A stretch of DNA of 47,329 nucleotides, taken from the NCBI GenBank assembly GCA_017545585.1, contig JAFWMK010000001.1, positions 1-47,329 of the forward strand. Reading direction: 5' to 3'. The translations under genes were made by a program, and so were the position numbers. The notes under the pieces were generated by a model. The model had not been told where the DNA came from and searched no databases. It saw only the letters and a program-made list of their open reading frames with translations. Below are positions 1 to 47,329 of the stretch, in pieces (the first letter of the stretch is position 1; each line of letters starts with the position of its first letter). This stretch comes from Candidatus Saccharimonadota bacterium. Its GTDB lineage: Bacteria > Patescibacteriota > Saccharimonadia > Saccharimonadales > Saccharimonadaceae.

Positions 1-111
1 GCAATCCCCGGATCATTTCTCGTTGTCAGATCCCCGAGGCTTATCGCAGACTCCTACGGCCTTCATCGGTATTGATTGTCAAGGCATCCACTATCAGTGC
101 CCTTAATTACC
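1..111 (-). rRNA. rrl: 23S ribosomal RNA, 5' end (truncated by window edge)
   Basis: The reverse complement from about 111 to 1 matches the conserved start of bacterial 23S rRNA: a GGTAATTAAGGGCAC start, then GTGGATGCCTTG, CGATGAAGG and CTGCGATAAGC in the usual order. Only the first ~111 nt are present. The 5' boundary is placed by comparison with the E. coli start and may be a few bases off. No 16S rRNA or tRNA lies upstream; the next upstream gene is a membrane-protein CDS, so this 23S gene appears unlinked from 16S. Confidence 0.95.
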
Positions 112-312
112 TTTTTATGCATTGACATAACTAGCAATCGATGTTCAATCAATTGCTGATGCTTATGTCTAAAATCTTTTCATCGTTAATTCAACTTGTT
201 AAACAGAGAGCTTCAAGATATCACTTCGGTCACTCCAAAAGCAACCTCATAATATTTCCTCGCTTTCCTTACTTTTGTAGAGGTCGCAAAGGCGACTTAC
301 CTAAACTTCCTC
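112..312 (-). promoter_or_regulatory. 23S rRNA leader with processing stem and boxB/boxA-like signals
   Basis: This is the transcribed leader between the promoter and 23S. Next to the gene, an inverted repeat pairs GACATAA (163-169 read on minus) with TTATGTC (124-130) and AGCAAT with ATTGCT (152-157 / 133-138). It is a candidate RNase III processing stem. Nearer the promoter is a small hairpin, GTCGC-CTTT-GCGAC (283-296). It is followed by GCTCTCTGTTTAACA (197-211), which resembles the rrn boxA antitermination sequence (TGCTCTTTAACA). The boxB-then-boxA order is as in E. coli rrn leaders. The boxA/boxB assignment is an inference from similarity. Confidence 0.5.
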
Positions 313-313
313 T

Positions 314-342
314 ATTATAGCGCACATTTTAGTCGGTGTCAA
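314..342 (-). promoter_or_regulatory. Consensus sigma70 promoter of 23S rRNA
   Basis: On the minus strand TTGACA (337-342) and TATAAT (314-319) are separated by exactly 17 nt, a perfect consensus. The -35 overlaps the last codons of the upstream membrane-protein gene that ends at 329. Expected start site is near 307. Confidence 0.9.
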
Positions 343-1297
343 CACCTTTTTTGTGCTTTTTTATTAAAATCACAATTGCCATAACAACACCTACAATAAT
401 CACTACAACCAAGATCATCAACCAAACAGGGCAAACCATGATTGTTTTCTCTAACACAGATTCCTCGCCAAAAATCTTAACAACCTGTTTAGCTCTAAAA
501 ATACCTACAGCCGGAAGGTCACAACTTTGGACATGATATCTCTCGGTATTCGGGAGAATCATACTAGCCTCCGCATTCTCTTCATTAGTACAGAGCTCTT
601 CGTCTGAAAACATTGGCCAAACCTGAAGAGTATAGTACGCATCAGCGTAAATATTCCCTTCGTTTCTTACCATAGAAGTAGCTTCTAACTTATTATTAGT
701 CAAAACACTCGGCATATCATTTTCAATAATAGTGGCTTTTTCTGTAGTCTTACCGGCTACATTAGCGTAAATAATCGAAGCTATCTGCACTTTGCTTTCG
801 ATACTAGTAGTATTTTTATTATTTTTCCCCGTAGACGCATCAGAAACCAAAATCGAGGCATACTGTGCACCTGCCGGAGCATTTTTTGGAACTTGTACTT
901 TGTAAGTAAGAACCTTAGTGCCATTTGGCTCCAAAGTCCCAGTAGGCTGATCAATCGTGATCCAGTCCATTATAATATTATAATTAGATCGAGTTACTAC
1001 ATCAGAACCGGTATAATCATCCTTCCCGTTATCGCGAGTAGGCGAATACGACCCCACCTTAGCTTCATAGTTCAAAGGTTCTGTAGAGGAAGCGCTATTT
1101 ATTACATTAATCGTACCTTCATACGTTTCTCCTGGAGTTAAGATAATTTTCTGAGACATAGGAGATAAAGTCAAATAGACATTCGCCCCTTCTGCAAAAG
1201 CGCTTGCAAAAGGCAAAAAACCAACTAGAAGATTCACTGCCAACATTAAGCTAGCTATTATTCCACCGCATTTGATCTTAGATATCGTCTTTTTCAT
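329..1297 (-). CDS. Exported Ig-like membrane-anchored protein (WxL-interacting/DUF916-like)
   Basis: This 322-aa protein has an N-terminal signal peptide (hydrophobic run about residues 13-33, small residues before cleavage near AFAEG), an extracellular beta-rich region and a C-terminal membrane helix (about 288-312) followed by a basic tail. Residues 45-70 (LSPMSQKIILTPGETYEG, then TINVINSAS) resemble the opening of DUF916/WxL-interacting proteins, whose first strands carry a PGETYEGTI-type motif. The region NAPAGAQYASILVS also fits that fold. In Firmicutes such proteins bind WxL surface proteins, and a candidate WxL/fimbrial-like protein is two genes upstream. An SD (AAAGGA) supports the start. 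The family call is by eye. Confidence 0.6.
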   Translation of the reverse strand: MKKTISKIKCGGIIASLMLAVNLLVGFLPFASAFAEGANVYLTLSPMSQKIILTPGETYEGTINVINSASSTEPLNYEAKVGSYSPTRDNGKDDYTGSDVVTRSNYNIIMDWITIDQPTGTLEPNGTKVLTYKVQVPKNAPAGAQYASILVSDASTGKNNKNTTSIESKVQIASIIYANVAGKTTEKATIIENDMPSVLTNNKLEATSMVRNEGNIYADAYYTLQVWPMFSDEELCTNEENAEASMILPNTERYHVQSCDLPAVGIFRAKQVVKIFGEESVLEKTIMVCPVWLMILVVVIIVGVVMAIVILIKKHKKGVDTD

Positions 1298-1323
1298 ATT
1301 TTTCCTTTATTATTAATATTATT

Positions 1324-1911
1324 TTACTCTCTTATCTCACAATCAAATCCCATATTATTATAAGCAGTAGAGAGTACTTTTGGAGTATAACTAGACAAAG
1401 CCGTATTTGTCATATCTATCAAAAAAATCTTTGAAAATATAGGTGTCAACATATCCGCAGTAGCAAACAGGCTGATTTTTACTTTATTACCCGAAACGGA
1501 AAAATTCGGCGAAAAATCCTCCATCTTTCTGCTGTTTTTTTGCACGTAATCACCGTACTGAAAATTCATCTTTGCCTCCTCATTCTTCGCAACATCCTCA
1601 CTACTATATAGTATATCAGAATTATAAGAAATATTACTAACTTTTTTATTATTATATATCACCTTTATCGTCTGAATAGCTGATTCTGCGGCCGATAAAT
1701 CAAAAAAAGCATTCGGCGTATCCTTAGATTTCGTTTTGCAATAAAGAAACGAGGTTTCAGTCCCATTGCCATCATTATCAGAAGTCAATTTGGGCTCAGA
1801 GCCTCTTAGTATATTAAATAGAAAAAACACTATCGCTGTTACAAAAACCAAAAAAACTATCAAAACGACAATTGCTTTGATAGATCCTTTCTCCACCTCC
1901 TTCGTTTTCAT
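1324..1911 (-). CDS. Single-pass membrane protein, unknown function
   Basis: This 195-aa protein begins with a short charged cytoplasmic segment, then one strong membrane helix (about residues 13-35), then an extracellular domain of ~160 residues. It has two cysteines (FLYCKTK and FDCEIRE near the end) that could form a disulphide. No family was recognised. It lies between a surface-protein gene and the DUF916-like gene, co-oriented, so it probably belongs to the same envelope unit. The start is preceded by GGGAAAG, a moderate SD. Confidence 0.6.
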   Translation of the reverse strand: MKTKEVEKGSIKAIVVLIVFLVFVTAIVFFLFNILRGSEPKLTSDNDGNGTETSFLYCKTKSKDTPNAFFDLSAAESAIQTIKVIYNNKKVSNISYNSDILYSSEDVAKNEEAKMNFQYGDYVQKNSRKMEDFSPNFSVSGNKVKISLFATADMLTPIFSKIFLIDMTNTALSSYTPKVLSTAYNNMGFDCEIRE

Positions 1912-1977
1912 TTCACTTTCCCTTGTTTAAATTAATATATGGTGTCCACCCACAGTGCCCACCATTTTTACAATACA

Positions 1978-2011
1978 AACTCAGAGGTTAGCTCACGCCA
2001 ACCTCTGAGTT
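1978..2011 (-). terminator. Stem-loop terminator/attenuator after the surface-protein gene
   Basis: A 12-bp perfect stem (AACTCAGAGGTT / AACCTCTGAGTT) with a 10-nt loop lies 6 nt beyond the stop codon at 2018. The minus-strand tail, TTTGTATTG, is only moderately U-rich, so termination may be partial, leaving the downstream genes expressed at a lower level. Confidence 0.65.
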
Positions 2012-2017
2012 CAAATC

Positions 2018-2578
2018 TTAAGCGCCTAACGAAATAGTATAAACTACCTTACCCGAATAAGCACCTGCTTCCTGATTGGCAGCTGCAAATACTTTGTAGG
2101 ATGGGGTAACCGAACCAGAAGTAGCACTACCAGTAGCGACAGTCGCACCAGCGGCACCAGGAACGTTCGTATAATCATTATAGCCAGTAGCAACAGTTGC
2201 ACCACTAGCAGTAACCTTAAGACCCCATGCAGAATTACTTCCACTGAATGTATTCCCAGTAGGAATCTCATAAGTACCACTATACAAAGAGTTCTTGTTC
2301 GTACCTTCAGTAGCACCAGCCGCAGAAACGGTCCAGCCAGTAGCGTTACAGACAATTGAGATCGCTGCACCATCAGCAGTTTGAGCAGCAGAACCAGCAG
2401 TCATGCTAGGAACAGATACTGTACGATTGGTAGTACTATTAGTAACCGTACAACCATCAGAAATTGTTACATTGACGGTATCACTTACGGAACCAAAATC
2501 TGCTGCAAAAGCACCTACGATTGGCATAGCCGCAAGTGCCACAGAAGCTGCACCAGCCGCAATTAACGATTTTTTCAT
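2018..2578 (-). CDS. Secreted beta-sandwich surface protein (WxL-like / SCPU-like)
   Basis: This 186-aa protein has a signal peptide cleaved near GAFAA-DFG. The mature part is rich in Ala, Ser, Thr, Gly and Val, with two cysteines in the first half (ISDGCTV and SIVCNATGW). It ends in AGAYSGKVVYTISLGA, the kind of terminal strand seen in WxL and spore-coat-U/fimbrial subunit domains. I infer a small Ig-like surface or fibre subunit. A consensus promoter, two leader hairpins and a perfect SD (AGGAGGAG) suggest high expression. No membrane anchor is present, so it must be retained by a partner, perhaps the DUF916-like protein ending at 329. Confidence 0.65.
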   Translation of the reverse strand: MKKSLIAAGAASVALAAMPIVGAFAADFGSVSDTVNVTISDGCTVTNSTTNRTVSVPSMTAGSAAQTADGAAISIVCNATGWTVSAAGATEGTNKNSLYSGTYEIPTGNTFSGSNSAWGLKVTASGATVATGYNDYTNVPGAAGATVATGSATSGSVTPSYKVFAAANQEAGAYSGKVVYTISLGA

Positions 2579-2646
2579 TATATTTCTCCTCCTGCTTAAA
2601 AGCAGAATTAATTTTATATTTTATGTTAAATGTATAACCTTTAACA
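2579..2646 (-). promoter_or_regulatory. Structured 5' UTR of the surface-protein gene
   Basis: The leader of about 68 nt contains two hairpins. ATGTTAAA pairs with TTTAACAT near the 5' end, and CTGCTT pairs with AAGCAG immediately before the SD AGGAGGAG. 5'-terminal hairpins commonly stabilise abundant mRNAs; that role is inferred. Confidence 0.5.
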
Positions 2647-2652
2647 TCTCCC

Positions 2653-2681
2653 ATTATAACTAAGCAAAAGCTTAATGTCAA
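2653..2681 (-). promoter_or_regulatory. Consensus promoter with palindromic spacer (surface-protein gene)
   Basis: On minus, TTGACA (2676-2681) and TATAAT (2653-2658) are 17 nt apart. The spacer holds an inverted repeat, TAAGC-TTTT-GCTTA (2661-2674). The same arrangement occurs at 24643-24671 before another surface-protein gene, so the palindrome may be an operator. Confidence 0.85.
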
Positions 2682-2703
2682 TATTTTTTATAACTTTTTT
2701 TAG

Positions 2704-3189
2704 TTATTTTTCCACAAATCGCATCCAATTCAAAAATGCATCATATTTATTATAAGCATCTGCATCTTCATCAGAATCTGCCCTCAAAAAATTCACTACT
2801 TTTCCTGATGACACCACCGCTACTGAAGGATAATATTTCACTGAGTTATATAGAGAAGTTTTTTTCATGTCTTCAAACATGATTTTATAAACTTTTATGC
2901 CATTGTTGATAGACCAATCTTTCACAAACCCTTCCAATCTATCTGCCGTCGTACACCCACCTTGATCCACGAAGATTACAAAAGATTTTTTGTCGGCTAT
3001 TAACTTTTCATAGTCGTCCGCACTAAGTTCTATGTATTCACCATCGCAACTTTCTCCGCAAATATATTCAGAAGAAAGCTTCACTTTCGCACCACCAAAC
3101 ACCCCACTTACTGCCAAAACAAACAACGTTGCGCCACCCACCACAAATAGAAGTCCTAGTAGCAACTGCCAAACTTTTAATTTTTTCAT
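2704..3189 (-). CDS. Membrane-anchored thioredoxin-fold protein with single active-site-position Cys
   Basis: This 161-aa protein has an N-terminal membrane helix (about residues 8-30) and an exported domain. FVIFVDQGGCTTAD (70-83) sits where thioredoxins have strand-CxxC-helix, but the second cysteine is replaced (C79-T-T-A82). YYPSVAVVSSGKVV (119-132) provides the cis-proline (P121) and the following strands. A separate CxxxC (C44, C48) precedes the domain. It could act as a thiol oxidoreductase or a non-catalytic thioredoxin-like binder outside the cell. Its start overlaps the rhodanese-like gene's stop by 4 nt, so the two are translationally coupled. Confidence 0.6.
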   Translation of the reverse strand: MKKLKVWQLLLGLLFVVGGATLFVLAVSGVFGGAKVKLSSEYICGESCDGEYIELSADDYEKLIADKKSFVIFVDQGGCTTADRLEGFVKDWSINNGIKVYKIMFEDMKKTSLYNSVKYYPSVAVVSSGKVVNFLRADSDEDADAYNKYDAFLNWMRFVEK

Positions 3190-3872
3190 TTGTTCTCCGT
3201 TAAGGCGTCCAAATCAATATCATGATATGGTACTTTATAAAAATCATAGACTGTCTTGCCGTCCGCCCCAGTTCGTTTTACTTCTATTTTGTTTGCGCCA
3301 TTATAATACCAGTATCCACCCACATTATAAATTTTATCCGCATCCCAGCCAAGTGCTACCAGCATATTCTTTGTCATCCCTGCATATCCACCACCACCAC
3401 ACATCAAGAATATCACTTTGTCTTTTGGGAATAATGCCTCCAAAACTGCTATAGATTCCTTATAATTTGGCGTATAAACTCCGTTATTATTAGTAAATAA
3501 AGTTTTGCCACGATAAGTATCCCCAACCTGTTCCGGAAGCCCTGTTACATTCATTAAATATGGCAAAGGCACCACCTCAAATCCGTCTACAAATCCAGAA
3601 AGATACGAATCTCCGCCAATTGCCTCATAATTCCCTGGATCTTTAAGCATCCGCATGTCTCGATATACCGCATCGGATCGTCCGAGATATTTATCAATAT
3701 TGGATTCATTGATATTTTTATCAATTCCCAACTGCCCACGCTGCCCCTCAGATAGTTCCGGTTTTGGCAAACTAGCTAATTCCGTACTCGGAAAGGCATA
3801 TCGCCCAATCAAAAATGCCCCTATCGCTAGCACCACCGCACCAGTTATCAAAGACCAAACAACTTTTTTCAT
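3186..3872 (-). CDS. Membrane-anchored rhodanese-like protein
   Basis: This 228-aa protein has an N-terminal helix (residues 5-25) and an extracytoplasmic rhodanese-like domain. The active-site loop CGGGGYAG (C158) is followed by TKNMLVALGWD and IYNVGGYWYY, the normal helix-strand pattern; YRDMRML (70-76) fits the first conserved strand region. It may transfer sulfane sulfur or serve in thiol chemistry with the coupled thioredoxin-fold protein. An in-frame extension of 13 residues upstream only translates the promoter region, so I chose the ATG at 3872, which has SD GTGGAGG. Its TATAAT (3894-3899) overlaps the stop codon of the upstream nuclease gene. Confidence 0.75.
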   Translation of the reverse strand: MKKVVWSLITGAVVLAIGAFLIGRYAFPSTELASLPKPELSEGQRGQLGIDKNINESNIDKYLGRSDAVYRDMRMLKDPGNYEAIGGDSYLSGFVDGFEVVPLPYLMNVTGLPEQVGDTYRGKTLFTNNNGVYTPNYKESIAVLEALFPKDKVIFLMCGGGGYAGMTKNMLVALGWDADKIYNVGGYWYYNGANKIEVKRTGADGKTVYDFYKVPYHDIDLDALTENK

Positions 3873-3894
3873 ATTACCTCCACTTATAATTCCA

Positions 3895-4611
3895 TTATAG
3901 CACAGGTTCATTCGGGCAGGTTGCCAAAATATTATGTATTGCAGTTTTTTCCGCCTCTGTCACCCAGAGCGCATATTTATATTTTACCGACACCTGCCTC
4001 GCCACATACTGACACCGAAATTTTTTATTAGCAGGCAACCAAGTTGCCGCATCTCCATCCGATTTTTTGGTGTTGGCCGATGCGTCCACCGCCAATAAAT
4101 TCAGTGGATCGGTCGCAATTTCATAACGCTTCTCTTTCGTGAAATATTGCGCCCCTTTTTGCCACGCATCCGATAATGCTACTACATGGTCTATTTGTAT
4201 CCCCTTAGAAATCTCTTCACGCGTTTTAAAAATTTTATACTCACCCGTATACGGCTCTTCAAATTCTCCCGCCACCACATTGCACCCATCAAGCACTGCC
4301 GTTTCACCAAACTCCCTTTTTATAATTCTTTGCCTCAAATTACATCCCTCCACTGTGGGCCAACCATTATAAAATTCCTCCCTAGAATAACCTGTTTTTG
4401 GTGCTCTCCCCTTTACTTCCAAAAGCTCCAATATGTTAATCGCCAGCTTATTATCTGAAGTATCGTAGTTACCAATCGCCGCCTCTGCCCCTGTATTTTC
4501 TACTTTTGTAAAAATCTGCTCGTAGCTTTTAGGATTCAAAATCAACCACGCTATCACCCCTACGAGCGCCGTTAAAACTACCGCCAGCCTTCTCCACTTC
4601 AGAATCTTCAC
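3895..4611 (-). CDS. Secreted HNH nuclease (DUF1524/GmrSD C-terminal-like)
   Basis: This 238-aa protein has an N-terminal membrane helix or signal anchor (about residues 8-25). The HNH core is visible: QIDHVVALSDAWQKGA (139-154; D141, H142), then DPLNLLAVDASAN (168-180; N171, N180) and KKSDGDAATWLP (182-193). This order is typical of exported DUF1524-type nucleases that cut DNA non-specifically. In a reduced organism it could supply nucleotides from external or host DNA; that role is an inference. The start is GTG, 8 nt after TATAAT (4620-4625), so the mRNA should be nearly leaderless. The two envelope redox-like genes follow, with their promoter overlapping this gene's stop codon. Confidence 0.85.
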   Translation of the reverse strand: MKILKWRRLAVVLTALVGVIAWLILNPKSYEQIFTKVENTGAEAAIGNYDTSDNKLAINILELLEVKGRAPKTGYSREEFYNGWPTVEGCNLRQRIIKREFGETAVLDGCNVVAGEFEEPYTGEYKIFKTREEISKGIQIDHVVALSDAWQKGAQYFTKEKRYEIATDPLNLLAVDASANTKKSDGDAATWLPANKKFRCQYVARQVSVKYKYALWVTEAEKTAIHNILATCPNEPVL

Positions 4612-4632
4612 TGATTATTATTATAGCATATG

Positions 4633-4661
4633 TTGCTTTTTTTACAAATCTATGATATAAT
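4633..4661 (+). promoter_or_regulatory. Extended -10 promoter, leaderless start at 4669
   Basis: TTGCTT (4633-4638), 17-nt spacer, TGATATAAT (-10 at 4656-4661). The ATG begins 7 nt after the -10 box, where transcription is expected to start. Confidence 0.75.
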
Positions 4662-4668
4662 AAGCGCA

Positions 4669-5271
4669 ATGAACAAGATAGTTAAGGTGTTTTTTGTGTT
4701 TGTAATCGGTCTTGGCCTCTTTGCCTCACCGTCAATTGTCTATGCCGAAGAATCCGTACAACCAGGCGAAGAATGGGATGGAGAAATCAAAGATCCAGCA
4801 GGAACCGAAATCGTCGAACCAGTCGCTCCGGTAGAGCCAGCTCCTGCGCCAGCCCCTGCACCAGCTCCTGCGCCAGCTCCTACACCAGCCCCGACTCCAA
4901 CTCCGGCGTCTAAACCATCTTATGTCGCTCCTGCCATCACGGAAGAACCAGTAACCGCCCCATCAGAACCAGAAGTCCAACAAGAAGTTCCAGAAACCCC
5001 ACAAGAAACTCAAAAAGAAGAAGAACCGGAAACCTCGCAAACAGAAGCATCACAAGACGAGATCGTTCTCGTACCAGAGACCGCCCGTCCTCATACCAAC
5101 CAAAAGATTAGCCTTATGGCAATCGTTTCTACTGGCATAGTAGTCTTTTCTGCTATTTCTATCTGGGCTGGCATAAAAGCTTTCAAGATTCATCGCTACG
5201 AAAAAATCTATCAAGAAGCCATCCAAAAATCAGAAATAGCCAAAAAAGCTCACATCAACCGCGCTGGTTAG
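4669..5271 (+). CDS. Exported bitopic protein with Pro/Ala-rich stalk
   Basis: This 200-aa protein has a signal peptide (cleavage near SIVYA-EES), an acidic region, a run of alternating Pro-Ala then Pro-Thr dipeptides (about residues 58-84), a Glu/Gln/Pro-rich stretch, one membrane helix (about 148-170) and a short basic cytoplasmic tail. The Pro-rich section is probably an extended stalk through the wall. No catalytic domain was found. I moved the start to ATG 4669 because the 13 extra in-frame upstream residues only translate the promoter. It converges with the HExxH peptidase gene, overlapping it by 4 nt at the stop codons. Confidence 0.7.
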   Translation: MNKIVKVFFVFVIGLGLFASPSIVYAEESVQPGEEWDGEIKDPAGTEIVEPVAPVEPAPAPAPAPAPAPAPTPAPTPTPASKPSYVAPAITEEPVTAPSEPEVQQEVPETPQETQKEEEPETSQTEASQDEIVLVPETARPHTNQKISLMAIVSTGIVVFSAISIWAGIKAFKIHRYEKIYQEAIQKSEIAKKAHINRAG

Positions 5272-6233
5272 AATTCATTTACTTTTTCGCTAGAGTTTAT
5301 TGTCATATTAAGCATCTGCCCATGCAATACATTTTCATTATACTCCGCCACTATAGCATTATAACTATTAATTAGATTATTTATGTCGTCATACATAGCC
5401 GACAGATTTTCCTGTTTCAAAACCAACGCCGCCCTTTTTGTATTAAAAACATAGTTGGATGAAAAACAATTTGGAGTCTTTGCACACTCATTGAACTCTC
5501 CTACCTCTGCATTCAAATTCGCCACCGCTGTTTTATATTCATCGGTTTTTCCATTGATTTCGGCCTCAAGCTCACTGGCCTTACCGTGTAATTCTTCCAA
5601 TTTTTTCTCTATCTCTCGAAAAACTGAAATATAACTCTCATAATAATCCACTATTTTATCCTGGTCTTTAAAAATCTCCGCGTAGTGATTTTCCAATTCA
5701 TCAGGTAATTTTTTTATTTCTGTTCCCACCCTTACATATAGTTCTTCCATTTTTTGGTCATCAGAATAAATGTCAATCTCAACACCAATAGTATCTTTAT
5801 TATCCTCGTATACAGAGCTCAAAATCTTGGCCCATTTATCTTTCTCTTTATCACCCATCCGATGATATACCGCATGAAGAAGCTCATGCGCCGCAGTAAG
5901 CTCCCTGATCCCCTCAAGCTCCGCATCTATAATGTTATAAACATACACTTTATCTTCCGTATAACAACCAAGAATCGCATCTTCATTTTCTATTTCTCGA
6001 CATCTCTGGTTAAACTCCTGTTTCTCTTTTAACTCCGGTTGCACTGCGTTAAAAATCCTTGACCCTATATTAGTTAGCTCCAAACTCTCTCTTATCGCCG
6101 CCATTTCGCTGCTTGGTCGATACCCCATTCCTACCACAATATCCTTAATTACTCCGAAATTCAAATACACAAAAACCACCACCAATATCAAAGCTATGCT
6201 CGCCACTACAAAAGACTTACTTCGCCGTATCAT
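5268..6233 (-). CDS. Membrane-anchored HExxH metallopeptidase-like protein with coiled coil
   Basis: This 321-aa protein has an N-terminal helix (residues 9-27) and an exported region. ELTAAHELLHAVYHRMG (111-127) contains the zinc motif HExxH (H116, E117, H120). A conserved-looking EELYVRVGTEI with later DELENHY (about 163-185) may provide the third ligand. From about 185 on the sequence is heptad-like with high Lys/Glu, suggesting a coiled coil. Family and substrate are unknown; host-contact or wall proteins are plausible targets. ATG 6233 lies 6 nt after TATAAT (6240-6245), which has a TGG extension, so the mRNA is leaderless. Confidence 0.65.
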   Translation of the reverse strand: MIRRSKSFVVASIALILVVVFVYLNFGVIKDIVVGMGYRPSSEMAAIRESLELTNIGSRIFNAVQPELKEKQEFNQRCREIENEDAILGCYTEDKVYVYNIIDAELEGIRELTAAHELLHAVYHRMGDKEKDKWAKILSSVYEDNKDTIGVEIDIYSDDQKMEELYVRVGTEIKKLPDELENHYAEIFKDQDKIVDYYESYISVFREIEKKLEELHGKASELEAEINGKTDEYKTAVANLNAEVGEFNECAKTPNCFSSNYVFNTKRAALVLKQENLSAMYDDINNLINSYNAIVAEYNENVLHGQMLNMTINSSEKVNEF

Positions 6234-6256
6234 ATTACCATTATACCAAAATATGT

Positions 6257-6345
6257 CATAATTATATCTAAATTAACAGATACATAGGTTGGTTATAAAT
6301 TGGGAGTAGGAATCTTGAATTTCTAAACCAACCCGTTTCTTTTAT
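6257..6345 (+). ncRNA. Candidate small RNA with leader resembling that of ychF
   Basis: Following a TGTCATAATTATA-type -10 (about 6258-6267), the segment AACAGATACATAGGTTGGTT closely matches the ychF leader at 6929-6949. It then forms a hairpin: GGTTGGTTATAAATT (6289-6303) pairs with AATTTCTAAACCAACC (6318-6333), followed by CGTTTCTTTT, a terminator-like tail. No ORF with a start signal is present. A transcript of about 70 nt is inferred; alternatively it is a relic of a duplicated leader. Confidence 0.35.
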
Positions 6346-6404
6346 CCCGTTTTCAGTTAAAATCCACCTGCCAAAACCAAAATAGAAGGACATCAAAACC
6401 AAAC

Positions 6405-6456
6405 AAAAAAAGAAGGCGACATCCCGCATATATCCAATGCAGGACTCGCCTCCAAT
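6405..6456 (-). terminator. Strong intrinsic terminator, possibly the body of a short RNA
   Basis: On minus, AGGCGA (6446-6451) pairs with TCGCCT (6414-6419), and CCTGCAT with ATGCGGG (6437-6443 / 6423-6429), followed by TCTTTTTTT. It terminates the nuclease gene ending at 6475. Because a promoter-like sequence (6463-6491) lies just upstream, it may also define a separate ~52-nt RNA. Confidence 0.8.
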
Positions 6457-6462
6457 AACTTA

Positions 6463-6491
6463 ATTATACTCCAATTACTTTTCAAAATCAA
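6463..6491 (-). promoter_or_regulatory. Promoter-like sequence at the 3' end of the nuclease gene
   Basis: On minus, TTGATT (6486-6491), 17 nt, TATAAT (6463-6468). The -35 is within the last codons and the -10 is 6 nt past the stop. The same arrangement exists at the paralogous gene at 28828. Function is inferred. Confidence 0.5.
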
Positions 6492-6855
6492 GTATCTTAC
6501 GGGATTTGGTAATTACCTTTAATTTTTGCAAGTTTTTCGAACTGCCAAACTCTTTCTCTAACTCTTGCAAACATCTTTCCTGCGAGCGTTTTGCTCGCCT
6601 CAAATCAACAATAACATTCCTGGATTGTTTCACCGCCTTTTGAATTGTATTCTGCATCAAATATTTTCCTTCACCTTTCGGACTTTTCATTTCCCATCTT
6701 AGCCCGTTCATCACAATATCTGGTGCATGAACTCCTTTTTTCTCACTCTTTGGAATCAATTCCACATCGCTCCCCATTTCGGTAAATAACAGAATCGTCT
6801 TATATTCATGTTTCTCTAAGATAACACCATTTGGGATAATTTTACCTTTTTTCAT
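6475..6855 (-). CDS. Standalone CdiA-CT-like PD-(D/E)xK nuclease domain protein (paralogue A)
   Basis: This 126-aa protein matches the C-terminal nuclease (tRNase-type) domain found at the ends of contact-dependent inhibition toxins and some phage head proteins. The core is APDIVMNGLRWEMKSPKG (44-61), giving D46, E55 and K57 as PD-ExK residues, followed by the helix-strand IQKAVKQSRNVIVDLRR (71-87). There is no signal peptide or delivery domain, so it acts inside the cell or is exported by an unknown route. The ATG at 6855 is 7 nt after TATAAT; an in-frame ATG at 6864 overlaps the -10 and was rejected. A paralogue is at 28828-29223. No linked protein immunity gene was recognised. Confidence 0.7.
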   Translation of the reverse strand: MKKGKIIPNGVILEKHEYKTILLFTEMGSDVELIPKSEKKGVHAPDIVMNGLRWEMKSPKGEGKYLMQNTIQKAVKQSRNVIVDLRRAKRSQERCLQELEKEFGSSKNLQKLKVITKSRKILDFEK

Positions 6856-6862
6856 GCGAAGC

Positions 6863-6891
6863 ATTATATCTAACCTTCCTCATTTTTTCAA
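6863..6891 (-). promoter_or_regulatory. Promoter of nuclease paralogue A with upstream G-rich box
   Basis: On minus, TTGAAA (6886-6891), 17 nt, TATAAT (6863-6868). GGTAGGGGGTTGA (6900-6888) overlaps the -35. This 13-mer recurs exactly at 36643-36631 and nearly at 29267-29255. Confidence 0.8.
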
Positions 6892-6907
6892 CCCCCTACC
6901 CAAAATG

Positions 6908-6949
6908 TGGTATAATTATACCCATAATAACAGATATCACAGGTTGGTT
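6908..6949 (+). promoter_or_regulatory. ychF promoter (extended -10) and SD-less leader
   Basis: TGGTATAAT (-10 at 6911-6916) is followed by a ~27-nt leader, AACAGATATCACAGGTTGGTT, directly before ATG 6950. No Shine-Dalgarno is present. The AGGTTGGTT motif also precedes the start of the nuclease gene at 29223 (AGGTTGGTAGA) and occurs at 6286-6294. Confidence 0.65.
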
Positions 6950-7939
6950 ATGAATTTAAAGATCGGAATCGTCGGACTTCCAAACGTTGGAAAATCCACA
7001 CTATTTAATGCCCTTACAAACGCTGGCGCACTCGCTGCCAATTATCCTTTTGCTACCATCGAGCCAAACATTGGCATCGTCCCCGTCCCAGATGAACGCC
7101 TAGACGTTCTCGCCAAAATGTACGAAACCGAAAAAATCGTCCCAGCCACTGTAGAATTCGTAGACATCGCCGGCTTAGTACAAGGCGCATCAAAAGGCGA
7201 AGGTCTTGGCAACAAGTTCCTCGCCCACATCAGAGAGTGCCAAGCTATCTGCCACGTAGTAAGAGCTTTTATTAATGACGACATCGTAAGAGCCGACGAA
7301 AAAATCGAGACCGACATTATCGCTCAGGCCAAAAACGACATCGATATCATCAACCTAGAATTACAATTAGCCGACGAAGAGACCAAAGCCAAAATCGAAG
7401 CCAAAAGAAAAAAAGACCCAGCCGATGAAAACATCCCATTTTTGACCGACAAGCCAGTTATTTATATGTTCAACATAGATGAAGAGGGTCTCACCGATAA
7501 AGACTTGCAAGAAAAACTAAAAGCCCTAGTCACCCCAAATGAAGCCATCTTCGTAAACGCCAAACTCGAAGAAGAAATGTCCGGCATGAATAGAGACGAA
7601 AGAAAAGAATTCTTAGAAAGCTATGGCGTAAAAGACGACGCGCTAGGCGAACTCATCAAAGCCGCCTACAAAACTTTAGGATTGCAATCTTTCCTTACCG
7701 CCGGCAAAAAAGAATGTCGCGCCTGGACCATCAAAAAAGGCTCAAAAGCCCCAGAAGCCGCTGGCACTATTCACACAGATTTTGAGAGAGGCTTCATCGC
7801 CGCCCAAATCTGCAATTTCGACGATCTAAAAGAGCTCGGCTCCGAGCAAGCAGTAAAAGCCGCCGGCAAACTCAGAACCGAAGGCAAGACTTACATTATG
7901 CAAGACGGCGACGTCGTCGAATTCAAATTCAACGTATAA
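6950..7939 (+). CDS. ychF: Redox-regulated ATPase YchF (Obg family)
   Basis: This 329-aa protein has the G1 loop GLPNVGKST (residues 9-17), a DIAGLVQGASKGEGLGN switch region, and a C-terminal TGS domain with HTDFERGFIAAQ and YIMQDGDVVEFKFNV at the end. YchF/OLA1 hydrolyses ATP rather than GTP and associates with ribosomes. It is shorter than the E. coli protein (363 aa). I set the start at ATG 6950, giving MNLKIGIVG; an upstream in-frame ATG would translate the promoter. Its 3' end overlaps the convergent rnhB-yraN fusion by 11 bp. It is divergent from nuclease paralogue A, with a gap of about 95 bp. Confidence 0.95.
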   Translation: MNLKIGIVGLPNVGKSTLFNALTNAGALAANYPFATIEPNIGIVPVPDERLDVLAKMYETEKIVPATVEFVDIAGLVQGASKGEGLGNKFLAHIRECQAICHVVRAFINDDIVRADEKIETDIIAQAKNDIDIINLELQLADEETKAKIEAKRKKDPADENIPFLTDKPVIYMFNIDEEGLTDKDLQEKLKALVTPNEAIFVNAKLEEEMSGMNRDERKEFLESYGVKDDALGELIKAAYKTLGLQSFLTAGKKECRAWTIKKGSKAPEAAGTIHTDFERGFIAAQICNFDDLKELGSEQAVKAAGKLRTEGKTYIMQDGDVVEFKFNV

Positions 7940-8918
7940 TCACCCAATCTAGCACCTGACAGTTACCGTCTACGCTTGCTGCCGCCAGAAGTGGATTGTA
8001 TTTTTTGTATTCTGGCCGCGCTTTCAAAAATACCTCCACTGCAAATTTCATTTTTTCTAGTTTTTTCTTATCTATCGCACCGAAACCTCCACCAAAATCC
8101 TCACTTCCTCTCGTTTTCACCTCTGTAAAATACAAATCCGAACCACACAAAGATACAATGTCGATCTCACACATCCGAGTTTTAAAATTCCTCACCACAA
8201 TTTCATGTCCGCAAGAGACTAGATATTTGCATGCCGCTTCCTCTCCACGCGCCCCCACAAGTGTTGTATTTTTTACAACACTAACAGAACCAGACCTACC
8301 ATTAGCGCCAGGTCTCTCAAGCCCCACCATACTTTTAATCGGCTCAAAACTTTTCCGATGCTCAGGCGTAATCCCTAGTGCGGAGATTGCCGCCATATGT
8401 TTAGCCGTCCCATAGCCCACATGGCTAGAAAATCCATAGCCAGGATATTTTGAATCCAACTCATACATATATTTATCCCGAGCTACTTTTGCAATAATTG
8501 ATGCCGCCGAAACCTCTTTCACAAGATTATCTGCTTTTGGCATAGTAGACACAAAATCAGAAAGCGCAGTATCTTTAAGAAAATTCACTTTTCCATCAAT
8601 TACTATCTGTGAAAAAGGCGCGTGAAGTTTTTGCACCGACTTCACAGCTCGCCGAGTCGCGAGACTAAGAGCCGCCGAAATTCCCATCTCGTCAAGTTCA
8701 TGCGCCGGGACCCAGCCCAACCCCCAAGCTGCACTTTCCTTCAAGATTATTTCAGATAAGACTTCCCTTTTCTTGGCAGTCAATTTTTTAGAATCTTTCA
8801 ACTCATTCACCCACTCCGGCTTTTTTCCATCTCTATCTTCTGGCAAAATTACCGCCCCAACAACAAGCGGACCGGCAAGCGGTCCGCGTCCAACCTCATC
8901 GATTCCAAGAATCGCCAT
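7929..8918 (-). CDS. rnhB: RNase HII - YraN (UPF0102) fusion protein
   Basis: This 329-aa protein has two domains. Residues 1-~200 are RNase HII: GIDEVGRGPLAG (acidic D6, E7), then VIDGKVN, and KADNLVKEVSAASIIAKVARD. RNase HII removes ribonucleotides and RNA from RNA-DNA hybrids. After a Gly/Ser-rich linker, GARGEEAACKYLVSCGHEIVVRNF, CEIDIVSL and YFTEVKTR form a YraN domain, a restriction-endonuclease-fold family of uncertain function (E, D, ExK residues present). The genes are often neighbours in bacteria; here they form one ORF without interruption. It is 6 nt downstream of rplS and co-transcribed with it. Confidence 0.93.
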   Translation of the reverse strand: MAILGIDEVGRGPLAGPLVVGAVILPEDRDGKKPEWVNELKDSKKLTAKKREVLSEIILKESAAWGLGWVPAHELDEMGISAALSLATRRAVKSVQKLHAPFSQIVIDGKVNFLKDTALSDFVSTMPKADNLVKEVSAASIIAKVARDKYMYELDSKYPGYGFSSHVGYGTAKHMAAISALGITPEHRKSFEPIKSMVGLERPGANGRSGSVSVVKNTTLVGARGEEAACKYLVSCGHEIVVRNFKTRMCEIDIVSLCGSDLYFTEVKTRGSEDFGGGFGAIDKKKLEKMKFAVEVFLKARPEYKKYNPLLAAASVDGNCQVLDWVIIR

Positions 8919-8924
8919 TAAATA

Positions 8925-9431
8925 TTAGGCCTCAGCCGGCTTAGCTTCTTCAGCTGGCTTTTCAGCTTCATCTGCTGGAGCCTCAGCCTTTGGAGCTTCC
9001 TCATTCTGTTCTTCTTTCTCCACCGGAGCCTCTTCAGCTGGAACCTCTTCTACTTTTACGTCATTCACAGCAGCTCTATCAAAATCTTTAGAGCTAAGAC
9101 GTGCAGATTTACCACTTCTTGCGCGAAGATAAGAAAGATTATTGCGGCGAACTTTAGAACGCTTAGTAATCTCAATCTTTTCAACTAGCGGCGAGTGAAT
9201 CAAGAAAGATTTCTCTACGCCTACACCAGAAGTCACTTTTCGTACTACAATTCGTGCAGTATGAGACTCTTTGCGATCAACCCGAATCACCACACCTTCA
9301 AACATCTGAAGACGGAATTTGTCACCTTCCTTAATCTTCTGAGTCACCTTCACGGTGTCACCAGAACGCACATCCACGACTTTCTTCTTTTTCTGAGCGT
9401 CACCAATTTGTTTTAAAATAGAAAAACTCAT
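8925..9431 (-). CDS. rplS: Ribosomal protein L19 with acidic Ala/Glu C-terminal tail
   Basis: The first ~115 residues are normal bL19: DVRSGDTVKVTQKIKEG, RLQMFEGVVIRV, SFLIHSPLVEKIE and RRNNLSYLRARSGKSARL. About 50 extra residues follow, rich in Glu, Ala, Pro and Lys (repeats of EEAPAEEA type), giving 168 aa. The low-complexity tail is probably disordered and may be surface exposed on the 50S subunit. It has an SD (AAAGG) and a real leader. It is the first gene of an operon with rnhB-yraN. Confidence 0.95.
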   Translation of the reverse strand: MSFSILKQIGDAQKKKKVVDVRSGDTVKVTQKIKEGDKFRLQMFEGVVIRVDRKESHTARIVVRKVTSGVGVEKSFLIHSPLVEKIEITKRSKVRRNNLSYLRARSGKSARLSSKDFDRAAVNDVKVEEVPAEEAPVEKEEQNEEAPKAEAPADEAEKPAEEAKPAEA

Positions 9432-9462
9432 ATTTTACCTTTATTTAATTCAATTAGATATA

Positions 9463-9491
9463 ATTATATCACACTACGCCTATTTTTGCAA
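9463..9491 (-). promoter_or_regulatory. rplS promoter, inside the 3' end of ruvA
   Basis: On minus, TTGCAA (9486-9491), 17 nt, TATAAT (9463-9468) with TGA extension. The -35 lies within the last ruvA codons. Confidence 0.75.
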
Positions 9492-10064
9492 CGCTTTTTT
9501 AACTCGTTCTTCCGTAGATAATGAAGTATCTACATCTTCGAGTGCAGCCGTCGCCTCTTTAAGACTAAACCCAAGCGCCATCAATGCATCCAAGGCTTCA
9601 TCTGGTTCTTTAGAAGCACCCCCAACTACGCCTGTTTTTACCTCCGAAGCGCCATATCTAGACGGCGCGCCTACTTTATCACGAAGATCTACTATCACTC
9701 GTTCTGCAGATTTTTTACCCACACCCGAAGCTTTAGAAATAAAAGCCACGTCTGCATTAGCAATCGCGTTCCTCACTTCTTCCGCGTCAGAAAGCGACAA
9801 AATCGCAATCCCCGCCTTTGGCCCGATTCCTTGCACCGAAATCAAAAGTTCAAACAATCTCTTAGCGGTCAAAGAAGAAAATCCATAAAGCTCTTCAGAC
9901 TGCTCCCTCACCGCGTGATAAGTAAAAAACTTCTTCGTCTCCCCAAGTCTTGCGTCGTCATAATCAAATGCAGACACCATCACTTCATATCCCACTCCGT
10001 TTACATCAATTACCACAGAGTTTCCAAATTTTTCATCTATTCTACCCTCTATATGCGCTATCAT
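9480..10064 (-). CDS. ruvA: Holliday junction ATP-dependent DNA helicase subunit RuvA
   Basis: This 194-aa protein opens with MIAHIEGRIDEKFGNSVVID (OB-fold domain I). The helix-hairpin-helix region ELLISVQGIGPKAGIAIL and ASGVGKKSAERVIVDLRDKV is typical, and the C-terminal domain III ends DTSLSTEERVKKALQK. RuvA binds Holliday junctions and recruits RuvB (not in this window). I chose ATG 10064, 7 nt after TATAAT (10072-10077, TGT extension), so the gene is leaderless; the 12-residue in-frame extension upstream translates promoter sequence. Confidence 0.95.
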   Translation of the reverse strand: MIAHIEGRIDEKFGNSVVIDVNGVGYEVMVSAFDYDDARLGETKKFFTYHAVREQSEELYGFSSLTAKRLFELLISVQGIGPKAGIAILSLSDAEEVRNAIANADVAFISKASGVGKKSAERVIVDLRDKVGAPSRYGASEVKTGVVGGASKEPDEALDALMALGFSLKEATAALEDVDTSLSTEERVKKALQK

Positions 10065-10102
10065 ATTCAATATTATAACAAAATTTGAATTGAAATTCAC
10101 TT

Positions 10103-10678
10103 TTAATTCAAATTTCTTACTGGTTTCTTTTTCTGGACTTTTCTTTCCAAAGAAAAGTCCAAATGCCTATTATTTGAAAATTTATAACTCCCGCCGGTTT
10201 CGCCAGTTTTATAAAGATACCCACACACAATCGCCACCGCCAATGCATCTGCCGCATCATCCGGCTTTGGTTTATTAGCTAACCCTAGCTGTACTCGCAC
10301 CATTTCCTGCATTTGCGCTTTCGTAGCCGACCCATATCCAGTTAGAATCTTTTTAATTTCATTTGGTGTATACTCGTACACCGGCAAACCACTCTGTTCA
10401 GCCACAAGAAGCACAATCCCCCTCGCTTCCGCCACTGCTATACCCGTTGTAATATTCTTAGAAAAAAACAATTTCTCCACCGCCACCACATCCGGTTTTG
10501 TCTGCTCAAAAACTTCTTTTAAAGAATCGTATAATTCCCCAAGTCGCGATGGCATCGGTGCATCTACCTTTGTCGTCACCGCGCCAAAATCCAACGCTTT
10601 AGGATTAGCGCCAGAATTCGTTTCAATCATCCCAAAACCACAAATTCCAATTCCCGGATCGATTCCCAAAATTTTCAT
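10103..10678 (-). CDS. ruvC: Crossover junction endodeoxyribonuclease RuvC
   Basis: This 191-aa protein starts MKILGIDPGIGICGFGMIE with catalytic D7. EKLFFSKNITTGI (second acidic residue) and the C-terminal KPDDAADALAVA (two aspartates) complete the RuvC resolvase active site. It cuts Holliday junctions in dimer form. It is longer than the usual ~170 aa because of a basic C-terminal tail. The start codon overlaps the radA stop by 4 nt, so the two are coupled; ruvA follows from its own promoter. Confidence 0.95.
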   Translation of the reverse strand: MKILGIDPGIGICGFGMIETNSGANPKALDFGAVTTKVDAPMPSRLGELYDSLKEVFEQTKPDVVAVEKLFFSKNITTGIAVAEARGIVLLVAEQSGLPVYEYTPNEIKKILTGYGSATKAQMQEMVRVQLGLANKPKPDDAADALAVAIVCGYLYKTGETGGSYKFSNNRHLDFSLERKVQKKKPVRNLN

Positions 10679-12024
10679 TTCACAAACCTTATCAAAGTTT
10701 CTCGAAGGTCTTTTGCCGGAATTACAAATTTATCTTTTATAGTAGACGGCCCAATCGCATGAGAAAAACCCAATTTCTTTGCTTCCGCGATTCTCTGATC
10801 CGCCCGAAAAGCCGAGCGTATCTCACCACCAAGCCCCACTTCACCAAACACCACGTATTCTTCACCCAATTTTCTACCCGCCACCGCCGATGCTATCGCC
10901 ATACACACCGCTAGATCCGCCGCCGCATCTGCAAGTTTCATGCCTCCTACCACATTTACAAAAATATCTCGATCCGATAATTTTAGTTTAGTCCGCCGCT
11001 CCAGTACCGCAATCAAAAGATTCAAACGATTAAGATCAAAACCACTTGCCGTTCTTTTTGGATAGCCATAATTAGTCTTAGTAGCAAGCGCCTGAATTTC
11101 TACCAAAATCGGCCGATTGCCATTAAGAGTTGCCAGAATAATCGACCCGTCTGTATTAGTCCTTTCCGCAAGAAGCGCCGCGGACGGATTTTCTACTTCA
11201 GAAAGTCCAGAATTCAGCATTTCAAAAATCGCCACTTCATTGGTCGAACCAAATCGATTTTTTACCGCCCGTACAGTTTTAAATCCACCGTATCTATCCC
11301 CTTCAAAGTTTAATACCACATCCACCAAATGTTCCAAAACTTTTGGTCCAGCGAGAGTCCCTTCCTTTGTCACATGTCCTACTATCACTACCGCTGTATC
11401 GGTCGCCTTTGCTGCCCGAATGATCAAGTTCCCCGCATTAGTTACCTGCGACACCGTCCCAGGAGCTGAAGAAATCTCATTCACCGCCAGGGTCTGAATA
11501 GAATCTACTATCACCAAGTCAAATTCTCCCGATTCTATGGTCTTTGCAATATCATTAGCCGATGTTGACGCGGCAAAATTAAGTCTGTCCGAGTCTGCAC
11601 CTAGCCTTTCCGCACGCAATTTTACCTGCCCCGCGCTTTCCTCACCGGATATATATAATACATCGTGACTTTTAGCAATTCTTGCACAAATTTGCATCAG
11701 AAGCGTAGATTTACCAATCCCTGGCTGCCCCGCCAGAAGCGACACCGACCCCATCAAAATTCCACCACCAAGTACAATGTCGAGATCTTTAAAATCCGTC
11801 AAAAGTCTCGCCTTCGCATCCGATGGCACTACGGTTTTCAATTTTACAAAATCTAATTTTTTGCCACTAAGCTCCGCTTTGGCAATTGCCGTTTTCTTTT
11901 CCGAAGTAGCCTCTGGCATTTGTTCCACCAAAGAATTCCAGCTTCCACAATTAGAGCACTGCCCTACCCATTTCTTATAGGTATTCCCGCATTGCTGGCA
12001 GACAAACACACTGCTACTCTTCAT
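10675..12024 (-). CDS. radA: DNA repair protein RadA/Sms
   Basis: This 449-aa protein has an N-terminal C4 zinc finger (C9, C12, C23, C26), a RecA-like ATPase with Walker A GQPGIGKST (99-107), the RadA-specific KNRFG motif, and a Lon-protease-like C-terminal domain (VNVVGGMKLADAAADLAV, then GEVGLGGEIR). RadA is a branch-migration helicase in recombination and natural transformation. It begins at ATG 12024, 7 nt after TAAAAT (12032-12037), so it is leaderless. It heads a radA-ruvC unit. Confidence 0.97.
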   Translation of the reverse strand: MKSSSVFVCQQCGNTYKKWVGQCSNCGSWNSLVEQMPEATSEKKTAIAKAELSGKKLDFVKLKTVVPSDAKARLLTDFKDLDIVLGGGILMGSVSLLAGQPGIGKSTLLMQICARIAKSHDVLYISGEESAGQVKLRAERLGADSDRLNFAASTSANDIAKTIESGEFDLVIVDSIQTLAVNEISSAPGTVSQVTNAGNLIIRAAKATDTAVVIVGHVTKEGTLAGPKVLEHLVDVVLNFEGDRYGGFKTVRAVKNRFGSTNEVAIFEMLNSGLSEVENPSAALLAERTNTDGSIILATLNGNRPILVEIQALATKTNYGYPKRTASGFDLNRLNLLIAVLERRTKLKLSDRDIFVNVVGGMKLADAAADLAVCMAIASAVAGRKLGEEYVVFGEVGLGGEIRSAFRADQRIAEAKKLGFSHAIGPSTIKDKFVIPAKDLRETLIRFVK

Positions 12025-12084
12025 AATTACAATTTTATCATATTAAGGAAGAAAAAATCAGAATATTTTTCTCGTTAAGCCCAT

Positions 12085-15000
12085 CTAGTATCTTGGAGCA
12101 AGTTCCTGCTGATATACGGTTTGAAGCGTATCAGTTTGCGCCGAACTAGACATATATTCAGACCACATCAACATCGTAGAGTCATAATCAAATATTTCCG
12201 CTGCCTTACCCTGGCCATTCGGTTTATCACCACCTCCCCATGCTGCTGCTCCATACGTCCGCCCAAGGCTCAATTTTTTCGTAATCACCGTACCGACAAT
12301 TTTTAATTGTTTCGCTCTCGCCGGACTACTATCATCACCATCAGGATTAGAGCAAGTGTTTACATTATTTGTCGCAATCAAAATTGCATCAACTTCACCT
12401 ACATCGCACCGGATATTTATATCTTTAGCATAAATTATTACTTTCGGAATCTGGCCAAGCGAGCTAAAGCTATTCCCATATTTGATATCACCCTCGATAG
12501 TTACTTCTTGATCATCACCGTCAACCAAGAAAGTCGTCTTTTCAGGTACCATACTCTCCGTTATATTCAAGCTACCATTAACTTTTATATGTTTTATCTT
12601 AGCACCTGTAGCGCTTTCTTGCTGTCTTCCAATACCATCACTCAAATTGATACTACCATGAACGCCTGTTGTATCAGGATCATTTACCCAATAATCAATC
12701 AATCCCTTCGAAATACCGCTCAAACTTCCAATTCCAGAACTCAACACTTCTTTATTATCATCACCACATGAGAAGCTCAATGGTGCTCTATCTGGACATA
12801 TATTCGTACTAGAATTGCCATAGTCAGCGGTTGCTTTTTTCCCATTATAACCAGTTGCTGCTCCAGAAGCTATAGTAGTCGTTTTTCCTCCATCATCCAA
12901 GCCGCCGCCAAATATCAATCCTTCCTCTACCCAAGAGCCAAACCTAACCGCTCCATCATCACTACTAGTCTTTTTAAAATCACCAAGATTATTCCATCCC
13001 CTATAATAATTATTATATATATTTCGTTTTGTACCCGGTGTATTATCTACCGGTACCCTTGAATACATATCCCCACCCCACACTTGAAAACTTGGCCTCT
13101 TAGCAATCCGTACACAAGAAGGGGTAGAAAAACGTGTCTTATTATTACCCCCAGAATCCATATCTGCGTCACCACTTGCACTCTCCGTTGGCCAAATTGC
13201 TGCCACCATACAAACGTAATCACCAGCACTTGCATCAAATGTACCTAATATCTTATCTTGCATCTTTACATCTCGATGACCATCCATATTTCCATCTGGG
13301 TTCATCACACCAGGACCATAAGAGTCAATATTAATACATTGTTTTGGCTCATTCGAATCAGTAATTTTATTTTTAATCTCATTACATAAATCACCAAATT
13401 GTCCAGGAATATCATTTCCGGCCGAAAAGCCACCCGACGAATCAGAAGTTACATAAGCAGATAAGGCATACTTTGCACTTGGCACAATCGTAGAATAATC
13501 ATGCCAGGTTCTACTGTTATATCTCGTCAAAACATCCACCCAAAATCTTTTAACTTTTACGGTTTCCCCCGCATAAACCGGATAAGTAGTATCAAGCTCC
13601 ACGCCAGTATCCAATTTATAATTATATGGAATTTTAACAATGGCATTATCACGCGCCTCCGTACCAATCAAATCCGCCACTTTTATATTGGTTTTATCGT
13701 AAGTATTTGTACATTGCAGACATTGAAAATCATCATTACAAGTACAACAATTTTCCGTGCATCCAGAGTTACCATTGCAGGTATTACAGCCCAGTGCTTT
13801 CATACACTCCGTATCACCATAGCAATCCTTGCAACTTTTAGCTTTTCCAGTAACTGGCTTCCAGCAGTAACTGTCTGAAGTTAATGCCGGTTTACCCAAT
13901 ATACCCGGATAGTCAGCACTGAAATCATTTCCATTCGCATCTTTAAATACAGCGCCACCAGAACAGAGCGGGTATACATTAGCTCCATCTATTCTTGTTT
14001 TATCTACAGTTGCACCGTTCTCGGTTACCCCTTTATAACACGAGCCACCATACACATCAACGGGTTCCAATGTCTTATCATAAATAGTCGCTACAGTTGG
14101 TTTACTTGTCGTAGAAATTCCCTCAATTGTTTTCCCCGCATCTTTATGAACAGTCATCATTTCATTTTCGGCTTCTTTGCCGTCGTAATCACCAGGATTC
14201 CAATCTCCGCCTCCAGGGCCCTGTCCGCCTTCGACTACCCCCAAAATCGGAGTTGCTGAACGCTCCCCAATACCAATGCCACTGGAAAAGTTATACCCAA
14301 GTGAGAAATTATTGTGCCAATTATTGTTTTCATTGTTAACTGCCTGATATAAATGTTTTTCCTCTACATGATGTACGGGCTCACATTTATCAGTAGGCAC
14401 TTCCTTATACCCCGTCCATGGACTATATCCTGTAACTTTTGAAACCATTTCGAGAGCTTTATATTGGATACCCGGATAATAGCACGCGTGCCATCCTATT
14501 TTGTCTTCCGGTGTTGCATACACTTCATCACCGTCCTCACCGTCCGTCCAATCTCCCTCTGCGCCACCAGAGCGACCGAACAAACTCGCATTCTTTACTT
14601 TGATTAGTGTTGATGTCGTACCTTCAATTACACTTCCCCAGCTACCACAATTCGCCGGCGTCGGAATTGGATCAGGACCAGGTTCACCAATCACTAAAAC
14701 AATCGTTGAATTATCATAATCCGTGGTTTTAGATTTTGCATTTGTTCGCCAAAGTTTTACTGGTAAATAATATCTTGTCGTATCTCCTACGACAACCTTA
14801 GTTGCATGAGCTTTAAAAATATCTATATTAATATTAACTGGTATAAAACTTGGTTCTAGAGTCCCCCAATCCATACTACGACTAAAAGCATTACCATCCG
14901 GAAAAGATAGTGCACCATAATCACCATCAAAACGCAAATTTTCTACGCCATTTGCATTATCGGTTACATAATCTGTACACATACCATAAATCGCTGCTGT

Positions 15001-15291
15001 TAAATTCCCAGACTCTTGTGTAGTAGTAATAGTTCTAGAAGTACTATTCCCAGCTGGCCCCAACCATGCCGCACAAGCGATCTGCCCACTACCACCATCA
15101 CCATTACTGGCTTTTCTACACGCATATTGCACCGAATTAAATCCACCCCTACCACCACTAGCGGTAATACATTCATTATATTTCCCAGGATAAAAATTCC
15201 ACGCAAACGCAATACATACCGTTAAACCAGAAACAACCACAGAAAGTAGGACAGCAATAATCAACTTATCTTTTTTATCTATTCTTTTCAT
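12085..15291 (-). CDS. Giant exported cysteine-rich protein
   Basis: This 1068-aa protein has an N-terminal signal anchor (about residues 10-30) and no other obvious helix, so it is exported. A cysteine cluster in the middle (about 485-535; repeated CxxC-type motifs such as CKDCYGD, CNTCNGNSGC, CTCNDDFQCLQC) resembles a small metal-binding or disulphide knot. The last ~200 residues repeat short hydrophobic strands with Gly/Asn turns (GSINLSDGIG, IKVNGSLNITES, VTIEGDIKYG, LKIVGTVITKKLSLG), consistent with a beta-helix. It ends LAPRY. It overlaps the upstream membrane-protein gene by 4 nt. No family was recognised; adhesin or secreted surface structure is an inference. Confidence 0.6.
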   Translation of the reverse strand: MKRIDKKDKLIIAVLLSVVVSGLTVCIAFAWNFYPGKYNECITASGGRGGFNSVQYACRKASNGDGGSGQIACAAWLGPAGNSTSRTITTTQESGNLTAAIYGMCTDYVTDNANGVENLRFDGDYGALSFPDGNAFSRSMDWGTLEPSFIPVNINIDIFKAHATKVVVGDTTRYYLPVKLWRTNAKSKTTDYDNSTIVLVIGEPGPDPIPTPANCGSWGSVIEGTTSTLIKVKNASLFGRSGGAEGDWTDGEDGDEVYATPEDKIGWHACYYPGIQYKALEMVSKVTGYSPWTGYKEVPTDKCEPVHHVEEKHLYQAVNNENNNWHNNFSLGYNFSSGIGIGERSATPILGVVEGGQGPGGGDWNPGDYDGKEAENEMMTVHKDAGKTIEGISTTSKPTVATIYDKTLEPVDVYGGSCYKGVTENGATVDKTRIDGANVYPLCSGGAVFKDANGNDFSADYPGILGKPALTSDSYCWKPVTGKAKSCKDCYGDTECMKALGCNTCNGNSGCTENCCTCNDDFQCLQCTNTYDKTNIKVADLIGTEARDNAIVKIPYNYKLDTGVELDTTYPVYAGETVKVKRFWVDVLTRYNSRTWHDYSTIVPSAKYALSAYVTSDSSGGFSAGNDIPGQFGDLCNEIKNKITDSNEPKQCINIDSYGPGVMNPDGNMDGHRDVKMQDKILGTFDASAGDYVCMVAAIWPTESASGDADMDSGGNNKTRFSTPSCVRIAKRPSFQVWGGDMYSRVPVDNTPGTKRNIYNNYYRGWNNLGDFKKTSSDDGAVRFGSWVEEGLIFGGGLDDGGKTTTIASGAATGYNGKKATADYGNSSTNICPDRAPLSFSCGDDNKEVLSSGIGSLSGISKGLIDYWVNDPDTTGVHGSINLSDGIGRQQESATGAKIKHIKVNGSLNITESMVPEKTTFLVDGDDQEVTIEGDIKYGNSFSSLGQIPKVIIYAKDINIRCDVGEVDAILIATNNVNTCSNPDGDDSSPARAKQLKIVGTVITKKLSLGRTYGAAAWGGGDKPNGQGKAAEIFDYDSTMLMWSEYMSSSAQTDTLQTVYQQELAPRY

Positions 15292-15821
15292 TCCGGGTAC
15301 TCCAATTTAACATCTCCACCTAATCGCTCTTCCGAAATGCTTTTATATTGAGTAGCCATATCATCCATACCGTAATATTCCGCCGCAGACCACACCGCCA
15401 TTGCCGACGAAGCATCACCAAGAATCTTATCAACTTCTATCAACCCATTTACAATTTCTTCACCCATTACCATTTCTATATCTTGCACCATTAATTCATC
15501 ATAATAGTCATTCATAAGATACGCTTTCGTTTTTTCATCTTGGGCTTCGTCGATATATTTTTGATATAAGTTTAGTCTGCTTGTATTGTCTAACCCGTTC
15601 TCTAATATCGAATTTACAATCTCTCTTCTAGCATCTTCATAAGCATCATATGCAACATTAATCGGTCCGGGTTCAACATTTTCCACATTTCTCGGCACAC
15701 TCTTCACCACCACAATCGCAATCACCAGCCCCACAATCAAAGCCCCCAACACACCAAGAATAATCAGCCACAACCGATTATTATTACTAGCAGTTTTCTT
15801 TTCTGCCGACTCCACTTCCAT
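15288..15821 (-). CDS. Single-pass membrane protein coupled to the giant exported protein
   Basis: This 177-aa protein has a short cytoplasmic head, one membrane helix (about residues 17-42) and an acidic, helix-rich extracellular domain with many Glu, Asp and Tyr residues. There are no cysteines and no known motif. ATG 15821 is 6 nt after TAAAAT (15828-15833, TGG extension): leaderless. Because its stop overlaps the start of the 1068-aa gene, the two probably work together, perhaps for export or anchoring. Confidence 0.6.
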   Translation of the reverse strand: MEVESAEKKTASNNNRLWLIILGVLGALIVGLVIAIVVVKSVPRNVENVEPGPINVAYDAYEDARREIVNSILENGLDNTSRLNLYQKYIDEAQDEKTKAYLMNDYYDELMVQDIEMVMGEEIVNGLIEVDKILGDASSAMAVWSAAEYYGMDDMATQYKSISEERLGGDVKLEYPE

Positions 15822-15859
15822 ACCCCCATTTTACCACAACCATGATTATCTTCGCAAGT

Positions 15860-17092
15860 TTATTTTATTAAATTTAGTCTATCTCGCAACCATCCATCTG
15901 CCGGACCAGCTGTCATCAAAATCACAAGATATCCATCATCTCGATACTTCAAAATCGCGTCAAAAAGCTCATCATCAAGTCCTGCCGCCTCCGCCACTTC
16001 CGCGTTATCAAGCTGATTAATAAAATCAATCGGCTGCAAAATCGGCAAATTCGGATCTTCCCGCGTAAGATAAGTCGGCAACCAAAAAACCTTTTCCGCC
16101 CCCACAAACGCATCATAGTAGAGGTCCAAAACTTCATGCTGCCGAGTATTTTGATGCGGCTGATATACTACCACCACGCCTTTAAGCCCATCAATTTCCA
16201 TTTGGTCCAAAGCCACATCCATGGTTGCTTTGATTTCTTCTGGATGATGTGCATAATCCGTATAAATTCCATCGGAAAGTTTTTCAAATCTCCTTCCCAC
16301 GCCCGGAAATTCATTCAAAACATTCACTACCGCATCATCAGAAATTTCCAACCCCTCATTTTTTGCAATCTCCTTCACTGCTTCAAAAGCTAATCCAGCA
16401 TCATATCTTCTTGCCTCGCCCGCTAATTTAAAATCAAAAGACTTCGCTTCAATAATTACCTTCTTACTCTGCGATTTAAATTGCTCAAACGCTTCTTTGT
16501 ATTCCTCCGGTGTTTTATAAATATCCGGATGATCATAACTCACGCTTGTAATCACGCTAAGCCATGGATGGAACTTGAGAAAATTCCGATCATATTCATC
16601 CGCCTCATAGATAAAATATTTATCTTCCTCAGAATACGAACCCGACGGCGCAAACCCCAACGTCGAACCAACAATATAAGCCACCGGAAGCCCCAACTTA
16701 ATACACGCCCAAATAATCATCGACGTAGTCGTAGTTTTTCCATGCGTTCCTGCTACCGCCACCATCTTAAGCCCCAGCTTCTCCACAAGAAATTCGGTCA
16801 AATTATCACGTTTGGAAATTCTAATTCCTGCCGCACGAGCTACCACAAGTTCTGGTGCATCAGGAGGAAGCGCCGAAGTATGCACAAACCATTCCACTCC
16901 TTCAGAAATCTTAGATTTAAGAAACTCTCCGTCTTGTTCGCCAATAGAAACTTCAATCCCAGCTTTCACAAGTTCATCAAAAATCGCCCCTTTACTGAGA
17001 TCCGAACCACATACGTCTAGACCAGCTTTCTTAGCCATCAAAGCTAGTGGTCCCATTCCCGTTCCAGATATCCCCGAAATATATATTTTCAT
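15860..17092 (-). CDS. murC: UDP-N-acetylmuramate--L-alanine ligase (MurC-type)
   Basis: This 410-aa Mur ligase has the N-terminal Rossmann motif ISGISGTGMGPLALMA, SALPPDAPEL, the ATP loop VAGTHGKTTTTSMI, YEADEYDRNFLKF, VSYDHPDIY and YTDYAHHPEEI. These fit MurC, or its relative Mpl, which adds tripeptide to UDP-MurNAc; length is nearer MurC. It would add L-Ala in peptidoglycan precursor synthesis, and murB is also in this window (37461). Its start overlaps the tsaE stop by 4 nt. Confidence 0.85.
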   Translation of the reverse strand: MKIYISGISGTGMGPLALMAKKAGLDVCGSDLSKGAIFDELVKAGIEVSIGEQDGEFLKSKISEGVEWFVHTSALPPDAPELVVARAAGIRISKRDNLTEFLVEKLGLKMVAVAGTHGKTTTTSMIIWACIKLGLPVAYIVGSTLGFAPSGSYSEEDKYFIYEADEYDRNFLKFHPWLSVITSVSYDHPDIYKTPEEYKEAFEQFKSQSKKVIIEAKSFDFKLAGEARRYDAGLAFEAVKEIAKNEGLEISDDAVVNVLNEFPGVGRRFEKLSDGIYTDYAHHPEEIKATMDVALDQMEIDGLKGVVVVYQPHQNTRQHEVLDLYYDAFVGAEKVFWLPTYLTREDPNLPILQPIDFINQLDNAEVAEAAGLDDELFDAILKYRDDGYLVILMTAGPADGWLRDRLNLIK

Positions 17093-17493
17093 TTTAGAAC
17101 CTCCAATTCACGACTTCCATCGTCATTATATTTTATATTTATTATTGTATGATTTTCTGGCAAAACATCCTTCACCGAATCCGACCACTCTATCACTACG
17201 ATATTTTTAGGATTTGCTAGATTTTCCACCAAGTCTTCACTTAAAAGACCCGGATCATTCAAACGATAAAAATCATAATGGACCAAAGTCCGCCCATCCG
17301 GCAAAGCATACGCCTTCGAAATCGTAAAACTCGGACTTGTCACTGGTTCTTTTATACCCAAACCTTCCGCCAAGCCTCGCACAAAAGTAGTCTTTCCTAC
17401 CCCCACATCACCGATCAGCTCAATGACACCACTAACCTTATCGGCCATCGCTTTACCAGCATCCAACATCTCTTGTTCTGAATTGATTTTCAT
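17089..17493 (-). CDS. tsaE: tRNA t6A biosynthesis ATPase TsaE
   Basis: This 134-aa protein has the P-loop IELIGDVGVGKTTFVRGLAEGLG (residues 24-46), SPSFTISKAY and HYDFYRLND, then VVIEWSDSVKD. These are the standard TsaE motifs. TsaE supports the TsaBD complex in making threonylcarbamoyladenosine at tRNA position 37. It is divergent from tsaB with only 18 bp between start codons, so both promoters share one palindromic AT-rich box. Confidence 0.95.
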   Translation of the reverse strand: MKINSEQEMLDAGKAMADKVSGVIELIGDVGVGKTTFVRGLAEGLGIKEPVTSPSFTISKAYALPDGRTLVHYDFYRLNDPGLLSEDLVENLANPKNIVVIEWSDSVKDVLPENHTIINIKYNDDGSRELEVLK

Positions 17494-17511
17494 TATATAA
17501 TATATTATACC
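17494..17511. promoter_or_regulatory. 18-bp bidirectional promoter core between tsaE and tsaB
   Basis: The spacer, ATATAATATATTATACC, is nearly palindromic and carries TATAAT-type -10 boxes on both strands. Any -35 must lie in the opposite gene's coding sequence; for tsaB a TTGTTC sits 17 nt upstream of TATAAT. Both mRNAs would be leaderless or nearly so. Confidence 0.6.
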
Positions 17512-17820
17512 ATGAAACTATATTTGGATACATCTACTGATACCGCAATTCTCAAATTAGACGACAAAACCTACGAGCAAAATTTTGAATCGCATATGGC
17601 CGAAAAACTATTGACTTTCATTCATAAAAAATTAGAAGAAAACCACCGAGATTGGCACGATATCACCGAAATTGAATTCAACAGAGGTCCCGGCTCTTTT
17701 ACCGGCCTTCGCATCGGTGCCACCATTATAAACACTCTTATTCACGAATTAAACCTAAACCAACCGCCAATTATTCCTGAGTATGGTCGCGGCGCGCATA
17801 TCTCCAAACCGCGGAAATAA
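17512..17820 (+). CDS. tsaB: TsaB-like protein, N-terminal domain only
   Basis: This 102-aa protein starts MKLYLDTSTDTAILKLDD, carries LLTFIHKKLEEN and the family signature NRGPGSFTGLRIGA. This is the first ASKHA half of TsaB; bacterial TsaB is usually about 220 aa, so the C-terminal half is missing. TsaB scaffolds TsaD and TsaE in t6A synthesis, and the N-terminal domain is the conserved interaction part, so the short form may function. Its last 50 bp overlap, antisense, the 3' end of the fibro-slime gene. Confidence 0.8.
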   Translation: MKLYLDTSTDTAILKLDDKTYEQNFESHMAEKLLTFIHKKLEENHRDWHDITEIEFNRGPGSFTGLRIGATIINTLIHELNLNQPPIIPEYGRGAHISKPRK

Positions 17821-18877
17821 TCACCATCGTCACTACGACAAGCACACCCAGTATCGACGCTTGCACTACCACGGATGTCAAAATCATCCGACTCCTATCT
17901 GGGATATACGTTACACTCTCACCTAGCGGCGCCGTATGCGCAGATTCTTCTGGGCTATACGCTATTGTCGCAGTATCATCATCTATTTTGTCAGACGATG
18001 CCAAAGTCGTATCTTTGACATTTAGTAGCGCGTTATTTAGCCTCAAATTAAATACCGACTCCAAGCTATCTCTATTTGCATGAAAAATCCTTACCACAAT
18101 ATTTTCGCCATTTTTTAGTTTAATTCCAGAATATGCAAACCCCTCATCTCCAACCGCCGCATAAACCTCTCCGTCTTTTCGAACTTCAAACTGCCCAGCC
18201 GTTGTCGAATGTATCCCACCCATATCTAGTACAATTCTGTCATTAATATACACCCAAGTATCATCATCCGCCAAAATCAAAAATTCCTCTTTTCCTTCAC
18301 CCATGATTTTTAAAGGCAAATTAAGATTCATCGTAAACAAATGCTTACTTCCATCCCCACCCAAAGGACAAAAATTATCATTTTCATAATAAAAACTCGC
18401 TGCATCTGCATCGTAACGAAGACCAAAAGTAGTTGCAACTGTTTTACTCTTACCTTCTATAGCCTTAAACCATCTATCAAAGTTCTCCCCCTTCACTCCG
18501 CGGTTAGGCAGAAGTTTCCCACCACGCGCTACTGGTAAATGGTCCTGACTTAGAGTCGGCTCGATTATTTCTTTTTCCAAAGCCTGATGAAAATATCCAC
18601 ATTCATTCCATCCAAATTGTCGAGCCTCTACCAAATTACTCACATTTGCATCATACAAATTTGCACATTCATCCGCTGTCTGATCGTAATAGGTCACCGG
18701 TACCGAAACTATCGATTCATTTTTTACTTCAGCACTCGCAAGAATCGCATCTACGTGATTTCGATTCATTTCCGCATTCAAATCACCCATCGTATTAGAG
18801 AAAAATACCATCGTCACTACTACCGCCGCAACAGCTAACAAAAGCACCCCACCAGTGACAACTACTCTCCTCTTCAT
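17771..18877 (-). CDS. Fibro-slime domain membrane protein
   Basis: This 368-aa protein has a signal anchor (about residues 5-25), an extracellular domain and a C-terminal membrane helix (about 337-360) with an RRDHTQE tail. NFDRWFKAIEGKSK, LRYDADAASFYYENDNFCPL, FLILADDDTWVYINDRIVLD, MGGIHSTTAGQFEV and VVRIFHANRDSLESVFNLRL follow the order of the fibro-slime (PA14-like) domain known from Dictyostelium and bacterial surface proteins, where it probably binds sugars. An adhesin role towards a host cell is inferred. The ATG at 18877 follows TATAAT (18884-18889) by 6 nt; two upstream in-frame ATGs overlap the promoter and were rejected. Confidence 0.75.
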   Translation of the reverse strand: MKRRVVVTGGVLLLAVAAVVVTMVFFSNTMGDLNAEMNRNHVDAILASAEVKNESIVSVPVTYYDQTADECANLYDANVSNLVEARQFGWNECGYFHQALEKEIIEPTLSQDHLPVARGGKLLPNRGVKGENFDRWFKAIEGKSKTVATTFGLRYDADAASFYYENDNFCPLGGDGSKHLFTMNLNLPLKIMGEGKEEFLILADDDTWVYINDRIVLDMGGIHSTTAGQFEVRKDGEVYAAVGDEGFAYSGIKLKNGENIVVRIFHANRDSLESVFNLRLNNALLNVKDTTLASSDKIDDDTATIAYSPEESAHTAPLGESVTYIPDRSRMILTSVVVQASILGVLVVVTMVIISAVWRYARRDHTQE

Positions 18878-18895
18878 AAGCATATTATAGCACAA

Positions 18896-19480
18896 CTATT
18901 TTATTATTTCATCGATAATGCCGTATTTTTTGGCTTCTTCCGCACTCATCCAATTGTCCCGATCCATATCTTTCTCCACCTGCGCCAGTGATTTTCCGGT
19001 ATTTTTTGAAAAAATCTCCGCCAAGCGTTTTTTGAGAAATACTCCCTCACGAAGCATGATTTCCTGATCAGTAATTTTACCTTCTGTACCAGAAGATGGC
19101 TGATGAATCATAATTCTCGCATTTGGGAGGCAGTATCTTTTACCTTTCGCCCCGGATGACAAAAGCATCGCTCCCATACTCGCCTGAAGACCAATTCCAA
19201 TTGTCTCTACATCCGGTTCAATATAATTCATCGTATCAATAATCGCGAGTCCATCATACACGCTCCCACCAGGAGAATTAATATAAAGTTTGATTGGCTT
19301 TTTTGGATCTTCGTGCGCAAGATACAAAAGTTGCGCCACTACAAGATTTGCTGTGTGAGAGTTTACATCCTCACCCAAAAATACAATCCGATCATTTAAA
19401 AGCCTCGAATAAATATCATATGCTCTCTCACCTTTACTAGTCTCTTCTACTACCGTCGGTACCAAATAATTTTTTGTCAT
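18896..19480 (-). CDS. clpP: ATP-dependent Clp protease proteolytic subunit
   Basis: This 194-aa protein carries [33 protein letters not shown] (catalytic S101), [11 protein letters not shown] (H126) and [16 protein letters not shown] (Asp near 175): a complete Ser-His-Asp triad. It forms the 14-subunit chamber fed by the ClpC ATPase, whose gene ends 3 bp upstream. A good SD (AAAGGAG) precedes ATG 19480, consistent with translation from the clpC-clpP mRNA. Confidence 0.97.
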
Positions 19481-19483
19481 ATT

Positions 19484-21955
19484 TTACTCCTTTACTAATT
19501 TTAATTGGTTTCTAATTAATTTCAAAGTTGGAATATCGCCTTTTTTTAACTTTTCAGCAATAATCTCTTCCGAAAGCAGCGACTCCACTTGATCTTCAAT
19601 ACATCGTCTAAGCGGCCTTGCTCCATTCTTTGGGTCATAACCTTTAGAAATCAAGTAATTTTTTGCTTTATCATCTATTTTGAGTCCAATACCCTTCGTC
19701 GCCAAGCGCTTCTTCAAATCAGAAATCAAATTATCAAAAATCTTTTCCACGTCTTTACGTGTCAAAGCGTGAAATACCAAAATCGAATCCAGTCGATTGA
19801 TTAGCTCCGGACGCATTACTTTTTTCAGCGCTTTCATAGCGTAAGATTTGTTTTCTTCATATTCTTCCTGAAGAGCTTTTTTGTCTTTCGCACCCTTTGC
19901 CGTAAAACCAAGTTCACTCTCTCGATACATCTCATTAGATCCAAGATTGGATGTCAGAATCACAATCGTATTATTAAATTTAATTTTGTTACCCTGCCCA
20001 TCCGTCAACACTCCATCTTCCAAAATTTGCAGTAACATATTAAAAACGTCTGGATGAGCTTTTTCAATTTCATCAAATAATACTACCGAATATGGCTTAC
20101 GCCGCACCGCTTCAGTTAATTTACCACCGTCTTCATAACCAATATATCCTGCCGGCGCACCCACCAACCTTGATACGTTGTGCTTCTCGCCAAATTCGCT
20201 CATATCAATCTTAACCAAAGCATTTTCCCCACCAAATACTTCTCTAGCGATCACTCTAGCAAGTTCCGTCTTACCCACACCAGTCGGTCCCATAAAGATA
20301 AAGGATCCAATTGGCCGTCTCGAATCTGCAATTCCAGAACGTCCCCGTCTAATCGCCTTGGCTACCGCCGCCACCGCTTCGTCTTGCCCCACGATTGATT
20401 CTTTGATATGCAACTCAAGATCGAGCAACATTTTCATTTCCGAACCATGCACTTTTGATACTGGAATCCCAGTCTTAAGAGACACCGCCGTAGCCAGATT
20501 TTCTTCTGTAAGTGTCGGCGCCTTATCCAGCTTCTTACCGTTAGCTTTTTCAATCTTCTTTATCTCGCTTTCCAATCTAGCTAGTTCAGTCTTAAGCATT
20601 GCGGCCTTTTCATAATCTTCTGCATCTGCCGCTTCAGTAATTTTTTCTTCCAATCCCGCTTTCTGAATTTTTAATTTTTTGTATTTACTACCACCTTTTT
20701 TGTCTGCCGAAACTTTGCAAATCGCCGAAGCTTCATCAATAATATCAATTACTTTATCTGGCATAAATCTATCATTGATATATCTCTGCCCCATCACAAT
20801 CGCGGTTTCCAAAATTTCATCCGGAATCACCACTCCGTGATGCTTTTCATAATGCTTCTTAATTCCTTTTAAAATTCTAAAAGTAATCGTCGGCGAAGGT
20901 TCTTCTACCATTACAGTCTGAAAACGTCGAGAAAGCGCCTTGTCTTTTTCAATCGTCTTTCTATATTCATCAAGAGTCGTTGCCCCAATCAAATGTAAAG
21001 AATTTCGAGCCAGTGCCGGCTTCAAAATGTTTGCCGCATCCATACCTCCTTCCGAGTTACCCGCTCCACACAAAAGATGTATCTCGTCAATGAAAAGTAA
21101 AATCGAATCATCCGCCACCGCTTCATCAATAATACCCTTAATTCTCTCTTCAAACTCGCCTCGGAACTTCGTTCCTGCCACCACCGACGATAAATCTACC
21201 TGGTAAATTTTTTTACCAATCAAATTTCCTGGCACGTTCTGCTCTGCTACTCTCGTAGCAAGACCTTCCACAATCGCCGTCTTACCTACACCGGCCTCAC
21301 CAATCAAAACCGGATTAGATTTAGTCCGGCGAGAAAGCACTGTTACTACTCTTTCAATTTCATTTTCCCGGCCAATCACGGTATCGAGTTTACCTGCCTT
21401 AGCCTCCTCAGTCAAATCTTTTCCATAACGAGAGAGAAATTTTAGATTAGAACCTTTCACATATTTAGCTTTTTCGGCTTTTTTCTTTTCGTCTTCGGTT
21501 TGCTTTTCTACCAAAGTCTCTATATCGCTCATCAATTTTTCAATATCTACATTTCTATCAGTCAAAATCAACGCTGCCCTAGAATTCGGTTGCGACAAAA
21601 GACTATATAATATATGTTCTGTCCCAATCACCGACAAACCTTCTTCGTTTACAAAATTTTGCGCCATTCGAAGCGTCAAAACCACTGCCTCAGATAGAGA
21701 CATCATTGCCATATCCGACCCAGGGACTTCCACCGCTACTTTATTAAGCGACTTTTCAATCTCGTCCAAGGTTACACCTTCGTGCCGAAGCATTTCAGCC
21801 CCCGTAGAAGTGTCAATCGAAAGTATCCCAAGAAGAAGATGCTCCGTCCCCATATATCCGTTATTATATCTTTTGCTATAAAAATCCGCCTTCTGAATCG
21901 CAAACTTAGCGTTTTCAGATAAATGACTCATTATTTCACTAAATTCTGCTTGCAT
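19484..21955 (-). CDS. clpC: ATP-dependent Clp protease ATPase subunit ClpC
   Basis: This 823-aa protein has a double Clp N-domain (residues ~10-150), AAA1 with [10 protein letters not shown], a UVR-like motif ([19 protein letters not shown]), AAA2 with [15 protein letters not shown], and the C-terminal D2-small domain. It unfolds substrates for ClpP. The gene is under a CIRCE-overlapped promoter, so heat-shock control by HrcA is likely (hrcA not in the window). The ATG is 9 nt after TATAAT. Co-transcription with clpP is supported by the 3-bp gap. Confidence 0.97.
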
Positions 21956-21964
21956 AGTAAGATT

Positions 21965-21993
21965 ATTATATCAAGCTGGCACTCCTATGTCAA
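21965..21993 (-). promoter_or_regulatory. clpC promoter
   Basis: On minus, TTGACA (21988-21993), 17 nt, TATAAT (21965-21970): perfect consensus. The -35 lies within the 9-nt centre of the CIRCE element. Confidence 0.9.
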
Positions 21994-22002
21994 GAGTGCT
22001 AA
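21976..22002. promoter_or_regulatory. CIRCE element (HrcA operator)
   Basis: TTAGCACTC, 9 nt, GAGTGCCAG on minus (21994-22002 / 21976-21984). This matches the CIRCE consensus TTAGCACTC-N9-GAGTGCTAA except at two terminal positions. Binding of HrcA here would occlude the -35 box. Confidence 0.93.
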
Positions 22003-22009
22003 TCACTTC

Positions 22010-22843
22010 CTATTTAGTATTACAAACTACATCGTTTGCGTGTACCCAACCTTCTACCGTACCGCCATCTAGATATTCACCTTCAACTCGAGCCGCTCGC
22101 ATCACTCCACCTTTTTCAATATAAGATTCAAATGGATCTGTAATCATGTATTCCTGATCAGTCGGACCAAAATCATGTGAATTTACATATTCTACGATTT
22201 CTTTAAGCATTGAAGGCGACAAAACGTATTTAGACACCGATGCAAGTCCAGTCACTTGTTCAGGCGAAGGCTTCTCTGTGATTTTTACTACTTTTTCGTC
22301 TTCAATCGTAAGAGCACCACCATTCAGGAGCGCCTCATACGGATGATCAATTGCACAAAGCGCAGATTCATCTTCGCTCTTTACTGACTCAATCAAAGCT
22401 TCTGCCGAAGACTTACCTCCTGGATTCCAAATAAAATCATCACCCATAAACACCAAAACTGGTTCATTAATGCTATATTCTTCTACCACTAACGCCACCG
22501 GCACTGCTGTACCATATTTAGAAGACGGGTCCTGTGCTACATAATGAATCGTCACATCATCTGGCAAAGTCTTGGCTTTTTCTAATTTATCTTCTTTGCC
22601 GCGTTCACGAAGATACAAATTAAGCGCCAAATTATCTTGATAAAAAGCTCTTACCTGGCAAGGTTCAACATTAGATACCACCATATAGATATCTTTTACA
22701 CCAGCCTTAATCAGCTCCTGCACTGAATAATCTACCAAAGGTCGATTTCCTACCGGAAGCATCGACTTCTCGATAATCTTAGTAATTGGTAATCTCCGGG
22801 TACCCCATCCCGCCACCGGAATAATCGCTTTCGAAATTTTCAT
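22010..22843 (-). CDS. galU: UTP--glucose-1-phosphate uridylyltransferase
   Basis: This 277-aa nucleotidyltransferase starts KAIIPVAGWGTRRLPITKII with EKSMLPVGNRPLVDYSVQEL, the sugar-nucleotide signature (GalU has GLGTRFLPATKA...KEMLP). VFMGDDFIW is the metal-binding DD region, and FGPTDQEYMITDPFESYI follows. It makes UDP-glucose for cell-surface glycans. ATG 22843 is 9 nt after TATAAT (22853-22858). The substrate call rests on overall GalU resemblance; the GTR motif carries an unusual W (GWGTRR). Confidence 0.88.
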   Translation of the reverse strand: MKISKAIIPVAGWGTRRLPITKIIEKSMLPVGNRPLVDYSVQELIKAGVKDIYMVVSNVEPCQVRAFYQDNLALNLYLRERGKEDKLEKAKTLPDDVTIHYVAQDPSSKYGTAVPVALVVEEYSINEPVLVFMGDDFIWNPGGKSSAEALIESVKSEDESALCAIDHPYEALLNGGALTIEDEKVVKITEKPSPEQVTGLASVSKYVLSPSMLKEIVEYVNSHDFGPTDQEYMITDPFESYIEKGGVMRAARVEGEYLDGGTVEGWVHANDVVCNTK

Positions 22844-22866
22844 AATACCAATATTATATCACGATT

Positions 22867-24615
22867 TTAGAAGTTTTCAATGAAATCCATCTTGTGACGT
22901 ACATAAAATCTATTAGCTACATAAGCCACTACAAACACTGCCACCGCCACGATTATCAAAGTCCTTACCGCGTCAAAGTTCGCTTCACCATTATCGGTCG
23001 CCGCGTCGTTCGCACCCACACTAGACTCTTTCGAAATCGCACCAGATCTTGGACGATACATTAATCCAGTAGCTGTAGTATTTCCAGCCACATCCACGAT
23101 CGCAAATCTCTTTGTGCCATCTTCATTTTGGTTTACCGAAATGATACCAGAAGCCTCACCATCAGACCATGCAATCGTAAACGCGTGTTCACCGATGGAT
23201 AGCGCCTGAGCAAATGCATTTGAAAGCACTACCGAAGTTGGGCCACTATTTCCTACCGTGAAATATTCACTTGGTACTTCCTGGGAATCAATCGTAAGCC
23301 CTTTAAAATTACCTTGTTCAGCCACACTTCTAAGGATTACTCTTTCACCAGCACCAAACACTTCTCCAGAGTTTAGAACAGTATAAACCCTAGACCACAC
23401 CGCTTTGATCTTTAAGTTCAGACTTCCATCAATTCCCACAATAATTTCATCACCAACCTTAGCAAGCATATCTTCTTTGTCTTCAAATCTCCAACCCATA
23501 AATTTGTAACCATCTTTTGTTGGTTCTTTTTCTGGCACAATAAAAGTACAAGTTCCTACTGTAGTTTGGCATTTTTGTGGCTCCGGAATGTTAGAAGCAT
23601 CTTCTGCTACGTATTCCAAAGTAAACACCGTTACTGGATTCCAATTCGCCACCAAGATAGTGGTAGTCTCAGTTACACTAATCGTAGCACCCGGACCTAC
23701 TGATTCTGTACCTTTTTGCCAATCCAAGAATTCAAAGTCTTTCCGTGTTGGCATCACATCCGATACTACGAACGTACAACCACCATTTGCGCTTTTGCAA
23801 GTCAAAGCTTCCGGCGCACCAGTGCCACCATTTGCTTCATAGATCAAAGTATAAGTCCGAATTTCCGCCCACACCGCTTTAAGCTTCAAAGTCTCCGTAG
23901 CGGAATAACTTCTAACCGAGCTACCCGGAACATATGTAACATTCTCATCACCTTCTTTTTGCCAACCCTTAAATTCATAACCTTCCCTAGTCGGAACCAC
24001 GTCGGAAACCGTAAAATCACAAGTTGGAAGGTATGATTCACAAGATTGTGCCGCCGGCACACCTTTACCGCCATTCCCCTCATATAGTAGCGCATAACTT
24101 TTTAGCACTGCAAAATAAGCAACCAACTTCATTTCCGTTTTTTCACTAGTCAAAGTAATTTTATCACCAGCCTTGTAATATTCATTTGTATCTGCATCTT
24201 TCCAAGCAATAAAATCGCCATCACCAGTCGGTACTGAATCTTTCACAGTAAACACATATTCAGTTTCTTCACCGGTATAAGAATCCGCATCAAACAAATT
24301 TTCTACTTCCGTCGTCTCACCAGTTTCTTCATCTTCGGTTTCAGCTACAGTATAATATTTTATTGCATAATCATAAGTAGTCGGAGCAGTCGGAGGGACC
24401 GTTCCTGTGTCGCCTTCTCCTTCGGTCTCTTCAGTCCCGTTAGTAGTTTCGTCACCAGGTTCTTCACCAGTGGAAAGCCCCACACCACCAGTATCCGCCG
24501 GATTCGTGGTGTCATTCGCACTAGAAACCCCTTGGAACACAAAAACCCCCGCTATTACCAATATTGCACCTGAAATGGATAGAATTCTACCCAATATCCC
24601 CTTTTCTTTATTCAT
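22867..24615 (-). CDS. Surface protein with InlB/Listeria-Bacteroides-type repeats
   Basis: This 582-aa protein has a signal peptide (about residues 8-32), a Thr/Glu-rich stretch, then four or five copies of a ~70-residue repeat of the form YTLIYEANGG(T)GAP ... CTF.V.D..PTR.(Y)EF.GW (for example around 170-250, 250-325, 330-405). This is the InlB B-repeat / Flg_new type beta-grasp repeat. Each copy has a Cys pair. A C-terminal helix (about 550-572) anchors it. It is probably an adhesin. Its promoter shares a palindromic spacer with the surface gene at 2018. An AAGG sequence, the best SD candidate, sits some 14 nt before the ATG. Confidence 0.8.
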   Translation of the reverse strand: MNKEKGILGRILSISGAILVIAGVFVFQGVSSANDTTNPADTGGVGLSTGEEPGDETTNGTEETEGEGDTGTVPPTAPTTYDYAIKYYTVAETEDEETGETTEVENLFDADSYTGEETEYVFTVKDSVPTGDGDFIAWKDADTNEYYKAGDKITLTSEKTEMKLVAYFAVLKSYALLYEGNGGKGVPAAQSCESYLPTCDFTVSDVVPTREGYEFKGWQKEGDENVTYVPGSSVRSYSATETLKLKAVWAEIRTYTLIYEANGGTGAPEALTCKSANGGCTFVVSDVMPTRKDFEFLDWQKGTESVGPGATISVTETTTILVANWNPVTVFTLEYVAEDASNIPEPQKCQTTVGTCTFIVPEKEPTKDGYKFMGWRFEDKEDMLAKVGDEIIVGIDGSLNLKIKAVWSRVYTVLNSGEVFGAGERVILRSVAEQGNFKGLTIDSQEVPSEYFTVGNSGPTSVVLSNAFAQALSIGEHAFTIAWSDGEASGIISVNQNEDGTKRFAIVDVAGNTTATGLMYRPRSGAISKESSVGANDAATDNGEANFDAVRTLIIVAVAVFVVAYVANRFYVRHKMDFIENF

Positions 24616-24642
24616 GTTCTATATGACCTTTCTTACTATCCA

Positions 24643-24671
24643 ATTATAGCTAAGCAAAATGCTTATGTCAA
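24643..24671 (-). promoter_or_regulatory. Consensus promoter with palindromic spacer (repeat surface protein)
   Basis: On minus, TTGACA (24666-24671), 17 nt, TATAAT (24643-24648). The spacer holds TAAGC-ATTTT-GCTTA (24651-24665). About 28 of 30 positions match the promoter at 2653-2681. Confidence 0.88.
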
Positions 24672-24673
24672 TA

Positions 24674-25036
24674 CTATTTTTGAATTTCTAAGCCAAATTG
24701 CTCATCCGAAAGCGCTTCCGCTCCAAATGGATTTTGATAATCATTAATTGCATTTATTTCAATTTGAAGTTTTTCCAAATATTCATCCAAAACTTCTGTG
24801 TTGAGTGGCCCACTTTTTTCAAAGGTGTAATTACCTTCTTCGTCCTCTTCATCTTCTTCCACTTCTTCCGTATCCGGCAAAAATCCTGGCCTAGATCTAT
24901 CGAGATAAATATCGCCAGAATAATGATAAATCGCCAAAGACACCGTAGTTAGACCCATTGTAATCACGATCGAAGCTATCGCCAAAATAATCAGATTTCG
25001 AGCACCGCTTTTTGTCTTTTCTGTTTCGTTTTCCAT
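24674..25036 (-). CDS. Small single-pass membrane protein, unknown function
   Basis: This 120-aa protein has a membrane helix at residues 14-36, an acidic run (EEVEEDEEDEEGNY) and a helical C-terminus with DEYLEKLQIEINAINDYQNP. No family was recognised. The A of its ATG is the last base of the stop codon of the upstream secreted-protein gene (TAATG), so they are translationally coupled. Confidence 0.6.
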   Translation of the reverse strand: MENETEKTKSGARNLIILAIASIVITMGLTTVSLAIYHYSGDIYLDRSRPGFLPDTEEVEEDEEDEEGNYTFEKSGPLNTEVLDEYLEKLQIEINAINDYQNPFGAEALSDEQFGLEIQK

Positions 25037-25578
25037 TAGCTTTGCCCCATCCCCACCTTCAACTCTTGCACTAATTTCACCTGCTCATCCGTAAAACCTT
25101 TTAATTTCGTCACGTCTCTACTCACTATCGCTCTCTTTTCTCTTGCTATTACTAGCTTGGTATAAAATCTCTCCGGTTCATTTTTGCAATTTATGTTTAC
25201 TAATTCTTCTAGTGCCTGTTGATAGGAAATAAAATCACTATTAAACCGATCTCGTCTATTCGCAAAATTTGTCTGATTTTCAATTAATTTCGTATTGGAA
25301 ATACTATTTTCGACCAACCGAATATTCAGTGGCACCATAAAATTAGACAAGATTGTTTCATAGTATCGCCCTAGATACACCCTCGTCCTAGAATCTGCCT
25401 TCTGCAAACTCTTTAAAGAATCTTTAATTGTATCACAATGATCAATGATGATATTTTTTTGTTCTTCTGTAACACTCGGTTCAGCTTCGCCTTCCGCGTT
25501 CGCTGACATACCAAAAAGACAAACCAAAGCCACAGGAACTACCAAAAAAACTATTTTTTTAACATTTTTAAATGCCAT
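25036..25578 (-). CDS. Secreted helical protein, unknown function
   Basis: This 180-aa protein has a signal peptide (cleavage near SANA-EGE). The mature part is predicted helical, with many charged residues and two cysteines (DHCDTIKD and NINCKNEPE). ATG 25578 follows TATAAT (25585-25590, TGC extension) by 6 nt, hence leaderless; a 6-residue in-frame extension upstream (MCYNKN) only translates the promoter. Coupled to the downstream 120-aa membrane protein. Confidence 0.6.
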   Translation of the reverse strand: MAFKNVKKIVFLVVPVALVCLFGMSANAEGEAEPSVTEEQKNIIIDHCDTIKDSLKSLQKADSRTRVYLGRYYETILSNFMVPLNIRLVENSISNTKLIENQTNFANRRDRFNSDFISYQQALEELVNINCKNEPERFYTKLVIAREKRAIVSRDVTKLKGFTDEQVKLVQELKVGMGQS

Positions 25579-25609
25579 GTTTTTATTATAGCACATATTG
25601 TGTGTCTAA

Positions 25610-26671
25610 TTATTGCTGACCAATTGTACTATCATCAATTGCCACGTAATTATCAGCATTAGTTAGCATTTCTTTAATCAAAAGATAGCTCTCTACCCAC
25701 CAACTCATCTCTACTTCACTAGCCTCTGGTTCTCCTACTGGACCTTGGTAGTAATAATTATAATAATCGTCATACCAAATCAATCTGCCAGACGCCGAAC
25801 GTTCATATCTTGGAACTCTTACAAGTGTCCCCATTGGATGAATGTTTTTGGCTTGCTTAGCAAAATCCGGTACATAGTTCGCTCCCGAATCTTTCCTTGC
25901 TCCCCACACCATAATCGAACCATATTCATCATCATCAATAGCAAAACTTACGTTAGAGAGTCCACTAATAACTTTTATTTTCATGCCCCAATCTTTGATA
26001 TACATATAATCATCATCTACCTTATTTTCACTAGCCCCAGCACCTACAATTTGATTGGCTAGCTCAAGTGTAGCATGATTCTGATTAATCATCGCTATTA
26101 TGCCAAATGCCATACCACCAAATGCCAAAACCACCAAAGCAATTAACGCGAACATCATTCTTTTTTGTTTAGATTCTAGCGCGGTAAGTTTTACTTGTGT
26201 CTTCTGGTCGTCTGGTTTTATTGCAACTTTTGCCTTTTCAATCGGTTTCACATTTTTAACTTTTTCGTCATCTCTAGAGACACCATCCATATTCTGTCGC
26301 ATTGGCGTCACCTCTACAGTCATAGCGCCATCATCCATCGGCAATACAGTTTTACCCTCAGCTTTTATTTCTGAGTTAGACCGAGCAGATGTTTCGTCCT
26401 TAGAATCATCTGTTTTCGACTCATTATCAACGACCTCATCATCAATAGTTTCATCATCGAAAGCTTCATCATCAAGTCTAGTATCTTCTTCGATTGCTGC
26501 TTCTGCTTCTACAGTTTCGATAGTTTTTTCTCTTTCATCCGGAAATTTTTCATCTACGCTCTTCATCGCCCACACCAAAGGATCCGCACTTTTTGCTTTA
26601 AGTTTAGCGCGTAATTTATCTTCCTCGGTTGGCATCGGAAGTATCCGTTCCTTTTTTTTATGCCTCTTCAT
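25610..26671 (-). CDS. Membrane protein with acidic cytoplasmic half, unknown function
   Basis: This 353-aa protein begins with a basic segment (KRHKKKERILP), then a long low-complexity acidic region (residues ~50-115, rich in Asp, Glu, Ser, Thr), one membrane helix (about 175-200) and an exported domain with Tyr-rich stretches (WYDDYYNYYYQGPVG). No family was recognised. An in-frame TTG at 26674 is possible, but ATG 26671 has the SD AGCGGAG at good spacing. TATAAT at 26695-26700 gives a leader of ~20 nt. Confidence 0.6.
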   Translation of the reverse strand: MKRHKKKERILPMPTEEDKLRAKLKAKSADPLVWAMKSVDEKFPDEREKTIETVEAEAAIEEDTRLDDEAFDDETIDDEVVDNESKTDDSKDETSARSNSEIKAEGKTVLPMDDGAMTVEVTPMRQNMDGVSRDDEKVKNVKPIEKAKVAIKPDDQKTQVKLTALESKQKRMMFALIALVVLAFGGMAFGIIAMINQNHATLELANQIVGAGASENKVDDDYMYIKDWGMKIKVISGLSNVSFAIDDDEYGSIMVWGARKDSGANYVPDFAKQAKNIHPMGTLVRVPRYERSASGRLIWYDDYYNYYYQGPVGEPEASEVEMSWWVESYLLIKEMLTNADNYVAIDDSTIGQQ

Positions 26672-26740
26672 CAAAATCTCCGCTTATGTTTACCATTATA
26701 TCACAATCGTCTTTCAAAAATCAACAATTTTTTCTAAATC

Positions 26741-28657
26741 TTAGTTTCGCTTCAACATCACTGTAAACGCTTCCGGCGGAATATCGATTTTACCAAATCT
26801 TTTCATCCGTGCTTTGCCACGCTTTTGTTTTTCTAGAAGCTTAGCTTTTCTGTCCCGATCACCCGTATGAATTTTTACCAAGACATCTTTTCTGTATGCA
26901 CCAATTGTTTCTCTAGCAATGATTCTAGCCCCAATCGCCGCCTGAAGCGCCACTTCAAAATTCTGCCGCGGTATCACTTCTTTTAATTTTTTCGTCACCT
27001 CTCGTCCAATCGCCTCCGCCTCACTTCGATGCGCCATCACAGATAGTGCATCCATTCTCTCGCCCGCCACCAAAAAGTCTATTCTCACCAAATCTTCTGC
27101 CCTGTATCCATTTAGTTCGTAATTAAACGAAGCATACCCAGAGGTTGCCGATTTTAATTGATCATAAAAATCAGTAAGTAAATTTGCCATTGGCGCCTCA
27201 AAATCAATCACCGCCCGTTCTTCAATATAAGACAAATTCGTTTGGTGTCCACGTTTTTCGTTTATCAGATTAAGCACATTACCAATCATCTCGCGCGGCA
27301 CAATGATTTCGCCTTTTACCCACGGTTCACGAATCTCCGCAACTTCCGTCATATCCGGGAGATCCGACGCTGATTTTATCTCGATTAGCTCACCCGTATT
27401 TAATAAAACTTCATAATTTGTCGAAGGATTCGTGACAATTAAATCCAACCCAGACTCCCGCTCTAGTCGCTCTTTAATGATATCCATATGAAGAAGTCCG
27501 AGAAAGCCAATCCGAAGACCAAATCCTAAAACTGGCGAGTTTTCCGGCTGAAACTGCAGGGCCGAGTCAGACAAAGCTAATTTTTCAATCGCCTCTTTCA
27601 AATCTTTGTATTGATCATTCGATACCGGGAAAAATCCTGCATACACAAACGGCAAAACGTTCTTATAACCCGGCAAAGCCTCATGAGCTGGATTTTTTAC
27701 CAAAGTTACCGTATCGCCAACCTTTGCTTCGCGCGTAGTTTTAAGATTCGTCACAATATAGCCAATCTCTCCAGCTTTAAGAGAGTCTTTTGGCGCCATT
27801 TTTGGCGTCAATACCCCGACCTCAAGCGCCAAACCTTTAGTCTTCGCCGCCATCATCAAAATTTCAGAATTTTTATCAATCTCCCCCTCAAAAATTCGAA
27901 CATAAAGCACCACCCCACGATAATCATCAAAATACGAATCAAATATTAGAGCCCTGGTAGGAGAAACTAAACCAGTATTTTCTGAATCGTAAAATTGATT
28001 TGAATTTTTAACACGTATATTCCTGACGGACCGGACAGGTTCGCCCCGTAGGGGCGGTTCTGCCCGCGTCCCAGCGTATGACGTGCTTAAAAATTCAAGT
28101 CCAGACGAAGAAAATACTGGTTTAGTTTCTATTATCCGATCCAAGATTTTATCAATATTTAATCCAGTTTTTCCGGACACTTCAATAATATCATCCTTAG
28201 AGCATCCAAGCAGATTCATGATCTGCGCCGAAACTCCCTCCACATCCGCCGCGGGAAGATCTACTTTATTAATTACCGGAATAATCGTAAGATCCTGTTC
28301 CAATGCCAGATATACATTAGCAAGAGTCTGCGCCTGAATCCCCTGCGTAGCGTCTACCACCAGAACTGCCGTTTCTACCGCTTGCAATGAGCGTGATACT
28401 TCATACGAAAAATCCACATGCCCCGGCGTATCAATCAAATTAAGTGTATATCCCTTCCAATGCATCGTCACTGGTGCAAGCTTAATCGTGATACCTTTTT
28501 CACGTTCAAGATCCATCGAATCAAGTAACTGCGATTTCATTTCCCGTTTCGAAACCGTCCCAGTAATCTCCATCATCCGATCAGCAATGGTAGATTTACC
28601 GTGATCAATATGCGCAATTATACAAAAATTCCGGATCTTGTCCATTCCAAATTCCAT
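26741..28657 (-). CDS. lepA: Elongation factor 4 (LepA) with an inserted linker
   Basis: This 638-aa translational GTPase has FCIIAHIDHGKST (G1), RGITIK-like EKGITIKLA, DTPGHVDFSYEV (G3), and NKVDLP (G4). The C-terminal domain ends FGKIDIPPEAFTVMLKRN as in other LepA proteins. It is ~39 residues longer than E. coli LepA (599). The extra sequence (about residues 180-230) sits between the G domain and domain II, and its DNA is strikingly GC-rich with a hairpin (28021-28085). LepA acts on stalled or mispositioned ribosomes. A second in-frame ATG (28645) gives MDKIRNF, the usual start, so the N-terminus may be 4 residues shorter. Confidence 0.96.
   Translation of the reverse strand: MEFGMDKIRNFCIIAHIDHGKSTIADRMMEITGTVSKREMKSQLLDSMDLEREKGITIKLAPVTMHWKGYTLNLIDTPGHVDFSYEVSRSLQAVETAVLVVDATQGIQAQTLANVYLALEQDLTIIPVINKVDLPAADVEGVSAQIMNLLGCSKDDIIEVSGKTGLNIDKILDRIIETKPVFSSSGLEFLSTSYAGTRAEPPLRGEPVRSVRNIRVKNSNQFYDSENTGLVSPTRALIFDSYFDDYRGVVLYVRIFEGEIDKNSEILMMAAKTKGLALEVGVLTPKMAPKDSLKAGEIGYIVTNLKTTREAKVGDTVTLVKNPAHEALPGYKNVLPFVYAGFFPVSNDQYKDLKEAIEKLALSDSALQFQPENSPVLGFGLRIGFLGLLHMDIIKERLERESGLDLIVTNPSTNYEVLLNTGELIEIKSASDLPDMTEVAEIREPWVKGEIIVPREMIGNVLNLINEKRGHQTNLSYIEERAVIDFEAPMANLLTDFYDQLKSATSGYASFNYELNGYRAEDLVRIDFLVAGERMDALSVMAHRSEAEAIGREVTKKLKEVIPRQNFEVALQAAIGARIIARETIGAYRKDVLVKIHTGDRDRKAKLLEKQKRGKARMKRFGKIDIPPEAFTVMLKRN
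28021..28085. repeat. GC-rich palindromic insert within lepA
   Basis: This ~65-bp stretch is far more GC-rich than its surroundings. The core is CGCCCC-GTA-GGGGCG (28042-28056), with CGGACAG / CTGCCCG flanking arms (one mismatch) and outer GGAC/GTCC. It encodes about residues 191-212 of LepA, in frame, in a region absent from other LepA proteins. Compare 31921-31994 and 32299-32378. Confidence 0.6.
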
Positions 28658-28668
28658 ATATACTATAT

Positions 28669-28696
28669 ATTATATAACATTTTCTCATTACATCAA
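28669..28696 (-). promoter_or_regulatory. lepA promoter
   Basis: On minus, TTGATG (28691-28696), 16 nt, TATAAT (28669-28674). The ATG follows 11 nt after the -10, giving a very short leader. Confidence 0.65.
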
Positions 28697-28746
28697 GACT
28701 TGAGATATGATAAGCCCCAATCCCTACCCCTATTTTAAGCCATAAC

Positions 28747-28772
28747 AAAAATAGCCCTTCCGGGCTATTTTT
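28747..28772. terminator. Strong bidirectional intrinsic terminator
   Basis: An 11-bp perfect stem (AAAAATAGCCC / GGGCTATTTTT) with loop TTCC. The A/T ends give U-tracts on either strand. It separates the nuclease/sRNA unit from lepA. Confidence 0.9.
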
Positions 28773-28815
28773 GAAGGCCTATTGTATACAATGAAGTATC
28801 TTTAGCACCTTACTG
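28747..28815 (-). ncRNA. Candidate small RNA downstream of nuclease paralogue B
   Basis: A perfect consensus promoter (28822-28850) reads into a ~69-nt unit that ends at the strong terminator AAAAATAGCCC-GGAA-GGGCTATTTTTG (28772-28746 on minus). It holds a 12-nt palindrome, ATTGTATACAAT (28781-28792), and only a 13-codon GTG ORF with no SD. These signals suggest a discrete non-coding RNA of about 70 nt. There is no similarity to any RNA family I know. Confidence 0.6.
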
Positions 28816-28821
28816 CCCACA

Positions 28822-28850
28822 ATTATACTAAAGTATCTCTGAAATGTCAA
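28822..28850 (-). promoter_or_regulatory. Perfect consensus promoter embedded in the 3' end of nuclease paralogue B
   Basis: On minus, TTGACA (28845-28850), 17 nt, TATAAT (28822-28827). The -35 and spacer lie within the last codons, and the -10 begins right after the TAG stop (28828-28830). It cannot serve the nuclease gene and points to a downstream RNA. Confidence 0.85.
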
Positions 28851-29223
28851 CAATCTTCCCGTTTTTCCTTATAATCTTTAGCTGGCATTTTGCCCTTCTT
28901 CTCTTATTAAAAGAATCCCGAATTCTAGAAAACGCTTTATTCTCATTCATCTTACATCTTCTCAAATCTATTACAATATTATATGATTGGTGTCTTGCTG
29001 TTACAAAAATATTATGAATTGTATTCTTGCCATTCCCCATTGGACTTTTAAGTTCCCAGATTTGGTTATCGATTTTTAAATCTGGGCTCTTTAACGGAGT
29101 AGGTCTTAGAAACACAATATCTGTCTTGAAATATTCAGCTACCAAAATTGCTGCTGATATTTCAAAATCATAAGGTCTGTCTTTTTCTGAGGTCTCTACA
29201 ATTACTTTATGGTATTGTTTCAT
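28828..29223 (-). CDS. Standalone CdiA-CT-like PD-(D/E)xK nuclease domain protein (paralogue B)
   Basis: This 131-aa protein is a paralogue of the one at 6475-6855. It carries SPDLKIDNQIWELKSPMG (46-63; D48, E57, K59) and the helix-strand VTARHQSYNIVIDLRR (74-89), the signature of CdiA-CT-type tRNA nucleases. No secretion signal, delivery domain or neighbouring immunity protein is visible. It lies between pnp and lepA, but has its own weak promoter (TATGCT, 29235-29240, just 11 nt before the ATG) under a G-rich box. AGGTTGGTAGA immediately precedes the start. Function could be an orphan toxin, RNA-processing enzyme or defence nuclease; none is proven. Confidence 0.7.
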   Translation of the reverse strand: MKQYHKVIVETSEKDRPYDFEISAAILVAEYFKTDIVFLRPTPLKSPDLKIDNQIWELKSPMGNGKNTIHNIFVTARHQSYNIVIDLRRCKMNENKAFSRIRDSFNKRRRAKCQLKIIRKNGKIVDISEIL

Positions 29224-29283
29224 TCTACCAACCTAGCATATCTAGAGTCAAAATTCAACCCCACACCCCCGCTTATACTAAAA

Positions 29284-31461
29284 CTACTTTTCTATACCAA
29301 TCATCGAAAGACTAAGCTTACCGTGATCAATTGCGACAAGCCTCACGCGAACCTTGTCGCCAACATGCAAAACTTCTTCCACAGATTTAAGGCGTTTACC
29401 TTCCACGATTTGCGAAATATGGAGCATTCCGTCAATCCCAGGAAGGATGTTTACAAACGCACCGAAATCTTTAATTGTTACCACAGTGCCCTCATAAATC
29501 TTGCCAACTTCCGGCTCTTCAGTTAGATCCTTTACCCATTTCAAAGCTTTTTCGATCGATTCCGCATTAGTACCAGAAATCGTCACTAGACCATCCTCGG
29601 CAATATCCACTCCAGCGCCAGTCTCGGAAGTAATCTTGTTAATCATTTCCCCGCCTTTACCAATCACTGCGCCGATTTTGTCTTTGCTAATTTTCACCTT
29701 TTCAATTCGAGGTGCAAAATCCGAAATCTTTTTCCTCGGTTCTGGAATTACTTCAAGCAAATGTTTCAAAATAAACATTCTACCTTCATGACTCTGCTTA
29801 ATCGCCTTTTCGAGAATTTCCACCGGAAGACCATGTACTTTCATGTCCATTTGAAGCGCTGTGATACCTTCAGTTGTACCAGTCACCTTGAAGTCCATAT
29901 CACCAGCAAAATCTTCTGCATCCATCAAATCAGTCAAAACATACGCCTTATCGATATCGGAAGCCTCAATCGGCTGACCCTTAGGTACATCCACCATTAA
30001 GCCCATCGCTACGCCAGACACTGGACGCTTGAGAGGCACGCCTGCATCCATCAAAGCCATACAAGAAGAGCAAGTCGCTGCCATAGAGGTAGAACCATTC
30101 TGAGACATAATCTCAGTCACACTTCTGATTGCATATGGAAAATCCTCTTCAGAAGGAAGCACCGGAAGAAGCGCTCTTTCAGCCAAATATCCATGCCCCA
30201 CTTCGCGACGTCCAGGGGACCCCAATCTACCACACTCACCTACAGTATAAGATGGTGCATTGTAATGATGCATATAGCGCCTCTTACCATCAGTCACTTC
30301 CATCGTATCCACATCTTGAGAATAAGAAAGCGGCGCCAAAGTCACGATATTCATCGCCTGGGTCACGCCACGCGTAAAGAGTGAAGAACCGTGCACTCTA
30401 GGCAGAATCCCAACTTGAGAGGACAAAGGACGAACCTCGGTCAATTTACGACCATCTGGGCGCACTCCTTCTTCGAGGATTCCTCGTCGCACTTCTTTAT
30501 GAACCGCAAGTTCAAAAGCCTGATCATAGACATCACGCAAATTTTCATCATACCATTTTACTTTTTCGTTGTCAGTCTCGCCTTCACCCTTAGAAAGAGC
30601 AAATTCATCATGCATGTTGTATTTCATCTCATCAAGCATTTGTGCCCGTTCCATCACATTACCACGAATCTTCGAACCAAATTTACCTTCAGTCCACTTA
30701 GCCACCTCGGCAATTACTTCATCAGATGGCAAAACCAATTCATATTCTTGCTCTGGCGCTGCTACTTGCTTAGCTAATTGTCGTTGCAAGTCCAAAACTG
30801 GCTGGACATTTTCCACTGCCCAGTGCATTGCTTCAATGATTGTATCTTCTGGTACTTCATTTGCACCAGCCTCCACCATTACTACCTTACCGTCTTTACA
30901 AGCCACCACAAGATCAAGCGGAGATTGCTCTCTTTCGGCTGGCGACAAAAAGCCTTTAAACTCTCCACCAATTCTACCAATCCTAATCCCTGCCACTGGT
31001 CCATCAAATGGCACGCCAGCGTTCATGAGAGCGGCCGACGCCGCAATCATCGCCACACAATCTGGCCTAAACGACGGGTCCATTGAAAGAACCGTACAGA
31101 CCACCTGAATCTCCTGACGATACCCCTTCGGGAAAAGCGGCCTTATCGGACGATCAATCAAACGACCAACTAAGATAGCCTCGTCCGCTGGTTTGCCTTC
31201 CCTCTTAATAAACCGCGAAGCCGAAATCTTGCCCGCTGCATAGAATTTCTCTTCGTAGTCAATCGAAAGTGGGAAAAAGTCCTGCACTACCGGTTTGGTC
31301 CCTACTACTACCGAACCAAGTACCACAGTATCCCCATAGGTCACGAGCACCGAAGATGTAGTCCGAAAGCCTACTCTATTTACTTCCAAAGTTAGCTCTC
31401 GCCCCAACCAATCACAAGACACCTTCATGGTTTTCTTGCCATTAGGGTTAATTATTTCCAT
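29284..31461 (-). CDS. pnp: Polyribonucleotide nucleotidyltransferase
   Basis: This 725-aa protein has two RNase PH domains; the second carries SQNGSTSMAATCSSCMALMD and the metal-binding LTDLMDAEDFAGDMDFK. KH (KDKIGAVIGKGGEMINKI) and S1 (GKIYEGTVVTIKDFGAFVN) domains complete the usual layout. PNPase degrades RNA 3' to 5' with phosphate. Its 5' leader folds into a long hairpin (31479-31540), recalling the RNase III/PNPase autoregulation of E. coli pnp. The start has SD AAAGGA. truB lies upstream, with the pnp promoter overlapping its stop codon. Confidence 0.97.
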   Translation of the reverse strand: MEIINPNGKKTMKVSCDWLGRELTLEVNRVGFRTTSSVLVTYGDTVVLGSVVVGTKPVVQDFFPLSIDYEEKFYAAGKISASRFIKREGKPADEAILVGRLIDRPIRPLFPKGYRQEIQVVCTVLSMDPSFRPDCVAMIAASAALMNAGVPFDGPVAGIRIGRIGGEFKGFLSPAEREQSPLDLVVACKDGKVVMVEAGANEVPEDTIIEAMHWAVENVQPVLDLQRQLAKQVAAPEQEYELVLPSDEVIAEVAKWTEGKFGSKIRGNVMERAQMLDEMKYNMHDEFALSKGEGETDNEKVKWYDENLRDVYDQAFELAVHKEVRRGILEEGVRPDGRKLTEVRPLSSQVGILPRVHGSSLFTRGVTQAMNIVTLAPLSYSQDVDTMEVTDGKRRYMHHYNAPSYTVGECGRLGSPGRREVGHGYLAERALLPVLPSEEDFPYAIRSVTEIMSQNGSTSMAATCSSCMALMDAGVPLKRPVSGVAMGLMVDVPKGQPIEASDIDKAYVLTDLMDAEDFAGDMDFKVTGTTEGITALQMDMKVHGLPVEILEKAIKQSHEGRMFILKHLLEVIPEPRKKISDFAPRIEKVKISKDKIGAVIGKGGEMINKITSETGAGVDIAEDGLVTISGTNAESIEKALKWVKDLTEEPEVGKIYEGTVVTIKDFGAFVNILPGIDGMLHISQIVEGKRLKSVEEVLHVGDKVRVRLVAIDHGKLSLSMIGIEK

Positions 31462-31478
31462 AAAAATCCTTTCTATTT

Positions 31479-31540
31479 GGAGAAAACCTCAGAGACGAAT
31501 CCGCTAAACCCGTAGCGGCCTCATCTCTGCCGTCTTCTCC
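31479..31540 (-). promoter_or_regulatory. Long hairpin in the pnp 5' leader
   Basis: On minus, three nested stems: GGAGAA/TTCTCC (outer), CAGAGA/TCTCTG (middle) and CCGCTA-CGGGTT-TAGCGG (inner), spanning 62 nt and ending 17 nt before the pnp ATG. It resembles the RNase III target of E. coli pnp mRNA in position and form. Autoregulation is inferred. Confidence 0.7.
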
Positions 31541-31551
31541 ACATTATTAAT

Positions 31552-31568
31552 ATTATATTTATATTATA
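31552..31568 (-). promoter_or_regulatory. pnp promoter -10 region overlapping the truB stop codon
   Basis: TGTGGTATAAT on minus (-10 at 31563-31568) contains the truB TAA stop (31564-31566). A second TATAAT is at 31552-31557. Either gives a leader of about 85-95 nt containing the long hairpin. Confidence 0.65.
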
Positions 31569-32280
31569 CCACATCCGGAAGTTTTTTAGCATCCTTCACA
31601 TCCCACTCGCCAATTTTGAGTCGTCGAAGTTCCAGACAATAAGCCCCTGTGCCCAGCGCCTCACCAATATCCTCCGCCAAAGTCCGGATATACGTCCCCG
31701 AAGACACATGGCATCTTAATTTCAAAATTGGATATTCATATTCCAAAATCTCTATATTATATATAGTCACTTTTCTTGAAGGCATCTCAAAATCTTTGCC
31801 CTTCCGTGCCAACTTATACGCCCGCTCCCCATTCACTTTAATCGCCGAAAACTTTGGCGGCGTTTGTTCTATCTCCCCAATGAAATTTTGAAGTATAGAT
31901 TCAAGAGTGTTCAATTGAGGGGCTTTCGGAGGCTGCTGTCGAGAATGAGTGCGCTCGCCCATGGCGATGGGCCGGCCGGACGCGACCCCGAAATCAACAT
32001 AAGGTGAAATCTCCCCTTCAATATCTCCGGTAGTAGAAACAAACCCCAACTTAATCGTTGTTTCATAGACTTTATCCAGTTTCAAAAATTCCCCAGATTT
32101 TTTGGTATATTTCCCAGAAAGCAAAATCAAAAGCCCGGTCGCAAACGGATCCAGAGTCCCCGTATGTCCCACTTTCACCTTATGTCCAAACTCCTCTTTA
32201 AGAAGCCTCCGCACTCTCGCCACCACCCCAAAAGAAGTCATCCCCGCTGGCTTATCAACTAGAATAATTCTATCTTCCAT
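31564..32280 (-). CDS. truB: tRNA pseudouridine(55) synthase TruB
   Basis: This 238-aa protein starts MEDRIILVDKPAGMTSF and carries KVGHTGTLDPFATGLL (catalytic Asp), KLDKVYE, TPPKFSAIKVNGERAYKLAR and CSSGTYIRTLAEDIG-like SSGTYIRTLAEDIGEAL. It makes pseudouridine 55 in the tRNA T-loop. Between the catalytic domain motifs, residues ~96-120 (FGVASGRPIAMGERTHSR and so on) are an unusual, GC-rich-coded insert. The C-terminal PUA-like region of E. coli TruB is absent. The start is set at ATG 32280, 7 nt after TATAAT (32288-32293); earlier in-frame ATGs lie within the promoter. Confidence 0.95.
   Translation of the reverse strand: MEDRIILVDKPAGMTSFGVVARVRRLLKEEFGHKVKVGHTGTLDPFATGLLILLSGKYTKKSGEFLKLDKVYETTIKLGFVSTTGDIEGEISPYVDFGVASGRPIAMGERTHSRQQPPKAPQLNTLESILQNFIGEIEQTPPKFSAIKVNGERAYKLARKGKDFEMPSRKVTIYNIEILEYEYPILKLRCHVSSGTYIRTLAEDIGEALGTGAYCLELRRLKIGEWDVKDAKKLPDVV
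31921..31994. repeat. GC-rich palindromic insert within truB
   Basis: A GC-rich segment with GCCCAT-GGCG-ATGGGC (31957-31972) at its centre and GTCG/CGAC outer arms. It codes residues ~96-120 of TruB, a surface loop. It contrasts with the AT-rich context and resembles the inserts at 28021-28085 and 32299-32378 in composition and hairpin form. Confidence 0.5.
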
Positions 32281-32298
32281 CATATACATTATACCACG

Positions 32299-32378
32299 TC
32301 AACGGGTGACACGTGCGGAGGGGGACCCCCACGGAGCATGCGACGTGGGGGAGGATAGCACGTGGCAGGACCCGTTGA
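32299..32378. repeat. 80-bp GC-rich three-stem palindrome between truB and rpsO
   Basis: Nested inverted repeats: TCAACGGGT/ACCCGTTGA (32299-32307, 32370-32378), CACGTGC/GCACGTG (32310-32316, 32358-32364) and CCCCCACG/CGTGGGGG (32326-32333, 32344-32351). The right outer arm overlaps the -35 of rpsO. It fills the divergent promoter region and looks like an inserted palindromic element. Confidence 0.8.
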
Positions 32379-32403
32379 CAGTAGTAAACAGATATGATAA
32401 AAT
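32375..32403 (+). promoter_or_regulatory. rpsO promoter
   Basis: TTGACA (32375-32380), 17 nt, TAAAAT (32398-32403). ATG 32410 is 6 nt downstream, so the mRNA is leaderless. The -35 overlaps the arm of the GC-rich palindrome. Confidence 0.85.
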
Positions 32404-32409
32404 CATAGT

Positions 32410-32676
32410 ATGATTACAAAAGAGAATAAAGACAAGGCTATTGCCAGCGTTGCTAGAAGCAAAAAAGACGTTGGTTCTCCTGAAGTTCAAGTGGCTATTC
32501 TTACTGCCAGAATCAAAGAAGTAACTGAGCACGTCAAGAATAACAAACATGACTTTATGGCCAAACGCGGTCTCATTCAGATGGTAGGCAAGCGCAAAAA
32601 GCTCTTGAAATACCTCGAGGATACCGACTTTGAGCTATACAAGAAAACCGTTGCCAAACTTGGCCTCAGAAAATAG
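32410..32676 (+). CDS. rpsO: Ribosomal protein S15
   Basis: This 88-aa protein has the uS15 pattern: KDVGSPEVQVAILTARIKEVTEHVKNNKHDF, RGLIQMVGKRKKLLKYLED and YKKTVAKLGLRK. It binds 16S rRNA early in 30S assembly. It is normal in length. It is divergent from truB, unlike the usual truB-rpsO-pnp order, and is probably monocistronic with a strong terminator after it. A leaderless start on a ribosomal-protein gene is notable. Confidence 0.97.
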   Translation: MITKENKDKAIASVARSKKDVGSPEVQVAILTARIKEVTEHVKNNKHDFMAKRGLIQMVGKRKKLLKYLEDTDFELYKKTVAKLGLRK

Positions 32677-32681
32677 TCAAC

Positions 32682-32713
32682 AAAAAAAGCCCGGGCAAAC
32701 GCCCGGGTTTTTG
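32682..32713. terminator. Bidirectional intrinsic terminator between rpsO and relQ
   Basis: AAAAAAA-GCCCGGGC-AAAC-GCCCGGG-TTTTTG: a 7-bp GC stem extended by A/T pairs, with T-tracts on both strands. It serves rpsO and the convergent alarmone synthetase gene. Confidence 0.93.
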
Positions 32714-32714
32714 T

Positions 32715-33443
32715 TTAATGCGCTTCTTCTTCAGTTTCGTCATAATCGCGAAATTGCATCGCGACCTTATCGAACTCTGCAAGAATTTCAGCCATTTTCT
32801 TGAAATAAAACTCCGCCTTTGGGCTATACTTCTTTTTCTTGTACTTAACTTTGTGTTCCACTGAAGCCCACAGATTCATTGACTTATCTCTGATCTGGAC
32901 TTCGATTGGTATCAATTTACTCCCCTCAGCAGGAGAATAAATCTCTACTTGCACTTCTAAGTGCAAACTCGAATACCCATTCTCCTTCGGGTCATCCACG
33001 TAATCTTCTCTAGAGACAATATTAAGTCCCGGGATCTTTGCGATCAAATCTGCTACCTGACTAATTTCGTCACGAAAAATCGTGACAATCCGAATTCCCG
33101 CGATATCTTTGACATTTTTCTTGATACTATCAATCGTGAGATCGTAATTCTTACGGAAGCATTTTTTAACCACACTATCAAAGGCCTTAATCCTCCCTTC
33201 CATCCGATCGAACGGATCGTACAGTGATGGATCCGCCACGATCATGCGACGAGCATTTTCAATACGCACCATTGCAAGATCAAGTGCCGACCGACACTCC
33301 AACGCATACTGATCAAACTCGTATTGCAAAGCCGCATTTACGGATTGCTCCATATTTGCCAATTTTCCAAAATCCGCTCTTTTGTTATCGTCGGCAAATG
33401 CCATCAAAATACCATTAAGTTCCTCTTGAGATATTGGTTCCAT
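32715..33443 (-). CDS. relQ: Small alarmone synthetase, RelQ/YjbM-like
   Basis: This 242-aa protein has only a RelA/SpoT-type synthetase domain: GRIKAFDSVVKKCFRK, VKDIAGIRIVTIFRDEISQV, DYVDDPKENGYSSLHLEVQV and IPIEVQIRDKSMNLWASVEHK with KYKKKK. It has no HD hydrolase, TGS or ACT domain. It makes (p)ppGpp from ATP and GDP/GTP. The E in EVQIR and the YSSLH motif are present. An acidic C-terminus (YDETEEEAH) is unusual. An SD (AGGGGGT) and leader precede ATG 33443. Confidence 0.88.
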   Translation of the reverse strand: MEPISQEELNGILMAFADDNKRADFGKLANMEQSVNAALQYEFDQYALECRSALDLAMVRIENARRMIVADPSLYDPFDRMEGRIKAFDSVVKKCFRKNYDLTIDSIKKNVKDIAGIRIVTIFRDEISQVADLIAKIPGLNIVSREDYVDDPKENGYSSLHLEVQVEIYSPAEGSKLIPIEVQIRDKSMNLWASVEHKVKYKKKKYSPKAEFYFKKMAEILAEFDKVAMQFRDYDETEEEAH

Positions 33444-33490
33444 TTCTTACCCCCTAATTTAAAGGTGCCGAATTTTTAGTTCCATCTCTA

Positions 33491-33519
33491 ATTGTAGCAC
33501 AAAATACCCAAAAAGTCAA
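33491..33519 (-). promoter_or_regulatory. relQ promoter
   Basis: On minus, TTGACT (33514-33519), 17 nt, TACAAT (33491-33496). Leader about 40 nt, with SD. Confidence 0.75.
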
Positions 33520-33565
33520 GATGTTTATACTTATTTTAAATCCCAAAACATGTTATAATCAAAGT

Positions 33566-34174
33566 ATGTTAGTCTACAATTCCAAACTTCTAAACGCTCC
33601 GGTTCTTAGCGTTCAAGATTCTGGTCGCATCGCCACCGTTTCTAGCACGATTGTAGACCCAGACTCTCTCAAAATTATTGCTTTTCGCGTCATTGGTGCG
33701 ACCAATACTGAAGGCGGTAACATCTTAGACGCTCGTAGCATCCGCGAATATTCTACTTATGGTCTCGTTATCGATTCCTCAGACGAACTCATCGGCGACC
33801 ACGACGTCGTCAAAATCGAAAAGGTTCTCGAACTCAACTTCAGCCCTATCGGCCTCAAAGTCGAGACCAAAAAAGGTTCCAAGCTCGGTAAAGTCACCGA
33901 TTTTACCGTCACAAACGACAATTTCTCCGTCCAACAAATCATCGTCAAACGCCCAACCATCAAAAGTTTCCTAGACCCCGAACTCGTCATTCCGAGAGCC
34001 GAAATCACCGAAATCACCGATTACAAAATCATTGTCAGAGACGAAGAGAAAGTTATCAAAGAACGTGCCCTAAAAGAAGATTTCGTCCCAAATTTCGTCA
34101 ATCCATTTCGGAAGACCGAACCAGTTCATTCACCAGCTGATAGTCAAAACCCTGCCGACATAGATAAGCAATAA
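33566..34174 (+). CDS. PRC-barrel domain protein
   Basis: This 202-aa protein appears to have two PRC-barrel modules: MLVYNSKLLNAPVLSVQDSG with IAFRVIG (1-~85), and IGLKVETKKGSKLGKVTDFTV with QQIIVKRP and LVIPRAEITEITDYKIIV (~95-175). The C-terminal tail is polar. PRC barrels occur in RimM, photosynthetic reaction centres and YlmC-like proteins; function here is unknown. ATG 33566 follows TGTTATAAT (-10 at 33554-33559) by 6 nt, leaderless. The last 77 bp overlap recX on the other strand. Confidence 0.75.
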   Translation: MLVYNSKLLNAPVLSVQDSGRIATVSSTIVDPDSLKIIAFRVIGATNTEGGNILDARSIREYSTYGLVIDSSDELIGDHDVVKIEKVLELNFSPIGLKVETKKGSKLGKVTDFTVTNDNFSVQQIIVKRPTIKSFLDPELVIPRAEITEITDYKIIVRDEEKVIKERALKEDFVPNFVNPFRKTEPVHSPADSQNPADIDKQ

Positions 34175-34745
34175 GTTTCTTTTCATCCGGATATTTAGAA
34201 CGCTTTTTGGCAATAATTTCCGAAAGTTTTTTCGCTTCATAATTTTCCGTCCTTTCCAAGAGCTCATCGACTATATCATTAGCAATTCCTTTTTTTCTAA
34301 GTTCCATTTTTATCCGCTTAATCGAAAAGTTCTTTTTGCCAGTCAAATACTCCACATACCACTCCGCAAATCTATAATCATCCAAATATTTCTTTGTTTT
34401 TAATTTTTCAATGATTCTATCGATATAGCTCTTATCCAGCTTTTTCTCAAAAATCTTTTTTCTTAGATAATCTCGCGTCTCACTTTCTGAATGCGGCCTC
34501 AGAAGCACCCATTCAAGTGTCCTTTGATACAACTTCCCATATTCCGAAGCTTTTTTCAATTCCAAAAGCCTATCTTCCGAGACTGCCAAACCTTTTTTAA
34601 TCTTAAAATCTACCACCTGCGCCACATCCAAAGAAAACGCAAATTTATCATTTACATACACGTTCACCCGATCTTGGTTCTTTACCCCCAATTTCAAATC
34701 CGTAATCACAAATCCAGGTTTATTACTCAGTCTATAGATATCCAT
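34098..34745 (-). CDS. recX: Regulatory protein RecX
   Basis: This 215-aa protein shows the three-helix repeats of RecX: LEWVLLRPHSESETRDYLRKKIFEKK, IIEKLKTKKYLDDYRFAEWYVEYLTGKK, IKRIKMELRKKGI and KLIAYLCRQGFDYQLVNELV. RecX modulates RecA filaments; recA is upstream in the same direction with one Nudix gene between them. ATG 34745 is chosen, overlapping the Nudix stop; a TTG at 34754 is possible. The 3' end overlaps the PRC-barrel gene antisense by 77 bp. Confidence 0.85.
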   Translation of the reverse strand: MDIYRLSNKPGFVITDLKLGVKNQDRVNVYVNDKFAFSLDVAQVVDFKIKKGLAVSEDRLLELKKASEYGKLYQRTLEWVLLRPHSESETRDYLRKKIFEKKLDKSYIDRIIEKLKTKKYLDDYRFAEWYVEYLTGKKNFSIKRIKMELRKKGIANDIVDELLERTENYEAKKLSEIIAKKRSKYPDEKKLIAYLCRQGFDYQLVNELVRSSEMD

Positions 34746-35286
34746 ATATTTCAAACCAAGTTTTTAGAGCTTCAAAAGTCAAATCATCTTTTTTGAGACT
34801 CGGTTTTGCATATTTTTCTCTAAAATCCGCAGTCAAATCAAACGGCACCCATCGCACTTCTTCTACTTCTTTGTCATCAAAATGAAATTCCTCCGTTCGT
34901 TCACTCCAATCCACCGCATACACCCAAGCAAACCGATTTTTATTAAACCCTCGCATCGTCACAAAACCAAGGTCTGCCGCTGAGATCTCCGCACCAATTT
35001 CCTCACGCGCTTCTCTTACCGCCGCTTCCACCAAAGATTCACCCAAATTAATGTGGCCACCAGCCGAAATATCATAAAATCCAGGATACCGCGAAACTCC
35101 TTCTGAGCGTTTTTGCCAAAGAAGCTCTAGCACCCCCTCAGCATTTCGCCGAAACACAAACACCACCGCCACCCCCACGATTTCCGTATCTGGGTCCTCC
35201 GGATTATCTCGCGCCGAATCCCAGCCTTTCCCCACTATTGGCTCGCCATTTGGATAAAACAGCTGCCACATCTCATCTGTGTGCAT
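34732..35286 (-). CDS. Nudix hydrolase
   Basis: This 184-aa protein has a complete Nudix box G77-x5-E83-x7-R91-E92-x2-E95-E96-x-G98 (GHINLGESL...REAREEIGA). Around it are HTDEMWQLFYPNGEPIVGK and VFRRNAEGVLELLWQKRS, as in IPP-isomerase-like/YfcD-type Nudix proteins. The substrate is unknown. SD GGAGGT supports ATG 35286. It sits in a recA-Nudix-recX unit. Confidence 0.85.
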   Translation of the reverse strand: MHTDEMWQLFYPNGEPIVGKGWDSARDNPEDPDTEIVGVAVVFVFRRNAEGVLELLWQKRSEGVSRYPGFYDISAGGHINLGESLVEAAVREAREEIGAEISAADLGFVTMRGFNKNRFAWVYAVDWSERTEEFHFDDKEVEEVRWVPFDLTADFREKYAKPSLKKDDLTFEALKTWFEIYGYL

Positions 35287-35304
35287 TTTACCTCCAACTA
35301 AATT

Positions 35305-36336
35305 TTAGATTTCTAATTTCTCGCGCACTTTGCCTTCGATTTCCGCCAAAAGCTCTGGTTTTTCTACAAATAACCTCTTTACCGCCTCACGACCTTGCCC
35401 CAAAGTCTCACCATTGTATTTGATAAACGCACCGGACTTTTCTAGAACTCCATTCGAAACTGCGAGGTCTAGTACATCGCCAGTCTTCGAAATCCCCTCA
35501 TTATACATGATATCAAACTCTGCCGTCCTAAATGGCGCCGCGATTTTGTTCTTTACTACTTTAATCTTAGTTCTGTTACCCACAATATTATCGCCATCTT
35601 TAATCTGGCCAATCCGGCGGATATCCACTCTTACCGACGCGTAAAACTTCAGCGCATTACCACCAGTAGTCGTCTCTGGGTTACCAAACATCACCCCAAT
35701 CTTCATCCTAATTTGATTGATAAAAATCACCGTCGCACGAGATTTGGAAATAATTCCGGTCAGTTTTCTCATTGCCTGAGACATCAAACGTGCCTGAAGC
35801 CCCATTTGTGCATCACCCATATCGCCATCAATCTCCGCCTGTGGCACCAAAGCTGCCACCGAGTCCACGACGATCAAATCCACCGCATTAGACCGTACCA
35901 AGGTCTCACAAATTTCCAATGCTTGCTCACCATTATCCGGTTGTGAAATCAAAAGATTCCCTGTGTCTACACCGATTTTCTTCGCATAAGCTGGATCGAG
36001 CGCATGCTCCGCATCAATAAACGCCGCCTGACCGCCTTCTTTTTGCACTTCCGCAATTGCGTGAAGTGCCAAAGTTGTCTTACCAGAAGATTCTGGCCCG
36101 TAAATCTCGATAATCCGTCCCTTTGGCCAACCCCCGCCAAGCGCCAAATCAAGCGACAAAGACCCAGAATGCAAAAGCTTTACATCCATCTTTGGCGTTT
36201 CTCCTAACTTCATGATAGACCCATCGCCAAATTGCTTGGTAATCTGTGCAATCGCCAGCTTCAAAGCTTCGCTTTTGCCATCATTGTTTTTATTTTCCGC
36301 ACCCTTATCCGCACCATTTTCTGACTTTTTCGCCAT
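35305..36336 (-). CDS. recA: Recombinase RecA
   Basis: This 343-aa protein has Walker [10 protein letters not shown] (80-88), [53 protein letters not shown] and [17 protein letters not shown]. It is standard length and begins with a ~20-residue Lys/Asn/Glu-rich segment. RecA drives homologous recombination. SD GTGGAG precedes ATG 36336. No recognisable SOS/LexA box was seen in the promoter. Confidence 0.98.
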
Positions 36337-36365
36337 ATTTTTTCTCCACTTTATAGTTAATGTTA

Positions 36366-36394
36366 ATTATAGCACAGCCATATTGACTTTACAA
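36366..36394 (-). promoter_or_regulatory. recA promoter
   Basis: On minus, TTGTAA (36389-36394), 17 nt, TATAAT (36366-36371). Its -35 overlaps the spacer of a divergent plus-strand promoter. Confidence 0.8.
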
Positions 36395-36411
36395 ATCAAA
36401 AAGGTTATACT
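36383..36411 (+). promoter_or_regulatory. Divergent promoter for a candidate sRNA
   Basis: TTGACT (36383-36388), 17 nt, TATACT (36406-36411). A second candidate, TTGACT-17-TAGGAT (36430-36458), lies downstream with an ATACA-GCTG-TGTAT palindrome (36437-36450) in its spacer. Confidence 0.65.
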
Positions 36412-36417
36412 GGAATA

Positions 36418-36503
36418 GGAAATAGGCGTTGACTTATACAGCTGTGTATGGTAGGATTAAATTATGGTTGGTTACTCTCGATTCTTAGCGGGAGTAATTT
36501 TTA
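36418..36503 (+). ncRNA. Candidate sRNA in the recA-folD intergenic region
   Basis: A transcript from the TATACT promoter would contain ATACA-GCTG-TGTAT (36437-36450) and end at an intrinsic terminator. In the terminator, TTACTCTCG (36473-36481) pairs with CGGGAGTAA (36490-36498, one G-T pair), followed by TTTTT. Length about 85 nt. Its 3' end is antisense to the small ORF at 36473-36544. A 32-codon hydrophobic ORF (36465-36563) starts within it and runs past the terminator. Confidence 0.5.
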
Positions 36504-36544
36504 GCTTAATGGTTACTTTCATTTCTTCCAGTTCTATCTGCATA
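36473..36544 (-). CDS. Possible 23-residue small protein with perfect Shine-Dalgarno
   Basis: The ORF MQIELEEMKVTIKLKITPAK plus NRE has SD AAAGGAGG (36549-36556) 4 nt before ATG 36544, the best SD match in the whole window. Alternating charged and hydrophobic residues suggest a small amphipathic strand or helix. A promoter-like region with the G-rich box lies at 36605-36643, leaving a ~60-nt leader. It is antisense to the sRNA terminator. Could be a leader peptide or small regulator; homology unknown. Confidence 0.4.
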
Positions 36545-36604
36545 CAACCTCCTTTCATCTAACCACGTTTATTTTAAACTACGCCCGCGCCCATTTCCTG
36601 CCAC

Positions 36605-36643
36605 ATTACTAGCATAGAAAAAATCGAAAATCAACCCCCTACC
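36605..36643 (-). promoter_or_regulatory. Promoter-like region with G-rich box, upstream of the small ORF
   Basis: On minus, GGTAGGGGGTTGA (36643-36631) then TATGCTAG. The same pair of elements with the same 14-nt spacing occurs before nuclease paralogue B. The -35/-10 assignment is uncertain. Confidence 0.45.
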
Positions 36644-36660
36644 TCTCACTTATGCTAAAA

Positions 36661-37464
36661 CTATGCTAAAGCAGCATTAAGCACATGATCAAAAAGACAT
36701 GTAATCGTAAGTGGCCCCACTCCGCCAACCATCGGTGTGATGGCAAGCAAGTCTTCTCGCTCACGCACCTCAGGAGAAACATCCCCCTTAAGTACCCCAT
36801 CTTCACTTGCCGTCCCCGCGTCCACTACTACCGCACCTGGTTTTATCATTTCACTCGTAATTAATCCCGGCACGCCAGTCGCAGAAATTACCACGTCAAA
36901 TTCAACAAGCCGTGACAAATCCGACCCACGATGAAACATTTCCACTTCCACTCCCGAATCCGACAGCATTTTTAAAAGCGGCGCACCCACCAACTTTCCT
37001 CGTCCAACTAGCGCCACTCGCCGATTATCAAGTCCAATATCATACCCAGACAAAAGCCACAAAATCGCCGTCGCTGTCGCCGAGTCAAACGCACCTTCAG
37101 AAGACAAACCATCCACATCTTTCTCCGCCGCAATCAGCCCAGTCAACTCATCCGTTCGTTCTTTTTCTATAATCGGTAATTGCAAAATTATCCCATCTAT
37201 ATTAGTATCGTCATTTGCCTCGCGAATTTTGTCCGCAATATCAGAAGAAGACGAAGCCAAATAATCAATCACCAAGACCCCAATATCCTCGCCATATTGC
37301 TTCTTCAAATTCACATATTTCACGATCACCGGATTGTCTGAATCCCGAATAATCAAAAGACACGGTTTTTTGGACATTTGTCCAATTTGCCCAGCCTGCC
37401 GCTCTTTGATAAAAAGAGCTAGTTCTCGTCCGTCCAAAATCTTCGGACCTTTTAAACGACTCAC
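36661..37464 (-). CDS. folD: Methylenetetrahydrofolate dehydrogenase/cyclohydrolase
   Basis: This 267-aa protein has KPCLLIIRDSDNPVIVKYVNLKKQYGEDIG (catalytic YxxxK), NIDGIILQLPI, EKDVDGLS, VALVGRGKLVGAPLLKML (NADP site) and TPMVGGVGPLTITCLFDHVL. FolD interconverts one-carbon folates. It is slightly shorter than E. coli FolD (288). Start overlaps murB stop by 4 nt. Confidence 0.93.
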   Translation of the reverse strand: MSRLKGPKILDGRELALFIKERQAGQIGQMSKKPCLLIIRDSDNPVIVKYVNLKKQYGEDIGVLVIDYLASSSSDIADKIREANDDTNIDGIILQLPIIEKERTDELTGLIAAEKDVDGLSSEGAFDSATATAILWLLSGYDIGLDNRRVALVGRGKLVGAPLLKMLSDSGVEVEMFHRGSDLSRLVEFDVVISATGVPGLITSEMIKPGAVVVDAGTASEDGVLKGDVSPEVREREDLLAITPMVGGVGPLTITCLFDHVLNAALA

Positions 37465-38486
37465 CGTGCAGCCCCTCGGTTTTTGGTATTGATGATTTCC
37501 ACCGGCTCTTGTTCTAGCCAGTAACCAAACTTATCATAGACGGTCGAGGTAATCTGACCCCGTGCCCGCGCCAAATTCGCATAAGTCCCCGCCGACTCAT
37601 TAATGAGGACCAGAGGCGCCGCCGCATTTACTCGCATCCCATAAAGAAGCTGCCCCTTAAACCCACATTGTTCAATAAACCATGCAGAGTTTATTTTATT
37701 GCCATCCTGACCTCGTCGCACCGGATAGCCTTTTTCTTCAGCTTTTTCCGCCTCACGATCATTCAGATACACATTTTTAAAAAACGATCCAGAAGAAGCT
37801 TTTTCCCTCGGATCCGGCAATTTATCCGCGCGTATCGCCGACACAATCTCCCGAATCCCCTTTGGCGAAAAGTCTGTACATTTATTATCTTCAATAAATC
37901 TCTCCATCGAATTATAAAACGGCCGCTGCATTTGCCCTTTTTTGAGCTCCAAAGTCACCGATGTGACAAAAAATCTACCTTTTGCCGTAGTATTCATGAT
38001 GCTTTTACGATATCCAAATTGAAAATCTTTTTTCTCTAGCAAAACCATCTTATTGGTAGCCGTATCAAAGGCCGTAGCCGATTTAAGAACCTGCGACACA
38101 TCCTGTCCATAAGCGCCAATATTTTGAGCTGGCGCCGCCCCCACAAGCCCTGGTATTCGAGAGAGAGCCTCTATCCCGGTGTAGCCCTTCTCACAGGCAT
38201 AATCTACGATATTATCCCAATTTTCCCCTGCTGCAATCGTGAGCACCCCATCTTTGTCGTCAAATCCCCGCAAACGATTAAGCAGTATCACGCCATCGAG
38301 GCCCTCATCACGCCCAATCGTATTCGCACCACCACTGATGATGTAGGTCGGATACCAATACGCACTCGCAAATCCATAAGCCTCTGGGATATCTTTTTCC
38401 GCCTCAATTTCTAGCACATGCCGCGCTATCCCCCCGATTCTCATAGTAGTCAGAGACGAAATAAAAATATTCTCATATGATTTCAT
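37461..38486 (-). CDS. murB: UDP-N-acetylenolpyruvoylglucosamine reductase
   Basis: This 341-aa FAD enzyme has YIISGGANTIGRDEGLDGVIL, ALSRIPGLVGAAPAQNIGAYGQD, DFQFGYRKS, SSGSFFKNV and NAAAPLVLIN; this is the E. coli-like type I MurB. It makes UDP-MurNAc. ATG 38486 is 6 nt after TATAAT (38493-38498) with TGG extension; a 6-residue in-frame extension upstream (MWYNGV) is only the translated promoter. Together with murC it shows active peptidoglycan synthesis. Confidence 0.93.
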   Translation of the reverse strand: MKSYENIFISSLTTMRIGGIARHVLEIEAEKDIPEAYGFASAYWYPTYIISGGANTIGRDEGLDGVILLNRLRGFDDKDGVLTIAAGENWDNIVDYACEKGYTGIEALSRIPGLVGAAPAQNIGAYGQDVSQVLKSATAFDTATNKMVLLEKKDFQFGYRKSIMNTTAKGRFFVTSVTLELKKGQMQRPFYNSMERFIEDNKCTDFSPKGIREIVSAIRADKLPDPREKASSGSFFKNVYLNDREAEKAEEKGYPVRRGQDGNKINSAWFIEQCGFKGQLLYGMRVNAAAPLVLINESAGTYANLARARGQITSTVYDKFGYWLEQEPVEIINTKNRGAAR

Positions 38487-38539
38487 AACACCATTATACC
38501 ACAATCAAAAAAGCACAAAAAATCACAAAAAAACACCGC

Positions 38540-38572
38540 AAAAAAACGCGCCCGTTTTTTAAAAACGAGCGC
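38540..38572 (-). terminator. Intrinsic terminator after the 337-aa surface-protein gene
   Basis: On minus, GCGCTCGTTTTT pairs with AAAAACGGGCGC (12 bp, one G-T), followed by GTTTTTTTG. It separates the gene ending at 38590 from murB. Confidence 0.88.
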
Positions 38573-38589
38573 ATTTAGCTAAGGAAAGT

Positions 38590-39603
38590 TTAGTCAACAA
38601 TTTCAAAAACTGAACTACCAGCGGTGTACAATCCAGGTTCAACCTCAGAAATATCAAAGGTGACATAACCATTTTTAGTCAATTCACCATCGATTCTATA
38701 TGCCAGCTCCGATTTCTTAAGAGCATAACACCGACAATCAGCAACTTCACGAAACTCACGATATTCTGTTCTTACATAGTATTCAAATAAATATTCTTCT
38801 CCGTAATTCAAATCATGAACATCTTCCACTGGGTTATCGTTTAAGTCATAAAGGCCAATGTGTTCTTTTGTCTCCGTCGCTAGAGGATCACTTGTTTGCA
38901 AAAACCTATGGTCTATAATCGGAAAATAGCTCAATCCCGAATTTCTTGGACGTCTACTTGCCTGAATTGTATACCCTACAAACGAAGCTCTGTAAAAATT
39001 TAAGCCTGTAGCGTTGTAGCCATACAAAGTTTCATTTCTGTGTATTTTTAATATCGGGAAATCACCACAGGATATAAGACACTCCTCGTTCTTTGTCGGT
39101 ACTTCAACAGAATCACTAGTCACCTCATCCATTACGTACAACGAAGCATCATGACCGAGCGCAGGGTAACCTATACAACCTACACCACAACGCTCAATCA
39201 CATCTTCCGGAACCCGAGCAGAAATAGTATAATATGCTCCATCCCTCTGCACGTAAGCGCCACCATTCTGCGCCCACTCATCTGAAACCTTATACATTTC
39301 ATACGGATCCGATACATCAATCAACGCTGCATCCTCCGGTACATCCACCGAATCAACCTCAGTAGCAGAACCTTCCTCTACAGCCGTCGCTCCAGCCTCA
39401 AAAGAAAAACTATCATCAGTAGAATCATCTTCTACTATATAGCCCTCTTCCATCGCTGAAGCCGCCATTTCCGGAAGCTCGAAATCTTCATCAGAACTAT
39501 CAATCACTTCCTTCTCCTTCACATCAATGTGCCACATCACCAACACGGCAACTATGCCAATAGCCAAAACTGCCGTCACTGCCCACATTATCCTTTCTTT
39601 CAT
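38590..39603 (-). CDS. Membrane-anchored surface protein, unknown function
   Basis: This 337-aa protein has an N-terminal helix (residues 6-25), an acidic Ser/Glu/Val-rich stretch (30-100) and an extracellular domain with six cysteines (CGVGC, CLISC, CRC). The C-terminal part, with GYTIQASRRPRNSGL, LNYGEEYLFEYYVRTEY, GYVTFDISEVEPGLYTAGSS, is probably beta-sheet. No family was recognised. SD GGAGG and a leader of about 90 nt precede the ATG, so it is not leaderless. Confidence 0.6.
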   Translation of the reverse strand: MKERIMWAVTAVLAIGIVAVLVMWHIDVKEKEVIDSSDEDFELPEMAASAMEEGYIVEDDSTDDSFSFEAGATAVEEGSATEVDSVDVPEDAALIDVSDPYEMYKVSDEWAQNGGAYVQRDGAYYTISARVPEDVIERCGVGCIGYPALGHDASLYVMDEVTSDSVEVPTKNEECLISCGDFPILKIHRNETLYGYNATGLNFYRASFVGYTIQASRRPRNSGLSYFPIIDHRFLQTSDPLATETKEHIGLYDLNDNPVEDVHDLNYGEEYLFEYYVRTEYREFREVADCRCYALKKSELAYRIDGELTKNGYVTFDISEVEPGLYTAGSSVFEIVD

Positions 39604-39727
39604 ACCCCACCTCCATAATCAATGAAAACTTTCCCTAACTATTAAGCTACTAGGTATCCCAAGATGCAAACACCTCAAAACACCATCATATCTTATATTA
39701 TATCACACCTTGCCAAAAAAGTCAAGC
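39604..39727 (-). promoter_or_regulatory. Promoter and long leader of the surface-protein gene
   Basis: On minus, TTGACT (39720-39725), 17 nt, TATAAT (39697-39702) with TGA extension. The leader of about 85-90 nt has SD GGAGGTGGGG. No strong hairpin or riboswitch was recognised in it. Confidence 0.75.
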
Positions 39728-42700
39728 TTAGATTCCCCCGCCGTGACGCCAATCAAACTCAGTTTTCGCATTAAACACCGTATCGTTAGGATCGCCCATT
39801 CGTCGTATTTCCGAAAACATCTCCATCTGATCTGACCTAAGATTAGTATTAAGAGCCGAATCACCAGCAATCCCATCAGTAGCTTTTATAACGCTCTTGT
39901 ATAAATTAGATCCCGTCCCAGCCATCTTCGCTTGCGAAATAAGAGCTTTTAGAGCATCTGGGTCATAAGATGCTAACTTCCCAGGAGTTAACTCATCTGC
40001 AACCTTTTGATTCTCTTTATATAGCTTTGCGGCATCTTCTATCTTATTTTTATGGCTCCAATCTTCAGGATTCATCGTACCAGTAGCAATAGCCTCAAGC
40101 ACTTCTCTCTTGTCGTTATCACTAGCAATACCCGAATTAATCGCAGGATCAGAACTATTAAGAATAGCTTGAGCGGTAGCTTGAGACAAATAGCCATTTC
40201 CAGCCGCCGCCATCCTTTTGAGGGTATTCGTACTTTGTGTTGCAACATCTGCATAACGAGAAACCAAACCATTATTTGCTGAATGATATTCAATACCATG
40301 CCTTACATTGTCATCGCCATACCCACCACCACTAACCATTTGATAAACGTCGGAAGATTTATTAAGCGTATCATTCTTGAGAGCCGAATTTTGCATCAAA
40401 TTAGCCTGATATGCTTTAAACGATTTCTCTGTAGCCTCGTTTTTAAACATCATACCATCTCTGCTACTCCCAGTCGGATCTTTGACAAAGATTTCTTTTC
40501 CAGCAACCATATCTGCCACTTTTTTTGCCCCCCCTCTAGAAGTTAACACATTGGTAAGTGCATCAAATCTACCAGTATCACCGCTGTCCCATGCAGTACT
40601 CAAATCATTAAGAAGGTCTATATCTGATCTACCAGAATATTCTCTTTCTGCAAGTATCGTAGCCGCTGCAGTATCCTCATTTCCAAGTTTTCTCAAGGTT
40701 TCACTAGCTCTAGCCGCTCTTCTCTGATCCCTTAGTGCACTCTCATACTCTCTTCTCGCTCTTATGCTATTAGGATTAGCATCCATATCGAGTTTTGCTT
40801 GTTCTAGTCTCTTCTGCAAATCCTCACTGTTGCTTCTAGACAAAATTCTATTAGCCCTCCTCTCTTGTTGCTTCCTTGCTATATCAGCCTGATTATCTTT
40901 ATATCTTTGTGAATTCTGCACTCCTTTCATCGCAGCCTGACCGATTGCCCTACCGCTATTTCTAGCAGTTTGTCCAATCGAAGTAAGCGCACCACCTATC
41001 CTGCCAAGCGCCGAAATTGCATTCTTAAGTAGCATCGGGAGCAAGAAAAACGCTAAATATGGTAGCACAAGCATAATTATAAATTGAGCAAACGACATTC
41101 CAACCGTTATCCAATTACCATCTTCTTCCGTAAACGACATAGACCTCAGCATATTACTAAGCCCCATCACCGCCCCACAAAGTGGATAAATAATAATTGC
41201 CGCCTTAAACAATCCCCACCATTTTTTGAATAACGACTGCGCATTAGGGAGGATAAACGCCGCGAACGCCAAAGGCGCCAATACAACACAAAGTATAATA
41301 ATAATCTGTCTTGCCCCCAACATCAAAAACATTATCACAACAGCAATTACAATTACAGCTAGTATTACGATAGCTGCAATTATCACAGGAACAGCCAAAG
41401 AAGCTGTACCAATAGTAGCCGCTACCGTCGTCCCAATTGCTAATCCTGGACCAACTCCACCAGCAGCTGTAGTAAATAACCCTACAATCATCGTTCTAAG
41501 AAAGCCGGCACCTTTAATATCTTCTCCAGCTATACCACTTCCAAAAGAACTAAACATATCCATCAGGCCTTTTCCGAAAATATTCGAAAGATCAATTGCA
41601 AGCTCACATATATAAAAACTCAAATTTATGACAAGTGCCAATACGATAAGTCTAGGCAGCATTTTTTTAATACCGTAATTATCGATACCGTATCCAGTCA
41701 CCTGCGAAAATATTATCAATAATAATAAAACAACCATTACCACATTAGCTATATTCTGCATATAGGTCCAAGCCGTATAGGTATTACTGCCTACACTATA
41801 ATCACTAGAGTTTACTTCCAGCATACCTTCAAGTGTTTTTTCTACAAAACCCGCCGTATATTGCATATTATTCATAGTAGGACAAAGTATCCATTGCATC
41901 GCCCCAATTTTGCTACCATCTTCTATTTTAATACTATCGCAATCCACGATACTATCATCACCCTCACTCGGATCGCTCGGATCCGGATCATCAGGATCAG
42001 GCGTTGGATCCGGCATAGTATCGTTTATCCCACCCTCATTACTACCATTCAAACCACTTAAATCGCCTAAATCACGCAGTGTGTTTCTAATATCATCAAT
42101 GCTGCTAATCTTTTTTGTAAAATGGTAGTTGCTATCAACTCCATACAAATTTTTAGGTATCTTGACAGAACCAGTATTATACAGCTTACAAGTCGCACCA
42201 GCTTTCCAATTAATATCACTTTCTCCAGCATACAAATCATAGTTCGGTTCACCCTCGCAAATTATCGAAGCCTTAAGTACATCCCTTAGGTAGTGTTTAT
42301 ATAAATCATAAGTTTCCTGTTTACTTAACGCCAAACTAGCATAACCAGTAACACCAGCTACATAGCGAGAAGCCCCGTTTCTCGCATTAAACCCAATTAA
42401 AAGATTTTTATCTTTACTTGCATCCCATGTTAAAAGATAGTCACTCGCAAAACCTATGTTCTTTGACGGAACGGCCTTCTTCTCCGGGTGAAAAACCGCC
42501 TTTGCCTTACCCAAACTAATTGTAAAATCTTTTGTTATATTATATATAGCACCTTGTTTATTGTCTATTTTGGTGTTAATTTTTGTTCCGCCACTGCCAT
42601 TAAGTACCCCAATCCTATATGCTGGCTTAGAGGCTGTCCCTATATCAGTTACTTTAATAGCAGACGCACTACAGCTTGTCAAAAACTCCACTGTGCCTTT

Positions 42701-43348
42701 CGTTCCAGGCGCAGGAACATTAATCCCTTCGTTTGAACTCGTCATTTTTTTGCCCGAACTATCTTTTGCCACAACTGGAAAAATTATTTCAGAAACAACC
42801 TTTCCATTCAAAGACATCGTCGGAGTATTACCATTACACTGATCTTTCGTAGATACAAGTTTTAGAGTTAACCGCTCGCCATCCCCATCGGTTTCCGAAC
42901 CAATAGGTGTAGCTACATATCCCAATCCGCCATTACCATCCAAGCTATCACCAGCGAAAAATTGTGCCACAGTCTTATAGTTCGTACCAGCATTTATAAT
43001 ATCACTTGGGATAAGTGCAGGAACTTGAGATGCCAGCGGTATTTTCTGTCCAAACATTAATTGATTGCAGTTGGTATTATTATCTGTAGCATTAGTCCAT
43101 TTATAAGGATATTTTACTGCATCATCCGCACCTTTATTTATTATAAATTTTGTCTTCAATTCTGAAGCTTTCCAACTAGAACCAAGCGTCCCAATCTTCA
43201 AACAATTCCATACCCCCTCAAGCGTAGCTTTTGATGTTATCGAACCTTCATCTATCGCCAAAACATTCTTGGTAGTAAAGAAAAACGAACAGAAAAACCC
43301 CAGAATTAAAATTAAGCAAGTTACATGTTTTTGATATCTATGCATCAT
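39728..43348 (-). CDS. VirB6/TrbL-like polytopic membrane protein
   Basis: This 1206-aa protein has a signal peptide, an exported ~480-residue region with Pro/Asp linker (DPTPDPDDPDPSDPSEGD near 450), then 7-9 membrane helices (about 530-790): VMVVLLLLIIFSQV, LPRLIVLALVINLSF, long Ala/Ile/Val helices, RQIIIILCVVLAPLAFAAFIL, FAQFIIMLVLPYLAFFLL. A polar cytoplasmic C-terminal ~400 residues follows, rich in Arg, Gln, Ala and Asp. This arrangement fits VirB6/TrbL channel proteins of type IV secretion/conjugation. The start may be GTG 43351 or ATG 43348/43345, overlapping the upstream gene. Confidence 0.75.
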   Translation of the reverse strand: MMHRYQKHVTCLILILGFFCSFFFTTKNVLAIDEGSITSKATLEGVWNCLKIGTLGSSWKASELKTKFIINKGADDAVKYPYKWTNATDNNTNCNQLMFGQKIPLASQVPALIPSDIINAGTNYKTVAQFFAGDSLDGNGGLGYVATPIGSETDGDGERLTLKLVSTKDQCNGNTPTMSLNGKVVSEIIFPVVAKDSSGKKMTSSNEGINVPAPGTKGTVEFLTSCSASAIKVTDIGTASKPAYRIGVLNGSGGTKINTKIDNKQGAIYNITKDFTISLGKAKAVFHPEKKAVPSKNIGFASDYLLTWDASKDKNLLIGFNARNGASRYVAGVTGYASLALSKQETYDLYKHYLRDVLKASIICEGEPNYDLYAGESDINWKAGATCKLYNTGSVKIPKNLYGVDSNYHFTKKISSIDDIRNTLRDLGDLSGLNGSNEGGINDTMPDPTPDPDDPDPSDPSEGDDSIVDCDSIKIEDGSKIGAMQWILCPTMNNMQYTAGFVEKTLEGMLEVNSSDYSVGSNTYTAWTYMQNIANVVMVVLLLLIIFSQVTGYGIDNYGIKKMLPRLIVLALVINLSFYICELAIDLSNIFGKGLMDMFSSFGSGIAGEDIKGAGFLRTMIVGLFTTAAGGVGPGLAIGTTVAATIGTASLAVPVIIAAIVILAVIVIAVVIMFLMLGARQIIIILCVVLAPLAFAAFILPNAQSLFKKWWGLFKAAIIIYPLCGAVMGLSNMLRSMSFTEEDGNWITVGMSFAQFIIMLVLPYLAFFLLPMLLKNAISALGRIGGALTSIGQTARNSGRAIGQAAMKGVQNSQRYKDNQADIARKQQERRANRILSRSNSEDLQKRLEQAKLDMDANPNSIRARREYESALRDQRRAARASETLRKLGNEDTAAATILAEREYSGRSDIDLLNDLSTAWDSGDTGRFDALTNVLTSRGGAKKVADMVAGKEIFVKDPTGSSRDGMMFKNEATEKSFKAYQANLMQNSALKNDTLNKSSDVYQMVSGGGYGDDNVRHGIEYHSANNGLVSRYADVATQSTNTLKRMAAAGNGYLSQATAQAILNSSDPAINSGIASDNDKREVLEAIATGTMNPEDWSHKNKIEDAAKLYKENQKVADELTPGKLASYDPDALKALISQAKMAGTGSNLYKSVIKATDGIAGDSALNTNLRSDQMEMFSEIRRMGDPNDTVFNAKTEFDWRHGGGI

Positions 43349-44297
43349 CACTACCTATCATGTTATTGCCATTCAACATATCATTAATTCTGAACACCCC
43401 CATCACAAAATTTTCCGCCAAGTCAAAATACTCAATTGTCTCTACATACAAATCACTCACTTTTTCCGAAACCTCTTCTAAGCCAGCTAGATCTTTAGAG
43501 ATCATACAATCATAATCCAAATCATTGTCAATTATGCAACCAGACTCTTTATATAAGTCCACCTCATCTAATAAAGATTCCACCAAAGCATCATAAATTT
43601 GCGAAAAATCGACGAAATATGCATTCGAGCTATCATCGGGAAAGTCATAGTAAGCCACTGCTTTTTGTTTAGCAACATCACGTCCACTAATCACTGCATC
43701 AGAAATTATATTACCAATATCATTCTCGCCTTTACGGAACATTATATCAATAAAATCAAACAAATCTTTCGTAGCTTTTACTACCGCATTTAAAGTCTCA
43801 TCTTTCTTATCATACTTCTCGAAAAAATCATTTAACAATCTCTTAACGGTGTCATATGCTTTTGTTATAGCAACTTCATCCTCACTATCCAAAACTTCCA
43901 AGAAATAGTAATTCTCATCATAACTATATGAACTTGTAAAAGGGGTAGTCGACTCTTCACCATTAGCGATATAATTAATCAATTTATTAAACGTCAGATC
44001 ACCACTAACATCTCCATTACCACCCTTCGGCATCATCACCACCGCCAAAATCCCAAGTACAAGCGCCACTACAATCAAGATCGCACCAATAATAATTCCT
44101 TTCTTTGATCTCTTAGGCGAATCACCTATTTGCATCACTGGCGGCGTAAAAGACGTCTGTCTAGGTGGTATATATCTATTCGGCTGCGGCTGCACTGGCG
44201 CAACACCACCAGAAGTCCCGTTATCAGGCCCACTGGCAATCGTACCCGGTTTTACACCAGGAACATTAGGCCCACCACTATTGTATGACGGATTCAT
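43338..44297 (-). CDS. Membrane protein with Pro-rich cytoplasmic head, unknown function
   Basis: This 319-aa protein has a Gly/Pro-rich head (about residues 1-60), a membrane helix (about 64-88) and an extracytoplasmic, mostly helical domain with two cysteines (SGCIIDNDLDYDC). No family was recognised; in this cluster it may be an accessory of the VirB6-like protein. ATG 44297 is 6 nt after TATAAT (44304-44309); 8 upstream in-frame residues (MCLWYNGF) were rejected as promoter. Confidence 0.6.
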   Translation of the reverse strand: MNPSYNSGGPNVPGVKPGTIASGPDNGTSGGVAPVQPQPNRYIPPRQTSFTPPVMQIGDSPKRSKKGIIIGAILIVVALVLGILAVVMMPKGGNGDVSGDLTFNKLINYIANGEESTTPFTSSYSYDENYYFLEVLDSEDEVAITKAYDTVKRLLNDFFEKYDKKDETLNAVVKATKDLFDFIDIMFRKGENDIGNIISDAVISGRDVAKQKAVAYYDFPDDSSNAYFVDFSQIYDALVESLLDEVDLYKESGCIIDNDLDYDCMISKDLAGLEEVSEKVSDLYVETIEYFDLAENFVMGVFRINDMLNGNNMIGSDDA

Positions 44298-44348
44298 AAA
44301 ACCATTATACCATAAGCACAATCAAAATAGCCAAAAAAATAGCAAAAA

Positions 44349-44804
44349 TTACTCCGCTCTCGGACTTAAAGATTCATCCTCTAAATTTTCATATTGAAGT
44401 TCTAATCCAATCGTGTCCATCCCCATTTCTGTCAATTTAGAAAGTCCAGCCACCATCCCTGCGCCTGTATAATCTTTCATGATAAGATAAAATCCACGCT
44501 CCGAATCGTTTAATTCATAGCTCAAAATATATTTCATATATTGACTATAATTATCCGAGTAAAATTCTACAGTGAGTGGCAACTGAGCCAAAACCGGCTC
44601 TTTTTCGATCAAAGCATCCAAAGCTTTTAAAGTTTCTTCGTTTTGAATCTCACCTTCAACCAATTCTTTATCCGCAACAAAAGCATCTTTTGGCATCCCT
44701 CCGTCAGAATTAATCAGAGCCACCAACACCACCAACAAGACAAAAATCAAAAACGACCCCACACCGAGCCAAACAAACATCAGCCTTCGATTTTTGTCAC
44801 TCAT
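44349..44804 (-). CDS. Small membrane protein, unknown function
   Basis: This 151-aa protein has a membrane helix (about residues 9-30) and an exported domain of about 115 aa with the pattern LPLTVEFYSDNYSQYMKYIL, then a short beta region. No cysteines and no known motif. ATG 44804 is 7 nt after TATAAT (44812-44817): leaderless. Part of the VirB6-like envelope cluster. Confidence 0.6.
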   Translation of the reverse strand: MSDKNRRLMFVWLGVGSFLIFVLLVVLVALINSDGGMPKDAFVADKELVEGEIQNEETLKALDALIEKEPVLAQLPLTVEFYSDNYSQYMKYILSYELNDSERGFYLIMKDYTGAGMVAGLSKLTEMGMDTIGLELQYENLEDESLSPRAE

Positions 44805-44824
44805 TATTTTTATTATACACTATT

Positions 44825-45769
44825 TTAATTTACGCAATATTCAAATTCTACCGGATAACTGATATTTTTTGATTTCAGATACATTTCTATATTTTCTTGT
44901 ACGGGATTGGTTTGATAATCTGTACAACCAGCCAACTTCGCTTTGATAGAAACAATGTTATTACTATCATCCGTTATCGGATAGACATTATATGTATTCG
45001 GCACAAAATACGGCAAATTTGTATTGACATTAATATCATTCGTTTTTGCATGATTAGCCTGCAAATAATAATACCCATTACTTACTCCAGTATCACAAAT
45101 AGTTGATGGAACATAGAATAAATAGTCATCTGGATCAAACCCAAGAGAGGTCATTAACGTTTTTGTAGCAGTTAATGCCTCATTCATAGTCTCCGCATTG
45201 CCACAAGAACTAACATGTACTTCTAAATACAGATCACCAACGTTGTATTTTGCTAATATTTTATATTCAACTCCAGATGGCAATTTCCCGGTATATGGCA
45301 AATAGCTAATAATATTAGTAGACGAATTTACGTCAGTAGTACAAGGAGTTTCTGGATATTTACTCTCGAAAAGCGGACAGCTTACAATCACATTCGGCGA
45401 CCCATCATTTGAATTCGGCCATTTTACATTCACTTTATAAGATTCACGAATCTCATCAAAATCCACAATAAACGTCGCCGTGGACGAATCATTATCGGTA
45501 CTTTCGTCATAATTTCTCGCATTACCATAATAAGTTATACTGCTGTCAAAATCTTCTGTATTATCACGAATTACCCCCACCAAAATCTTACGTATATTAG
45601 TCATGTCACTGCCCGGTATTTTTACGGACGTATCAAAACTTATCTTCACTTTTGGGTCAGAAACAAGCACAAACATTACGGCCAGTGCTACTATCCCAAC
45701 AACCAAAAAAGTCCCAAAAACTATTCCGATTTTTTGCCATTTCTTTAAATTTGTCCAAAAACTTTTCAT
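44825..45769 (-). CDS. Single-pass membrane protein, unknown function
   Basis: This 314-aa protein has an N-terminal helix (about residues 11-34) and a beta-rich exported domain with paired cysteines (SCPLFESKYPETPC, SSCGNAE, STICDTG, AGCTDYQ, FEYCVN). Only 1 nt separates its ATG from the stop of the wall-hydrolase gene, so they are coupled. No family recognised. Confidence 0.6.
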   Translation of the reverse strand: MKSFWTNLKKWQKIGIVFGTFLVVGIVALAVMFVLVSDPKVKISFDTSVKIPGSDMTNIRKILVGVIRDNTEDFDSSITYYGNARNYDESTDNDSSTATFIVDFDEIRESYKVNVKWPNSNDGSPNVIVSCPLFESKYPETPCTTDVNSSTNIISYLPYTGKLPSGVEYKILAKYNVGDLYLEVHVSSCGNAETMNEALTATKTLMTSLGFDPDDYLFYVPSTICDTGVSNGYYYLQANHAKTNDINVNTNLPYFVPNTYNVYPITDDSNNIVSIKAKLAGCTDYQTNPVQENIEMYLKSKNISYPVEFEYCVN

Positions 45770-45770
45770 C

Positions 45771-47108
45771 TTACATCTTTCTATACCAAGTATATCTATT
45801 TAGTGAGTTGTTGGTTGCCATTGGCGAATGCGCATGTTCACCACTACAAAGAGATGCAGAAACTGTCGTATAGGAAAATCCAGGAATATCACCTATATAT
45901 AATATAACATGTCCCTCGATGTATCCCACATCGCCCAATTGGAGTGAACCAGCATCGACCTCATTCCAGTTGTTGGAAAGATAGTTATGTTGACAACTCG
46001 TATTACACGTACTGTAATTCGTGTCCCATCCACTAGCTTTTATAATATTTGACACGAACGCCCCACAGTCCACTCCTTTAGTTCCGTCCGAACAAGAACC
46101 GCCGGTATAGGATGCAATATTATCTATGTATTCTGCATACGCCGGCATTCTTTCTGTAAAACCATATCCTCTAAAGTTTGGCCAAACCCATGCTTTTACG
46201 TAATCCTCCAAGCTAGACAAATTTGGATTTGGTTCTGGCGTAGGATCTGTTTTTTCGCCTTCCTTATTGCAGTAGATCGCACCTCCTTCACCAGAGCCAC
46301 CGCCAGAGCCGCCGCCAGGATTACTATTACCGCCAGTATAATTTTCCCAAGTTACCGGAGAAATTGCTATTCCTTGTGATTTTGCCCATTTTTGAAGGCC
46401 ACAAATAATACTAGATACATCTTGTACATACCTCGGCGTTGGTTCCCCCATATGCCCTACACACTCAGGGTATCTTTCGCTATCACAAGAAGCGTAAACC
46501 GGAGATGTGCCATACTGTATAAATGCAACTGCGGCATATGGATTGTTTGGATATTTATTTTTTAATGCCCTAATCGGGTATATACTATTCATGTAATAAT
46601 TATAAGCTTCTTTATAGTTATTAAACACCGCAAATTCACCACAAGACCTCATCCCAGCTTTCGCCTTAAGACCAAGCGGATTATACGATTTTACACCGCC
46701 ACAAATAGGCTCATGTTTTCCACCACCAGATTCTTTAAAAACTTGTGCCGGCACCAGCTCCCAAGGAATTCCATTTTCACTCGCAGCCGCTTGAATATCT
46801 GAAATCTGAGTCGAAATCCAGTTAATACGCTCCGTTGTCATAGGAGTACACGAACCATTCCATTTTTCCCCTTCCGGGATAGGGATCCCGTCTGGGTCCA
46901 AATCAATTGGCGTACCCGGCGTTGTAGTCCCAGGCTCACACTGCTCAGCATTATAAAAATAAATCTGATAATTATCATATTTATCAATCAATTTGTCCGT
47001 AATTACTGATTTTTTAGCCTCGGCAGGCACCGCTGTCAAACCACAAAAAAGTCCCAAAAACACAAAAATCACAATCCTAAAAAACGTGATTTTAGTTTTT
47101 GTTCTCAT
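45771..47108 (-). CDS. Secreted two-domain cell-wall hydrolase (glucosaminidase-like + CHAP/NlpC-like)
   Basis: This 445-aa protein has a signal peptide (cleavage near AEA-KKS). Domain 1 (~95-255) is lysozyme/glucosaminidase-like: PWELVPAQVFKESGGGKHEP (E126), SYNPLGLKA, GEFAVFNNYKEAYNYYM and GEPTPRYVQDVSSII. A Gly/Ser linker follows. Domain 2 has GVDCGAFVSNIIKASGWD (C about 348) and LGDVGYIEGHVILYIGD (H about 400), a papain-like NlpC/CHAP amidase pattern. It would cut glycan and peptide bonds. It leads an envelope cluster containing the VirB6-like protein and may open the wall for it (VirB1-like role, inferred). Leaderless: TATAAT (47115-47120) is 6 nt upstream. Confidence 0.82.
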   Translation of the reverse strand: MRTKTKITFFRIVIFVFLGLFCGLTAVPAEAKKSVITDKLIDKYDNYQIYFYNAEQCEPGTTTPGTPIDLDPDGIPIPEGEKWNGSCTPMTTERINWISTQISDIQAAASENGIPWELVPAQVFKESGGGKHEPICGGVKSYNPLGLKAKAGMRSCGEFAVFNNYKEAYNYYMNSIYPIRALKNKYPNNPYAAVAFIQYGTSPVYASCDSERYPECVGHMGEPTPRYVQDVSSIICGLQKWAKSQGIAISPVTWENYTGGNSNPGGGSGGGSGEGGAIYCNKEGEKTDPTPEPNPNLSSLEDYVKAWVWPNFRGYGFTERMPAYAEYIDNIASYTGGSCSDGTKGVDCGAFVSNIIKASGWDTNYSTCNTSCQHNYLSNNWNEVDAGSLQLGDVGYIEGHVILYIGDIPGFSYTTVSASLCSGEHAHSPMATNNSLNRYTWYRKM

Positions 47109-47225
47109 ACTTTTATTATACCATAATCACAAACCAAACAAATACCAGCTAAGTTCCAACTCCAAGTGCAACAAAATAAGCGTTAACAGATAAATTATAT
47201 TGTGGATAAGTCTTAAATACAAAAA

Positions 47226-47292
47226 GACATCTGTGCCTAGTATAATAGTTTTTGAAACAACAATTAATTATACAAAGGAGAACACAGATGTC
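47226..47292 (+). promoter_or_regulatory. IS30-type left end: promoter inside a start-codon inverted repeat
   Basis: GACATCTGTG (47226-47235) and CACAGATGTC (47283-47292) are perfect 10-nt inverted repeats. The second arm contains the transposase ATG (47288-47290), with SD AAAGGAG just before. TATAAT (47241-47246) lies between the arms, so only read-through transcripts carry both arms and can hide the start codon. Confidence 0.65.
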
Positions 47293-47329
47293 CTATACAC
47301 ATTTTACCCTAGAAAAGAGAATAATACTA
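47288..47329 (+). CDS. IS30-family transposase, N-terminal fragment (truncated by window edge)
   Basis: Fourteen codons are present: MSYTHFTLEKRIIL. This matches the MSYTHLTLEER-type opening of IS30-family transposases (N-terminal helix-turn-helix). The remainder lies beyond the window. SD AAAGGAG supports the start. It is the only mobile element seen in the window. Confidence 0.75.
   Translation, partial: MSYTHFTLEKRIIL

Follow-up and report, generated by a model that had tools for sequence, protein, structure and literature searches.

A stand-alone CdiA_C nuclease of Saccharibacteria is linked to a short structured RNA that is probably its antidote

The DNA analysed here (the window) is a 47,329-nucleotide stretch of a Saccharibacteria contig. 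On its minus strand, pnp (31461-29284) is followed by a 131-aa ORF (28828-29223), a promoter, a short segment, a hairpin and lepA (28657-26741). The ORF matches the Pfam CdiA_C profile (PF18451) with an E value of 8e-16 and 58.4 bits against a cutoff of 26.6, and its catalytic residues D48, E57 and K59 are the sole invariant residues across 34 homologues. The initial annotation had placed a stand-alone PD-(D/E)xK domain with these three residues at this position, and its coordinates, residues and domain description were all correct. The profile score above the curated cutoff, the catalytic residues and the fold described below place the protein in the CdiA_C family, and we propose that it is a toxin. 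Also as annotated, no delivery domain or protein immunity gene accompanies the nuclease: the pnp-lepA gap (28657-29284) is about 630 bases long and contains the nuclease and RNA unit only, with no further protein-coding content. The locus thus lacks both the CdiA/CdiB-like delivery protein and the adjacent protein immunity gene that characterize CDI and polymorphic effector loci, and searches with PADLOC and NCBIfam returned no match. Near relatives of the nuclease in named records belong to Candidatus Saccharibacteria, chiefly from ruminant gut metagenome bins.

An AlphaFold2 model of the window nuclease (pLDDT 87.6) had its best match among solved structures in 4g6v, the CdiA-CT of B. pseudomallei 1026b, with a Foldseek E value of 1.3e-5, a Z score of 10.6 and an rmsd of 4.0 over 118 residues; the corresponding profile E value was 3.6e-7. 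The 4g6v domain is listed as a tRNase (PMC9990079), and from this modelled likeness the proposed toxin is probably a tRNase as well. Upstream of the gene lies a candidate weak promoter, TTGAAT-17-TAGGTT (29230-29258, minus strand), which is overlapped by a second promoter match, TTGACT-18-TAGAAT. The -10 element of the candidate promoter ends 6 nt before the ATG, which suggests that the window mRNA is leaderless. The same arrangement recurs across the nuclease genes, where the -10 usually ends 6-7 nt before the ATG, again suggestive of a leaderless mRNA. These upstream promoters were weaker than the RNA promoters described below (mean match 8.1/12 against 10.4, with a shifted control at 6.0), although the nuclease scores are inflated by taking the best of several starts and spacings, and the RNA promoters were pre-selected at >=9.

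The RNA promoter (28822-28850, minus strand) consists of TTGACA (28850-28845), 17 nt and TATAAT (28827-28822). Its -35 element lies within the last codons of the nuclease gene and its -10 begins directly after the TAG stop, so that the perfect 12/12 consensus reported in the initial annotation is indeed present. The assembly to which the window belongs (G000, 549 kb) contains 30 perfect TTGACA-16/18-TATAAT promoters and none when the pattern is read backwards; a perfect promoter is thus a real signal but is not special by itself, and it is the place of this one that is special. Many of the 30 have TGTG or TG ahead of the -10. From the promoter and the terminator we infer an RNA of about 70-75 nt (28746-28815, minus strand), the proposed antitoxin, which belongs to a sequence class (A) related to a second class (G). 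Its predicted structure comprises a closing stem, AAGGU(G)CUA / UAGGCCUU, and an inner hairpin around GAUAC...GUAUAC. The transcript of about 75 nt has a folding energy of -25.5 kcal/mol (z -4.1), most of which is contributed by the terminator. This terminator (28746-28773, minus strand) is a hairpin with perfect arms of 12 bp (28746-28757 and 28762-28773) and a 4-nt loop; an intrinsic terminator had been correctly recognized here, but with arms of 11 bp. A terminator scan of the window listed none at this hairpin, probably because its T run sits inside the stem.

No protein-sized ORF is present on the same strand between the nuclease stop and lepA, in agreement with the earlier view that the downstream unit has no credible coding capacity. 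Rfam, at gathering and permissive thresholds, contains no family for these RNAs, and none reached threshold between the nuclease and lepA. A tRNA and tmRNA search of the window found none. Simple mimicry of tRNA by sequence is not supported, as the RNA classes were unlike 58 tRNAs from the loci (best E about 0.09). The core of the RNA, CTAAAGATACTTCATTGTATACAATAGG, recurs in 14/174 genomes of the genus with <=3 mismatches, against 0 for the control, and this recurrence exceeds chance.

The window holds a second pair with the same architecture. A paralogous CdiA_C nuclease gene (6475-6855, minus strand) has a promoter, TTGATT-17-TATAAT, across its stop codon (6463-6491, minus strand), followed by a second proposed RNA antitoxin, of class D (6403-6456, minus strand; ends approximate), in which the closing stem followed by T7 forms the terminator.

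The site of the first pair is variable among relatives (loci L356-L367). Either no gap or one of tens of bases separates pnp from lepA in five genomes (G001, G003, G015, G020 and G012), while in four others (G004, G006, G007 and G018) unrelated ORFs of 190 to 360 aa occupy the junction. Because the inserts differ among genomes, the junction looks like an insertion hotspot. The position of lepA, downstream on the same strand, allows a reading in which lepA is transcribed from this promoter and the hairpin acts as an attenuator within the lepA leader. We regard this as extremely improbable: the terminator stands between the promoter and lepA, the pair occurs elsewhere with other neighbours in other genomes, and an 11/12 promoter-like site is already present at the start of lepA.

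CdiA_C genes were present in 121/174 genomes of the genus, with up to nine per genome. In a sample of the phylum only 14/380 genomes had such a gene, three of the 14 from this genus, which indicates that the system is concentrated in and near the genus. Across 156 distinct CdiA_C genes, a sigma-70-like promoter spanned the stop codon in 138 at a match of >=9/12 and in 112 at >=10/12, whereas among 266 control ORFs of >=200 aa the counts were 41 and 14. The -35 element starts mostly at -20, -14 or -11 from the stop and keeps one codon phase throughout, so that xTTGAC encodes a conserved hydrophobic-Asp pair. At the promoter Asp codon GAC was used in 56/86 cases, compared with 185/602 elsewhere in the same genes (P = 2e-9, a value that is too small since the genes are related). 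This bias suggests selection on the DNA and not on the protein only. Promoter and terminator occurred together in 106/146 cases, as against 10/388 controls.

Several observations were made outside this group. One contig (L245), binned as Clostridiales Family XIII, has two CdiA_C genes in tandem, and behind each of them stand a promoter-like site and a terminated RNA with a different sequence; unless this contig was assigned to the wrong bin, the system extends into Bacillota. In viral contigs, a search with alignment A3 found no relative, and no class E RNA was found; a plasmid search found none. CdiA_C-like sequence lies inside annotated genes of three streptococcal prophages (H1-H3; KY065465, MK448810 and MK448733); two of these genes are annotated as minor capsid protein and one as hypothetical protein.

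Among intact nucleases with >=150 nt of downstream sequence, 146/153 had an RNA of a named class next to them, and for 137 of these the class had >=2 members. The count is circular in part, since these same regions served to define the classes, a limitation that does not apply to the promoter, terminator and covariation tests. Five of the remaining seven had a promoter and hairpin by eye (L039, L041, L233 and both L245 genes), leaving two (L197 and L219) without a recognizable RNA unit. The suggestion in the initial annotation that the nuclease has an RNA partner is supported by these counts, as is the expectation that related genomes would conserve the RNA unit, the nuclease having been kept without it in only 2/153 cases. 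RNA class tracks the nuclease tree (13 label changes, against 85.8 when shuffled), a correspondence that physical linkage alone would also produce. At some loci (L058, L061, L205 and L216) the RNA is on the strand opposite to the nuclease, and in another Patescibacteria family (f48) the same was seen by eye at L337-L339, L345 and L346. The RNA is therefore not the 3' end of the nuclease transcript. Taken as sequence evidence, the RNA unit and its linkage to the nuclease are well supported.

A gene and its terminator might still be accompanied by an unrelated trans-acting small RNA or a recombination element that travels along with them. In favour of this, the unit lies inserted at a hotspot, and one relative (G007) holds the window's pair at a different locus, with 84% identity in both parts. 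We consider such a traveller improbable, since RNA classes track nuclease subfamilies, the structures covary and the RNA can lie on either strand beside the nuclease; in addition, a non-exhaustive look did not find the units regularly after other gene families.

The downstream RNAs can be grouped by sequence into at least eight classes (A, B, C, D, E, F, G and S, with 7 to 40 genes each in the nuclease tree set), together with small groups and singletons. They are short and consist of a closing stem, an internal loop and an inner hairpin. In most classes the closing stem and the T run after it form the terminator, while class A, to which the window RNA belongs and which is similar to class G, and part of class G have a separate terminator hairpin after the RNA. 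Changes on both sides of a pair were found in 8/9 pairs of classes A/G, 9/15 of E, 9/14 of D and 5/15 of C, and the A/G covariation score was 0.596, compared with 0.214 for shuffled alignments and <=0.164 with the partner slid. This covariation supports the predicted RNA structures in classes A/G, C, D and E. The apical (inner-hairpin) loops of most classes contain a G-N-A core (120/134, compared with 49 when loops were shuffled; the rows are not independent of one another, and class A, to which the window RNA belongs, is an exception). This core, in the loops UGGAU, UGUAA, UGAAU, AGUAU and CGGAA, is shared by otherwise unrelated classes (C, D, E, G, S and others), and it is possibly a common element by which the nuclease recognizes the RNA. 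Two RNA units of different classes can stand in tandem after one nuclease, as D then S at L136 and, in another genus of the family, E then a G-like RNA at L329.

These features bear on what the RNA does. Because it is encoded at the 3' end of the nuclease gene, it could be thought to guide the nuclease to a nucleic acid target in the manner of TnpB or IscB. The RNAs are conserved over their whole length within classes and have no variable segment, and the nuclease is a 131-aa CdiA_C domain; a guide, one of three roles put forward in the initial annotation, is hence a most improbable one. Type I antitoxins are likewise short RNAs beside a toxin, and the RNA might act as an antisense regulator of the nuclease mRNA. 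In 60 sampled pairs, however, an RNA paired with its own mRNA no more strongly than with the mRNAs belonging to other classes (mean z of 0.03 over the 5' region and 0.00 over the full mRNA), and the window's RNA ranked low, which makes antisense control very unlikely.

Loss of the two parts was asymmetric. RNA units with broken or absent nucleases were common and the reverse, a nuclease without an RNA, was rare. In sampled loci the nuclease was intact, fragmentary or absent in 12, 12 and 5 cases with the A/G model, 24, 3 and 3 with the E model, and 5, 5 and 5 with the class A pattern; some broken nucleases may be assembly errors, and metagenome bins may hold frameshift errors and missing regions. 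Class E RNAs without any nuclease match were found in seven genomes (G012, G032, G063, G066, G067, G069 and G110), several of which are incomplete bins. At four loci (L088, L089, L093 and L097) the promoter and RNA were retained while most of the nuclease was gone, and two genomes had toxin-free arrays of mixed classes with no nuclease adjoining, E-C-E in G110 and F-A-F-E in G181.

This pattern separates the remaining roles. The tight linkage and class correspondence would suit any obligate protein-RNA partnership, including one in which the RNA serves the nuclease as activator or cofactor, for instance as a scaffold or by presenting the substrate, and does not inhibit it. Such a cofactor would be expected to vanish with the enzyme, yet the RNAs and their promoter outlast the nuclease and form toxin-free mixed-class arrays, and we regard this role as unlikely. 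A pure substrate, as the initial annotation also suggested, accounts poorly for the orphan RNAs and arrays. An antitoxin, the third role it offered, is the best fit, the RNAs being kept after loss of the nuclease. The orphans and mixed arrays could conceivably be an acquired repertoire of RNA immunity. Each RNA would act against one nuclease class of neighbours or of mobile DNA, and the arrays would correspond, in RNA, to the arrays of orphan immunity genes found in polymorphic toxin systems; we put this forward as a doubtful extension.

Comparison of the genomes establishes, at the level of sequence, the promoter, the terminator, the structured RNA, the linkage to CdiA_C, the class correspondence and the asymmetric loss. 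The tiny structured RNA is probably the antidote of the toxin, and we consider it likely that the two form a toxin-antitoxin module working like type III, in which the RNA neutralizes the nuclease by binding. The toxin would be the stand-alone CdiA_C nuclease, expressed at a low level from a weak, probably leaderless promoter. The antitoxin would be the short structured RNA; a strong promoter of its own, within the toxin's last codons, would drive it, and an intrinsic terminator would end the transcript. By analogy with ToxI and ToxN, the RNA would bind and neutralize its cognate nuclease. RNA sequence and nuclease subfamily would have diversified together into many classes; with decay of the nuclease the RNA would often be kept, and orphans would gather in arrays, where they would probably shield the cell from related modules arriving by transfer.

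The proposed logic resembles that of the type III systems ToxIN, CptIN and TenpIN (PMC5086642), in which a short structured RNA binds a nuclease toxin and so neutralizes it, and an intrinsic terminator follows the RNA in both. Canonical type III systems have a ToxN-fold toxin and a tandem-repeat RNA upstream, with one promoter and a terminator between (PMC5086642). Here, by contrast, the toxin is a CdiA_C PD-(D/E)xK nuclease by profile and best fold match, and the RNA, as a rule one unit lying downstream or on the opposite strand, has a separate promoter embedded in the final codons of the toxin gene. Canonical membership was accordingly rejected, as neither the toxin family (ToxN/AbiQ/CptN/TenpN) nor the upstream repeat layout is found, but the pair may work like type III all the same. 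ToxN-type folds were absent among the listed structure matches, an absence that we do not count as evidence. AbiF / RCd22 (PMC12373285) is similarly type-III-like, with a non-ToxN toxin neutralized by a small RNA through direct RNA-protein interaction; it differs in that AbiF belongs to the Abi_2 family and its RNA, which has two repeated motifs, is encoded ahead of the gene (PMC12373285). CdiA-CT of 1026b (4g6v), SitA3 and other PF18451 effectors (PMC9990079) share the nuclease family and fold, but those are domains of delivered effectors, and CdiA-CT is neutralized by the protein CdiI. In the system described here an RNA gene stands in the place of the immunity gene, and there is neither a delivery domain nor a protein immunity gene. 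A literature search of open-access papers, with subscription journals and preprints largely outside its scope, found no description of this pairing of nuclease and RNA.

To our knowledge, few kinds of protein toxin neutralized by RNA are known. If our reading is correct, CdiA_C, a fold otherwise met in delivered effectors with protein antidotes, would be new among RNA-neutralized toxins, and an antidote promoter inside the toxin's last codons would be a new gene layout. The many natural RNA classes would serve the study of how RNA-protein specificity co-evolves. In bacteria that depend on a host and have very small genomes, an abundant group of genes would also gain a function, as would RNAs that lack annotation.
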